NCBI RefSeq assembly: GCF_000002985.6
Contig: NC_003279.8
Location: 9,548,001-9,612,000 of the forward strand
From: Caenorhabditis elegans
Taxonomy: Eukaryota > Nematoda > Chromadorea > Rhabditida > Rhabditidae
Length of the DNA: 64,000 bases
Reading direction: 5' to 3'
Of the stretch, positions 1-64,000 are shown one piece after another. The notes under the pieces were generated by a model that saw nothing but the letters and a program-made list of their open reading frames with translations, did not search any database and was not told the DNA's origin. Both the position numbers and the translations under genes were made by a program. How positions within the stretch are numbered: the stretch's first letter is position 1; the number at the start of each line of letters is the position of its first letter.

Positions 1-239
1 TGAATGTTGTTCTTAACATTATCTAATCGCACGAAGTTTTTATATGAAAAAGTAATATCGTGGGAAATCAAAACTGAAATGTCGTGTGGGAAGAGTTTGA
101 TGAAAAACGTTTTCTGTGAGAAAGATAGTTGTCAGTCACATTTCAAACATAATGTTTTATAATAATGGACAAAATGGGGGATCAAACCAAACTCATTCTC
201 TGCAATAAAAACTAATATGATTGACAGGTGAAGCCTACA

Positions 240-3200
240 ATGAGTTTGCGCGCACCGAGACGGTCCAACGCTGATGGTCTATCGGAGAACGTTCTCAAAG
301 CGATTCTGGAGCCAGCAGCAGCGTATATGGTAATAAATTTGTGTTCTAAAAGGAAAGGACGCAAGAACATATTTTTTCAGGCAGAAACACAAAAAATGAA
401 GGAAGAGGGGAATGAGAATGGAGGCAGCGAGAACACAAACATTGATCGTGAGTGAGGAGTTTAATGCTTTATAATCATAGGCTTCGTCGTTGACTATGAC
501 AACGACGATAAAGATGCTTTTCAATCATAAAACAACGATAAAACATAATTTTTTGAGAACAATTTTTGTGTTTTCAGAACGAAACCAGCTACTTCAACAA
601 GCATCTCAACGTGGAAGTATCGGAAGTTTTCTGGATACGACTTCATTATCGACATGTAGTAAGGTACCGTAATTTAAAAATTAAAAGTGTTTTCTTTGTT
701 ATGTTTCAAAAATTTTAATGTTTTTCAAATTAAAAGTTGAAGCATGAAAAAATATTAAAAATCTTTCCGAATGTTTTCTTAAAATTAACAAAATATGTCA
801 TAAACCCCAAGATCCATATCACCAGTTACCGTAATCCACGAAATTTGATACCAGCAAAAACCAGCGAGAACATGTGTCTAGCAGGGAAGAAGCAAGAAGT
901 AGATGTGATAGCTATTCTCGCCTGGGAGGGTGTCATATCATGTCGTCTCAGCCAACATCAGAAGTACTGAAATCGGACACCTTTTCGCGCCCATCAATAG
1001 CAGAGCAGACAGAACCCCGATAGAGAGTTGATGAGCTTTCCATTTGCTAGGCGCGAATAATCACACTTTTCGTGTCATTTTCTGTGTTAGCCACTGCTCC
1101 GAACAACACAGAAAGAGTACACGTTGGTCTCGAGATTAATGATAATGGCTAATGAGAAGGAGTCAGAATGAGGGGTGAGCAAATGAAAAGAGAGTCGATG
1201 GGAAGGGGGCCGAGCACCTCGTAAATCTTGTTAATAGCTAGGTCGGGACAGAGTTGAGGAGGGCGAAAATATGTTGGACATTGGTTATCATTTGTTTTAG
1301 GAAGAGATATGGGTTGTCCACCACCAGAGCACATCATCACTCCTACAAGAGATTTTTTTAATTGATTTCTTTTGCAGTAGACCTACTGTAAAGGTTCGTT
1401 TGAACCACCGTATATGGTGAATAATTGAAAGCTAGATGCCTAGTAATTGTCCCATACAGACACAAAAACACGAATCGCTTAGAAATGTGTCCCAAATGTT
1501 GCCGTTTTTCTTTCGTCAGACATGTGTTTTCGAGCAACATTCAATTTTATATGAGCCTAGAAGAAGTTGTTGGAGAGTCGGAGGGAGGGCTTACGATTGA
1601 GTTTTTGAATAGCTACCAAAGAATCTAAAATCCATTATCCATATAAATATCGAATTACGAGAGCACACGATGAGCAAAAATATTCTTAATTCTTCCTCTC
1701 TAGGTCCTTCTCCTATGCTTCTTCTCCCTGACGGCGTGTGAAACACAAGAAGAGTGAGTTGAATAAACAAGGTATACGGTAGATGATGAAGAAAAAGAAG
1801 TAGTAATAGATGAATTCTTTTCATTGGGCGCTTGGACACACACATTTGTAATGCGCTATGAATACTCGTGTCATTCTCCGAAGTCGTAGTCGCCGGCTGG
1901 TTCCAGGACTGGGCGGGGGTACTGTAGTGTGTCTGTACTAGATACCTTACTAATCGTTGTTCAACTACTTATAAATAAGATGATGACTTCTATAAACGAA
2001 ATGAGGTGAAATTGAGAATAGAAGAGCTGGTTATAATTCTCATCGATGCATATGTATCTTGATAATTAACTGAAACATAATTACAATGGCCGCTGACACG
2101 GGACCGGTCCTCGGGGAATTCAAAGAGCACATGAAACCGAATTGACATTTAACACGAAAATCGAGAATCTACTGATATTGTATAAATTAACATGTCAAAT
2201 GGAACGAAAGAAGAACATATAGACGTGTGTCATAACTAGACTTCATTTCTAGAGATGAAGTATCCGAAAATCGCCTCTGGGCAAGAAATGCTCCAAAATT
2301 CTCAAGTATTTAGTGAATATGAGAAAGGAGCAGTGAAGTGGCTCAAGTATTACGACCACCTCACCTGGTATCGGAACACTATTGACAACCATTTGGAGAT
2401 CCAAGAAATCGTCTGTAATTCTTATGAATTGTCTACAGTAACTATTTAGTGGGAATTTCCAAATACATTACAGTACTTTCAATGCTCATATTGCTTTTCC
2501 AACTTTTATTCGTGCGATCATGGAAAACATTGGCGGCAATCACTGAACCATTTAGCAATGAGAATTCTCGGCGTTCTCAATTCGCGCAAAAGGAGACCAT
2601 CCGCGTGGGACACCGCCGCAACGAATTTCCTTTACTGACTTTAAGATTCTCCCGGTTTACGACATGCTTTTGCTCCATTTTATCACATTCTCAGTTTCGA
2701 ATCGAGAGCGGTGGTGGCGAGAAGATGATTGATGCGTACAATGATGCGGGAATGTGTGGCACTCAGGACAACACATACTGCTGCACACCTCTCCTCCTTC
2801 ACTCACAACACTAACACATCTTGCAACTAATCTATCCGGTGTGTGGGTATGTGCGACTTCTCGTATTAAATCGACTCGAGGCTCCCGATAGGTGTCTGTT
2901 CTCAACCACATGTTCGTGTTTTTCCACGGATGAGGCACACTTGGCCTGATTGATCGTCTTGTAATGAAGAGCATAGCATCTGAACACAGTTTTCTTTTCT
3001 CTGTCATTTAACGTCACTCTATGAGAAGACAAATGACACAGATTCTCGAGTTGATAATGTGACTTCAAGCATGGAAAAAGGTTGATCAAACAATTGAGAA
3101 ATATTGAATGATAAAAATACAGATATATTTATGATAACATATGTCTCTCATGGGGTGACGACTTATCAGTAGGATATACGTCAATCAGTGACCGGACCGA

Positions 3201-6200
3201 CCTGTCGGTATAGCGTGTCAGATTGCATGTGCGACTCGATATTCCCTCGCCAGAGACAGATGTAAACATAAACAACTGCTTTTCTCGACGAACTACAGTA
3301 TTCCTCCTTTCATCTATATCCCATACTGCCACAGATTCACACATACACAACGTATGTTCCTGACTGCATGGCGATGATTTGTTGTGATGTATCCAATGTG
3401 GCTATATGAGTGACAAGAACACATGACGCTTCGATATGATGATCTTGTTGAGAATGAGAAGAGGGGGCTCCTAATTGACTAGACGAATTCATTTCACACA
3501 GTATCTACGCTCACCTCAGAGTCAAGTGGTGTTTGTGTGGTCACAAACGCCCGGAGTCATCATCCGCTAATAATATAATGTGCTCAGCTCGCTTCTTCAT
3601 AAAGTGTTGATGTGAGAAGGGTGTTTGTATTGGTTTTGTCATTAACCAAGCCATATGGTTACAATGTGCGAATAAGTGGAGCAGCTTAGAAGAGAAAAAC
3701 GAAATGAAGAAAGAAATTTGATAAATGTGGCAAGAGTTGATGATGATGATGATGGGAAGGTCTTCATTCACCTACCTGCACCAATAACAATTAGAAGAAG
3801 TATTGGTTTTTTGATTTACGACTTGACCACTTTCCAAAGCTACCACCTATATGAGATGCACTAGATGGACAACCGATCGAAACAATTTCGGTTTACACAA
3901 TTGGGTATTCGGATATATAAATTCGGATTCAGACCAATTATATGAATCCGAAAACGATTACCGTACTAGTCTATATGTGTTCGGATGTGTGTTTTTTGTA
4001 ACGACGCGCACGCTCAAGGGGGCCCAGAAAACTGCACCCGGTAGCGCAGAATAAGGAAAAATAGTAAATTACCAAATGTCGGTGTGTCTTTTGACCGGTT
4101 CACTGTTTGCGCCTATTATTAAGAAATTGGCGAAGGAGATGCGCCTTGAAAAATGAGTGTGAACCTAGGTAGAACGTACGTCCTTGTAAACGGAGGGGAC
4201 AGCGGTTTTTGTAAATTGACGATTAACTGTCTTTCGCGGTGAGCATGAAGAGTTATAGTCCGAGGTCAATTCTTCTATGGAGAATTGGAAAATTAGAATA
4301 GGGATCGTCTTTTATGCTTAAGATTCACAAAGAACCGATATTAATTCTCTTGGAATCCTACAGTATACTTCATCTAAACCAGGATAAATCCAAAAAACCT
4401 AAAAATGTTTTTATCCTTGTGACATTGAGACTAATCTTGTTAAATTCCAAACATGCGAACACTATTATATGTTTTGTCACAATTATTTTATTCACCTAAT
4501 TCCCAAAAAAGAAGGCGAAGAGACGTCGTTGTCGGATGATCCTATTGAAATGAGTTCTCGCGCACGATTCTTCTCAATCTCAAGAGTGACTAGTATAGAT
4601 GCGAAGAAGTCTTCGTCTACGACTTCTTAAATATGTAAATCTTCCCACGATCCTTCACAACTCGTGTCGAAGTGTGAGGAGGAAACGGGATATATCGTCT
4701 ATTTTTCTATTATTCCTTCTTGGAAGAGTATTTGTGACCAGATTAGCCAGTCGGATTCAGATTCAGATTCACAAGATGAAGTCACAACAGGGGGCCCGCC
4801 GTCTTCATTTCATCTCGCTTCAATGAAATCTTGATTCACAGATGTGTGGAATCGGGACCGCGGTGGTGTTTTGAGGTGTCACAACAGATTAGATGATTTC
4901 AAAAGGAAACGAGGAATATGGAGAAGAGAGCATATTGGGTTGTCTATATTTCTTAATTGTTTTGAGGAGAACGTTATGTGCCGCGCTTCCGATACATGAA
5001 AGGCGACCACTATTGACTATTTGTGTGCTAAGCAGGAAACGGTAAATGGTTGGGGCTCGATAAGCGGATCGGCAACGTATTGGCTGTTTTCTAGGTACAA
5101 TGATTGACAAATTGAATAGGGACCTTCATAATTTCAGTCTGAACGAAGTTAGTTTTGAGAAGATTTACCACAATTGTTTTAATAACATCATAATCTACAT
5201 TGTCACAATAAACATGAGATTAATTACGTCATAAATATGTAAACAGAGATCTCAATCTGACAATAAAGTTCCCCTGAGGATGACACGATTACTGTACCAA
5301 TTGCGTAATAAATAAGGTACTCAACTCTCGTTTGATCTTGATCGATCTATCTCTTTACATTTTCTCTGTGAGCTGAAATACGGTACAGTACCACATACAA
5401 AGAAAAGTATAAGTATCAAATCTAAACAGTGGCTCTTTGACACGCCAGAAGCGATTTCTAATATTTACTTTAATATAATTCAATTCAAGGTGCGGGTAGT
5501 TAGAAAGTCAATTTATGTGTGTGATAAGTGTTAAGAGATGCCCATCACAAGAGTGGTAGAGCAAATAAAATTTTGATATGATTTGTCGATTAGCGACGAT
5601 GCGAATTGAAAAAGAGCAGTAGCTGCATGTTTGTGATTAAGCCCACCCGTGTCGCTCGGCTGACTTTTTGGCTGTGGGAATCAAGTTTCAATTCAAACAT
5701 TCCCATGGTAGTTGTAGTACAGTTCCTAGTCTTACAATTTTAGGCGTTAATTGGTAGTTGGGTTACTGTAGCCATACATATATGAATAGAAAGTGGGGGA
5801 GTGTTATGTCGGTGAAAAGTTGTCGAACAAGATGCGCTGGTTGGTTTTTCGCACCTGTCTTCTCTATGGCGTGTGTCGATCGCAAAATGACAAGTGCGTG
5901 TAAAACACGGGTTACGGTAGCCGATGGGAAAAAAGTTTTGGAATGTGAGGGAATTAAAATGACATGAAAGAAGAGTTGACAGAGAGATGAGCGCATGTAC
6001 GAATATGTGTATGATCTAGTTTTTGTTCTTCTATCCGACAATGTGTCGTGAATGGAGGAGTGAATTACAGCTGTTGAAATTAAGGTGAACATCATACAGA
6101 CAGGGAGGTCGGTTGACGGGATTCGATAATGGAGGGTAAAAGGTGGAGAATGAACTAATGGCTGGGTTGTCGAGTATTGATTTATGAAATGTTCAAAAGT

Positions 6201-9200
6201 CGAAAATAGACTCACAGATTCAGAAAATACAGGAGAGAAACATAGAGTTGTGGAATATAGATACTTGCTGTTTCCCTCGAGCTTTTGTAAATTACTGCCC
6301 AAGAAGTAGTAACTAGGATCAGAATTTGACAAATCTGAGTATAGCTTGCGCCCAAAGTTTCATCATAACTTGTTCTCTTTTAAAATTTTGCCAGAATTCT
6401 GGTTTCTATAAAATCAGAGCTTCAAGCTAATAGTTTCCAAAATAATTTGATTTTCAGAGAAGTCTTCACTCATCTCGCCTAACATTATCCGACTCCAAAG
6501 AATTTTACAAGACAGTCGGCTGCCGTTGGATTCGATCAGTTCGTCATGGTGATGTGTCAACGGTGAAAAAAATGTTGGAGGAAAATGTGAGTTTGTTATT
6601 TATTTACTGATTAGAGAGAAATTTGTAATTTTAATGCACATTCTGATTATTTCAGTCCGAGTTGGTAAACTATGCTCCGACGTATGGTCCTTTGGCGCTT
6701 CATTTGGCAGCAGCTCGTTCTGATCGATCAATCATATTGCTTCTATTGGCAAAAGGTGCGGAAGTTGATTCAAGGGATGCGGTGAGTTCTGTATTCATTC
6801 AATAGATACATATGATCATCGGCATCTTCAGGCAGGCTACACGTGTCTTCAATTGGCAATTCGACGAGGCAACCAATCGTTGGCCCATTTTCTGATCTTG
6901 CAAGGTAAAAATAGTGAACGAAAGACTAGATCAACATATGTTTTCGATGCCATTCAATATCATTATCATCATCCTGTGGGGGGTTTTTCAATGTTATAGG
7001 TGGGTGGACTACTGGGATTACGGTAGCTTCTTCTACACACTCAACACCGACTCGATGCGATGTTTATCATAGCACTTAACAAGTGCGAGAATCGTTGAAT
7101 CTCTTAGTACTCAAGTGACGACTATCATCAGGCACTACGGTAGTTTTTAGATTGGTGTGAATCGTGTATAGGTACTCCACAATTGACGTGATATCTAACC
7201 ATCGAAGACACCGACTTGATTACACAGATTAACAGAAAGGAAGAAGCCGCCGATGCTCTCTCTCTCACTGTATTCATTGTGCGCGAGAAAAGAGTTCGCC
7301 ATTTTGCAGTGTGAATCGAAGAGAGACTCGTTTATTTGTCTGATTAATTGTGATCAAGTGCTGATTATCGCGCTCAACTCGCAGAATCTAATGATGATGA
7401 TGCACTTGAGAAGTTGTATTGCACGGGTGTGGAACCGAAGAACGAGATGGATGATACGATTTATATTAGTGATCACAGGAAATGGGAGAGCAATTAGGAA
7501 ATTGAACAGTGTCAAGGGACGTTTTCGAGACATTTTAAATAAAAATGAGAAAACTATGTAAGGATAATCGTGTCAAATACAAAAATCTTAATGGAAAAAG
7601 TGAAGTTTTCATTGAGACTGTAACGGTTTCCTAGACCTTTTCCAGCATTCTAAGTACTTTCTCAAAGTAGTTTAAGTAGACGAAGGCAAACTATCAAACA
7701 ATCCCATTCGAAAGTAGTTGAAATTGGGAAAAAGCGCGAAAAGCCGGATGAAGAATTAAAAAAAGAAAGGAGTAGGGCGGACCGCAGAGGTTCGTTTTTT
7801 CTTCATCCGACGTCAATTCATCTACCCCACACACACTCACCAACCATGCCGATAGATTATGTGTGAAATGGCTTACGGATTGAAACGACAACGGCGGATG
7901 CATTTCACACACACACACACATACACCTATCCATTCTTCCTAGAGTACATTATAAATGGTTAAGTCACGCTCAGATGCTGTTCCATAATGTAAATTGTCA
8001 CCTTTCCATGTAAAGACAGTCAGATATAATAGGCTAATTAGACGAAAGGGAATATGAGTATGAGATTCATACTTTTCCTGCCTTAAACTGACTAATATGT
8101 GTTATTTTTTGTTTCAAAATGACAATTGCATGTCAATCCAAATCGGTCTCGAGCAGAACCACATAAAAGAAGAAGAAAGCATCTGTCGCGGTTGTGTTGG
8201 GTAACAATACAGGGGCCTTCCGCCACCTCATCCATCACATTTTTCTCGCCTACCAGTGACCAAGATCATCGTTTGATGAGTCATTAACGCCTACTCGGTA
8301 AATCAGATACAAGAAATGAATGGCAAGGGGTCGAGAAATCGTTTCGTGACTTCTGCAATTTCTCTTGTTTCCAAAGCTGGAAAACGGAATTTTATTTGAG
8401 AAAGTATTACCCCAACCCTGAAATTTTGCGATTTTTGCGTCAAAGATACGGTACCCGGTCTCGGCACGAAAAGCTTTTTGTTCTTTTTAATGTTAAAACT
8501 TGTGCACTGTAATTTCGAACTTTAGTTGCTGCGGAATTTCCCGTGGCTCTTCATAGTTTTTTGGCACATAAATCGTGAGAGAATCTAGGAAAAATCGATG
8601 AAAATTTCACAGAAAAATAGTTGGAAACTACAGTACCCCCTAAAGGCGCACATTTTTTATGCATATAAGAAAATATTGTCGTTTCGAGACAGAATGCGGT
8701 ATTTTTGGAAAATCTCGCGTTCGAGTAATATTTTTCCAATTCAAGTTTTGCTACAAAAAACGTTGAAATGAATTTCCTATAGTATTCCAATGAGTTATCG
8801 TTCTTGTAACTGGTTACGTAATGCTCATATAACTCTATTGTACTTGCCATTCCCTATTCACCTGACACATTATTACAGGAGCCAACATCGAACTCATCGA
8901 CCCTGATGGCCGTGGTATTATCGATTATGATGGTTGGAGTGGAGAAGATCAACGATCTGCCGAAAAGCATTTTTATGGTAAGCATCATTTAATAGATTCC
9001 AGAGAGATCATTCTATTTCGGCACACAATGTTTACCTTTCTAAAAAAAGTTTTTTCAACAAGTACTAAATACAGTACTCCACGACGACCCTGTCTCGCGT
9101 ATTTACAGCTGTCAAAAGAAAAGAGTTGGCAGCTTTCTCACTGTATGTGTGTGTGTGTGTGGGGGGGTTGAAGAGAGCTTTCCTGTCCGCGCATTTACAT

Positions 9201-10032
9201 TTTAAACACACGTTAAATGTTTGTGGCGTCTCTTTTATTTTCCCACTTCCTCTGTGTGTATGTTTGGTGTCAAATCGAGATTTGATCGGAACTTATCAGG
9301 CGCTCCTGGTGTCTGTGTGTGTGTGAATTCAAATGTATACACAGTCGTTGACAGGTGTAGGTGCTTTATGAGATCTGGTAGTCACTTACCGAATTTTGAT
9401 TGAGTTTTGTAAGACTTACAGGGGATCTACCTCAGAGCTGGGACCAAAATAAATTCGGACAAAAACAATCAAGTTTTGGTTTTGATTTTGCACCACAAAA
9501 CAAAAATTGAACTTTGTGAACAACCAAAAAACCAAAAAAGTCAAATTTCGATTTGTTTTGAAAACTACAGAAAGTGCGTATTTTTTGTTCCAAAAAATCA
9601 AATTTTCGTAAAATACCAACAAAAAAACTACAAACGTCCCAGTTCTGAAGCCATGATCTACCACTATTAAAAGTTATTAAAGGTGGAGTAGCTTTATTGG
9701 GAATTTTGCTTCAAAAGTATTAAAAGTTAAATTGTTCATTCTTCTGGCTCAAAATGGCAAAGCCCTAGTTATTTGTATCTATTTCCAACCAAAGTTTGAT
9801 TTCAGGTAAAATAATTCTTCGCCCAAAAGCTCATTCATTTGTCGGATCTCCATCATCAATCTCTATGAAAAGCTCGAAATCTACTCGTACAATGAGACCA
9901 TCTTCTACACCAAACGACTCGATGATTTCTGAATATGAAAGTTCGAATTTGAAACGAAATGAAAAACAACGAAGCTCGTGGATGTCATTTTTCAAATCAC
10001 ATACCATCTTCGGCTCGAACTCAAAATCATAG
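240..10032 (+). CDS. ankyrin-repeat protein, unnamed
   Basis: Eight exons: 240-329, 381-447, 578-663, 6458-6586, 6656-6781, 6832-6904, 8879-8977, 9806-10032. They sum to 897 nt (298 aa) and all phases agree. The N-terminus is polar. Residues ~95-190 hold ankyrin-type helices: 'RWIRSVRHGDVSTVKKMLEE', then 'LALHLAAARSDRSIILLLLA', 'AEVDSRDAAGYTCLQLAIRR', 'ANIELIDPDGRG'. The last ~75 residues are Ser/Lys-rich and disordered. Ankyrin repeats bind protein partners, but no catalytic domain is visible, so the role is unknown. The first ATG at 240 follows a weak acceptor (TTGACAG) and could instead be internal, with more coding sequence upstream of the window. Two long introns (5.8 and 2.0 kb) are unusual for this genome. 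The later exons are firm; the first three rest on splice phase alone. Confidence 0.72.
664..6457 (+). other. 5.8 kb intron of the ankyrin gene
   Basis: I see no convincing gene on either strand here. The open frames present are short, lack good flanking splice sites and are not protein-like. The stretch contains several GA/CT-rich patches and short A/T runs. An intron this long in C. elegans often carries enhancers or an alternative promoter, but nothing in the sequence proves that. Confidence 0.5.
6905..8878 (+). other. 2 kb intron of the ankyrin gene with repeats
   Basis: No coding exon is recognised. An (AC)n run lies at about 7905-7925. The stretch at about 8440-8700, which includes the string GGTACCCGGTCTCGGCAC, resembles a common dispersed C. 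elegans repeat; a related fragment (CATGACCCGGTCTCGACATG) is at about 56005. Confidence 0.4.
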
Positions 10033-10791
10033 ACATTTCATTTTACTACGTGTTGTGTGCAATTAATGATTTTTTAGGAATATAAAATTTTTATTTAAAA
10101 CATCAAAGCAAAAAACAGAAATACAACAGGTGTCAATACCCATATACAAAAGGTTCATGCATTACCATCTGCCATATCATTAGACTCTTCCGACATATTA
10201 ACGCGCCCACTGAGTATTGTTTTGATTGAGGGAGGCAACATAGAAGGCGACAACGAGAATGAGATGAAGTGACCCGTAAGCATTGGAAAGCAGGCCGACA
10301 AGAAGTCGATAGGTAATCGCTCATCTCTTCTTCCGATAGGCCAATCAAATCGATCCGTGTAAACACACCGGATGCATTCATTCATAGATTACTGTCTCAA
10401 TGTTTGGACTTGTTTGACTTTGTTTTATGGCGGCATTATGGGAAAGGGAATGTGTTTTGGGAGATTAGAAAGATTTGGATTTTGGGTCAAAAGGGACCAT
10501 AGAGACATTGAAAAGACTACGAGATTAGCTTGAATGTGGTTGATATTTTATGATATTTTTAGAAGTTTTAAAACAAATTTATTTGTAAGCGTTTTTCTTT
10601 TGAGTAATTTATGATTCCATTGAAATCGGAAGCAATTCAAATAATCAGGATATCAATAAAAATGTATCAAAGCAGCTGAATAACTGAAATTTCGCATTTA
10701 ATTCTTTAAAAAATTCGCATATAAACAGATTGAATCTGCGAGTTAACTGATAATATCAATTTCAATGAGATGCACATTTTTCAGAATCAGT
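10033..10791. other. intergenic, 3' flank of ankyrin gene
   Basis: AT-rich spacer between the ankyrin gene and the first tRNA. Minus-strand open frames at 10133-10385 overlap each other and have no splice or start context, so I do not call them. The last ~55 nt, ending in TTTTTCAGAATCAGT, form a 5' flank repeated at the other two copies of this tRNA. Confidence 0.4.
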
Positions 10792-10874
10792 GCCCCGGTG
10801 GCCGAGCGGTCGAAGGCGTGAGACTTGTTCTCATTGGGTTAAACCAGTCGCGGGTTCGAATCCCGCCCGGGGCA
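10792..10874 (+). tRNA. damaged class II tRNA (nev-tRNA-Ile type), pseudogene likely
   Basis: 83 nt. The acceptor GCCCCGG pairs with CCGGGGC and the discriminator is A. The D arm, a long variable arm and the T arm (GCGGG TTCGAAT CCCGC) are the same as in the two 85-nt copies at 14353 and 15843. The anticodon stem TGAGA/TCTCA is kept, but the loop reads CTTGT (5 nt) instead of CTTATGA, so two bases and the UAU anticodon are lost. The A- and B-box promoters and a T6 terminator remain, so it may be transcribed but should not decode. Probably a pseudogene. Confidence 0.85.
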
Positions 10875-10920
10875 ATATCTTTTTTCTAACTTTTAAAACA
10901 AGTTTTACCAAAAAAAATTC

Positions 10921-11539
10921 CTTACTAGGGAACCGTCAGAAGGTGCCCACGGCGGGCTCTCAAACATCTTAAAATAGCACTTTAAAGAAGCATTGGAGAG
11001 CCAATTTTCCATATTCACTTTGGTAGCTCATATCTCCGTGGATAAATGTTTTACAGAAAAGTCATCAACTGATAAGTTGTTGATATTGTTGTAACGAACA
11101 AGTTTGTTGTTAAAATTTTTTTACCAAAAAATTTTTGTTTGAGATAAAACCGCGTGAAGTGCGGCAACTGCTGTTGATATTTTTATGCTGCTATTCCGTT
11201 TCTAATGATTTTCTCGCAAACAAAACTTTTTTGGTAAAAAACTTTCAAATACAAACTTGTTCTTTACAACAATATCAACAACTTTTTAGTTGATGACTTT
11301 TCTGTAAAAAATTTATCCGCGGAGATATGAGCTACCAAAGTGAATATGGAAAATTGCTTCGTTAGATCGTTAAAGTTCTTCCTTACAGTGATATTTTAAG
11401 ATCTTTGAGAGCCCGCCGTGAGCTTGGTTCTGGAGTTTTGCAAAAATTTCACGAGTAACCGTTTTAAGACATGCACTATCGAATGGCATAGGTCTTATAT
11501 GCAAGTCCGATGGGCACCTTCTGACGATTCCCAAGTTAG
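10921..11539. repeat. palindromic (foldback) repeat element
   Basis: Imperfect inverted repeat. The left arm runs from CTTACTAGGGAACCGTCAG through CACTTTGGTAGCTCATATCT to about 11130. The right arm is its reverse complement from about 11220 to TGACGATTCCCAAGTTAG. The right arm carries ~90 extra bases (about 11420-11510) that break the symmetry. There is no transposase frame. It looks like a non-autonomous MITE-like element inserted in the 3' flank of the neighbouring tRNA copy. Confidence 0.75.
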
Positions 11540-12552
11540 AAGAAAAAAAAATCCCACTCACTAATTTTTCTATTTCTAATTGTATTCACTAAATTGCCTC
11601 TCATTTTCCACCCTTTTTTCGAAAATTAAACAAACGCTCAATTCCCATCGAACTTGAATATAAATCACTCTAAACATGCGTTAGTTCTTTGCCCGCACTC
11701 GCAACTTGATAAATGGTTTTGAATTTCTGTTGAATTTACATTTTTCGATTAAAATTTGAAACCTTTTTTCTCATCAGGAAGTATATCTCCTTTGGCGGTT
11801 GGATTATGAATGTTTTTCCATTTATTTCGCTCACCACGCGTCTTCATTCCTAGAACTCAATTTTTCATTTAAACCTACAGTAGAACGACGGGTGGTCCGA
11901 TGTGTAAAATAGCTCTTCCTATCCTCGTGTTTACATCGGTCGTTTACATCTGAAACGGCGGTGGCGGCGCCACGAGGACAGTTGTTTGAGAGTTGTTTCA
12001 CGAAAACGGGGTTGTTATCAGTGGATACCATCTTGGACGGCTGCTCTTCGTTTTTGAGCAACAAGACATGACAAGATGGTGAATGGGATTTTTTGATTGG
12101 AAGGAAGAGGTATGTTGTACGAATTGTCGATTGGAACAGAGTTGATTATGGATTGAAAAGGGATTCAAAATTGGAAAGATTAGAATTATTGAAAAAATGA
12201 ATCTTGACTCTGACACTTCTGATCAAGACTGCCCATTTCGTATGATAATCATAATTTTTTAAATTCAAAAATTCAATGTAAAAAAAAGGTAGAAAATATT
12301 TTACTTGGTCGAAAATAAATTTTTTTCATTGGAAAGTTTTATTTCCGAAACTCAGTGAAAATTGACATTTGCCAAAAAAAACTTAGCCTCATGTTGTTTG
12401 CAAAAGAAATCTTTTAGTCAACATTTTGGGCTCTTTTCAAACTGACGAGCAGAAAATTATTATTATTTTCCAATAAATCAAATACTTTTCTAATTCTTCA
12501 TAATAAAGTTTAATTTTAAAATGTGGATTATCGAACAGAAACGGACAGTTTG
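11540..12552. other. intergenic, nothing firm
   Basis: AT-rich. Overlapping minus-strand open frames at 11831-12064 and 11998-12216 show no domain, signal peptide or supporting splice sites. I see no confident feature. Confidence 0.3.
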
Positions 12553-12657
12553 TTATAATCGTTGTAATTCTTCATGTTTTATCTTCCTTTGTTGAAGAAT
12601 TTCTTGCTTCTCGACTACAAATTGAAGAAAGAAATCTAGAACATATTTTGTCACTGG
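12553..12657 (-). CDS. possible small exon: hydrophobic segment plus charged helix
   Basis: A 33-codon minus-strand open stretch ends in a stop at 12553. It encodes a hydrophobic segment (VLDFFLQFVV) followed by a charged helix (EKQEILQQRKIKHEELQRL). The layout resembles the small plus-strand candidate at 13030-13284, where a hydrophobic segment is followed by QFERRGKIKSHQLELEKI. An upstream minus-strand frame at 12725-12925, with a TTTTCAG acceptor inside it, could belong to the same gene, but I could not join the two in a consistent phase. Speculative. Confidence 0.2.
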   Translation of the reverse strand, partial: PVTKYVLDFFLQFVVEKQEILQQRKIKHEELQRL

Positions 12658-13029
12658 TTAATTATTGGAAAAGTATCAATACAACCTGGGTAATAGTTTT
12701 CAAGTTAAACAATCTGCCGAAATTTTAATGGAGAAAATATGTTTGTTTAATAAAAGCTTTTGAAATTTTCGTATTTACTCGCAAATACACCTCAGCATTT
12801 GTCAACAAATTGTCAACTATTCCACTACTAGTTGCTGACAGCCGAGGCAGTTTTTCCGAGTCTGAAAATTGTTTATAAATGTTTTTAAAAGAATCAACTA
12901 TCCATGAATAATTAAAAACTAACATATTAAGTTACCAACTACAGTAATCTATCAAAAATTTCGAATTTTTTAAAAATTAGATTGTAATCCAGATTAAAGT
13001 TGTTTGCACAAGTCTTCTAAAATAATACA

Positions 13030-13284
13030 ATGGATGTTCAATACGTGTTATGTTGGTACATCGGATTTGTTTCCGGACTATACTATTTGCACAATATTAT
13101 TACAGGAATTCAATTTGAAAGGCGAGGAAAGATAAAATCACATCAATTGGAATTAGAGAAAATAAACCTTTTCCAGTATACTTGTATGAAAATTTGATAT
13201 ATGTTAATTGATAATTGACTTTCAGATTTTAAGATCAGCCGACAGAAAATTACATTTTTCAACGAAATATTGAAGGCTCTTTAA
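13030..13284 (+). CDS. candidate 70-aa single-pass membrane protein
   Basis: A two-exon model: 13030-13183 and 13226-13284, joined by a 42-nt intron (donor CTT|GTATGA, acceptor CTTTCAG). Together they make 213 nt (70 aa plus stop) in a consistent phase. The N-terminus is hydrophobic (YVLCWYIGFVSGLYYLHNII, residues ~5-24) and is followed by a basic, helix-prone tail (FERRGKIKSHQLELEKI). No family is recognised. It falls below usual gene-calling size limits. Support is the good donor/acceptor pair and the frame being kept after splicing; against it, no clear poly(A) signal follows. Confidence 0.4.
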
Positions 13285-13689
13285 AATTCAGTATTACGGG
13301 ATTTGGTCATTTTAAAATGTTCCAAACGTTTTCTTTTTCTACACTTTATCTGAGTAAACTATTAGAGTAAAATCGATTGATTGATGAACATAACGGAACA
13401 GAATCGGAAAGTTCAAAGGAAATCCACCGACACTTCTTCACATTCATCACGTCAGTTTTTGTAAGGCAAATGTTCCGTAACTCTATTATTTCTCTCTTTT
13501 TTATTCAATTTTGTTCACATATGTGATGCAAGATGTTGGAATGGAAATACGCGCATCGATCTTCGTTAAGTTAACAGAAAACCGTGTCAAAAACAGAGAA
13601 GGGGGAGAAAAAGATTTGATCTATGAATATATCGAAAGGTTTCACACCTGGCTGACATCTTATATATTTATTTTATGGCTGTAACCAGT

Positions 13690-13794
13690 ATGGCATCATC
13701 AGAATGTACGATTAAACTGATCTTTATCTCTTTTTTGCTCGTACATGGTTTAGATGACAGATGGAAAGGTGCCAATATTTGGAGAACTCAATGA
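13690..13794 (+). CDS. possible small secreted peptide
   Basis: A 34-codon frame starts at ATG 13690. Its N-terminus looks like a signal peptide (CTIKLIFISFLLVHG) and is followed by a short tail (LDDRWKGANIWRTQ). An acceptor-like CCAG lies just before the ATG and a TATATATTT stretch lies about 30 nt upstream. A second frame (13754-13957, 67 aa) overlaps it in another phase and may be the real one, or both may be chance. Low confidence. Confidence 0.2.
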   Translation: MASSECTIKLIFISFLLVHGLDDRWKGANIWRTQ

Positions 13795-14039
13795 ATATGA
13801 CCTTCATTCAAGAAATAATCAAATAATTTTTGTGAGGGATTCAGGGAATTCTATGCTTTTGCATGATTATTCAATAAGAATTGTTATAGACATTAATGCA
13901 ACCTATCAAATGAGAATTCAGTTTCGAACTTCAAAAATTCACATTTATTATAGCTAGAATTTAAAAATTTGATATAACACAAGTTTCTTGCTCTCCTTGT
14001 ACAGCTTATATTTCGGCTGTCTTTAGTTTTATAAAAAAT

Positions 14040-14270
14040 TGTCAACTTACAAAATACGAGAACAATACTTTTCTATATACAGTTAAACATTTTTTGATTT
14101 TTTTGGAAGTTAAGGCAACTGAGATATAAGCCGTCAAAGTAGAGCAGTGTTTGTGGAAGTCTAACATTGAAAATATGGTAATTTCCTTTTGTAGACAATT
14201 GCCCATAAAAATCAAGTAGATCATTGGTCATCTTTAGAATAAACATCATTAATCGATTTGATTTCATGAA
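14040..14270. repeat. partial dispersed repeat
   Basis: The stretch CTCTACTTTGACGGCTTATA (reverse strand) and its flanks match 16805-16870 (CTCTACTTTGGTGGCTTATA) at about three bases in four. A related motif (CTTTGGTAGCTCATATCT) is in the palindrome at 10921. This is a fragment of the same repeat family lying next to the second tRNA copy. Confidence 0.5.
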
Positions 14271-14352
14271 ATTTTCTATTTAACTCTTAGTAAAAACTTC
14301 GAGTTAACTGATAATATCAATTTCAATGAGATGCACATTTTTCAGAATCAGT

Positions 14353-14437
14353 GCCCCGGTGGCCGAGCGGTCGAAGGCGTGAGACTTATGATCTCATTGG
14401 GTTAAACCAGTCGCGGGTTCGAATCCCGCCCGGGGCA
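14353..14437 (+). tRNA. nev-tRNA-Ile(UAU): class II tRNA with UAU anticodon
   Basis: 85 nt. Acceptor GCCCCGG/CCGGGGC, D stem GCC/GGC, anticodon stem TGAGA/TCTCA with loop CTTATGA (anticodon TAT), a long variable arm (TTGGGTTAAACCAGTC), T arm GCGGG TTCGAAT CCCGC, discriminator A. A long variable arm belongs to Leu/Ser tRNAs, yet the anticodon reads AUA (Ile). This matches the nematode-specific V-arm (nev) tRNAs, which are reported to be charged with leucine. A T4 run follows as a weak terminator. The 5' flank is shared with the other two copies. Confidence 0.9.
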
Positions 14438-15842
14438 ATATACTTTTGTTATTACTTTTAGGGTTTTTTATTATTTAATTTCCAATTGGAAATTGTTGAT
14501 TCTGAATCTTTATTCTTTATCTTATACTTTAATATGAAAGTTCATAAATATTGTTTACATTCTCATCAAAACTTGTTCATCGGCAAGTAATAAAAGAGTT
14601 ATAATCCATAACTGATTACCACGTGTAACTTGATATGTACCGCCCTTTTCTGCCTATTTGTCGCATTATGCAATGCACGGGGCGATTCAAAAAGATTCGA
14701 CCTCTTCTAAACAGTTATAATACTACCTTGTTTGCAAACCTTCATGCCAACAGATAATACTTTTCTCAAGATTACCAGTGTCCAAAGTGTGTGAGGGACT
14801 GATTTATGCTCATGGTGAACAGGAGAGAAAATTAAATGGATTGAATGAAAGAAAAGGAAGTGAATAGAAAAGTGAAGGGATATAAATTTCAAAAGTGTAA
14901 CCAATGATTAGGGCTTCCAAGTGGAAGGTCGATTAAGAAAAGTGAAGGGTAAAGTTAGTTGATTCAAAAGTCAGGGACTGAAGCTAACAACGTTACCAAG
15001 GCCTTCAATGAGATGTAGTTCAGATTCTGTAAATGGTAATTTCAGAAACCGTATCTTCACATTCCGGGTAGGAATGTGATCCTGAAAATTTTTAAGAGTC
15101 GAAGCCTGCCAGCAGCTTTAATTTCGATCTGATTTTTTTTTCAGTTTGCACTGCTTTCAAGATTTTTGGGAAATTTTACATTTTTGAAGAAAAAAATCTG
15201 AAATCATTTCGCCAAACTCGATCAAAAACAACTTCAGTTTTTTTAGAAATAAAAAATGTTTTTATTAGTATAGCCTTCCAATTATCAAAAACTAATTTGA
15301 AGTATACGTATACGTTGAAATGTGTCAGACATGACACTACATCAATCTCAATCACACTTCCTGTCCTCCTTTACACAAAATTCAACTTTTTGCACTTATT
15401 TACAATGCGATGACGCAAATCATTGAATAACTTTCAAGAACAGAAGTAGACATATTCTCAAATGAACAGGTGCCTTCACTCGAGAAGTCGTTCTTCGGTT
15501 GCGCAACGTGGCAGACGGCTCCACCAATTTGACACTTGTGTTTATTTTACAGTCAATTGATACTTCAATGACACAGAAACAGGGACTATTGCTAGAATCA
15601 GAATTTGATTTTATGTTTGAAGAAGAGGAATATTTTGTTTTAAGAGTCTTGGGATATTTTCAGGTGAAAAAGTTGGTAGAATTTTAAAAAACTTTTTCCT
15701 TTAGCGTTTGCTTAACTTTCGAAAAAAGTTAGAAAATGAGAGGCAAAATACTTACAATTAGTGAATATATAGTGGCAATTATTTTTCTTCTAAGGAATAT
15801 TTTTTTGGTAAAACTCTTCTTAAAAGTTAGAAAAAAGGATAT
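14438..15842. other. intergenic between tRNA copies
   Basis: AT-rich. A plus-strand frame at 15499-15687 (62 aa) is acidic but has no start or splice context. The last ~120 nt (about 15720-15842) are the 3' flank of the minus-strand tRNA and match the 3' flank of the first tRNA copy (TTTTTTCTAACTTTTAA, then AGTTTTACCAAAAAAA). I see no firm gene. Confidence 0.4.
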
Positions 15843-15927
15843 TGCCCCGGGCGGGATTCGAACCCGCGACTGGTTTAACCCAATGAGATCATAAGTCTCA
15901 CGCCTTCGACCGCTCGGCCACCGGGGC
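15843..15927 (-). tRNA. nev-tRNA-Ile(UAU), minus-strand copy
   Basis: Reverse complement identical over all 85 nt to the copy at 14353, including the CTTATGA anticodon loop and the long variable arm. A T6 terminator (ATATCCTTTTTTC) follows. The conserved upstream segment (GAGTTAACTGATAAT ... GCACATTTTTCAGAATCAGT) is present, so the duplicated unit includes more than 50 nt of 5' flank. It lies in inverse orientation to the other two copies. Confidence 0.9.
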
Positions 15928-17491
15928 ACTGATTCTGAAAAATGTGCATCTCGTTGAAATTGAGATTATCAGTTAACTCACAGATTGAAGCCTGTTTGTG
16001 GGTGAATATTTCAGCCAGATAAATGTAAATTTTCAGTATCTTAGTTTATTTTCCTCGAGTAATTTCAGAATGAGACGTTATAATTCAGCAAATTATATTT
16101 CTGAATCGTCTATTTAGATTTCAAGATTTCTAGAAGATTATCTTAGAAGATTGAAAATTTCTAGTAAATCATTTAGAATAATCTTATTTCGCTATTAAAA
16201 TATCAGTTGTAAAGCATTAAAACCATCATATTTGCACAATCATTTAACCTCTTCACAGTACCCACCGGATTATTGTAATTAATTGTTCAAAGTTTACGCA
16301 ATCTCCGAGATTATGACTACTTAATTTACTGTCTGTTTGATTGTTTTGTCGGTAAGTTATATTGTGTCGGTAGTCGTCTAGTTGTGCTATAAACGGTATT
16401 GCGTAAACGATCAGTGAGTCGGAAGAAAGTGATATAAGGAAGGAAAGGACAAGGACGGAAGGATAAAAGAATGACGTAATTGGAAGATGATGAGAAGAGA
16501 AAAGAGGTACCAATACAAACACTTGCAGATCAATAACAGATGGACTGTGGCCATTTAATGACAGATGTTAATAACTGATCATCATCAAAAAAGGTGTTTT
16601 AATTGATGACCGGAGGGACTTGTGGTTCATGGGAATGTTTTGTACTCAGAGAAGGGACACAAATAATCTAAAACGAATTTTTAGTCGGATTTTAGAATTG
16701 ATAGAGTTTATATTCTACAATCTTTAATTTAGAAGAATACAACTTTTGAGTGTATCTGTAAAATTTGAAAATAATTATTTCATTTGATTATGTTGGTTCC
16801 AAGTATACCGTATTTTCCCAATTAGACTTGCGCGTTCCTTGCTCTACTTTGGTGGCTTATATCTCGGATATTTTTATCAAAACATGTTTCGCTAAAAATG
16901 TAGAGAAATATTTTGCACGTATTTTGCCAGTCGATAGTTTTTTTGAAAAAATAATGGAAACGGAGAACTGTGTTTAATAGGAAAAATACGACAGTGAAAT
17001 TCAAATTTGGAAGTCAAAAAATAAGTTTCAGAAAGACACAATGAATCAGGTAGCTAACATCCGAGTGATTGAAAAATATTTTCTTCTGAGTTATCAGTTT
17101 CACTGATCTTATTGTAAGCTTATAGTCAGGGAGCAAATGCAACATGCTTTTCAAATATTTTTATACATATTTATACAAAGCCGAAAAAATTATTCTTTTT
17201 TGTAGAACAGCGTAAAACTAATTTCTAAAGTTCTGTAAATTTGACCAAAATTTCAGATGCCGACTTGAAAGTATAGATAGTTATGTTTTTACAACTTAAA
17301 ATATTTTTTTTACAACTTAAAAAAACACACTGGAAAAATGTGCGAGATGGTTATTTAGTACCTTAAACCTCTGCTGGAAATCAGAATTTTTTAAATTCGA
17401 AATTTATTTGTAAAACATAATACAATTAAAAATAATATACACAGAAACTGAAGACACAAAAAGGCATAAAAATTGAGGAAAAGTGAGAGAA
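15928..17491. other. intergenic, with a repeat fragment
   Basis: No gene is recognised. It contains the tRNA 5' flank (to about 15985), open frames without context (16253-16522 minus) and the repeat fragment at 16805-17000. The end serves as the 3' side of rig-5. Confidence 0.4.
16805..17000. repeat. partial dispersed repeat
   Basis: Shares CTCTACTTTGGTGGCTTATA and its surroundings with 14040-14270 in opposite orientation. Same family as the palindrome arms near 11000 and 11330. No coding capacity. Confidence 0.45.
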
Positions 17492-20400
17492 TTAGAACCC
17501 GTGGTAGACAAAGTAGATTATTGTGATGAGCAGAAGTGATGGGAAACTGGCTGAATCCACTTGAATTGCTCGGAGCTCTGGAAAAATTATAGTTTTAAAG
17601 TTTAATTTTTGGCTTTTTGCCGCAATTTTTAAACCAATTCTAATAACTTTCAAATCACCAACCCGAAATTATGTTCGATATATATTTGGCAACATTTCCC
17701 AAAAAATTGTTAAAATTGGTTGATAAGCAGAAATTTCCCAATTAATGCACTAGGCTTCAATTTTTAATTTTGAAATTGAATCTTTCTAGAATCCCAGTTT
17801 TCAAAAAATTGTCTTAAGTGTCAATTTTATGTCAAAAATCCAAGTTTCTTGAGCTTTCTCACGGTCAAGAATGGAAGAATGTTGGTTGGGAAGTTAAGAC
17901 ATTAATTGATTCTATGAATTATGATTTCTTAATTTATTCTCTCTGTTTGTCTGTTTCGACCCCTCAAATATTTTTTCTCATAAACTCAGATTTTCCATCA
18001 TTTGATCACAGAATGAATGACGTTTTTTTTGTTTTAAAATAGCATGCCTGAACGTGTAGTTGGAGCATTCCGAGATTCATGCCGACGAGCTTGTGAATAA
18101 AATTCCAATTGAGGAGGTGATTGTGAATCTTCTTCTTCTGAATCTGAAATTATACATAAACATACATGCGATATTTGAGTGCTCAAAATGTGCTCTAACA
18201 ATACAAAAATTGTAATTTACACTATTTTGAAATGATTTTTACATTGAAAGAGCATACTTCAAGGAGCAACAACGTTTTTTTTTAAATGTGAAAAGTAGTT
18301 TCAACACTCAAAACAAACAGTGAAGTGTGAAAAAGTGAGAGGTGCAAAAAAAACCAAAAAAACGAAAAAGCGACCATTCTTTTGATTCTCCAAATTGTCT
18401 TCTTCCTCGTCTGCTTCATCATCTTCAGAATATCCACGTGGCATTCCAGAACCTGAAAAGGTGAAAGTGCGACAGCAAACAAAAAACATTCCGAAAAAAT
18501 GTGGAAATTGAGAGAAATGGGAGCAAATAGAAGTAAAGCTTAAAGTGCCTAGAAGCTGAAAATAATCGAAAACACCACTATAGAATATCTAAATAGATGG
18601 TTTTTCAAGAATTCTATTTTCTATAAGCCGAAAGAATAAAAACCGATAGAAAGTACTTTCACAAAGCATTGAAAATAAAATTTAAAAGCTCACCTTCTGG
18701 AATTAAATTCGAGTTTGTGAAATGATTGTGAGAGATCTCTGAAAAAAAACTTAACTTAACTTTATGAAATATTATGTATCTTTATTATGAGAGCTCTTAT
18801 GCATATTTTGCAGAAAGTTTTACATACAAACGATAAATTTGGAATTTTAAATATAAATTGCTGCTCCATTTGACACATACTCGTTTTCAATCAAAAATTA
18901 TTAGCAATTAACTTACGATTAAGAGTGACTTGTGAATGATGGATTCCATTGTCATTTTTGGCAACGCACCGATAAACTCCAAAATGAGATGATTGAACAT
19001 TTCTAATTTCAAGAATGTGAACACTGTGGTATTGACCAGATACAGTATGCGTCTGAAAATTGTTCATGGGGCTTGTTGGATATTCTTTTCCCCTAGGCAA
19101 GTAATTTGCCTTTCTGTTTGAATTTTTAGAGAGCTCGATCAAATTTCTAAATCTGATTTTTAGTTGTCAAACTCAAGAAAATATTATATCATCAACTAAA
19201 AAATTAGTTTACAAAAAACAAATAAAATCTAACCATCGCAACATTGTTACTTTCATAAACTGGTTCTCCATCCTTTTCCCATCCCATTTCCGGTCTTGGC
19301 CATGCTTCTGTTGTGCAAACCATTCTTGCCATTGAGCCAACACTTGCTTGCACTGTTTCAGATTGAGCTTGAACGAGTGGGGGAACTGAAAATAGGCTAA
19401 AAGTAGTAACGCCAGTAAGGATTTTGTCTAGATAAGCAAAACGACCGAATAAAACACTCCAAAATATTTTGAATTAAAAAAATTCCAGTCAAAGTGTTGG
19501 AAAATTGCAAATTTTTGAAAAATATGAGCTTTTAAGGAATTCCAGAGCAATGTCGCATGTTCCGACCCCTAGAATATTTTAACACAAATAATTAAAACAA
19601 AATCAGAGTATAAAAGGTATGGAAAAATTACTGCTTGCTTCAAATCTTATAAATTAATTTTTTCAATCATATCAATTATTGGAAAAGAGTACATATAAAT
19701 AGCTATAATCTAGATCCCCTTTACCAGTAAGTAGTGTCTCTAAATCGTCGTTGTTGTCAATTTGAATTTCATGAATAAAATTGGTAGATACACACACACA
19801 ACGACAAACACTTTTTCACTTCTTTTTTCTAAAGTTTCTCTTCTCACCCTCCAAAATAAAATGATGTGCTCGGTTTAAAATTGGACAAAAACTACGTAAA
19901 ATGGAGGAAAAGATCTCTTGAAATAGAATAGAGAAGGATGAATTCTAACCGAAGAAGAGAGGGAAAATAAGAAACAAATTGTTTCGAAACAAGGTGAAAT
20001 ATAAGTAAATTGATTGAAAGTATGAGTCATTTAAGAGAAATTCCGGAGCAAATGGAACATTTCAATGCCTCATATAAATTGAATTTTGTGAAAGTACTTA
20101 CATGTAACCAAAAGCTTGACAGTCCAAGATTCATCAGGTGGAATTCCATTACTTGCAACACAAAGATACTCGCTCATGTGTTTTCTTGAGACTTTTGTAA
20201 GATGAAGAACAGGTCCATGGAACACACTTGCTGAAATGAGAAAATTCAGAAAAAATATAAACTTTGAATATTGTTTGTATACTATAGTTGTCAACGAATT
20301 ATTTATCTTGCAAACTTGTGATGTTTCTGGGTTTTAGTGAAACAAATTTCAAATTGACTTTAGCTTTCCCTTTTCATTTTTCCATGCCAATTGACTCTTG

Positions 20401-23400
20401 TACAAACACATTGCTCAATAATAAAGAATCAAAAGCTCTCTCCTTCTCTCTTTGAGAACAGAAGTAGTGGACACATATAGAGTGCTAATTGAGTGGATAA
20501 AATATGATGACGAGCTCCGAGTACTCGAGTAATGGGATTGAGCATATGGTATAGAAAAGAGAGAGCTCATGGAAAAAGAAGAAGTCAAGAAAGTCAGAAT
20601 AACTATGCAAAGTAATTAGATGTTCGTGATGAAATGCTCTCTTATAATTTCTAATAATAATTTGCTTAATATAGTCGAGGAAGGAATAAGCTTGTTTGTC
20701 ACGGATTATCATTAGAATAACCAGAGCTTGAAAAAAAATAATTGAGAATTATCACAAATCTTGTACAGATTTTCTAATTCTCGCGTTTTAATATAAATAG
20801 TTACATTTTCAGCTAAAAATAAAAAAAAACGTTGAAGTAATGTTTAGTATAGATTTTACGCATTTGGATCGGAAAAAAATAACTGATCAATATTATCAAA
20901 ATATATAAACTGACATGTGAAACGTGGCTTATTTTTATTTTGTTTTTTATTTAAGCACCTCCCATTTTTTCAAATGAACTAATAAATAAAAATTTTAACG
21001 AAAGGTCAGGAATGGGAGGAGCTTAAAGAGGGAGTAGAGTTTGTGGGGAAATATATGTTTCTGACTCTAATTGTGCTCCTGAAACCGAATATCGATGTGA
21101 AAAAAATTAAAAAAATTTCTCTGATTTTATATTAATTTTTAAAATCCGAAAATCCATTGGATGCCACTATGTGAGTTTTCAAACGCAAAATTTTCCCGCC
21201 AGAGACGCCCCGCCCACGAAACCGTGCCGCACGTGTGGGTTTACGAGCTGAATATTTTCCTTCTATTTTTATTTGATTTTATACCGATTTTCGTCGATTT
21301 TTCTCATTTTTTCGCTGTTTTATATTGAAATTTTTGTGCTTTTCGTAAATTTATTCCTATTTATTAATAAAAACAAAAACAATTCCATTAAATATCCCAT
21401 TTTCAGCGCAAAATCGACTGGAGACGAGGAAAATCGCGGCGAAACGACGTTTCCTGGAAAAGTGAGAATTTCTTATGGCAAATATTATTTAAAAACAATC
21501 AAAATATAAAACATAGTTCGTTCGCTGAAAATTTAAGCGTAGAACATCAAAAAAAATCAGCGGTATGACGAAGTTGTCGGCAAATTTCTATCTTCATCCT
21601 CATCCTCATCTGTAATCTCCTCTATTTCGCTATCCATATAGCGAAAATTTTATTACTTAAAAGTTATCAAATCTCAATAACGAAAGGGTTCTACAATTAT
21701 ACAAACATTTAATTTTCAGAGTTCCGGAAACATTGATTCGACGCGCTCCGGAGGATCCTCGAGGACAATCTTATTTATTTTTTTTTTCCAAAAAATGTGT
21801 TTTTTTTAATTATTTTTTTTTCAAAAATGAACAATTTTAATGTTAAATTTATTTCTTGGCGTAAATAAGAATCTCAATGAGACTCTCAGAAGAAAATTGA
21901 GAAACATTATTAATGATATAATAATAATCTTGTTGATCCGTTCTATCTCCAGACGATTTTCCTCGTCTTCAGTCGATTTTGCGCTGAAAATGGGATATTT
22001 AATGGAATTGTTTTTGTTTTTATTAATAAATAGGAATAAATTTACGAAAATCACAAAAATTTCAATATAAAACAGCGAAAAAATTAGAAAAATCGACGAA
22101 AATCGGTATAAAATCAAATAAAAATAGAACGAAAATATTCAGCTCGTAAACCCACACGTGCGGCACGGTTTCGTGAGCGGGGCGTCTCTGGCGGGAAAAT
22201 TTTGCGTTTGAAAACTCACATAGTGGCATCCAATGGATTTTCGGATTTTAAAAATTAATATAAAATCAGGGAAATTTTTTAAATTTTTTTCACATCGATA
22301 TTCGGTATCAGGAGCACAATTAGAGTCAGAAACATATATTTCCCCACAAACTCTACTCCCCCTTTAAATAAAAAACAAAATACAAAATAAGCCATGTTTC
22401 ACATGTCAGTTTATATATTTTGATAATAAGCATGGTCAGTTTTTTTTTTCAAAAATCGAAAGCAATGCACATTTTTTCAACAACTTGACCAAAAATCCTT
22501 TTGCCGTTTTTAAATTATTCCCCATATCTGTCACGGGTGACGTAACCAATTCGAACAGATATTCTCAATCTGTGTATTCACCCAAACATATACAGCTGTT
22601 ACTGTCTCCAGGTGTTATTCCCCTCTCACATCAAAAGAGCGCAGAAATATTGTTGCTTTCTAACTCTCTTTTCTTTCTTTTTTTGTGCTCTCTTTCGGCA
22701 CTTATAATTGTATGGCTAATTACTCGTCTTGAGCCGACTAATAAACTGGACCCCCTTCCGAAATAGTACGTACTCAGACAAAGATTTGATTATGTGCAAA
22801 ATGTGTGTGCTGTCGTGTGGATGTTGAAATGTTTAGAAAGAAATATGAAAAGAGTTTTGTTAGAAATCCAGATCATCTTCTTCAACAATGTTTTAGTTTC
22901 AAAAGAATTCGCATTGTTTCTGCAAACAAAACATTCCAAAATAAGCATGAAAATTTGTAAAGTTGTTGTGGGAATATTTGAGTGAATGAGATATCAAATG
23001 ACCTATGGAAAAGACAAACGAACCTCCGAATCCAGTGGCGCCGTTGTAGCGGATTATTTGACGATCTTGACGTCTCCAGATGACTGTGGGAGTCGGATTT
23101 CCGTCTGCTTTGCACGTCAGACTCACGTTGTTCCCTTCACGAACTTCTACTGCAGCTGGTGTACTTCGAGATACGACTGGAGGAACTGAAAGACATGAAA
23201 AGTTGATTTATTAAATTTTGTTATCAATGGACACATTTGAAACTCAAAATATGTAATCAAAAACCGTTAAAAAAATGTTCAATTATCGGACATACCTCTA
23301 TTTGGTGCAACACAATTAAAGATGCAGTAGTATGCTTTATATTCAAGTTTTCACTCAAATCCCCATCATAGATGCTGTGCAGTCAGATAGTTATTGAAAT

Positions 23401-26197
23401 CTTTTTATTATTTACATATTTCTACATTTCGAAAAAGTATCAAATTTCATGTGTACTTCTCCCCCTCCCTCCATGTTAAGCAGAAAAACACTAAAACTCT
23501 TCACAGAAACAAGGTTCATAATTAAAAACCAAACATTTCGAAACATCCATTATAATAAATCCATTGTTTCTAAAGGTAATTCAAGTTCAAACTTCCTTCA
23601 AGGCAATTACCTAAAATGTTTTGGTTAAACATTAAGGTATCCGCCAATGTCTTTCCATTTGGAGGTTCCCCCTATTGTATTCAGAAGCTTGTCTTCAATA
23701 CTTGTCACCACCCTTTAATTACCCTTTGTGACTTCCGTTTCCCTTAGGAGCCAATAATTAAAAAGGTGTCCCTCTCCATATGTTCTTAGCTTCTCCCTTA
23801 TAGAATAAAGGCTAATGTCAGTTTAGAATAAGGTCGGCAAAAAAGTGTGACCGTTCTTCAACGTAATATGTTAAAAATTTAGAAGTTCCCCGATTCGAAC
23901 AAAACATTTTTTATCTCAAAAAATATCTAAAGTAAGAGCACAAAAAATTGTGTGAAGAAGGGGGAAACGGAGTCTCATTTGCATACAAATCTATTTTCAC
24001 ACTTGCTTCGCACTATCTCGGGTTGGGAAAGCAAACGGATTAGGATTTAGTAAGGAATGGATGAATAGAATGAGTAGTAGTAATAGTGATTTCAATTTAA
24101 ATTTCGAATTTTTGTTTTTAAGAACGATTAATTCTGCAAAATGGAATACCTTTCACATCAAGTTCTCCGGTTGAAAGTGTAATTGGTTCAGTGTTGATTT
24201 GACAAGAATAATTTCCACGATCTGATTCCTGAAATTTATGAGAATTTTCTAAAACCGACACTTAAATCTCCGAACCTGAACATTTTTAATAGTGAGGACC
24301 CATTCATTGTGTAGATCTCCGATTCGCGGCTTCAATTCGTACTTGTTGCGTCGTCGAAACACTTTTTCGTCGAACGAGAGCAGCCGTGGTGGTGAGTCCG
24401 CTTTGACAAATGCTACCTATAATGGATCGGTTTTCGTGTGAGACGATGTTCTTTAGATGGGAGAAAGAATATAACAAACCATATGACTTCCAAGATCATT
24501 TACGATACACGTAAAATCAACATCTTGTCCAAGAAGAGCAACTGCACTAGACATTGATGGTTGTTGAATTGTTGGGGGAGCACCACGTGAACATGCTGAA
24601 AACTAATTTATAGACCATCTAGAGAGTAGAATGCACTTAGAACTATAATTAAACTATTTTTATGGATTGGAGCCGACTAAAGATCCAAATAAAATACTTG
24701 TTCGAATGTTTCGAAGTTTGGCCAAAATATCAGCAAATTGCCGAATTGGAAACAAATTAAGATTTTTGAGAAATTCAAAATGTTCTTGCATGTCCAACTT
24801 CTACAATTTCTAAGTAGCAATAATTGCAACGCATAAAAAATACAATTTCTCTTCACTCGCCCTAGTGGCTGTCGTTTTTTTTTGGTTTTCAACAGATTAT
24901 TTATGATTTGCGTTATATTTTTGTGATTTTTCTATTTAATTGTACACACTTTGCGGTCTTTTTGAGGGTTCTGCTCTGTGAAATATCTGCTTTAAGAATA
25001 TATTGAACGCCAAAATACTAGTTTTTATATGACTACCTGTCCGAATTAAAACACTGGCTAGTAATAATCCAATTGGAATTGTTTTTATTTTCACATAGAA
25101 CAAACTTTTTGGATTATCCCACAGATGTTTAGTGGCTAGCATTTCTGCGATTCGAAATTTCCCAGTACAAAACAAGTATTCAGGAATTTCATAGACTACT
25201 GACTCTCACAGGTATCATTTCTTTATATTCGTCTTATTTTTGTTTTTTGCCCCTTTTCACCAATAAATTTTGAATCATTCATCATCGTTTAGCTGGAGAG
25301 GTCTTCCGATTTTGTGTCATCTATTTTAGAGACATAAAATAAAAACACGGGAGCAAATATGTTTCGGACTTTGACAAAAATTCTTATAGACAGGATATGA
25401 AAGTATGAATAATTGTCTGTCACTATAAGCTATAAGCTATAAGCTATAAGCTATAAACTATGAGTTTTTTCAAGGATTTTTCGAATAACAGTTTTATATG
25501 AGGTTTCACATGAATGAGGTCTTTTTCTACATGAAATTGCACTACAGAATATATGACGTCACGACGCACTGACTCTCCTCTCGCCCAGAGAACACCTCCA
25601 AAAAATTTGATAGATGAAAAATAAATTAGAAGAAAAGCACTGAAATAAATTACAAAAGTTCAACATACATTTTAAAAATGTAACAAAAAATGTCCGTTCT
25701 CGGAATGTCGCGAGGAAGGCGACTGAAAGGCGGGTGGACCGCGCCTCCGGTATTTTGACACTGGAAGGGAAACGTTTTCAGAGTTTAAATAAGAAAGGTA
25801 CCCTGTGGTCAAACATATTCAAAGTGCTGACTATTACATAAACCTCCAAATTACTCACCATCAAAAAGGTGACACAAAATAGTAGGCAAAACTAAAATCG
25901 AGGAAGATGTCGGTGGAGTTCCATCGACAAGCATGATGGTCAATCAGAAAGTAAAATGAAAAACTTTTTGGGAATTCAGTGAGTCTCTTGGATTCTTAGA
26001 GCTGCCTTTCTTCGTTACAGCTCATTGTTAACTAATAATATCCCCTCCGCGCGAGAGTTTGATTCCAAATTTAATTTTCTAAATCTTCTATATCGAAACT
26101 CTTCTCCCCCTTTTCCTCTGGCAACAACAAAAAATGTAGAAAACTTACCCTGTTTAAAAACTAACAATACACCACAAAGAAGTGCGAATAGATACAT
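17492..26197 (-). CDS. rig-5: RIG-5-like neuronal Ig cell-surface protein (DIP/lachesin type)
   Basis: Exons: 26149-26197 or alternative first exon 25859-25934; then 24480-24595, 24276-24416, 24150-24228, 23024-23185, 20102-20230, 19234-19385, 18917-19052, 18694-18738; then either 18301-18452, or 18048-18143 plus 17492-17577. Products are about 386 and 396 aa. There are three Ig domains with the usual Cys/Trp and Y-C landmarks: 'VDFTCIV' to 'RGNYSCQI'; 'VSLTCKADGNPTPTVIWRR' to 'SEYLCVASNG'; 'ARMVCTTEAWPRPEMGWEKD' to 'GVYRCVAKNDNG'. Both C-termini end in a hydrophobic tail without a cytosolic segment, as in GPI-anchored IgLON/DIP proteins. Family members mediate homophilic and heterophilic neuronal adhesion; RIG-5 is the worm DIP-like partner of ZIG-8. 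The symbol rests on the three-Ig layout and the genomic company. Confidence 0.82.
19400..19560. repeat. dispersed AGTAACGCCAGT-type repeat fragment
   Basis: AGTAACGCCAGTAAGGATTT followed by TTGTCTAGATAAG and AAAACACTCCAAAATATTT resembles 48518-48640 (GGAGTAGCGCCAGTGAGAATT...) and, more weakly, 9678-9760 and 51735-51830. These are degraded copies of one repeat family in introns and spacers. Confidence 0.45.
20891..22428. repeat. 1.5 kb palindromic element in rig-5 intron
   Basis: Long inverted repeat. The outer arms TATTATCAAAATATATAAAC / reverse complement lie at 20891 and 22428. Inner arms begin GGGAGTAGAGTTTGTGGGG (from about 21030) and mirror to about 22355. Shared inner landmarks include GAGACGCCCCGCCCACGAAA and GTGCCGCACGTGTGGGTTTA. 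The left arm is interrupted at 20954-21025 by a small secondary palindrome (CACCTCCCATT ... AATGGGAGGAG). The ends read TTTAAA/TTAAAG. There is no transposase, so it is a foldback/MITE element related to the one at 58659-59904. Confidence 0.8.
25423..25460. repeat. short tandem repeat, 7-mer CTATAAG
   Basis: Five tandem copies of CTATAAG (the last is CTATAAA), in the first intron of rig-5. A simple microsatellite. Confidence 0.8.
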
Positions 26198-26802
26198 TTT
26201 CTCTTGAAGGGGGATATGAAATAAAATGACAAAGCGACCTCTTCCTCTGAAGGTAGGTGCTCCCGAGAGGGCGGAGTCACGGGCGGTCCATTTTCCGAAA
26301 AGAAGACACAGATGGAGTCGGGAGAAATAAGGGAAGAGGGTGGAAGAGAAAAAAGAAAAAGAAGAAGACACACACATTTTATTCCTGTTTTCCGGTTAGA
26401 CAAACCATGGGTAATAGCGACGATTGAGCAATGAAGAGAGCAAAAAAACTTTTTTAAAGTTGTTTTTATTGAGCGAACTAACTCATGTAAGTGAGCAATT
26501 CTGATTGTAAGACAATTATTCCAATATGATCTATAGAACATTCCAATATCCTTTTTTATCGACACATCAAACGGATACTCTAACTACTTTCAATTATCAA
26601 TCCGTTGATTTCTGCAGTTAACCTAATAATAAAGTCACTTGAGAAATCAAAAATGAATTACGTACATCACCAATACAGTACAATTACAGCACAGTTTTGC
26701 AATCAGATATCCAATAAATTAATTATTTATCAAAATAAATTGTCTTCTGGAAAAAGTGAATGATCTGACGTATTTATTGGAAATGTACAAGTAATTGATC
26801 TT

Positions 26803-28024
26803 CTATTTTTTCTTCTTGTCAGCTCCGAACACATCTCCGCCAACAACTGCCAATGTCTGGTAGTTTGGATCCATGGTTGCTGCCTTTTGACCCTAAAAAC
26901 AATAAATAATACAATATTGCAAGAAAATTAAAAATCTACCTTATTATTCGGTTGAATTGGTTTCTTTCCTCCAGGTGCACCAGCTCCTCCAACCTTCTTA
27001 TCAGCTCCAAAAACATCTCCGCCAACTGCTGCCAATGTCTGATAATTTGGATCCAATGTAGCAGCTTTTTGATTCTAGAATTCAAAAATTAAAATCAAAA
27101 ATCTTGAAAAAAAAAATGCAACTTTGTTCATTGGCTGAAGTGGTTTCTTTCCTCCGGCAGGTGCTCCACCAGCTCCTCCACCATCCTTTTTATCAAAAAC
27201 ATTGTTATTAAGACCAGCCAGCGTTTGGTAGTTTGGATCATGTGTTGCTGCTTTTGCACCGATATTTGCAGGAGCTTTTGGTCCACCAGGTGTTGCAGCA
27301 GGAGCACCTCCACCATCCTTCTTATCAAAAACATTATTATTCAATCCAGCCAATGTCTGATAATTCGGATCGTGAGTAGCTGCTTTTGCATTCTGATCAG
27401 CTGGAGCAGCTGGACCTCCACCACCTGCAGCTGGAGCAGCACCATCCTTCTTTCCAAATACGTTGTTATTCAATCCAGCCAATGTTTGATAGTTCGGGTC
27501 GTGGGTTGCTGCCATTCCGGGTTTTGCATTTGCTGGTGGAGCTGGTCCTACACCTCCTGCTCCGCCATCTTTCTTTTCGAAAACATTGTCGTTGAGTCCA
27601 GCAAGTGTTTGGTAATTTGGATCGTGCGTGGCTGAAAGTTACGAGTTTATTGATTTCAACATTTATCGAATAGACATGATTGAATGCTGTCAAATACTTA
27701 CCCGCCATTGTAGGTTTTGCATTTGGAGCAGCAGGAGCTGGTGGGGCATCTTTTGATGCTGGAGTCGGTGAGCTTTCGCCCTTATCACTTTTTCCAGTTT
27801 TTCCACTTTTTGTGCTTGCTTCCGAGTTTTCCAACTTGCTACCGCCTTTCTTTTTCTGAAAATTATTCTCATTTCCAAATCATTTCCAAATTCCAAATTT
27901 CCAAAAAATCAAATCCAAATTTCCAAAATTTCGAATAAAATACCTTTCCGCACAAGAACAGAACCTGAATTGTTGCACACGAAGTGAAGAATATGTAGAA
28001 AAACGATGACATTAAATGCAGCAT
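26803..28024 (-). CDS. DPNYQTLA-repeat protein, copy A
   Basis: Five exons: 27944-28024, 27702-27855, 27123-27631, 26940-27074, 26803-26892 (969 nt, 322 aa). The N-terminus is hydrophobic (FFYIFFTSCATIQVLFLCG, residues ~8-26). It is followed by a Lys/Ser/Ala/Pro-rich linker and then six copies of a unit with the core DPNYQTLA, then NxVF or GDVF and KKDGG or ADKK, joined by Gly/Ala/Pro spacers. The end is GADKKKK. I do not recognise the family and assign no function. The layout suggests a single-pass or secreted repeat protein. It is divergent from copy B across a 332-bp shared promoter, and its 3' two thirds are almost identical to copy B, introns included. Confidence 0.82.
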
Positions 28025-28356
28025 TTTCCTCTCTGAAAATGAGAATTTCGATTCGTCAAAAGTGAAATTTGTAAAACTTACAATGTTAAGTTGCGCGTCC
28101 AAGAGTAAAAGTTGCGAAATAACAAGGTTTTGGAAGGTAATGATTATTTTGATGCGTTTCTATTTTATTTAATTTTTTTAGAACACGCAGTTTATTGGAT
28201 GACAAATCGAAAAATAGGCTTGCATGTAATGTACTAATAGGAAAAATGCGCTAATAATTTAAACAAGCATTATTCTTATTACACGTGCAACGCTTCACAA
28301 AAAACCTTTCAATAAAGAGCTTGTCAACTGCAAGTTTGCGACTATCGACGCTATCA
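28025..28356. promoter_or_regulatory. shared divergent promoter of repeat genes A and B
   Basis: The 332 bp between the two divergent start codons must hold the 5' regions of both genes. The half next to gene B (about 28255-28356) is duplicated upstream of copy C, where ~120 extra bases are present. No specific factor site is claimed. Confidence 0.45.
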
Positions 28357-29889
28357 ATGGACGTTCAAGATATCATTGGAATTGCTTTGATCTTGGCAAC
28401 TGCCGGATCTCTTGCAGCAATTATAGCACTGCCTGGATGTGGAGGAAAAGTGAGTTTTGAGCTGATTAGTGTTCTAGTGTTGTACTGAAGCACATCATCC
28501 CACCTACGTGCTTACAAAGGTTGTGTAATTCGCGATAGTTTTTTTTCTAAACAAAGCAGGTCGTCTTACTTCAAACATTACGTTATTCAGAAAAACGCAA
28601 AATCAGCTGAAGGCGAATCAAGTTTGAGCAGCAAAAAAGATGGTGCGAAAACTCCTGATGGAAGGGAAGGATCTGAAGCCGGAACCCCTTCTCCTGGTGG
28701 TTCAGCAGCTCCAAGTGCTCCTGCTCCTGGAGGTGCACCCCCCCCCCCCCCCCCCTGCTGCAGCACCAAAACCTCCAATGGCTGGTTAGTTATTCAGAAA
28801 CAAGATATTGATAATATTCAATATATTTTAGGAACTCACGATCCAAACTACCAAACTCTTGCTGGAATCGGCAATGATTGTTACGAAAAGAAGGATGGAG
28901 CACCAGCCGCAGGAGGAGGAGGACCAGCTCCACCAGCGAATGCAAAACCCGGAATGGCAGCAACCCACGACCCGAACTATCAAACATTGGCTGGATTGAA
29001 TAACAACGTATTTGGAAAGAAGGATGGTGCTGCTCCAGCTGCAGGTGGTGGAGGTCCAGCTGCTCCAGCTGATCAGAATGCAAAAGCAGCTACTCACGAT
29101 CCGAATTATCAGACATTGGCTGGATTGAATAATAATGTTTTTGATAAGAAGGATGGTGGAGGTGCTCCTGCTGCAACACCTGGTGGACCAAAAGCTCCTG
29201 CAAATATCGGTGCAAAAGCAGCAACACATGATCCAAACTACCAAACGCTGGCTGGTCTTAATAACAATGTTTTTGATAAAAAGGATGGTGGAGGAGCTGG
29301 TGGAGCACCTGCCGGAGGAAAGAAACCACTTCAGCCAATGAACAAAGTTGCATTTTTTTTTTCAAGATTTTTGATTTTAATTTTTGAATTCTAGAATCAA
29401 AAAGCTGCTACATTGGATCCAAATTATCAGACATTGGCAGCAGTTGGCGGAGATGTTTTTGGAGCTGATAAGAAGGTTGGAGGAGCTGGTGCACCTGGAG
29501 GAAAGAAACCAATTCAACCGAATAATAAGGTAGATTTTTAATTTTCTTGCAATATTGTATTATTTTTAAAAAAAAAAGTAAATCGGCCATACCGCTAGTC
29601 CCGGTACGGCTTAAATTCAGACTAGAAGAGATATAAACGCCACCAGCAACCCTGATAAATCTCTTGTCCGCAGGAGGCTTAGGCTCACCCTTGAACCAAA
29701 CGGACAACCTTTACCTTTACTTTTTTAGCCAATTCAACCGACTAATAAGGTAGATTTTTAATTTCGGTGCAATATTTATTTTATTTTGTATTTTTTTAGG
29801 GTCAAAAGGCAGCAACCATGGATCCAAACTACCAGACATTGGCAGCTGTTGGTGGAGATGTGTTCGGTGCAGATAAGAAGAAGAAATAG
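28357..29889 (+). CDS. DPNYQTLA-repeat protein, copy B (frame disturbed by C run)
   Basis: Exons by homology with copy C: 28357-28449, 28591-28784, 28832-29346, 29395-29529, a 21-nt exon 29729-29749, 29800-29889. N-terminal hydrophobic helix (IIGIALILATAGSLAAIIAL). Exon 2 carries 18 consecutive C (28738-28755), which puts its end one base out of phase compared with copy C (194 nt against 184 nt). Normal splicing of the 47-nt intron 28785-28831 would then shift the frame; keeping that intron restores it and gives ~364 aa. Either the gene is a recent pseudogene, the tract length varies, or the intron is retained. The repeat units match copy A nearly exactly. Function unknown. Confidence 0.72.
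28738..28755 (+). repeat. C18 homopolymer inside a coding exon
   Basis: Eighteen C in a row encode six Pro in the frame entering from upstream. A tract of 17 or 20 C would bring the downstream sequence into the copy-C frame (PAAAAPKPPMAG). G/C tracts of about this length are known in C. elegans to be unstable without the DOG-1 helicase. Confidence 0.9.
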
Positions 29890-30239
29890 ACGAAAATGAT
29901 CTGAAATCTACAATAAATGCTTTTATTCGCCAAAACTGTTTTTGCCTATTAAAAAAAAACAATAGACACTACAGTAACCCATAACTGCGCGCACTCTTTA
30001 TTATTTTACGAGACTATAAAATTATTAATATATGGGAACCCGTCATTTCAATCGATTTCAGAACGCTTGTATTTTCATTCTTGCTCTGACTAATTATCCG
30101 ATTAACCCTCTTGACCACTCGATGTCGTCTCCTGGACAACCTGAGCAGATGCTCTTTTCTTTTTGGATTTTATATCTATTTCTTCAGTTTTGGACTCATT
30201 TGAACCACTTATATCCATAAATTCTTAAATTTTCAGAGC

Positions 30240-30488
30240 ATGCAGAATGTTCAAAAAGTTCTGACATACTACAAGCAGAGAACAGAGCAATTGGAAGAAG
30301 TTTTGAGGCAACAGAGTTGGAATCACGAACGAAAAATTGAAATGTTTGAGGGATCTGAAATCGAGAAAGATGCAAAAATCGAGAAATTGAATGCTGAAGT
30401 TGAACGACTGAAAATTGAGCTCAAAAAGGAGAAAATGAAAAGAAGTGAGAAGGATAGAAACGACGACGAATGGGAAGATTTAGTATAA
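30240..30488 (+). CDS. 82-aa coiled-coil protein
   Basis: A single-exon frame directly after an AATTTTCAG acceptor (30228-30236), which may be an SL trans-splice site. The protein is almost wholly charged helix: 'YYKQRTEQLEEVLRQQ', then 'KIEKLNAEVERLKIELKKEK', ending NDDEWEDLV. Heptad spacing of Leu/Ile/Val suggests a coiled coil. AATAAAAG follows within about 45 nt of the stop. I do not recognise the family. An upstream exon cannot be excluded because the frame is open just before the ATG, but I found no matching donor. Confidence 0.55.
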   Translation: MQNVQKVLTYYKQRTEQLEEVLRQQSWNHERKIEMFEGSEIEKDAKIEKLNAEVERLKIELKKEKMKRSEKDRNDDEWEDLV

Positions 30489-30716
30489 TTGCACTTGAGT
30501 TGTATAACAAGAAAACGTTCAAATTATAATAAAAGTTTTATGAATAAGTTTTTCAAATGGAGGAAACGATATAATAAGAAAATATGAAACGAGATCAAGA
30601 TGAAGTGAAAGATCTTACAGGCCTAGGGAACTAAGATGAAAAAAAAACTAGTTTTAAGCTCACATTATGAGGTAAAATTTGAAATATAAACATATGGAAT
30701 AAATGAAGTATTTATA

Positions 30717-33267
30717 TTATTTCGGTGTTTTTGGTGTCCGTCCACCACCTGCTCCACGTCGATTGTTCACATATGGATAAAGACTGTCAGGAAGGTTATC
30801 TTCGGTGATAAGTCGAATACCTTCCAGCTTCAAAGTTGATAATGCTCTAAAATATTATCAATTATTTAGATTGAAAAATAATGGCGAGATGTTCACCTAT
30901 CCAGCAAAAATGTTCCATATTCTGATTTAGTGATATTGTCCCAGCTTTTGGTGGTTCCGTGAAATTCGCCGGCCTGAAAATGGAGATTATAATGTATAAA
31001 ACTTATTTTTCAACCTACTTTTTTATTCCTCAGATTTTTAAGTTTCACGGCTTCGATAATACTTGCTTCTCGCACAAACGCTTCTTCGTCAGATACTCCG
31101 TGGGCTGAAAAATAGAAAATATGAGTTGAAATAAAATTATATCAAAACCTACATATTTCATGTCGGGGAATACCAAATCCAAGCGTCCATAACTCATCAA
31201 TTGTTTTCAACTTTTCGCAAGTTTTTAGTTTATCCAATTTGTCTCTCCGTTCATTGCGAGCATCAATGAAATGAGCTAATGGACGATTTTTTGAACCTTT
31301 TCCTACGTAAAAGATTGATCGTACAAAGGTTTCAAGTGTAAGGTTCTCCACATTGCTTCCCAAAATTCGAGGATCCATAATGAGATAGCAAAACGCATTA
31401 TATCCGAATCCATTTCCACTAAATTCACTCCGAACGTTTTCATCACATTTTCGAGCTCTCGACGCAAAATCAGCTGGCAAAAATCCGTTGCGAAGGACGA
31501 GTTCAAGTTGAGGCGAGTTTCTCTGAAAATTAAAAATCGAGTAAAGGTTAGGAGTAGTTCATTGTTGCAAAATAGTTGTTCTCACCTTTACAAGTATTTG
31601 ATTTTTAAATATCGAAGATTTTCGCGAAAATGGTTTTGCGAGTACAAATCTAGAGAGACGAATGTTCATCTTTACTAATTCTACAATCGAGAAATGAAAA
31701 TATATAACTTACACATGAAACAACGTCAGCATCCGGTGAATATCCACGGTTCGTAATTTTCCGTCTTTCAATCAGGAGTTTCTTCTCATATAGTCTTCTT
31801 GTACGAGCATCCAGAGGTCCTGCTGGAGAGATTCCGAACTTTTTCAGCTCGCTCTTCAGTTCTCCTTCTCGAAGACGTCGAATTTTTCTGATTTCTCCAT
31901 CATCGACTGTGGTCGGTGTTGATACTTCTGCTTCTTTGTCGTCTTCCGCAGATGAAAATGATGTGGATGATGATGTGGTTGGCTTGGATGGTGTTTTCAA
32001 TTTAGAAGACTTTGCCGATTTTGATTCTATGTTGAGTTTCTCCATGTTATTTCCGAGTAGTTCAAGTGACTCGTCGGCTGTGAAATAAGCTGTTGTGTTA
32101 GCAGGACTTTTGCTACGGCCTTTAGAAGTTTTTGGAGTTGTTGGAGTTTTCGGCGTTTTTACAGCAGCAATTGCAGGCTCAGGAGACAGTGGAGGAGCAG
32201 ATGGAGCAGGCCGTAGACCTGCATTTCTAGCTCTTGACGTATTATAGTATGCCATGGAATTTGGCGAGGGCATAGCTACCAGCTTCGTTTCCTGACTTTT
32301 TGATCTTTTATGGTGATTGACAGGCGTTCGCTGTTTCCTTGGATTCAGAATTGCTTCAGGAGTCCTCGATCTTCCAGTACCTCTCGTTTTCTTTACTGGT
32401 GACCCTCTCGTTTTTACATCTTCATTTTTGATATCTCTCCGATCAGGTATTAAAAGAAGATCCGAAACTGACATCGATCTTTTTGCATAAACGGTTGCCT
32501 TAGGTGCTCTCCTACTAGGTGTGGTCACTGTTCGAATTCCTTCAGATGTTAAAACAACGTCTTGAAGTGTTGCCGTGCTGTTGGATCTACTTCTTCGAAT
32601 AGCATGAAATGTGGCTCTGATTTTCTTCTTTGCACATCTATATGAATTAGTAAGAACATTTCCTCGATTGAACGAGATTGACGCAGCTTCAGCAAGAGCT
32701 GTGGGACGCAATGGTGCAACTTCTTGATTATTCCGAACTATGAAGAATGTTTCATTCCGTGAGTGACAAGCGAAAAACCGTCGAAAAAATCCGAGACGCT
32801 GCCTGTTACTCGACTTTTTGTAACGACGGAGGAATCTGCAAAAAAAACAGATTAACATTTAACATTTTCATTAATATATTGTTCCAACCTCAGTGTATTT
32901 CCTTTCGCGATACTGTACGCTGTTCTACCCAGTTTGTCAGCACTCATCGGATCGGCTCCGAACGTCAAAAGCAGTTGAGCCATTGCCACATTATCATGAG
33001 TACACGCATAATGGAGTGGAGTGGCTCCATCACGATCAATAGCATTAACATTAGCGCCACGTTCTGAAATTATAAATTATTGGTTTTAAATTAAAAATGA
33101 TTGATATAAATACCTAAAAGCGTTCTAGCGGCGTCAACTGAGGTTGTTGAAGAACTTGCTGCCAGATAATGAAGAGTTTCTTTTTTCGGACGCGATTTCC
33201 CTGAACTTGGTGTTGTTGGAGGCATTCGGCTACGAGGAGTCGTGGTGATTGCTCCGTTTGGAGGCAT
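30717..33267 (-). CDS. lem-3: LEM-3 / Ankle1 structure-specific nuclease
   Basis: Exons: 33114-33267, 32889-33063, 32835 to 31713, ~31669-31586, 31522-31153, 31104-31019, 30973-30897, 30846-30717 (about 732 aa). Order of domains: ankyrin repeats ('NAIDRDGATPLHYACTHDNV', residues ~28-105); a long Ser/Thr/Pro/Lys-rich linker; a LEM domain ('LREGELKSELKKFGI', ~424-465); and a C-terminal GIY-YIG nuclease ('AFCYLIMDPR' ... 'SIFYVGKGSKNRPLAHF', from ~555). This layout is specific to Ankle1/LEM-3, which cuts branched or bridging DNA, at the midbody in worms. The start lies right after a TTCATTCAG acceptor. The junction between 31713 and 31669 is uncertain: the next frame needs an unusual acceptor near AAAG or TTAG. 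Confidence 0.88.
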
Positions 33268-33880
33268 CTGAATGAAAATATTTAATATTTTGATTGCTTT
33301 TATACAACGGAAAACAACTGACGAAAGGCACAAAGAGCAAATGCGATAAGAAAAATGAAAGAGATTGGTAGGAGAAAATGAGTCATCCCACAAGATTTTA
33401 TCTACCAAGTTTCAAGTGTTGGGCTTTTCACCTCCAAGTTTAAGCTATTAGTCTGTAGATGTTTCGAAATATAATATTAAACTTAAGGAAAAAAGAGTAA
33501 GTTTCACTGCGGAGATGCTAAAAAAGAGGGAATTGGAGCAAAGAAAGGAACACAAACAATGAAGACAGGACAAAACAATATGTCCTTAAAAGAGACGCAG
33601 AGAAAAAGATTGCAAATTCAAACTGCCACGGAAAGGAGGACAGACAGACAGATGGCGGCAATTCAAATAAGGAAAAATTAAAGTATTTGGTCTCTTTCTG
33701 TAAATTATTTAAAAATAAAGATGGCTATAAAAAGGTATTTCGATGTGATACTTGAACACAAGGTTGGGTTTAAAAAAATTAAATTAATAGAACAAGCTTC
33801 ATACGATAAAAAACAAGATCAAAACAAAATAAACAAGGAGGCGTGGAGATCATTATGACATTATCATTGCGTTTGTAACA
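33268..33880. other. intergenic, 5' of lem-3
   Basis: The spacer between the start of lem-3 and the stop of the first four-helix gene upstream, both on the minus strand. GA-rich in its middle. No gene is recognised. Confidence 0.4.
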
Positions 33881-34579
33881 CTACTGAGGTTGCATGATCA
33901 CTTTTCCCTGATTGAATTTCTGTCTGAGCTCGCCATAGTAAACATGCTGATGGTATGTGATGACGAGAAGCATACGGATGAACGAGACTGTAAATATTTC
34001 AAATTAACAATAGAAAATTGCGGTTATCCTCTTACAAATGGCCAGTACAGACTCAATCAAAGTGTTCGAGTTGAGAGAAGGAAGCTCGAACTCAACAAGC
34101 AATGATTCTTTTCCATTGGGAACGATATTGGCAAACAGGAAAATGAAAGAGAGAATCGTGTGAGCGAACTGGAAATGAAAAGGATTTTATTGAAAGCTGA
34201 GCAAATCTACCAGATATATCATTTGAAGATGGAGGAATCGAATATATTTTGTGGCGAATGTAACGAGGAATGATACTTCCATGATTCCTGGAAAGATGTA
34301 CAAGGCGTAGTGATCTGGTTTCAGAAAGATTCTACCACCAATACTGGCGATGTGAACGAGTGTATCGAGAATACAGAGCAGCAAGTAGAGCGATTTTGCT
34401 TTTTTGTTCATCTAAAATTAAATTGATTTTTGAAATATTAAAACGTCGTATTGATTATTTACCTGGGGAACGTAGACATGAGCTGGGTAGACATCGCATC
34501 TTTGCGAGCTCACATCCAACTTCTTTTCGATGTTTCCATCAGATGGCTCATTGAAAACCAGAAACATACCGCGCATCAT
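33881..34579 (-). CDS. four-helix membrane protein, tandem copy 1
   Basis: Exons 34463-34579, 34211-34411, 34036-34168, 33881-33987 (558 nt, 185 aa). Starts MMRGMFLVF. A polar N-terminus with paired Cys (SSQRCDVYPAHVYVPQ) is followed by four hydrophobic helices (e.g. LYLLLCILDTLVHIA, TILSFIFLFANIV, RMLLVITYHQHVYY) and a tail ending GKVIMQPQ. It is a paralogue of the gene at 34766-35461: the N-terminus and the last 107-nt exon align closely. Family and function are not recognised. Only 186 bp separate the two genes, so they may be co-transcribed. Confidence 0.75.
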
Positions 34580-34765
34580 GATTCTAGAAATGTTCTTTAA
34601 ATACAAAAATTTGTCAACAGAAGATAACTATCGAGTGAGGATCGAACTCTACGAATAAAAAATATATGAAAAAAAAACAAAAACGTTTGATACAATTTTA
34701 TTAACGGTGGAAATTATAACAACACAACAGGTAACAGCATCAACAAAAACAATGAGTTTCAAAAC

Positions 34766-35461
34766 TTAAGCAGGTTGCAGAATAACTTTACCATCCTTGA
34801 ACTTGTCACGAAGATTAAAATAGAAGAGGTGAGTGTGATAGCTGGCAACCAATATGACACGAAGGCAAGTGACTGAAAACCGATACATGAACAAAAATAT
34901 AAACTCGAAAGAAGTTCCTCACATAACCCGAAGGTTAAGCCAAACAGTGCCATCGTTCCTCTGTCGAGCGATGGGATGATCAACGAAAAGTCTTGGCGGG
35001 TTCCAGATGCATCTTCAAAAGTTTACTTTAATATTTAAAAAAAAACAGAAAATAAAAGCTACCCGGTAGGAATGCGATGAAAGTGATCAGAGTCGAGAAA
35101 ACAAGTTGGAATACAAGATAAATCATCTGTACACGAAGCAACCAGACATGTTCTTTTCCGTACACCGACAGGAACGCGACTTCAATAACGATCTGAATTT
35201 TTTTTTGATATTCAGAAATGAACGACGTTCACCTACCAAACCAAGGTATCCAACTTTGAAAAAGTATCCCATGACACCGTAAATTAAAATTTGTGCCATA
35301 ATAGTCAGTACGCAAAACATTCCTTTCTCCATTTTTTTGGTGAATTTTGGAATATAAACAAGAGCTGGGAAAACATCACAGTTTTCCGTCGAGACTTGTA
35401 GTTTGCGGTCGACGCACTCTTCGATTGATTCGTTGACGATCAAAAACTTTCCTTTTCTCAT
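34766..35461 (-). CDS. four-helix membrane protein, tandem copy 2
   Basis: Exons 35237-35461, 35063-35192, 34923-35012, 34766-34872 (552 nt, 183 aa). Starts MRKGKFLIVNES, with a Cys-containing segment (STENCDVFPALVYIPK), four hydrophobic helices (MFCVLTIMAQILIYGVMGYF, QMIYLVFQLVFSTLITFIAF, ALFGLTFGL, CLRVILVASY) and the tail FKDGKVILQPA. Splicing out the 50-nt intron before the last exon is required: only the spliced frame matches copy 1. The exons of 130 and 90 nt match the sizes of exons 3 and 4 in copy 3. Function unknown. Confidence 0.75.
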
Positions 35462-35976
35462 GGGTTTACCTGAAAAGTGGCTAAAACGAAAGTAAAAAGA
35501 AAGAAATCAAGCGAGTTGCTTTGGAAAAAAAGTAAAAAACATTCGAATTTTTAAGGCACACGGAGATGTAGAGCAAGCGGGTCTCGCCACGACAAAAATT
35601 TATACGGTATTTGCCTTCAAATTTGTTTTATATTTCTGCTTGCCCTTTTTTCTTTTCCGCTTTCTTTCTGGTTTTTCATTGCAAGTTTCAGATTTTAAAC
35701 GTGTTTTTTTTCATTGAGAAAAGTTTAGATTTTAAAAATAAGTTGCACATATCTTTCTGTTATTTCATTGGTCTCTAGCAACATATTTATAGCTTCCATC
35801 ACAAATTAATTTGCAAATTTCGATGTTTCGATTCTTAAGTACTTTAATTTTAACTTTTTTTACGCGATGCGATTCAATACTTTTTATTTAACTATTAAGA
35901 ACCAATTATTCCAATAAATACGAAACGAAAAATACAAATGCAAAATATTAATCAATTCTAGATAATTTGTTGAACT

Positions 35977-36731
35977 TCAAACTTGTACAAATCCCTCTGC
36001 TGTCATTTGTGCTATAAGCGCATCATTTCTTCGTTTCTCGTATCTTGCCATGTAGATGTAATGCATTGCTCGACGAGTCCAAATAAGACGTAATCCGCAC
36101 CCTAGAAATTATATTCAATGCGTTTGTCTTTTCTAATCAGTTTTAAGGTTCCAAATAATCAAATTAAACTAACAAAAGACCAAAGCATATCCGGCAATGA
36201 TAATCCAAAGGCGGCCTGTTTCAGTGATTCCTGGAAAAGCGGTTGGAATGAGGGATCTCTCAGCTGTAATAATCAAGATTTTATGAAGTTCATAGGATTG
36301 ATTTTTGCTTACGTTTGAAAGTCTCAAATCCACAAAAAACTAGAAGAATAATGATCTCGAAAGCTCCGGCATAGGCCACAACGAGAAATCCGACAAATAA
36401 ACTGTAAGATTCCAAGGCCATAAAGAAGAGTTGAAGACCAAGCTGTTAACCAGAAAAATATAATTACTTATGTTTATAAATATCGCTCACTTGGGCAAAA
36501 AAATAGTAGTTTTGAGAGAAAATGAGGAACAGGAAGCTGACAATCAGTTCAGCGATTCCCAAAATGATAGCGATTCCCTGAAAAGTTTTGAGTTATTTCA
36601 TATCGAGCGAAAGCTCTACTAAAAATACTTACTGTAATTGTTGGATCTCCATCATCCTCGGGGAGTCTGTTCAAAGATTGTATGGTTCTATTTCTTCTCG
36701 TTCTCTTAGGAAAAATTGTTTGCGACGGCAT
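35977..36731 (-). CDS. four-helix membrane protein, tandem copy 3
   Basis: Exons 36633-36731, 36491-36577, 36313-36442, 36174-36263, 35977-36101 (531 nt, 176 aa). Basic, polar N-terminus (KRTRRNRTIQSLNR), then hydrophobic helices IAIILGIAELIVSFLFLIF, LQLFFMALESYSLFVGFLVV, FEIIILLVF and LWIIIAGYALVF, and a basic tail with YIYMARYEKRR. It is more diverged than its two neighbours, but internal exon sizes (130, 90 nt) and the position of the last helix are kept, so all three come from one ancestor. Divergent from dut-1 across ~690 bp. Confidence 0.7.
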
Positions 36732-37420
36732 TTTGTGAGAAGAAAACTTTGAAATCTATGTGTTCAGAGTGAACAAAGGAACATTGAGGGGAGATAGGCG
36801 GAGCTTTGTGCCTGTAGAATGTTCTATGCAGCAACAACAAATATCAATTTGAAATCATATCACGAGATGGATGTAAAAATGAATTTGATCAAATGTGTCA
36901 CTTCCACGATTTTTACAAAATTCATAATGGTATGCAATTTCTCTGGGAATATTGAAGTGCCTTGTTGGAACTGATTCTTGATCAGAATGAGAATATTTTC
37001 AGAACAATGTTTGATCGAATTACAGTTTTACTTACTATTAAATAATTCTGAGATGTGACAACAATACTGTACATTTCTGAGATACGAGAATGAAACCACT
37101 AGAATTTACAGATGCCCGTCGTCTAATTTTCTCACTCAGTTGTTCTATATCAATTTAATTCTAGACATTCGGTAGTGTTTTCCTTCAATATTTACTTTTT
37201 CTTTCATTTCGAATAACAGCCTACATTTGACCACAAACAATGATGCAAAAATGCGCCCCGCTGAAACTTTCAAGCGCGCGAAAATAGTAATTTGAAATTG
37301 AATACGAGCGCGCCAAACTCTGATTTTTCTTTGCGTTGTTCTGAAGTTCAATTGATGTCCTTCTCTCATTTTCTCTTCAAACCTCGATTATATCTCCCAA
37401 CTTTTACTTTTTTGAGGAAG
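36732..37420. other. divergent promoter region of membrane protein 3 and dut-1
   Basis: A 689-bp region between divergent start codons. The dut-1-proximal part holds two E2F-type sites (37274-37284, 37308-37317). No further gene is seen; the frame reading into dut-1 from 37292 has no start advantage over ATG 37421. Confidence 0.5.
37274..37317. promoter_or_regulatory. pair of E2F-type sites upstream of dut-1
   Basis: GCGCGCGAAAA (37274-37284; reverse TTTTCGCGCGC) and GCGCGCCAAA (37308-37317; reverse TTTGGCGCGC) both fit the E2F/DP consensus TTTSSCGC. They lie 104-147 bp upstream of the dUTPase start codon. dUTPase is a typical S-phase E2F target in other animals. Confidence 0.55.
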
Positions 37421-39134
37421 ATGACTCTTACCGTTGCTGCTCCCTGCGTCCAAACCGTCACCGAGCCATCAAAAATGGAAATGCAAGCTGAATCAACGTC
37501 TCATATAACAATTCGATTCACCGAGATGGTTGGTGATGCTCAAAAGCCAACGTATGGTTCAATTTCATCTGCCGGAGCCGATTTGTACAGCGCTGAAGAT
37601 GTGGTTGTTCCGGCTAATGGAAAACTGTGTGTTTCAACAGGACTTCAAATTGAACTTCCAATTGGATACTACGGAAGAGTTGCGCCACGATCGGGTCTTG
37701 CTGCCAAACACTTCATTGATGTTGGGGCTGGCGTTATCGACAGTGATTATCGCGGTGAAGTCAAAGTTCTACTCTTCAATTTCAACACCACAGCTTTTGA
37801 GGTGTCATTCTAATTTGAGAATTCATAGTAATATTTTAATATTTAAGGTGAAAACGGGCGATCGAATTGCTAAATTGATTTGTGAGCAGATTGGAAACGG
37901 AACATACGAAGAGGTTAAGAGTTTGCCATCCACGAATCGTGGAGCTGGTGGATTCGGCTCAACTGGAGAGTAAGCAATATTAATTTTCAATTTTCCTCAA
38001 ACCTGTTAATTTCAGATCTACAATGAACTCCGAAACGGCTAACCCCGCAACAAATTTGGAACGAATTACTGTTCGCTTCACTCAGCTCAACGAGAATGCT
38101 CAAACACCGACATATGGGTCTGAAGAAGCAGCTGGAGCCGACTTGTACAGCGCTGAAGACATAACTGTTCCAGCACATGGTAAATGTTGTGTTTCGACAG
38201 GAATCCAAATGGAATTGCCATTCGGATACTATGGAAGAGTTGCTCCTCGATCTGGACTTGCTGCCAAACACTTCATCGATGTTGGAGCTGGTGTCATTGA
38301 TAGTGATTACCGTGGCGAGGTCAAGGTTCTCCTTTTCAACTTCACTGACAATGCCTTTGAGGTGACATTATATTTTTGTCATTCAAAATAATCTTTATTT
38401 TATTCTTCAGGTCAAAAAAGGAGATCGAATCGCTCAGTTGATTTGTGAGAAGATCGGTCACTGTGTCTACGAAGCCGCAAGTGAATTGGAGAATACAGAC
38501 CGTGGAGCTGGTGGCTTTGGATCGACTGGACAGTTCGTTTAAATTTTCGCCTTTGAATACTCATATTTATCTTTTCAGAAATACGATGGAAGCGGAACCA
38601 GCTTTGAAAAAATCTAAAACTGAACAAATTAAAACCTCTGCCACATCGGTAACAATCCAAATCACAAAGAGCAACGATAACGCTCAGATGCCAACGTATG
38701 GATCAGCCGAAGCTGCTGGAGCTGATTTGTACAGCGCTGAAGATGTCACAGTTCCAGCCCGTGGGAAGTTGTGTGTCTCGACGGGAATTCAAATGGCATT
38801 GCCAATCGGATACTATGGAAGAGTTGCTCCTCGATCTGGACTGGCTGCCAAGCATTTCATCGATGTTGGAGCAGGTGTCATCGATAGCGACTATCGTGGA
38901 GAGGTCAAAGTTCTTCTTTTCAATTTCGGCGAAAATGACTTTGAGGTATCGGAAACTGTAAAAAACAATTTCGATAATTGTATGATTTCTTTGCAGGTCA
39001 AGAAAGGAGATCGAATTGCACAGCTGGTCTGCGAACAAATTGCACTCTGTACTTACTCAAAAGTGGAGAGCCTTGAAGTCACCGAGCGTGGAGCTGGAGG
39101 ATTTGGATCCACGGGGCAGTATATAACCCTTTAA
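37421..39134 (+). CDS. dut-1: dUTPase with three tandem domains (dut-1)
   Basis: Exons 37421-37801, 37848-37969, 38016-38361, 38411-38532, 38579-38945, 38997-39134 (1476 nt, 491 aa). The protein is three complete dUTPase modules (~30-168, ~180-325, ~345-491). Each holds motif 1 [10 protein letters not shown], motif 2 [10 protein letters not shown], motif 3 [11 protein letters not shown] with the catalytic Asp, motif 4 GDRIA(Q/K)L and motif 5 [10 protein letters not shown]. The enzyme hydrolyses dUTP to dUMP and PPi, keeping uracil out of DNA. Ordinary dUTPases are ~150 aa and homotrimeric, so one chain here could form an internal trimer. Each module is split by a phase-0 intron at the same place (FE|V). 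Start chosen at ATG 37421, which gives a compact N-terminus. Confidence 0.95.
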
Positions 39135-39204
39135 AACTAACAATACATTATTGTACTATTTATGATCTCTAATTTATCTTATGTTGCATATAAAATCATG
39201 TCAC

Positions 39205-40078
39205 TCAATTGTTTATACAAACTTCAACTACGCAATTTCTAATTTCAGATAGATTATGTGGGTCGGGAATTATATATTCACTCGGATCTCGTTTCAAACC
39301 GGCTTCCAAAAGTTGAGCATTGCTGGCGACGACTTCGTTGAAAGGAAATACATTGAGATTTCTGAACAAGAAGAAATTGAAGCCGACAAGGAAGTCAAAT
39401 ATGTCATACGTGCTTTTTCCTTGATAACCAATGATCGCAATTTCGTCGGTTTCAGCCACCGTCTCCCTCGTCTCGACAAACCCGTCCACTTCTTGCTTTT
39501 TTACGAATCCACACTGAGTGAATATTTTCAGTTGAGAGAATCAATTAATGTACCTACAGCGAGCAACCAATGAGCAGAGTGTCCTCTCACATAAACGGGC
39601 TGATAATTGGGACCACAATCGTATGCAATCAACATCTGTTTCCCATCACAAATGGATTGAGTAAATTCTTTTGGGGAAGGCATTTTTCGAATTTTGGAAG
39701 AATTTGGCAGGAATTCATTTGTGAGAGAAGCCAGTGATTCAGCTGAATATGGATAATCAATTGAACTCTTTAAATTATAACTCACCAGAGTACATTTCTC
39801 CTTGTTTCGTGAAACCCATCTCTTTGGCTTTTTCGAGTATTGTCTCGGGATTAGTTTTGATCCCGAAATGTTCCAAGCACATAGATATGGCTACAAGGCC
39901 GCACCTGAATACTTTCATAGTTCAAAATCACTTATAATATTTACGTTGGCCCTTTCTGCTGCCTTGGAGTGATTTTATTTGTATTTAAACAAACTTGTCC
40001 TCCAAATTCTCCCGTGAAGCTTGTCAATCGTATTTGTGTGATCATAGGAAGTGATTGAAAGTCGAATGCATTGTCCAT
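39205..40078 (-). CDS. actin maturation protease homologue (ACTMAP/C19orf54)
   Basis: Exons 39945-40078, 39786-39904, 39558-39742, 39205-39513 (747 nt, 248 aa). The motif QKGPTCGLVAISMC carries the predicted nucleophile Cys. GFTKQGEMYS, RGHSAHWLLA (catalytic His), GYQGKSTYDIFDF and ASNAQLLE follow in the same order as in human ACTMAP (formerly C19orf54), a papain/C39-like cysteine protease that removes the N-terminal acetylated Cys/Met from actin. The GPTCG box is created across the first intron (AC|G). Cytosolic, with no signal peptide. Convergent with dut-1, 70 bp apart. The family match is from memory of conserved boxes and is quite specific. Confidence 0.82.
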
Positions 40079-40719
40079 TCTAAACTACAGCATAAATCGA
40101 TACTAGATATTGTATATCTACATGTGGTCCCTTTTGTTCATTGCTCAGGGCGACCGAGGAAAAACTAGTCCATTGTTTTTTTCATGAAAAGATTTGCGTT
40201 TCATTTTTTTTCGAGTAACAAAACACTTTCGAAAGCGATATCAAAATGGAAATTGTAAAATTGAGCTAAAATTTCGAAAATACTATTAAAATATTCATGT
40301 ATTTATAAAAACGTCCTGAATTATTAATTATATTTCGCTGTAAGGCTATCAATGTACATGTGCTCAAACTCTCCAAACAAAAATATGTTTTAAAATAATC
40401 TGAAAAACGCAGGAAAATCGAAAAATTTCAACATATTGCAAAATAACGATGAGTGGGTTACTGTACTCCTTAAAGGGGCCCACCTTTCTTTGCTTGGTCA
40501 CGATTTTGAAAATATTTGTTCGTGGTGAGGATTATCGCTTGAAAAATACCGAAATCAGCCAACGTTTACTATTGAAACTCGCTAAAAAAAATAAATTCCA
40601 TTGTCTTTTGAATATATTTAATACAACCCAAATTGCTTTGAAAAAAGACTTCAAAATGTTTCCCAGTTCTTTAAAAATTTTTATTTCTACAAAACAATGA
40701 AAACCATTATGAAACCCAT
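40079..40719. other. intergenic
   Basis: 641 bp between the ACTMAP homologue (its promoter side) and the 3' end of the first transthyretin-like gene. The 83-aa plus frame at 40449-40700 lacks support. A short segment near 40455 (TACTGTACTCCTTAAAGGGG) resembles dispersed repeat ends. Nothing firm. Confidence 0.4.
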
Positions 40720-41214
40720 CTATTCATAAGTCAAAGTTGCTTTATACGGGAATTCTCCAGCCAAATCCTTGATGTCTTTGGAAATGTTATAGTGGCAGAC
40801 ACCTTTTCCAAATTCACAGCTCGGTGTAATGTTCAGGGTGACTTCAGCTTCACGTTTGTACTCGGTACAGTCATGGTACAAGCGTATTATCGGTTCATAT
40901 CCCTGCAAAAAGTGTTTTAAAATTCGAAAACATGCTTTTTTTTTACAAACCTTCGAGAACTGCTCATCCGAACGTTGCCATCCTTCCATTGTGAATCGAG
41001 ATAATCCTGGATGGGCTTTTCCAATTTTTTGGCTTGTAATAGCGTCGTTGCCGTTTAGTGGCCAATGATCTCTCTCGAAGATCTGCACATTGTAGCTGTA
41101 GCTTTCTCTCTGATGATAACCACAAGTGAAGGAGACGTTGAAAATGAACTTATCATCAGATGAAACGACGATGATCACAGTTGTCAAGAGGAGAAATACA
41201 GTTGTTCCATACAT
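40720..41214 (-). CDS. secreted transthyretin-like protein, copy 1
   Basis: Exons 40951-41214 and 40720-40902, with a 48-nt intron whose removal keeps frame (447 nt, 148 aa). Signal peptide MYGTTVFLLLTTVIIVVSS. The mature part has a Cys-containing start (FNVSFTCGYHQ), a middle strand (KIGKAHPGLSRFTMEG), the box EPIIRLYHDC and a Cys-rich end (SCEFGKGVCHYNISKDI). The EPxxRLYHDC box recalls nematode transthyretin-like (TTR) proteins, but the rest is divergent, so this is a tentative family call. The intron is also open in frame, so intron retention would not stop translation. Confidence 0.68.
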   Translation of the reverse strand: MYGTTVFLLLTTVIIVVSSDDKFIFNVSFTCGYHQRESYSYNVQIFERDHWPLNGNDAITSQKIGKAHPGLSRFTMEGWQRSDEQFSKVCKKKACFRILKHFLQGYEPIIRLYHDCTEYKREAEVTLNITPSCEFGKGVCHYNISKDIKDLAGEFPYKATLTYE

Positions 41215-41366
41215 TCTCTCGAAAGACTTATGTGTACTGAATTCAATTTGAAATCCAAAGTCTAGTCGTATGAGAAAATAAAGTTCACGTTAATCATTTA
41301 TTTTTGTAAAGTAATTAATATTCGGAATAGTGTAGTTCAAAAACGAAGAGCGCGATTTGGTTTTCT

Positions 41367-41914
41367 TTAATCATCTACCAGATTTGCATACATCGTAACT
41401 TTTCCTCTCATATCCGTGATATCTCTTGAAATTTTGAAATGACACAAGCCAGTACCAATTGGACAAAGTGGCTTAACATACATGTAGGCACCAATATCTT
41501 CCCTATTTCCATTACAATTATGAGTAAGGAGCATTCTCACATCGTAACCCTGGAATAATTTCAAATTTGGTTTTTATTCAGAATTAAAAAAAAACCTCCG
41601 AAGTGATCTCATCTCCTTCTTGTTTTCCAAACATTGTAAAATTATGACTTCCTGGAAGAGCTTCTCCGAATTTCGGTGGAGTGATTATATCATCTTTGTT
41701 AAGTCTGAAAACTTTCAAAATTTTAAAGGAAGTGCAACAAAAAACGAAAAAATTGAGCTTACACCCAAAAATCCGATTCAACAAATTGAATTTTATACGA
41801 ATATCTTCCAATATGATGAAGATGACAGGTCAATGAAACATCAAAAAGGAATCGGTCCACAGATGCGATGCATAAAACAACGTTGGTGAGAAGAAAAATC
41901 ACAGATCTATGCAT
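41367..41914 (-). CDS. secreted transthyretin-like protein, copy 2
   Basis: Exons 41763-41914, 41596-41704, 41367-41549 (444 nt, 147 aa). Signal peptide MHRSVIFLLTNVVLCIAS. It aligns with copy 1 throughout: FLFDVSLTCHLHH, FWVLNKDDIITPPKFGEALP, GYDVRMLLTHNC, and CPIGTGLCHFKISRDI. The first intron donor is GGGT|GTAAGC; reading through it instead gives a shorter, mismatching frame. Cysteine positions match copy 1. Tandem duplicate in the same orientation, 152 bp upstream of copy 1. Function unknown; the TTR-like family is extracellular. Confidence 0.68.
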
Positions 41915-41983
41915 TTTTCAAAGAAAAAATTGATTTTTTAAAAAAGTGTTTATAGTGTTTTCTGATATTTTGGAATGTCACGT

Positions 41984-42232
41984 TTATGACAACTTATGAT
42001 AGAAAGCAATAGAAAGTACCATCGTTGTTGTAACGTCCAATGGCCGACAATCGGTAATCAAAAACAATTGGAATACAGTAGTCATAAGTTCATTTTCAGA
42101 AAAGGGAAAATCGTGACCAGTAGTTCTTGTGATCTGGTAACAAGTTCCTCCATTTAATTTTTCTCTCGGAAAAAAATATATCTTTTGATTTTTTTGAAAT
42201 TTATATGACCATAAGTTGTTCTGAAATTCCAA
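41984..42232 (-). pseudogene. possible third, degenerate transthyretin-like copy
   Basis: The frame ends VFQLFLITDC, then LDVTTTMVLSIAF, with spacing like the GYDVRMLLTHNC ... region of copy 2. Before it lies ENELMTT, similar in place to GDEITSE. There is no signal peptide exon or Cys-rich end. It lies just upstream of copy 2 on the same strand. Could be a truncated relic, or part of an unrecognised gene. Confidence 0.25.
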
Positions 42233-42283
42233 AACCTAAAATTTCTTCCGTGGTTACAGTCTAGTGCTGATCACAGCAACAAC

Positions 42284-42377
42284 ATGACGACGAATTATAT
42301 GTATAACGATAAAGGCGGGAGAAGGGCGCCTCCGACACGCCTCGATCGGATGAGATCTCGTTCCATGTCTTTGAGAG
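42284..42377 (+). other. orphan exon-like sequence, Arg/Ser-rich
   Basis: An ATG at 42284 opens 31 codons of Arg-rich sequence (GGRRAPPTRLDRMRSRSMSL), ending at a possible donor AGAG|GTAGTT in phase 1. Base composition is much richer in G/C than the surroundings. I could not connect it to copy C downstream in a consistent phase. Either a first exon whose partner I missed, or a relic. Confidence 0.25.
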
Positions 42378-42622
42378 GTAGTTTATTTAATTTAATAATT
42401 TAAACAAGCACTATTCTTATTATACGTGAAACGCTTCACAAAAAACCTTATCTTTTCAAAAGATCTTTTTGAATATTTTTACCAGTTTTCTTCAAAAAAT
42501 AATTTATTCCCAACATTGTCCACTTTTCGATTCGTCGTTCAAGTGTGATAATATTCATTTCCTGATTTGAACACTCAATAAAGAGCTTGTCAACTGCAAG
42601 TTTGCGACTATCGACGCTATCA

Positions 42623-43780
42623 ATGGACGTTCAAGATATCATTGGAATTGCTTTGAACTTGGCAACGGCCGGATCTCTTGCAGCAATTATATTATTGCCG
42701 GGATGTGGAGGAAAAGTGAGTTTTGAGCTGATTAGTGTTCTAGTATTGTACTGAGGCACAATCATGGCTACCTACGTGCCTACAAGGCCTGTGCAACTTG
42801 CCTTGCCTTCTGCCCGAGTAGTAACATAAAAGTAGTATTACGCAAGCCTGCATGTAAGCCTTACTTTAAAGTATTATATTCTTCAGAAAAACAGACCGGC
42901 TGAAGGTGAATCAAGTTCGAGCAGTAAAGGAAATGGTGCGAAAACTCCAGAAGGAAAGGAAGGATCTGAAGCCGGAACACCTTCTGCTGCTGGTTCGGCA
43001 GCTCCTACAGCTCCTGCTCCTGCGGAAGGGGCAGCCCCCGCTGCTGCAGCACCAAAACCTCCAATGGCTGGTTAGTTATTTAGAAACAAGATATTAGTAA
43101 GATATTTAGTTTATTTCAGGAACTCACGATCCAAACTACCAAACTCTTGCTGGAATTGGCAATGATTGTTTCGAAAAGAAGGATGGAGCACCAGCTGCCG
43201 GAGGAGGAGGACCAGCTCCACCAGCGAATGCAAAACCCGGAATGGCAGCAACCCACGACCCGAACTATCAAACATTGGCTGGATTGAATAACAACGTATT
43301 TGGAAAGAAGGATGGTGCTGCTCCAGCTGCAGGCGGTGGAGGTCCAGCTGTTCCAGCTGATCAGAATGCAAAAGCAGCTACTCACGATCCGAATTATCAG
43401 ACATTGGCTGGATTGAATAATAATGTTTTTGATAAGAAGGATGGTGGAGGTGCTCCTGCTGCGGCTCCTGCTGCTGCTGGAGGAGACAAGAAACCAATTC
43501 AACCGAATGATAAAAACAAGAAGGCTGCTACGATGGATCCTAATTATCAGACACTGGCTGCAGTTGGAGGAGATGTATTCGGAGCTGATAAGAAAGCTGG
43601 AGGAGGAGGTGGAGATAAGAAGCCAATTCAGCCGAATAACAAGGTATATTTCTAATCTCGGTGCAATATTTTGTTATTTATTGTTTTTAGGGTCAAAAGG
43701 CAGCAACCATGGATCCAAACTACCAGACATTGGCAGCTGTTGGTGGAGATGTGTTCGGTGCAGATAAGAAGAAGAAATAA
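42623..43780 (+). CDS. DPNYQTLA-repeat protein, copy C
   Basis: Exons 42623-42715, 42887-43070, 43120-43643, 43691-43780 (891 nt, 296 aa). N-terminal hydrophobic helix (IIGIALNLATAGSLAAIILL) ending PGCGGK, an Ala/Pro/Ser linker, then five repeat units with the DPNYQTLA core, ending GADKKKK. It is a direct-orientation duplicate of copy B, 14 kb away; homology starts ~100 bp upstream of the B start. Unlike B, it has no C run, and all exon phases agree, so it is the best reference for the family. No function can be assigned. Confidence 0.85.
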
Positions 43781-44070
43781 AAGAAAAGTACTGCCATTTC
43801 AAATGAATTATTTTATTCACCTAAACTGTTGTTGTCTTCACATAATTAAATAATATATTTCAGTAAAGTACCCGGCTACCTCTAATTAGTAACCAGTATA
43901 CAGATAAAGTGTTTCGGCTCTTGCCAGTTTCAATGTTATTCTTTTAGTAAGAGCGGTAGCTAAATAAAGATCAATTTAAACTATTTTTGAAAGCATTTAT
44001 CAAATTTGGTTAATGTAAATATCGCGTTTAGGAATGCAACAGAACTCTGAATGGCCATTAATAGTGGAAT

Positions 44071-45072
44071 CTACCATTTCTTGCATCTACGTAAGCGAAC
44101 ACATCGTCCAGTTCCCTGAAAAAAAGCGTTGAGTATTTTTTTCTGTAGACTTTCTAATTGTTTTGAGTTCTTTTAAATATCAAATGAAAATACCTGATTA
44201 TCACGATAAAATCCGGGATTACAGCGACATGAATATGGAATGCATGGAAGTTTGCATTGGGAAAACTATGAATTGGAAATTTAATATTGACAAGTAGCGT
44301 AATACTTACTGGTGGTTGTCTAGGATGAGTACAACTCTTTTCACATCCGTTTCCACATTTACGCCAAGTTTCGTAACGAGGACAAAAACCTAGTCGTTCT
44401 GAAAAAAACAAGTTTTCTTTGGAGTATTGATTTTTAATAAAGGTTTATCAAAAAAATCGTTAAAACTACTCCTGGAATTCTTGAATGAAGAAACAGTATA
44501 ACCGTTTAAAAGTTGTTGTAGCCTTTTTCATTCATAGACATCATTTTTGGGAATTTTGGCAATTTACCAAAGGAAATTTCGAAAAGATTTTAATTTTCCA
44601 GTTCGGTTATATTGGATTATTATTAAACTAAATTCCACTTCAAATTCAGAAAAGTTAATGAAATTAGCAAAGTTTGCTCCGTCCCCACCTAACATGATAA
44701 GACGAGAGAGAAAAATCGAGTGGTGTGCTTAAATTTTCTACAGTAATTTGAAAAGCGCGTTTATACTAAAAATGGATGAAGTTATAAGATCTGTCCTAAT
44801 GGAGCCTGTGCGATGAGACCATTTTGGATAATCTTCCCATATTCTCATTGAGATTGTCAAAAAACGTGAAAACCGTAGATTAATTATTTACGGAAAAGAC
44901 CTTCTTGTAAACAATATACTAACTTACCAGTTCTAAGGGATTTCTTATCAATATCAGAATCTCTCGCTTCGATGAATGTAGCAATGAGCATGAGCAATGA
45001 AACAAGCTGAAAATGTTATTATTTTTATAAATCAGATGTACAATGTTGTCATACCAGTAAAATAAGCTGCAT
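44071..45072 (-). CDS. secreted TIL-domain protease inhibitor
   Basis: Exons 45055-45072, 44928-45006, 44310-44398, 44194-44265, 44071-44115 (303 nt, 100 aa). Signal peptide MQLILLLVSLLMLIATFIEA. The mature part has ten cysteines in the trypsin-inhibitor-like (TIL) pattern: CPRYETWRKCGNGCEKSC, QCKLPCIPYSCRC, NPGFYRDNQGTGRC, and a final RRC. Five disulphides are expected, with the reactive-site loop near the KLPCIPYS stretch. TIL proteins inhibit extracellular serine proteases. Introns are short except the one at 44399-44927. I do not assign a symbol. Confidence 0.88.
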
Positions 45073-47668
45073 ATCTGCAAGTTATAAAACAACTGGAAAA
45101 CTGAATATTGCTCTTTGAGCCGCTTCTTTTATAGTTTCATCTTCTCAAAACATTGGACGAAAATTTGATTGAATTCGTCATTTTTAATTCATTTTTTTAT
45201 ATTTCTTTTTACCATATATTATTTTTGAAAGAACAAAAAACCCTTGGCGATGTTGTTATTGTACCATTTCGAAAACTTTTTTTGGTGATGTTGGAAAAGG
45301 GCAAACAAAGGTAGTGTATATTGTCATGAAAGCATGAATGAGTTTTAAAAAAGAAAATTTAAATCAAAACTACTAATAACTGAAAAAGTTGACGATCAAC
45401 CTACAAAAAACTCCCAACCTCAAAGTTGATCACAGTGTACCAGCTATTTCAAACGTTCGTCTGTTCCTTTTGTGATGCCTGTCGTCCAATTTAAAAATTG
45501 TTGTAGTTAAAATAAGAAAAAGTTCATGATATGAAGTTGCATTCAAAAGTAACAAATTTTTTAAAAAATTTTCTAGCTGTTTTGATTCCAAGTTTTCATT
45601 TCAGTCTATTTTCCGTCAAATTCGATAAGAATTTTCAGAATGTTAACATATCCCCATGCAGCTTCAAAGTTATGAAAAGTGTGAATACCTTTTTTTGGAA
45701 CAATTTAGTACTTTTTTGAACATAATTCCCAGATTTTTTTTGCTTGAAAGTTCTACTGCTTAACCTAAATACGGAAAATTCCTACATATCAAATCTATTC
45801 GAAAAGTTTGCTCAAACTCGAAAAGTTTGACTTAACTTGTGTTTTAAAACAATCCCAGAAAAAGTTGATAATTTGCATACGATAATTTCAAAAAACATTG
45901 GATGTAATCAAATGCTTTAAATTTTATCTTGAAAGCCTTCGAAAGCAGAAAGAATGCAATAAAGAAGAAGTTAGAAGTTTAGGAAAAAATGAAAACCAGA
46001 TTTATGATCAGGGTTGAAAAACTACCATAGACTTTCAGTTAGAAAACATTTAACACGCTTTTTTGCTGGAAATTGAATTATTTTCTTCTTTCACAGCTTT
46101 GATCCATTTTTGTTAATATTTTTCTGATTCTTGATCGTTGAAGATATTGTGTTTTTTTTTTGTTTATTTCTTACATCTCAACCACAATTTATAAATGCGA
46201 AACAATTGACGGATTGGGGGAGAAATAAAAATAAAAAAATACATAATTGAATGTGAACATACATACAAATCTCCAAAGAAAGTGGAATTCTAACTGATAC
46301 ATTTCCGAAGGAAATCCCATTTTAAGTTGTCGCTGAAGACATTGAAAGCCATAATACGGTCTATAACCAAGTGACAAGATGGACAGAAAATGAGGAATTT
46401 GGATGGAAAGATTATGAACAAAGATATTAAATATTTTGAAAAGTAAAGAACAACTATGAAGTGGGTAGGATTAACTAAACGAAGATTTAAAATTACGGTT
46501 CGAGCTCTCAATACAGCGAATGAATTTGTGCGTAGAATATGGTGCAAAAGTTACGGACTCAATGCATCACATTTCACGCTCATAGTTTCAAAATTGTCTT
46601 GCCATCGTGATTGGGAAATCAGAATATGCTGAAAACATTCCAATCACGGACTTCGTTGGCATTTGAAAGTGGTAGGACGATCATGCCTCAATTCATGCAG
46701 CCCATGTACTCCCCGAGAAGAGTCTTTTAATTATTGCCAAAAACGTTCAATTTGTGACCATTTTTCGAATGGTGAATTGCCAACTCAAATGTTAAATACA
46801 AAAAGAATCGATGAAAATGGTCCAAAATTGAGGATTTTAGTCGAAAAATTAAAATCGTATCCTGGAGTAGCCCACGAGTTGCGTAAATCGACGCATGGCC
46901 GTGCAAGAGGTTTTTAGGCCATTTTCCATTTACAAATTAGGGGAAAAGCACAAAGAGAAGAAAAGGAAAGGATAAATGGAGATGAGGTAGTTCGAGATAT
47001 TGAATTATGGAAAGATAAAGAACATGTACTTGTGCACAGAATCGTGAACAATTTCTCTCCTAAACATGTAAATATACATAGACAATTTTGGATAGGAACA
47101 AGGAAGAAACAATAAAGAACATATAAGTTGCGACGACACAAACCTGAAAAATCATCGGATAATTTTTCACAGATAGTTTGAATGTCAAAAAAATCCCATT
47201 GTGTGCTCATGGGATTTCCAACTTGGTACAATTGACGGGTAAAAAGAATCAAAATAAAACAAGGCAAAAAAGAAAAAAAAAGAAAGAATGGGTTTGCGGT
47301 CCATTGAAGCCGCTGAGGTAGAACATTGCATAGTTGGGTCTACTGTACTATCAGAAATTCGCATGGCTTAGGAAACGAGACATTTTCTAAGCCACGACCT
47401 TTTCCTGGCAGTGCAGTCAGAGGGGAATAAAGTTGTGCATAAAATCATATGCTCATAATATTTTCGTCGCATATCAATGAAATTCAATTCAATTAAATTG
47501 AGTAACGAACGCTCCAAATACGAGGTAGAATTATAGTCATACATAGAGATGTCTAGAAAGGAAGATAGAGATTCTAAGAGTTTTCGATGGGTTCAGAGGT
47601 AGAGAGTGAGTGAGAAAGAGAGAGAGAGAGAGAAATTGATACAGTAGAACAACTGGAACAAAATGTGA
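45073..47668. other. 2.6 kb intergenic region
   Basis: Between the TIL gene's promoter side and the 3' end of the Headcase homologue. AT-rich, with a (GA)n run near 47615-47640. The plus-strand frame 46663-46917 (84 aa) ends in a plausible basic stretch (GVAHELRKSTHGRARGF) but has no promoter, splice or family support. Nothing else is convincing. Confidence 0.35.
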
Positions 47669-50600
47669 TTATTCGCAGAATGAGGGACCACGTGCCACGT
47701 GGCAGGTTTTGATATCACGAACTAGATGAAAATTTGAGACTCCACACGATTGGCATGCCATTTGTTCATTGATGGTAGCGTAATTTCCCTGAAAATTAAA
47801 AATTGAATTTTCTGATTTGTTGTAATTAGACATTCCAAATTCGTCCAGGCCTTACTCGCCCCTACCACTATCACTTTTTCCTGGAGCTGGGCGATAAAGG
47901 GGGACGGGTCGCGCGCTGTGCAAGTTTTGTACTATTTATTCTCAATGCTCTTACATTAGCAAGTTGAGTTGCCAATTGATCACGAACTCCAAGAGATTGC
48001 CTGCAAGATTGACAGACAACAGGACAGCAGCGACCGGAAGATACTGAAAATTGTATGAAATTGTATTGGATTAACACCTGTACTTGTGATAAGTTTTAAA
48101 CAAAATTTTTTGTTAAAAATATGAACGAATGTTGATTACTGGTATATTTTTCCTAGATAAAATTAATTATTCGTACTAGAAGCATTCTATGAAAAACAAA
48201 GTTTTTTTTTTTGCTCAAATACCAACTATATAATTTCCTTTTACTAGAAAAACAACCTACCAATATCATAATAGTAGAGAGTTCCCAAAACAAATGATTT
48301 TCCATCAAACCATTCATCTTTTCCACAGTTTTTACATGACCAATCAGACCAGAGACATCTTGCACATAGTTGTTGTAGGTAGAAGCGACGTCCGTCCAAT
48401 GAAATTTCAGTTTTTGGTCCAAATTGAGAAACTGGTGAGATGTAGAAGACACCGTCAATCAGTGGATACTTGTCGTATACCTACATAAAGAATAACAAAT
48501 TTATACTAGATTTTCTTTAAAGGTGGAGTAGCGCCAGTGAGAATTTTGTCTAAATACACCTATAATGACCCAGCACCACCGAATATCTTAACAAAACATT
48601 CCAAAAAGTTTCAAATTTTCCATAATGTCATCTCAAAGTTTTCTACCTTTAAACAGCATCACACAAGGCCTTTATAAAATTCAGCAAACTTTTTTCTCCA
48701 AAAATCTTTAAAATTTACTTTTAACAACATAACATTTGCTCAGAATCTTCAATTATAAAAATAAGATTTTTTTATTGAACGAACCTTTAGCTCATCCTTG
48801 CATTGAACGCATGGAATTGCTCTGAGATTATGTGCTCCAAGTGACTTCAACAGACACAAACGAACATCATCACCTCCCTGCGGACAATCATCTTCCATTT
48901 TGATATGTATTCCATTGAATTTAGATCTTGGTATTACTGATAACAAATTGTTATAATCTGATCGTTTATGAAATACACTTCCATTTACTCGGACTGTCTC
49001 ATCTTCAAAATAGTACTGACGATCTACATTAATTCGTAGAATCTGGAAATAAAATTAAATTTCTGTGTGTGTCGGAATGTTTCTAACCTCTGGATCAATA
49101 CAACATCTCAATTCGAATTGTGGTCCCATGTCTCTTTTCGGCCATCGTTTGTCCGATCGATTTGACATAAGCGTATTCGATCGTTTTCGGAAGTCATCTG
49201 AGATTTTGAAGAAGTTTATAAAGTGGTTCTATTCGATTTTGATATTGTTTTCTTTGACACGTCATAAATTATTTAATTCAAAATTCAATTGAGCTGCTCT
49301 TGGAAAGTAACTTCCCGAAAATCACAAATTTTTTGGAGTGGGAAAATGATTCCAAGAAAATTAAAAAGGTACGTCATAGCTGAAAATCCTCACTTCCTGG
49401 TTATTGAGAAAAAACAAAATTAGGGTAAGAACAGTTCTTTGAAAATTATAGAAATGAAGGAGAGCAACTTTTGAATGCCTATTTACAACAAATCAGAGAA
49501 AAAAAATTCTGGCAAAAAGCCTGAAAACCTATTGTTCTTTAAAAAATAGCAAAAAGGCTTCAAAGAAGTTGCCAGAGTTGGATGGAAATATGTCAATATT
49601 TTTTTAAGAAGTTTCAAATTTTTGGTAAGAAAGAGTCAACTTTTCGCAAATTTCGGCAACTTTTTCCCAAGTTCGCAAGGTGCTGCCAGGAAACTTCCAA
49701 ACCTTGTCAGGGAGTTTCCAAATAATTTTCGGGTTGGCAAAGTTTAAGAAAAACTTTTTGGACTTAAAAAATGTGTGCACTTATTAAGAAACGCTCTCTT
49801 ATGACTTATCAATTAGTAGATCTAACATAACAAGTGTTCATTTCATTATAATGTTAATAACTCATTTTACTAGACTTCTAGAATGTCACAGAAAGATCTT
49901 TGAAATTACTTTCTGAAAAGTTAGATCAGTTGCAATGTTGTCAAATATTTGAAATGAGATATCAAAATAGAATAGTTAGGTGCAAGACTAATAGAAAAAG
50001 CGGTTGGAGAACTGCGAAACTTTAATACAATGATATATGGCATTTGATTTAATTCAGGATTACGGTAGGTTCTAAGTAATATTTTAAACTTTAAAATGAC
50101 CATTCTATTTCATTCTTACAGTTTTGTTGTTGATTGGCAGCTGTTGCAGCTGCAAGTAAAGTCGGTTTCAAAAGCATCAGCTGAGAATCGTAGTTGTCGT
50201 CGTCGGGTTCTGGTCTTTCGAACACAACAACATGCCTCCCCCAGTATTTTTCTCCTCTACCCCCAGTTCCTCTATTGCTATTCCCAGAGAAAGAGGCGGG
50301 CCAGACAGTGGTGTGCTGCAAGCTTCTCTCTGCCCACCCCGTCCGTTCCAAGCAGACGAACATGTATTGGTGAGTGAGGGTGGCCAAACAGAAATCAAGT
50401 TGAACCAAGAGAAGAGTCACTTGGAGAAGAGAGAGAGTGCATTGGAAATTCAGAGATGGAAGAGATGCAGCGAATATTTTTATTTACGTAAACAACGGAA
50501 CGTGCCGCGCCGTTCCCATTGGTGGGTGCCGCGCGGCGCCACGCGGTACGGCCACAAACATGTAAACATTTGTGTGTGCCTGCCATGAAATTGTACTAGT

Positions 50601-53015
50601 CTAGACAGATTAGAGAGAGAACGGAAGTCTTAGATAGCACTTGTTGATATGAAAAGTAATAGATGAAGCGTCTATTTTTAGATTTTCTGAACATATTTCA
50701 AAATGTAACTTTCAAAAGTTTGTTCAAAAATATTTTTCAACTAATTGTAAAACTTGAAAAATGTCCGATTAATCATCCCTGAGCAAAACACACCAGGAAA
50801 TAAAATTTAAAAAAACCGTTAGGCTCAGACAGAAAAAGGAAAACACAGAAAAAACACTATGAGTCAGAAGATATTTGCAATAAGAGTGTCGCTTTTTTGG
50901 AAGAGAATCAAAATTTTTTCATTATCGTAAAATAGCTGGACATTTAAAATGTTGTGTTTTCTTTTTAAAAGTTGAAAATACCAAGATTTCCAAAAAATTT
51001 CCAAAAAATTGTGATTTTTCATAAATATCTAGTTTTCCGGTTTAAAAAATTCAGATTTTTTTCTCATTTTTTATAATTTTTTGAATTTTAAATTTTAAAA
51101 TTTCTGAAAATTCCAAAAAGTCGAAAAGATTGAAAAAAAACACATATGTACAAATCTGGTAGTTTTCTTCCGATTGAAAAATCACAATTTTTCAGATTTT
51201 TAAACCTTAAATTTTCTCTGTAAGATACATATTTTTTCAACTTAAATTCTTTTTTTTTTTGTTAATTTTTCGAGCATTTTTTTCCAGTTCTGGAAATAGA
51301 AATTCCCGGGTGCCAACAAGAATTTACCCGATTTGCTGAAGAGAAACATTTTTTCTTCACTTTCATTTTCATCTCTATGATTCATAATCCCTGTGTCTTC
51401 TAGACTTTCATAGAAAAAGCTCATCAGATGAGCATTAATAATGAGTCAGCTCTGTGCCCCTTTTCAAAAAAGAAAGTTCTCCAAAAAAAATTAGACGCAG
51501 AGAAAAGTGTTCTAACCAGAAAGTAAATGCATAGTTAGCTGGGAAGACCCGGACAGAGAGAAAAACTTGTTTATTGTTGGTGTTCGCGTCCGCATTTGCA
51601 TCCGCGAACACCCTATAGAAGTGAAAGATCCTCCATACATCAACAAAAACATTTGAAAATTACTTGTTTTGAAGTATCGAACCAGTTTGTTGCTGAAGTG
51701 TACAGGGAAAAGACAAGGTGTAAAATGGTACAAAATCTAAAGATGTAGTAGTGTTAGTGATTCTGTCAGAATTTACTCAAAACGGTATAAAATAGTTCAA
51801 AATTACCGAATATCATAATGAAACAAAAATTAATTTCAAAATTTAGAAAATCTTTAACTGCCTTTTAAAATTGAAATTTGAAGCTCTAAAATGTTTAAGT
51901 ACAAATAATTTTTTGAATATAAAACTCAGCGAAAAATTCAGCAGACAAAACATAAATGGCAGAAACTAAAAAAATTGTCACTTTTCCAAAAGTACAATTT
52001 TTCAAAAAAGGAACACTTGTAGATTTGCGAAATTTTCTGTAGATTTAATGGGTCATGTGTAAATTCACGACATTATTTTTGTAGATTTACGATGATATCT
52101 CTGGAGTTGAAACGTTGTCTGAATTTACAAAATTTTCTGAGTTTACAAAAATTCGGAAAAAAGGTAAGTTAAAGTTGGAAACAGTACACAAATCAAGTGG
52201 TATCATTAATTTTTCATCACGGCAAGATTTATCCAAGTAAATCTATAAGGCTTGAATCATGTGTTCCGAAAACATGTACGACTTTAAATGGGCTTCCCTA
52301 TACATTTATGACGTGACAAAATGTTAGAAATTTTAAGACAAAAAAATGTTTCTTTTCAATAATTTTTCGGACGTGCTCTCTAAACTAAGAGGATGCCAAA
52401 TGGGTCAATTCTATCCTATAAACAAAAAGTATAATCTGAAAAAATTAAAAACCTGATTGAAAATTGTACTGATGATTCGGATGTCGGTAGTAATAATTTG
52501 GAGAAAACGATGAAGGTTTTGGCTGAAAATAAGCAGTCGTCGTCATTCGGCTGTAGTTTTGTTGAGTTGGTGTCGTTGCTCCAGATCGTGTCGGTGTTGA
52601 GCAAGTCGATGAGTCGGATTCTAAGATGACGTGGCAGTTGAAGAATGAAGTGAGAGAAAACGACGAAGACGACGATGAGAGATACCTGACATGACGGAGC
52701 TAGTTCCTGGATGATTGAATCGAGCAAATACAGGAAGACGTCCGACGGGAGATGATGATGATGATGACGAAGAAGATGTTGAAGGTGGTGTACCTAATAA
52801 TGGAAGAAAGTGGAAAAAACTGTTTCTATTAGCATTCAAAAGGATAGAGAAGGAGAGCATGCACCGAGAGATAAAGCACTTTTTGAAAAGTTTCATATTC
52901 AAAATATTAAAAAAAAAAACTCACCAAATGATTTTTTTCGATCTCTAAACGGATACATCTGATGTTGTGGGTGATGTCCTCCATTATTTCCACTACATTG
53001 TGATTCCATTAACAT
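47669..53015 (-). CDS. Headcase (HECA) homologue
   Basis: Exons 52925-53015, 52686-52793, 52453-52620, 49088-49197, 48785-49042, 48261-48480, 47955-48043, 47669-47788 (1164 nt, 387 aa). The start follows a TGTTTACAG acceptor. The N-terminus is low-complexity (a Ser9 run, then SSSTFSPNYYY-like Ser/Tyr sequence). The conserved part has paired Cys: QFELRCCIDPE, PCVQCKDELK, then YPLIDGVFYISP, LDGRRFYLQQLCARCLW, GKSFVLGTLYYYDI, GRCCPVVCQSC, and MACQSCGVSNFHLV. These boxes, and their order, match Headcase/HECA, a conserved regulator of growth and of imaginal-cell fate in flies. The cysteines probably bind zinc. A 3.2-kb intron separates the low-complexity exons from the conserved ones. Confidence 0.82.
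48518..48640. repeat. dispersed GGAGTAGCGCCAGT-type repeat fragment
   Basis: TTTAAAGGTGGAGTAGCGCC and what follows match a common C. elegans dispersed repeat. Related degraded copies lie at 9678-9760, 19400-19560 and 51735-51830. In an intron of the Headcase homologue. Confidence 0.5.
50120..50177 (-). other. candidate alternative first exon of the Headcase homologue
   Basis: Inside the 3.2-kb intron, ATG 50177 opens a frame (MLLKPTLLAAATAANQQQN) that runs to the donor ACT|GTAAGA at 50120 in phase 1. The next exon (49197) needs phase 1, so the join reads NQQQN-Y-DFRKRSN in frame. The block upstream (50180-50580) is the most GC-rich of the neighbourhood, as expected of a promoter. Inference from phase only. 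Confidence 0.4.
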
Positions 53016-56000
53016 TGTGATGATTATAACAGTCTGTAAACACATGTTTCAAGGAAATTCCGAGAAAGAAAAATAGTACATATGCACATTCAATTTTCAG
53101 AACGTAAACCCTTATTTTAAAGCCAATGTTTTAAAATTTAACACGGAGAATTACTTATTATGGCACATCTACTCTACTTTTAGAGAATGTTACTATACTA
53201 CAGTCTTCATTTGAGAATTCTAGATTTGTGGCAAGAGTATGCTTAATTTTTCCATGAGAGTATTCAAATGTATTTTATTTTAATTCTGAAAGTATTGATT
53301 TTTCATACAATTGTAAGATATTTCAAAAAGACATACCCGATATTGAAGTGTACAAAACTTGAATCACTCCGATGAAGATTCTGAAAAAACCCCCTATTCT
53401 TAATAAAGAAAACTGTAAGAACACCTAAGATAATCAGATGAGGTTAATCAAATTCTGATGACGTGGATAGTATGTGTCAAAAAATGTTTGATATCAGAAA
53501 AATAAATGATCTTTGAAAATGTATTTCTACGGATTTTCGAGATTTTGAGAATAAAGATTAAGGTTTAGGGGGATTCGAATGACGTCAATGATTCATTTGA
53601 TCTTTTATAAAATTTTTTGGACACTTTTTAATCTTTCGATTCTAATCACATGAAACTTTAAAACATTAATATATCCAAAGAGGTGCAGGACAAAATGTTG
53701 TTTCGAAGAAATGTTAACAGGGGTAGAGGAGAACCAATCAGAGTGCGTACAAGACGAAGAGACGCAGATAGAGAAAAATGAGCATGAGAAGATGTAGCGG
53801 TCATTGAGCAGAAAAAAAGAAGAAAAAGAAGAGATATGTACTTTAAAATGAATCAAGTGGAAGTGTCCTAATTCAAGAAAATTATGATGTTGATTTTTGG
53901 AAAAATCAATTCTAGGGAAACGGGATTTTATAGACTTGGGATTTTCTGAAACTTTTAAAAAAAAATGTATTCGAAAATAAGCAACGGCACTTTTTTGCCC
54001 AACAGCAACACTGTGGCACTATTCGAGGTCTTTTTCAAGCACTTAAACAAAATTAATTGCTATTTTTTGATGTAACAAACATTTTTCCACATTCATATAA
54101 TATCAATTTTAGATTCATAAAAGTGAATTATCTTAATGAAATAGGAAGAATTGTACGTTGGCCTAAAAACTGTACCTGGATAATTCAAATTTTAACTTAC
54201 TCTATCCAAAAATAGCAAAAGAATACCATGCCCTAGTTGCAAAGTTTGGAAGACGATCCCAGCATTGTAGGCGTGGTTAATCTTTTCCATACGTAGCTGG
54301 CCGATTTATGGCATTTATTTTAATGAATTTTGACAAAAACCTAAACTGGCAGCCGTATTGACTGGGGGTTTTCAGTCAGTGACGGAGTATGAGAGATAAG
54401 TCATCGAGTTACGAGAAAGCAGATAATGATAGGTTTCAATTGAAAATGAGATGGAAACGTACTGCGTGGTTTAAATATATTTTTTCAAAATAATAGCTTG
54501 AAAGCTTTTAAGAAGAAACTTTTTGAAAGTCTTATGATAAAATGAAATATAGACATAGAGTTGCGCCAAACACCTCATTTGAATTCATTTGAATTACCGC
54601 GATTTTGTCTCTAAACCCTGCCGATTTTTTGGTGCCACGAACAGATTTTTTCTTAAAACTCGAAGCATGTTTGACACATTATAGATCCTATGAATATATT
54701 TTATTTACAGTTTTTGAAGGATATTAGTCTTGAAAAGCTGTTCACATGTTTTAAAAGTCAATTAGGAAAAAACCAATTTTTTGATTTCTAAATCCAAAAT
54801 TCACAGCAGGTTATCTACAGAAAAGAAAAAGTTAAAAACAATGTGAACAAGTTTATTACCTGGTTGTAATTCTCTTGTCTGCACCTCTGTCAATATGATC
54901 TACACATTTGATGTAGTAGACTGATAACTGTTAGACCAGTATTTCATAGTTTTTGGTTTTCACTACTATGGCACAGGTGAATAACAATTTTGAATCGAAT
55001 TCGAAAACTATTTGTTTTGAATGAAAGTTGGAAATATTTTTCAAAATGAATACGATGTAATCAGTAATGGTTTTGGATCACAAAAAAGTTCAACAGTTTC
55101 GTGAAATGGCTCCGTTAGGCTCTCTTCAAGGGCGCTTCTCATGCCCGTCCGCTTCTCGATCGGAAATCGCCTTGTAAAAATGTAATTTAATAAATATAGC
55201 AAGTTTCCTTATTAAATCAGATGGTTTCATTCCCAAAATGTGTTTATTCAGACTTTTTCAGTCGGACCACTCTTTCCACTAACTTTTTTTTATCGTTTTC
55301 TTTCAGTACTTCAGGTACACTCCGAAGTGAAATTTTAGTTAATTGTCTCTCCAGCCACCTTTCCAATATTTCTTGTCCTTACTTTTCCTATGTGTTTTGT
55401 CTGTTTTCGTCAGAACACTCTCACCCACGGCGAACAAAATAGAAAAAAGGAAAGTGAACGTTGAGAGATGAATGAAGGGGAAAAAATAAAATAAAAAACA
55501 AATGGATATAGTGTGGAAGACTGAGAGATGGACAAGAAAAATAGAAAACGGAGCATGCAATCAGCCTTTCTGACTGAAAATAAATAGTACGAAAACGAGA
55601 GAGACGTAGTGAAACTAGTTGGCAGATTCGACAGAATCCCTTGCCTAGAGAGGTTGTTTTTTGCTTCTTTTTTCAGCGTTCAATTTTCAGAGTTATATTT
55701 TATGTGAAAGGGGACTGCAATTTTATGTAATTGAAATTATCTTTTTTTCAGATTTCAGATTCTCATGATTGTTGAAACAGTTTTCGTACTTATGTACTCT
55801 TTAAAAAATATTTATGATAACATAAAGTTATAGAACATTCACAGTGATAAGAAAGAACATCTGAAACAAACAAAATTAAAAGAAGGAAACACATTTCTGA
55901 AAAATACAATGTTACGAAATCAGTATTTCAAAACTACAAACTTTCTAATTAATTTATATCTGAAGCTGAGAAAAAAATACATGGATGCGAAATTTTGCCA

Positions 56001-56756
56001 TTTACGGTACATGACCCGGTCTCGACATGACCGAAAGAAAAAAATTTGGCTAAATTCTAGATATTTGTTATTTTAAAGAATAAATGCATAACTTTTTACA
56101 TGTAAAACTGTACATAATAGATAAATTGATAATTCGAAGTTGAGTAAATTGAAAAATAAATACAAAAAGAACCAGAAAAAATTGTCCAAATCACTAAATG
56201 TAGCCAAAAATGCACACTTCTCATCAAGGAGTTAACGAAATTCGTAAATCGAAAAACATATGGATGCGTTAGAGATTTCACTGTCATTTTGATATTTTAA
56301 AGTATTTGCGAGTTTGGACTGAACAAATGTTTTACAGTCTCTGATAGTTTTGCAAAATTTCCAAAAATCACTTTGCCTTCATAATCTTAATCACCATAAT
56401 TATACCGTAATCTATAGAAATTGATCATAAATGAACAATTCAAAATCATGACCAAAACACAAAGAAACATAGAAACAAAATGAGGAAAAAAAAAGAATTT
56501 TCGAGTATGTCGTTTTTTTTCCACTGACTGGGAATGCCCTTCTTGTTTATCTCGGTATGACAGCCCCGACGGCGGCATCGAATTGGACGCAAAAGTGCAT
56601 TGTGAACAACAAGTTGATGTAAGAGTTCTTGGAAAAAAAGCATAGAACACAAAGAGAGAATATTCTAGATAAGAAATTTGAGATTTCATATGAGAAAGTC
56701 TTTTTCTGGGAAAGCAGATTTCTGAGAAAAATAGATTATACCTGTAGACCACTCAA
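53016..56756. other. 3.7 kb intergenic region
   Basis: Promoter side of the Headcase homologue. AT-rich with scattered open frames lacking start or splice context (53605-53856, 55221-55560, 56096-56752). A dispersed repeat fragment (CATGACCCGGTCTCGACATG) lies near 56005. I see no gene. Confidence 0.4.
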
Positions 56757-57188
56757 ATTAAACAATATACTCTTTATCGGATCAATTATTCTCACGTAAC
56801 ACAAAGAGGAGGATGTACCTTGGAGCAGCTCAAGGACTCCAATATCTTCACGCCAATTCATCGTGATATTGCAGCTCGCAATTGTCTGTATTCAAATGAT
56901 AAAGTGGTGAAGCTCTCAGATTTTGGAATTACTGTAACTAGAAATCAATACAAACTCTGCGCAGCTCCGAAGCTTCCGATCAAATGGCTTGCACCTGATA
57001 CCGTCAAAACTCGATTCTTCACTCCGAAGACTGATATCTACAGCTATGAAGTCACGTGCTTCGAGATATTCTCAAATGGACAAGGCCCATGGGATGGTGT
57101 CACGAATACGGTTACGAAAAATAATGTGGTCAACGAAATAAACTTGGTTATTCCTGAATCCTCTCCAGATAAATTTCGAAAAAACTAA
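56757..57188 (+). pseudogene. truncated Fes/Fer-type tyrosine kinase pseudogene
   Basis: Only the middle of a kinase domain remains. One frame reads MYLGAAQGLQYLHAN (helix before the catalytic loop). A frameshift near 56862 moves to a second frame with PIHRDIAARNC (catalytic loop), KLSDFGITVTR (DFG), LPIKWLAPDTVKTRFFTPK (activation segment end) and IYSYEVTCFEIFSNG. The N-lobe with the Gly loop and Lys is absent, and the C-lobe stops early at PDKFRKN. HRDIAARN and the WLAP box point to the large nematode Fes/Fer-like family. Non-functional as a kinase. Confidence 0.75.
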
Positions 57189-57270
57189 TTTTTAGTGGTA
57201 CGGTAGCTGAAAAGTTTATCGTCATTGAAGAAACAGTTTAAATTTTCGGGATTGTCTCAGAACAAAATTG

Positions 57271-57612
57271 ACTATTACGGGAACACAAAATTCTGAGAAT
57301 GCGTATTGCACAATATATTATAAATATCTCGTAGCGCAAATTACAGTAATTTTTTAAATGACTACTGTAATGCTTGTGTCGATTTACAGGCTCGATTTTT
57401 GAAATAAATTTCTTTTCGAATAGTGACAACTATATTTTGTAATTTTTAAGTTTTCTTCTAATATCTTATCGATAAATAAATGATGCCCGTAAATCGACAC
57501 GAGCGCTACAGCAGTCATTTAAAGAATTACTGTAGTTTTCGCTACGAGATATTTTGCGCGTCAAGTATGTTGTTCAATACGCATTCTCAGAGTTTTGTGT
57601 TCCCGTAATAGT
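57271..57612. repeat. palindromic repeat element
   Basis: The left end ACTATTACGGGAACACAAAA mirrors the right end TTTTGTGTTCCCGTAATAGT. Inner matches include TCTGAGAATGCGTATTG, ATCTCGTAGCG and AAATGACTACTGTA. About 340 bp with no coding capacity. It is a common C. elegans foldback type, found between the kinase relic and tRNA-Ser. Confidence 0.8.
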
Positions 57613-57755
57613 TAAACGAACTTAGTTAGACAACTGTGTCGTCATTTTTATTTCCCTACCGCTCGCGAGTGCACACGGACGCAGAAACTTGTCGTATTCT
57701 CCTCCACTCTTATACATACCTCTCTTGTTGGGAAAAAAGAACACGGCGGTTTCGT

Positions 57756-57837
57756 GCAGCGATGTCCGAGTGGTTAAGGAGTTGGACTTGAAATCCAATG
57801 GGCTTTGCCCGCGTAGGTTCGAACCCTGCTCGCTGCG
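57756..57837 (+). tRNA. tRNA-Ser(UGA)
   Basis: 82 nt. Acceptor GCAGCGA/TCGCTGC, discriminator G, anticodon stem TTGGA/TCCAA with loop CTTGAAA (anticodon TGA), variable arm TGGGCTTTGCCCGC, T arm GTAGG TTCGAAC CCTGC. A long variable arm and the UGA anticodon fit serine. TTTTGCTTTT follows as terminator. Intact A and B boxes. Confidence 0.95.
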
Positions 57838-58261
57838 AAGTTTTGCTTTTGTCATGTTATATTCTTATCAGCAGTGGCGAGAAGTGGCACATGCCAGTCT
57901 TTGTGCTTTTTCCGATGTTCTTCGAGTCAATAGACTGAGAGGTATGTTGTTTTTTGTTCATTTCCACATCAAGTTGAACGATAAAAATGAAAAATGAATT
58001 CAGTTGGATTTCCGTTTCCTCCAAGCTCTTGGTCAGAGACTTGAGAAAGAGAGAAAAATGAAATTGAGAAAAGTGAAAGGATATCTTTGCGGAATTCCCG
58101 GGTAAAAGAGCACATCACACTGATTTTTTGTTTGAGTTGAGCCGCCCGGTTGACAAAAGACCTAGAACCTAGTTAACTTTGTTAGAAACTTGTATGAAAT
58201 TGATCAGTTCTGCATAACATTTATTTCGATTGTTAACTTAAAAATGTTTTAGATTTGAAAA
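57838..58261. other. spacer between tRNA-Ser and aqp-9
   Basis: 424 bp that serves as the aqp-9 promoter region. No separate gene; the frame through the tRNA is spurious. Confidence 0.4.
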
Positions 58262-60937
58262 ATGCGAATTTGGGTTGCCTCTCTCATCTTCTACGGGTCA
58301 GTTTTTGCAATTTGTGAGCTTCTTCGATTTCTTGTCATCAAATCATTTGACAATTCGAAACGATTATCAGCTCTTTTGATTTTAGAGGTACATATTTATT
58401 TAATTAAATATTAATTCAAATGTTCTCAAATTTCAGTTTATTGGAACATTACAAATATGTGTTCCAATGTTTGATGTAGGTACAATTTTGGATAATTATG
58501 GCTTGTTGGGAGTTTTTGTCGAGATTACTGTAATTGAGTTGGCGAATTGTTATTTTCAAAGGGATGCCGTTGCACATCCATGTCCACTGGTTAGTTTTTT
58601 TGTTTAAAAAATTCAAATTGTTCTTTTATACAATAACTATACATATTCTTATAAAATCTTAAAGGGGGAGTAGAGTTTGTGGGGAAATATATGTTTCTGA
58701 CTCTAATTGTGCTCCTGATACCGAATATCGATGTGAAAAAAATTAAAAAAATTTCCCTGATTTTATATTAATTTTTAAAATCCGCAAATCCATTGGATGC
58801 CTATATGTGAAATTTCAAACGCAAGATTTTCCCGCCAGAGACGCCCCGCCCACGAATCCGTGCCGCACGTGTGGGTTTACGAGATTAATTTTTTCCTTCT
58901 ATTTTTATTTAATTTTATGCCGATTTTTTCCATTTTTTCGCTGTTTTATATCGAAAATGTTGTTATTTAACGTTAATTTATGCCTTTTTATTGATAAAAA
59001 TCAACAATATTCCATGTAAAGTTCTATTTTCAGCACAAAATCGACGGAAAACAAGGAAAATTACGGCGACACGACGTTTCTAGGAAAAGTGAGCATTTCA
59101 TTTAAAAAACATTTTCAAAAAACAATTTAAAAGTGAAAAACATTCCGTTCGCTAAAAAATTAGGCCTAAAACATCTTTAAAAAATCAACAGTTTGTCGAT
59201 TTAGTCGGTAAATTCCAATTTTCATCCAAATACTCATCATATTTCCTTTACAAATCACAATAACGAAAGTTCTCCACATTAATACAAACATTTAACATTC
59301 CAGAAATCCGGAATACGTTGATTCGTAGTGCACCCAAGGACAAACTTCAATTTTTGTTTTTTTTTGTTATTGTTCTTTCCCAGAAATGTGATTTTTTATA
59401 AATTTTATTGAAAATAAATAGTTTTATAATATATTTATTGGGTTTTTATGAAAAACAATAGTATTACACGGAATAAATGATAAATTTATTGTCCATGGTT
59501 GCTTCCACCTCGTTTCGCGTCGATTTTGTGCTGAAAATGGAACTTTAATGGAATTTTGTTGATTTTTATCAATAAAAAGGCATAATTTAACGCTAAATAA
59601 CAACATTTTCGATATAAAACAGCGAAAAAATGGAAAAAATCGGCATACAATTAAATAAAAATAGAAGGAAAAAATTAATCTCGTAAACCCACACGTGCGG
59701 CACGGTTTCGTGGGCGGGGCGTCTCTGGCGGGAAAATCTTGCGTTTGAAATTTCACATATAGGCATCCAATGGTTTTGCGGATTTTAAAAATTAATATAA
59801 AATCAGGGAAATTTTTTTAATTTTTTTCACATCGATATTCGGTATCAGGAGCACAATTAGAGTCAGAAACATATATTTCCCCACAAACTCTACTCCCCCT
59901 TTAATTAATTGTATCTTCATATAATAGGTGTTCGAACATGATATAATACATGGCAATTTTCCAATTATCCAAAACGTTTTTTTTTCCAAAATTTAAACTA
60001 TTAAAGTGTTTCATGTATTATCAGATTTGATAATGTTGAACTAAGTGTATTTAAGTAAAATCCCTACTGACACAACTGTACCTTCAAGGCATGGTTACTG
60101 TAAAATTAACAAAGATATTGAAAATTTACAAGTGTTAATATTAAAAATTTGTTAATTTGCATAAGTACACATTTTTAGCGGATATATTCAGTAAATTAAA
60201 ATACATTTGAAATTTAATTTCAGGTCACAAATTGCTATCGAAAAAGCAAAGCTATCCGTAGAGGAATCTATGTCTTTCTAGTGCAACTTGCTGCTGGTAT
60301 GTACAATGCTCTATAGTGATACTATTTCAAATTCAATTTTTTTTCTCAGCTTATCTCTCATATTTTGTTGCAAGACTCTTCTGGAGTATTGGAGTTCATC
60401 CAATTCATCTTGAACTATTGGATGCTGAATCATGTTCATCGGATCTTACAGTAAGCTTGAATTCTTTCAAAAATGTGCCAAAGAGTAATTTTCAGGTTGC
60501 AATCACCACTGGATGTATTATTGAAGGAGTCGCAACTTTTGTTGCAAAATGGTTTGAGAAATATGTTGACGAGAGATACGACGGAGAAACGAAGCTATGC
60601 TCAATAGCCAATTGTTTATTTTCTGGACTTTTATGTGCAATTGGTAAATCTGCTTATAAATTCAGTCTATAATTCACATTACAGGTATTAACTATACTGG
60701 AATGTATGCAAATCCAATTGTTGCTTGGGCTTGTACTTTCAATTGTCTCGGAGTTTCCCATGCTGGACATCTTTTTGTTTATTGGCTCAGCCCATTGATC
60801 GCTTGGTAAGTTTTTTCAGAATTATTTTATTTTAGGTGAAGGGTTTCAGGTACTTCGCCGAAATCGTTTTTGGCTCGGAAGATGTTTTAGAAGAAGAATC
60901 TGAGGAACAAGAGAAGGATACCAAAAAGAAGGAATAG
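58262..60937 (+). CDS. aqp-9: superaquaporin AQP-9 (AQP11/12 type)
   Basis: Exons 58262-58387, 58437-58589, 60224-60296, 60350-60450, 60496-60643, 60685-60805, 60850-60937 (810 nt, 269 aa). Hydrophobic helices run throughout (e.g. RIWVASLIFYGSVFAICELL, GVFVEITVIELANCYF, GIYVFLVQLAAAYLSYFVA, CLFSGLLCAIGINYTG). The second pore box is ANPIVAW, an NPA-like motif after MYA. The first is AHPCPL, in the place of NPC in AQP11. The tail is acidic and charged (EEESEEQEKDTKKKE). The divergent first box is typical of the unorthodox (super)aquaporins, which often sit in internal membranes. Intron 2 holds a 1.2-kb palindromic element. The symbol is from memory of the worm aquaporin set. Confidence 0.85.
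58659..59904. repeat. 1.2 kb palindromic element in aqp-9 intron
   Basis: Ends TTAAAGGGGGAGTAGAGTTT and its mirror AAACTCTACTCCCCCTTTAA. The arms share GAGACGCCCCGCCCACGAAT and GTGCCGCACGTGTGGGTTTA with the element at 20891-22428. Arms ~430 bp, centre ~350 bp, no transposase. Ends at TTAA, like TTAA-target foldback families. The same family as the rig-5 intron element, but without its outer arms. Confidence 0.85.
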
Positions 60938-61040
60938 AACATTTATTTTCGAAAATTTACATTTTAGGTTCTTGAGTTTGAGCTTTTAAATTAAATATTC
61001 AACTTTAAAATTTGTAAATAATATAAATATAAACTGTTTT

Positions 61041-61501
61041 TCACTGATCCACAATCTTCCGTCCAGTATCGAACTGTTTCTGATCAAGTCGCCGATTTTG
61101 TTTAGGACGTCCTGTTTGATCACCTTTCATACATCTTCGAATCGCTGCGATTGGAACAACTTGATGTTCAAAATGAACAAATCTGAAATAAAATAAAATA
61201 TGATTTATTGAAATAATTATATATAAATTACCTGACATGTTTCCCAATTACGAGGTACTCGGGTTCTTCAGTTTTTTGAGCATCTCGAATGATTGTGGCA
61301 TATTGAATTCGGATATCCAAATTCGAATCACAACTTTCCAAAATTCCTGAAATGTATAGTTTGAATTAAAAATGAAAATAATCTCCTACCAATCACATAA
61401 ACATCGTTGCGAAGCTCCACAAAAACTTTTTTACCAGCCATTCCCTGTAAAACTGCACCACATCCAGATTCGAGTCGCTTCTTTTCATTTGAAAACTCCA
61501 T
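61041..61501 (-). CDS. Sm-like (LSm) protein, LSM10-like
   Basis: Exons 61390-61501, 61232-61346, 61041-61182 (369 nt, 122 aa). Sm1 region: LQGMAGKKVFVELRNDVYVI, then GILESCDSNLDIQI; Sm2 region: YLVIGKHVRFVHFEHQVVP. The C-terminus is basic (RRCMKGDQTGRPKQNRR). LSm proteins form rings on U-rich RNA. The LQG start, the long Sm1-Sm2 linker and GKHVRFVH recall metazoan LSM10 (LQG..., TGRNVRYVH) more than LSM1-8, but I cannot compare formally. It lies 315 bp downstream of ile-1 on the same strand and could be its operon partner. Confidence 0.78.
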
Positions 61502-61816
61502 TATCAAATTTTATTGGATCTTTATTTACGAGGATTTCCTTTCTAAACAATACATTTTTATTTAAATAAACTACCATCGAATGCACCATTCAAATACCAT
61601 ACAAATCGAAAAAAATAACGGGGGAAATCTGACTAAAACACAACACAATCAGGGGTGAGATGATATTATTTACCAGGGGATTTTTTGAATAAGAAAATTC
61701 GTTGTGGGGTCGCGATAATGTCGTAAATACGCTGTATTGAGAACAAAACATCACATTTGACGACAGGTTCGAAGGGGAAAGACATTGTTAGTTAATGATG
61801 GTTAGAATGCAATAAA

Positions 61817-63532
61817 TTAGTAGAATTTGGCCTTGTCTTGCTTGCTTCGTACAAAAACGACTGCAACTATGATGGCTGATTGAATGAATATGATTAACAT
61901 GAAGATGGTTGACGAGACGCATGAAATGTTCGGGCAGTTCGCAGCGGCTCCAGGTCCACTTGTTTGAATTTGAGTTGCTCTGACTGTTCGTAGCTCATTA
62001 AGCAATGAATCAACTTTTTGATGCATGCTGCTGTCTACTCCACCTGCACCAGCACCACCTTGCTGAAAAATAAGCATTTAAACACTAAAAAAGGGTTAGG
62101 TGAAAACTTACAGCAATTTTTTGATCAATGTTATACGTTTTGGTGAAGATTTCATTGACATACTGTTTCATGTCACGAATCGTTTGAGTTAAATCTCGCA
62201 ATGACGTTATAACTTCATTTTTCTCGTGTTGTTGGAAGCTTCCGCCAGCGGCGACTGGAGCTGGTGCTGCTCCACCGGAGTGAGGTACTGCAGCAGCGAC
62301 ACCAGACGTTTGAGCCTGCTGGATTTGTGCTAGCCTCTGATCCATGTTCTGCATAACCTGATGAATAGCGTTTTGAGACTCATAAATTAAACGAAGTTCG
62401 CGAGCAGTAGCATCCTCATAATACTTATTTGGATCATACTCGTCGTCTTCTTTCACTTTATCCGGATGTTGCTCCTTGAATTTGGCTCTCTCCTGTTCAT
62501 ATTCTTTCATCTGCCTCTCGAACTCTTCATCATATTTTTGTTTCTCTTGTTGTGGAATCTGCTCAGCAACTGGCACTGGTTTCTGTTGCTCGTTGAAAAG
62601 AGAGAATACAGAGAAGTCCAAAACGTCGTGGTCATCAGCAAGACCGCCGGTAGCAGCAGAAACGCCGAAGTATCCATTACGTGGAAGGAAGATGTTTTCA
62701 GCACGCATACAAAGCTCGTAACGAGGTGTTGGTTGCATACCATCGTCAATATGAACTGTGAGTACATTCTTCAAATATTCGATTCGAATGCGAACTGGAT
62801 ATGGCTTATTACGGAAATCTCGTTGGCAACCTGAAAAATATGTTGGTTTGGTGATTTTTCTTTAGAAAACTTACTAGACAAAATCTGTTGTGATCCATCG
62901 GTATGATGATCATATGATCTGGTTCCATCATTCAGCATAAGAGACACCTGTGGGTTGTTCTTTTGGCCATCGTTGTCGAACGAATCGAGGAACAATCCCA
63001 TACCCGTCCAGAAATCGTTTCCTCCGAAAACTGGTCCAAGGGCTCCAAGTTGAGAAGTGTACCAGATTCCGAGACCATCTGCTCCGACACGTCCCTGTCC
63101 TCCAATTTTCAGAGCGATGTCTACCTGCAAATGTGTTTTTTTTTTGGATATTTTTCTTAGAAACTCACCTGGAAGTTTTCACTTTCTAAGAAAGCTCTCT
63201 TGTTCCACGCAATACCTTTTCTGCTTCTCATTGATGGAGCCAATCGGAGCTGTTCACCAGAAGCAATAGCATCTCCACTAACCTAAATCTCACGCTTTTT
63301 GATTAAAAAATTGGAGAATTATTTTCTTACAATCCAGAAAGGAATAGATCCATCGCGTTGTGCAAGATTTGGAGCACGGAAAGAATGCTTGTATTCGAAC
63401 CTGTAAATTAAAGAGGAAATTACTTCAAGGTTTTTAAACTTTAAAAACCTACTTCTTGAAAACCGGAGTATTTTGTGCTTGAATGGTAACGATTACGGCC
63501 AGCAGCACGAGTAGAACCCGTGATGAGGTCAT
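61817..63532 (-). CDS. ile-1: ERGIC-53-type cargo receptor lectin (ILE-1)
   Basis: Exons 63453-63532, 63331-63400, 63169-63282, 62875-63124, 62112-62830, 61817-62062 (1479 nt, 492 aa). Signal peptide MTSSRVLLVLLAVIVTIQAQ. L-type lectin domain ~25-265 (FEYKHSFRAPNL, GADGLGIWYTSQLGALGPVF, GLFLDSFDNDG, with metal/sugar-site Asp/Asn residues). Gln/Glu-rich coiled stalk (EEFERQMKEYEQERAKFKEQ). One transmembrane segment (STIFMLIIFIQSAIIVAVVF) and a short cytosolic tail RSKQDKAKFY, whose terminal aromatic pair fits COPII ER exit, with Lys upstream for retrieval. It carries glycoproteins from ER to the intermediate compartment. Confidence 0.92.
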
Positions 63533-64000
63533 ATCTGGAATGCAAATGTTTGCTTAGCGAATGAAAATGCAAATATCGTGAGAAAATTTTGGAGAAATGA
63601 AGGAAAAACTGTAGAGAAACTCGGCATAAGCCAACCGTACACGTCGACGAACTGCGTCTGCACACAACATAATCTACGCACAATTGCGGACTTTCCGGTA
63701 TTTGCATTAAAACCTTTTTTGTTAGAAATTCGTGAAGTGTTGACAAAATAAATCGGTTTGCGCTCAGCTCTGCAGCCGGTAGGCTCGAGCCTGATATGTA
63801 AATAATATGCACTTCATGATTGCCATTTTTATTTAAGCAGTTTTTGACTGATGAATACAAATAATTATACAAGCAAAATACATTTAAAAAAATATGTGTC
63901 CAGTACTAATCAAGAATTTTATACAAACAGAAGCTTTTAAGAGTTTAGTTCATTGAAATAGTAGACAACTCTGCTCAAATCAGGACCCACGAGATGTGCC
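63533..64000. other. upstream region of ile-1
   Basis: 468 bp at the window's right edge. The minus frame 63441-63872 covers the ile-1 start only by chance and is not protein-like upstream. Presumed ile-1 promoter; no gene is recognised. Confidence 0.4.

Follow-up and report, generated by a model that had tools for sequence, protein, structure and literature searches.

Two known nev-tRNA-Ile(UAU) genes in Caenorhabditis elegans, their conserved upstream leader, and G37 beside U36

The two genes at 14353-14437 (+ strand) and 15843-15927 (- strand) of the window, which is the whole 64,000-nucleotide stretch analysed here (chromosome I, C1:9548001-9612000, of the nuclear genome of the nematode C. 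elegans), are genuine tRNA genes and are already known as nev-tRNA-Ile(UAU), published in 2012 and 2015. They are probably genes under constraint for weakly expressed tRNAs that accept Leu and take little part in decoding, with a start-site element of their own. While the pair itself is known, the conserved leader 5' of the genes and the clash between U36 and G37 in the anticodon loop are new leads.

The first-pass annotation had described the pair as identical class II tRNAs with a UAU anticodon; its positions and strands are right, and the copies are identical over 85/85 nt. The covariance-model check that it proposed gives, for each copy, a match to RF00005 in Infernal of 62.9 bits (E 2.8e-11, gathering threshold 29), and ARAGORN calls both tRNA-Ile(TAT). 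The long variable arm is present, with a variable region of 16 nt and a 3-bp arm, as in class II tRNAs, and the anticodon UAU, which is neither a Leu nor a Ser anticodon, lies within the loop CTTATGA. The cloverleaf is intact in both copies, with 0 non-standard pairs flagged in the covariance alignment, from which the fourth D-stem pair was read by us as G13-A22. An energy fold of the 14353-14437 copy (z = -2.59, 3/200 shuffles equally good) recovers the acceptor, anticodon, 3-bp variable, and T arms, but departs from the covariance model in its pairing of the D arm and of part of the anticodon loop. The gene has A and B boxes, A73, a good acceptor stem, and a T run shortly 3'; the first such runs, candidate Pol III terminators, are TTTT at 14444-14447 (+) and T6 at 15831-15836 (-). 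The tRNA status of the pair is far beyond chance expectation. Of the two outcomes that had been named in advance as counting against this reading, a lack of mature transcript and a best structural model with the anticodon elsewhere, neither is seen.

The first nev-tRNA paper is reportedly that of Hamashima in NAR in 2012. According to the main text of the later study (Hamashima 2015 PLoS One, PMC4300185), which cites the 2012 work for this point, nev-tRNAs are charged in vitro with Leu solely, in agreement with the charging by LeuRS that had been put forward for the pair. The same text reports that nev-tRNAs are expressed weakly, are CCA-tailed (including nev-tRNA-Ile), and are exported, that their anticodons are unedited in about 30 clones each, and that mistranslation by nev-tRNA-Gly was undetected when the proteome and a GFP-LacZ reporter were examined by mass spectrometry (MS). 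The published Caenorhabditis nev-tRNA-Ile(UAU) shares organism, anticodon, and class II variable arm with the genes in the window, which by all signs are the genes studied there and are correctly named. The genes as such show no difference from the published ones; G37, the leader, and a broken copy are added observations. The main text of PMC4300185 makes no mention of position 37, t6A, a pseudogene copy, or an upstream or promoter leader. Nothing on the leader or on a U36-G37 clash in nev-tRNAs was found in the nev-tRNA literature searched, although the 2012 NAR paper may cover either.

The anticodon loop would suggest that AUA is read poorly. G37 and A38 are present in all four nev types that have a 7-nt loop (nev-Ile, -Gly, -Arg, and -Lys), with U36 in nev-Ile, -Arg, and -Lys and C36 in nev-Gly, and A37 is present in 5/5 canonical U36 types that could be read (Ile(AAU), 7 copies; Ile(UAU), 3; Lys(UUU), 14; Lys(CUU), 9; Ser(GCU), 8). 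The canonical tRNA-Ile(UAU) genes, three of which were found by one pattern that may miss others, contain an intron and carry A37, whereas nev-Ile carries G37. Nearly all tRNAs for ANN codons have t6A37, according to PMC4717488, where loss of t6A in yeast is reported to raise A-site occupancy at seven codons, AUA among them, and to lower it at seven others. An efficient AUA decoder would have A37, the substrate for t6A, beside U36; nev-Ile has G37, and since G37 cannot be t6A its reading of AUA should be poor, G37 being the probable weakening feature. G37 and A73 are Leu identity elements in yeast, so a feature that aids Leu charging may at the same time spoil the reading of AUA. As a counterpoint, nev-Gly also has G37, there beside C36, yet PMC4300185 reports GGG decoding by nev-Gly in a cell-free system.

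It had also been suggested that the pair could recode AUA as Leu. The parts of this proposal that stand are the reported Leu charging in vitro, the CCA tail, and the export; recoding itself is unsupported so far, given the null MS result for nev-Gly, the weak expression, and G37 beside U36, and it is unproven and, judged from the genes, unlikely at bulk level. The U36-G37 step would speak against bulk recoding and would fit the published null result, that null being nev-Gly's. In the proposed mechanism, Pol III type-2 genes would give rise to a class II tRNA of leucine type whose anticodon is UAU, and this Leu-tRNA, with U36-G37, would be unable to carry t6A37 and would be outcompeted by the canonical intron-containing A37 tRNA-Ile(UAU). 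AUA would then stay Ile in bulk protein because nev-Ile, without t6A37, loses to the canonical tRNA.

Rather improbably, nev-tRNA-Ile(UAU) might nevertheless insert Leu at some AUA codons, at a low level, under stress, or in certain tissues, and be missed because Leu and Ile have equal mass. Indeed, an Ile-to-Leu swap was not sought in the experiments described in the main text of PMC4300185, as the residues are isobaric and the swap is invisible to MS, and this blind spot would favour such insertion, as would the in vitro Leu charging, maturation, export, and unedited anticodons (about 30 clones each) reported there. The conservation of the gene bodies points the same way, as do the four intact nev-Ile genes set against three canonical tRNA-Ile(UAU) genes, a count made by one pattern that may miss others. 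The U36-G37 step, the weak expression, and the lack of detectable mistranslation by the sister nev-tRNA-Gly in either the proteome or GFP-LacZ (PMC4300185) argue against it.

The nev-Ile gene, used as query against the genome (100,286,401 bases, 7 contigs), matches 9 places. These are four identical nev-Ile copies, of which C1 has three and C6 has one, a loop-shortened copy at 96% identity, a C3 match at 80%, and three C1 matches at 78%. The three 78% matches are nev-Gly(CCC), of which there are three full copies and one that is 5'-truncated, and the C3 gene reads CCU and is nev-Arg, a gene that was missed by two pattern searches because of a D-loop insertion. Pattern and copy counts are, as this illustrates, lower bounds that depend on the pattern. 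A nearby C3 gene (C3:6724080-6724300) reads CUU and is nev-Lys; in it A replaces the near-universal U at position 33. On C4 (11721080-11721300) there is a nev-type class II tRNA in which the anticodon loop, as interpreted here, is 11 nt, with leader and T run intact; ARAGORN labels it Pro(tgg). A further class II tRNA at 8.78 Mb on C1 (8781110-8781290) has a 6-nt anticodon loop, G73, and a TTCAGAA leader, in the form TTCAGAATG. Viral contigs and bacterial contigs contributed 2 matches each, in records with viral or bacterial titles.

Identity among the nev-Ile, -Gly, -Arg, and -Lys genes and the C4 gene ranges over 64-83%, and the best match of each is another member of the group. The sister types nev-Gly, -Arg, and -Lys are like nev-Ile in their class II body, G37, A73, and TTCAGAAYC leader, and differ from it in the anticodon and, for nev-Lys, in A33. 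The body of nev-Ile is of Leu type, with A73, and is closer to the nev family (75-83% to nev-Gly, -Arg, -Lys, and the C4 member) than to the seven canonical Leu/Ser sequences compared, which left out Leu(CAA) and reach at most 68%. The nearest of these seven, at 68%, is tRNA-Leu(UAA), which shares the class II form, A73, and G37 with nev-Ile and differs in its UAA anticodon and in being without the TTCAGAA leader. Recent one-step descent from tRNA-Leu(UAG) or (AAG) was rejected, the identity being 57-59%.

The four intact bodies are identical over 85/85 nt. With the loop-shortened copy included, each of the ten pairwise comparisons among the five nev-Ile copies gives 30-32 identical positions in the 32 nt upstream, and the last 20 nt upstream are identical in 5/5. 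The flanks beyond these borders have diverged. Downstream of +12, the copy at chrI 9563843 aligns to that on chrX at 75/101 positions (74%, gaps excluded; score 43, shuffle maximum 23), and upstream of -32 it aligns to that at chrI 7960837 at 177/264 (67%; score 37, shuffle maximum 27); several other flank pairs among the ten are no better than shuffles. Were the genes unconstrained at 74% identity, the probability of 32/32 would be 6.5e-5 and that of 85/85 would be 8e-12, as simple powers. The first-pass annotation had offered selection or recent duplication as the reason for two intact copies; selection is favoured by the identical bodies across four loci against flanks at 67% and 74%, while recent duplication alone is rejected as the origin of the whole family, given that the chrI and chrX 3' flanks are still alignable yet 26% diverged beside identical bodies and leaders. 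Gene conversion could equally hold the copies identical, but would have to end at functional borders.

A third copy, probably a pseudogene, is present at 10792-10874 (+). It is 83 nt and differs from the intact genes in the loop alone, where 2 nt are missing and one further nucleotide is changed; as the remaining loop is 5 nt (CTTGT), the copy has no normal anticodon and no intact cloverleaf. The ARAGORN label Glu(ctc) is not credible. Its first T run, a candidate Pol III terminator, is T6 at 10880-10885 (+). The 5' flanks are common to copies in the window, with 94 nt at 98% between 10733 and 14294 (tRNA part counted), and the intact pair is contained in a 154-nt inverted repeat with 96% complementarity. 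Such local direct and inverted repeats, the broken loop of the one copy, and the weak expression reported are what would be expected of decaying anticodon-mutant pseudogenes spread recently by local duplication. That explanation is already disfavoured and is very unlikely, given four identical bodies on two chromosomes between flanks at 67-74% and a leader conserved throughout a family that has four anticodons. Just 3' of the broken copy, 10945-11423 contains inverted repeats nested one in the other, with arms of 148 nt (92%) and 46 nt (89%), that look like a palindromic mobile element.

A conserved 32-nt leader lies 5' of each of the three copies in the window, at 14321-14352 (+), 15928-15959 (-), and 10760-10791 (+), with TTCAGAATC at 14341-14349, 15931-15939, and 10780-10788, respectively. 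The genome contains five exact matches to the 20-mer GCACATTTTTCAGAATCAGT, all of them abutting nev-Ile genes, and the other matches listed differ from it at 2-3 positions. The core of this 20-mer, TTCAGAAYC (-12 to -4), is present in 11/11 full-length nev-type genes found (5/5 nev-Ile, 3/3 full nev-Gly, nev-Arg, nev-Lys, and the C4 gene) and is absent from the truncated nev-Gly. In the last 25 nt 5' of 47 control tRNA genes, which are not a random sample (30 class I genes of the three top-scoring families, 3 canonical Ile(UAU), and 14 canonical Leu/Ser), TTCAGAA is found in none, and the leader as a general feature of C. elegans tRNA genes was rejected on this count. The shorter TTCAG is present in 2/47 (L022 and L083). 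The second of these (C2:8631920-8632120), the sole carrier of TTCAG in that interval among the 14 canonical class II controls, is a variant tRNA-Leu(UAA) with a change in the anticodon stem and has ATTTTCAG close upstream.

Across six nev-type representatives, mean pairwise leader identity is 11.0/16 nt (pairs 8 to 14), and none of 20000 random sixes of controls is as similar (mean 6.15/16, sd 0.39, maximum 8.27). The leaders of nev-Ile and nev-Gly are identical at 14/16 positions, their bodies at 75%; between distant members the likeness is weaker, nev-Gly and nev-Lys having 8/16 against the control mean of 6.15. The leader could hitch-hike with the gene through common descent, or might be a 3' splice site, its core fitting the C. 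elegans 3' splice consensus (TTTTCAG). As a candidate lead, it may be a Pol III start-site element or be related to TFIIIC or TFIIIB, and it would then confer family-specific, low or conditional expression.

Together with an A box and a B box, TTCAGAA has 55 hits in the genome, against 8 for its anagram ATTGACA, and chance was rejected for the whole set of hits. The word itself is 2.75 times commoner than ATTGACA in the window (44 vs 16), so that 8 x 2.75 = 22 hits would be expected and the 24 without tRNA-like boxes fit chance. The remainder are 12 class II genes and 19 tRNA-like elements, the latter chosen by eye from the 55, with a simple box test passed by 16 and failed by 3. All 19 tRNA-like elements are in an outer quarter of a chromosome, the right-hand one for I and V and the left-hand one for II, III, and IV, compared with 2/24 chance-like hits and 0/12 class II genes in the same quarters; outer quarters only approximate the true arm borders. 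Extra-TFIIIC sites, those on CeRep3 repeats among them, are defined by bound TFIIIC with little Pol III and TBP. According to PMC6950938, such sites are over-represented on those five arms, and 214/504 are on CeRep3 tRNA-like repeats, and we infer that the 19 elements are CeRep3. A CELE45 identity was dropped because CELE45 is reported in dense clusters on X (PMC8457455, in the part consulted) and 0/19 elements are there.

These elements have A and B boxes as the nev genes do, and some have the TTCAGAA leader, but they are unlike nev genes in lying at chromosome ends and in having no match to RF00005 (9/19 scanned with Rfam). The same nine gave two sub-threshold mascRNA matches at 21 bits (gathering threshold 42.5), and ARAGORN found no tRNA in the two loci given to it, L100 and L102. 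The latter (C2:2950090-2950460), which accounts for four of the 55 hits, consists of tandem 155-bp tRNA-like units, each with TTCAGAA, an A box, a B box, and a T run. In six tRNA-like elements, three of them of the closest type, at loci fetched for other reasons, exact TTCAGAA is found in none, with one near match, which would suggest that probably only a subset of tRNA-like repeats carries the leader.

The nev genes might therefore be thought to be chiefly TFIIIC-binding DNA elements, or a source of non-decoding RNA, rather than translators. The 19 elements with TTCAGAA on the extra-TFIIIC arms, set against 2/24 chance-like hits there, are in keeping with this, as are nev-Lys (no U33) and the chromosome IV member (11-nt loop), poor decoders that retain the A and B boxes and the leader. 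This is nonetheless unlikely, as nev-Ile has a good acceptor stem, A73, and a CCA-tailed product, exact TTCAGAA is missing from the six elements fetched for other reasons, and the 12 leader-bearing class II genes are in mid-chromosome, 0.49-0.70 along the contig, with none in the outer quarters on the sides for which extra-TFIIIC sites are reported.

What the 2012 and 2015 papers leave as a question is why nematodes retain tRNAs whose amino acid does not match the anticodon, and G37, for decoding competence, and the TTCAGAAYC leader, for control of expression, make this question testable. A speculative answer, to which only a small chance is given, is that the nev genes are a separate Pol III unit, with a ATTTTTCAGAAYC-like start-site element that is common to extra-TFIIIC repeats and absent from ordinary tRNA genes; this element would keep hazardous Leu-charged tRNAs low or conditional, while G37 would hold Leu identity and cripple decoding. 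If true, this two-layer safeguard would explain a conserved misacylated tRNA without recoding of the proteome. A leader that proved to be a real Pol III element would be a private upstream element of a single tRNA subfamily in an animal and would tie that subfamily to extra-TFIIIC repeats.

Elsewhere in the window there is a normal tRNA-Ser(UGA) at 57756-57837. Within the tRNA cluster, two minus-strand ORFs at 11834-12145 and 15732-15965 have no match in Pfam, and an ankyrin-like ORF at about 6.8 kb has a Pfam score under the cut-off. Of three Ig-domain ORFs at 18891-20333 (-), one is above the Pfam cut-off, and another matches contactins in PDB (E 1.6e-9) and a Dpr-interacting protein; from these matches the ORFs may be read as a neuronal IgCAM-like gene.
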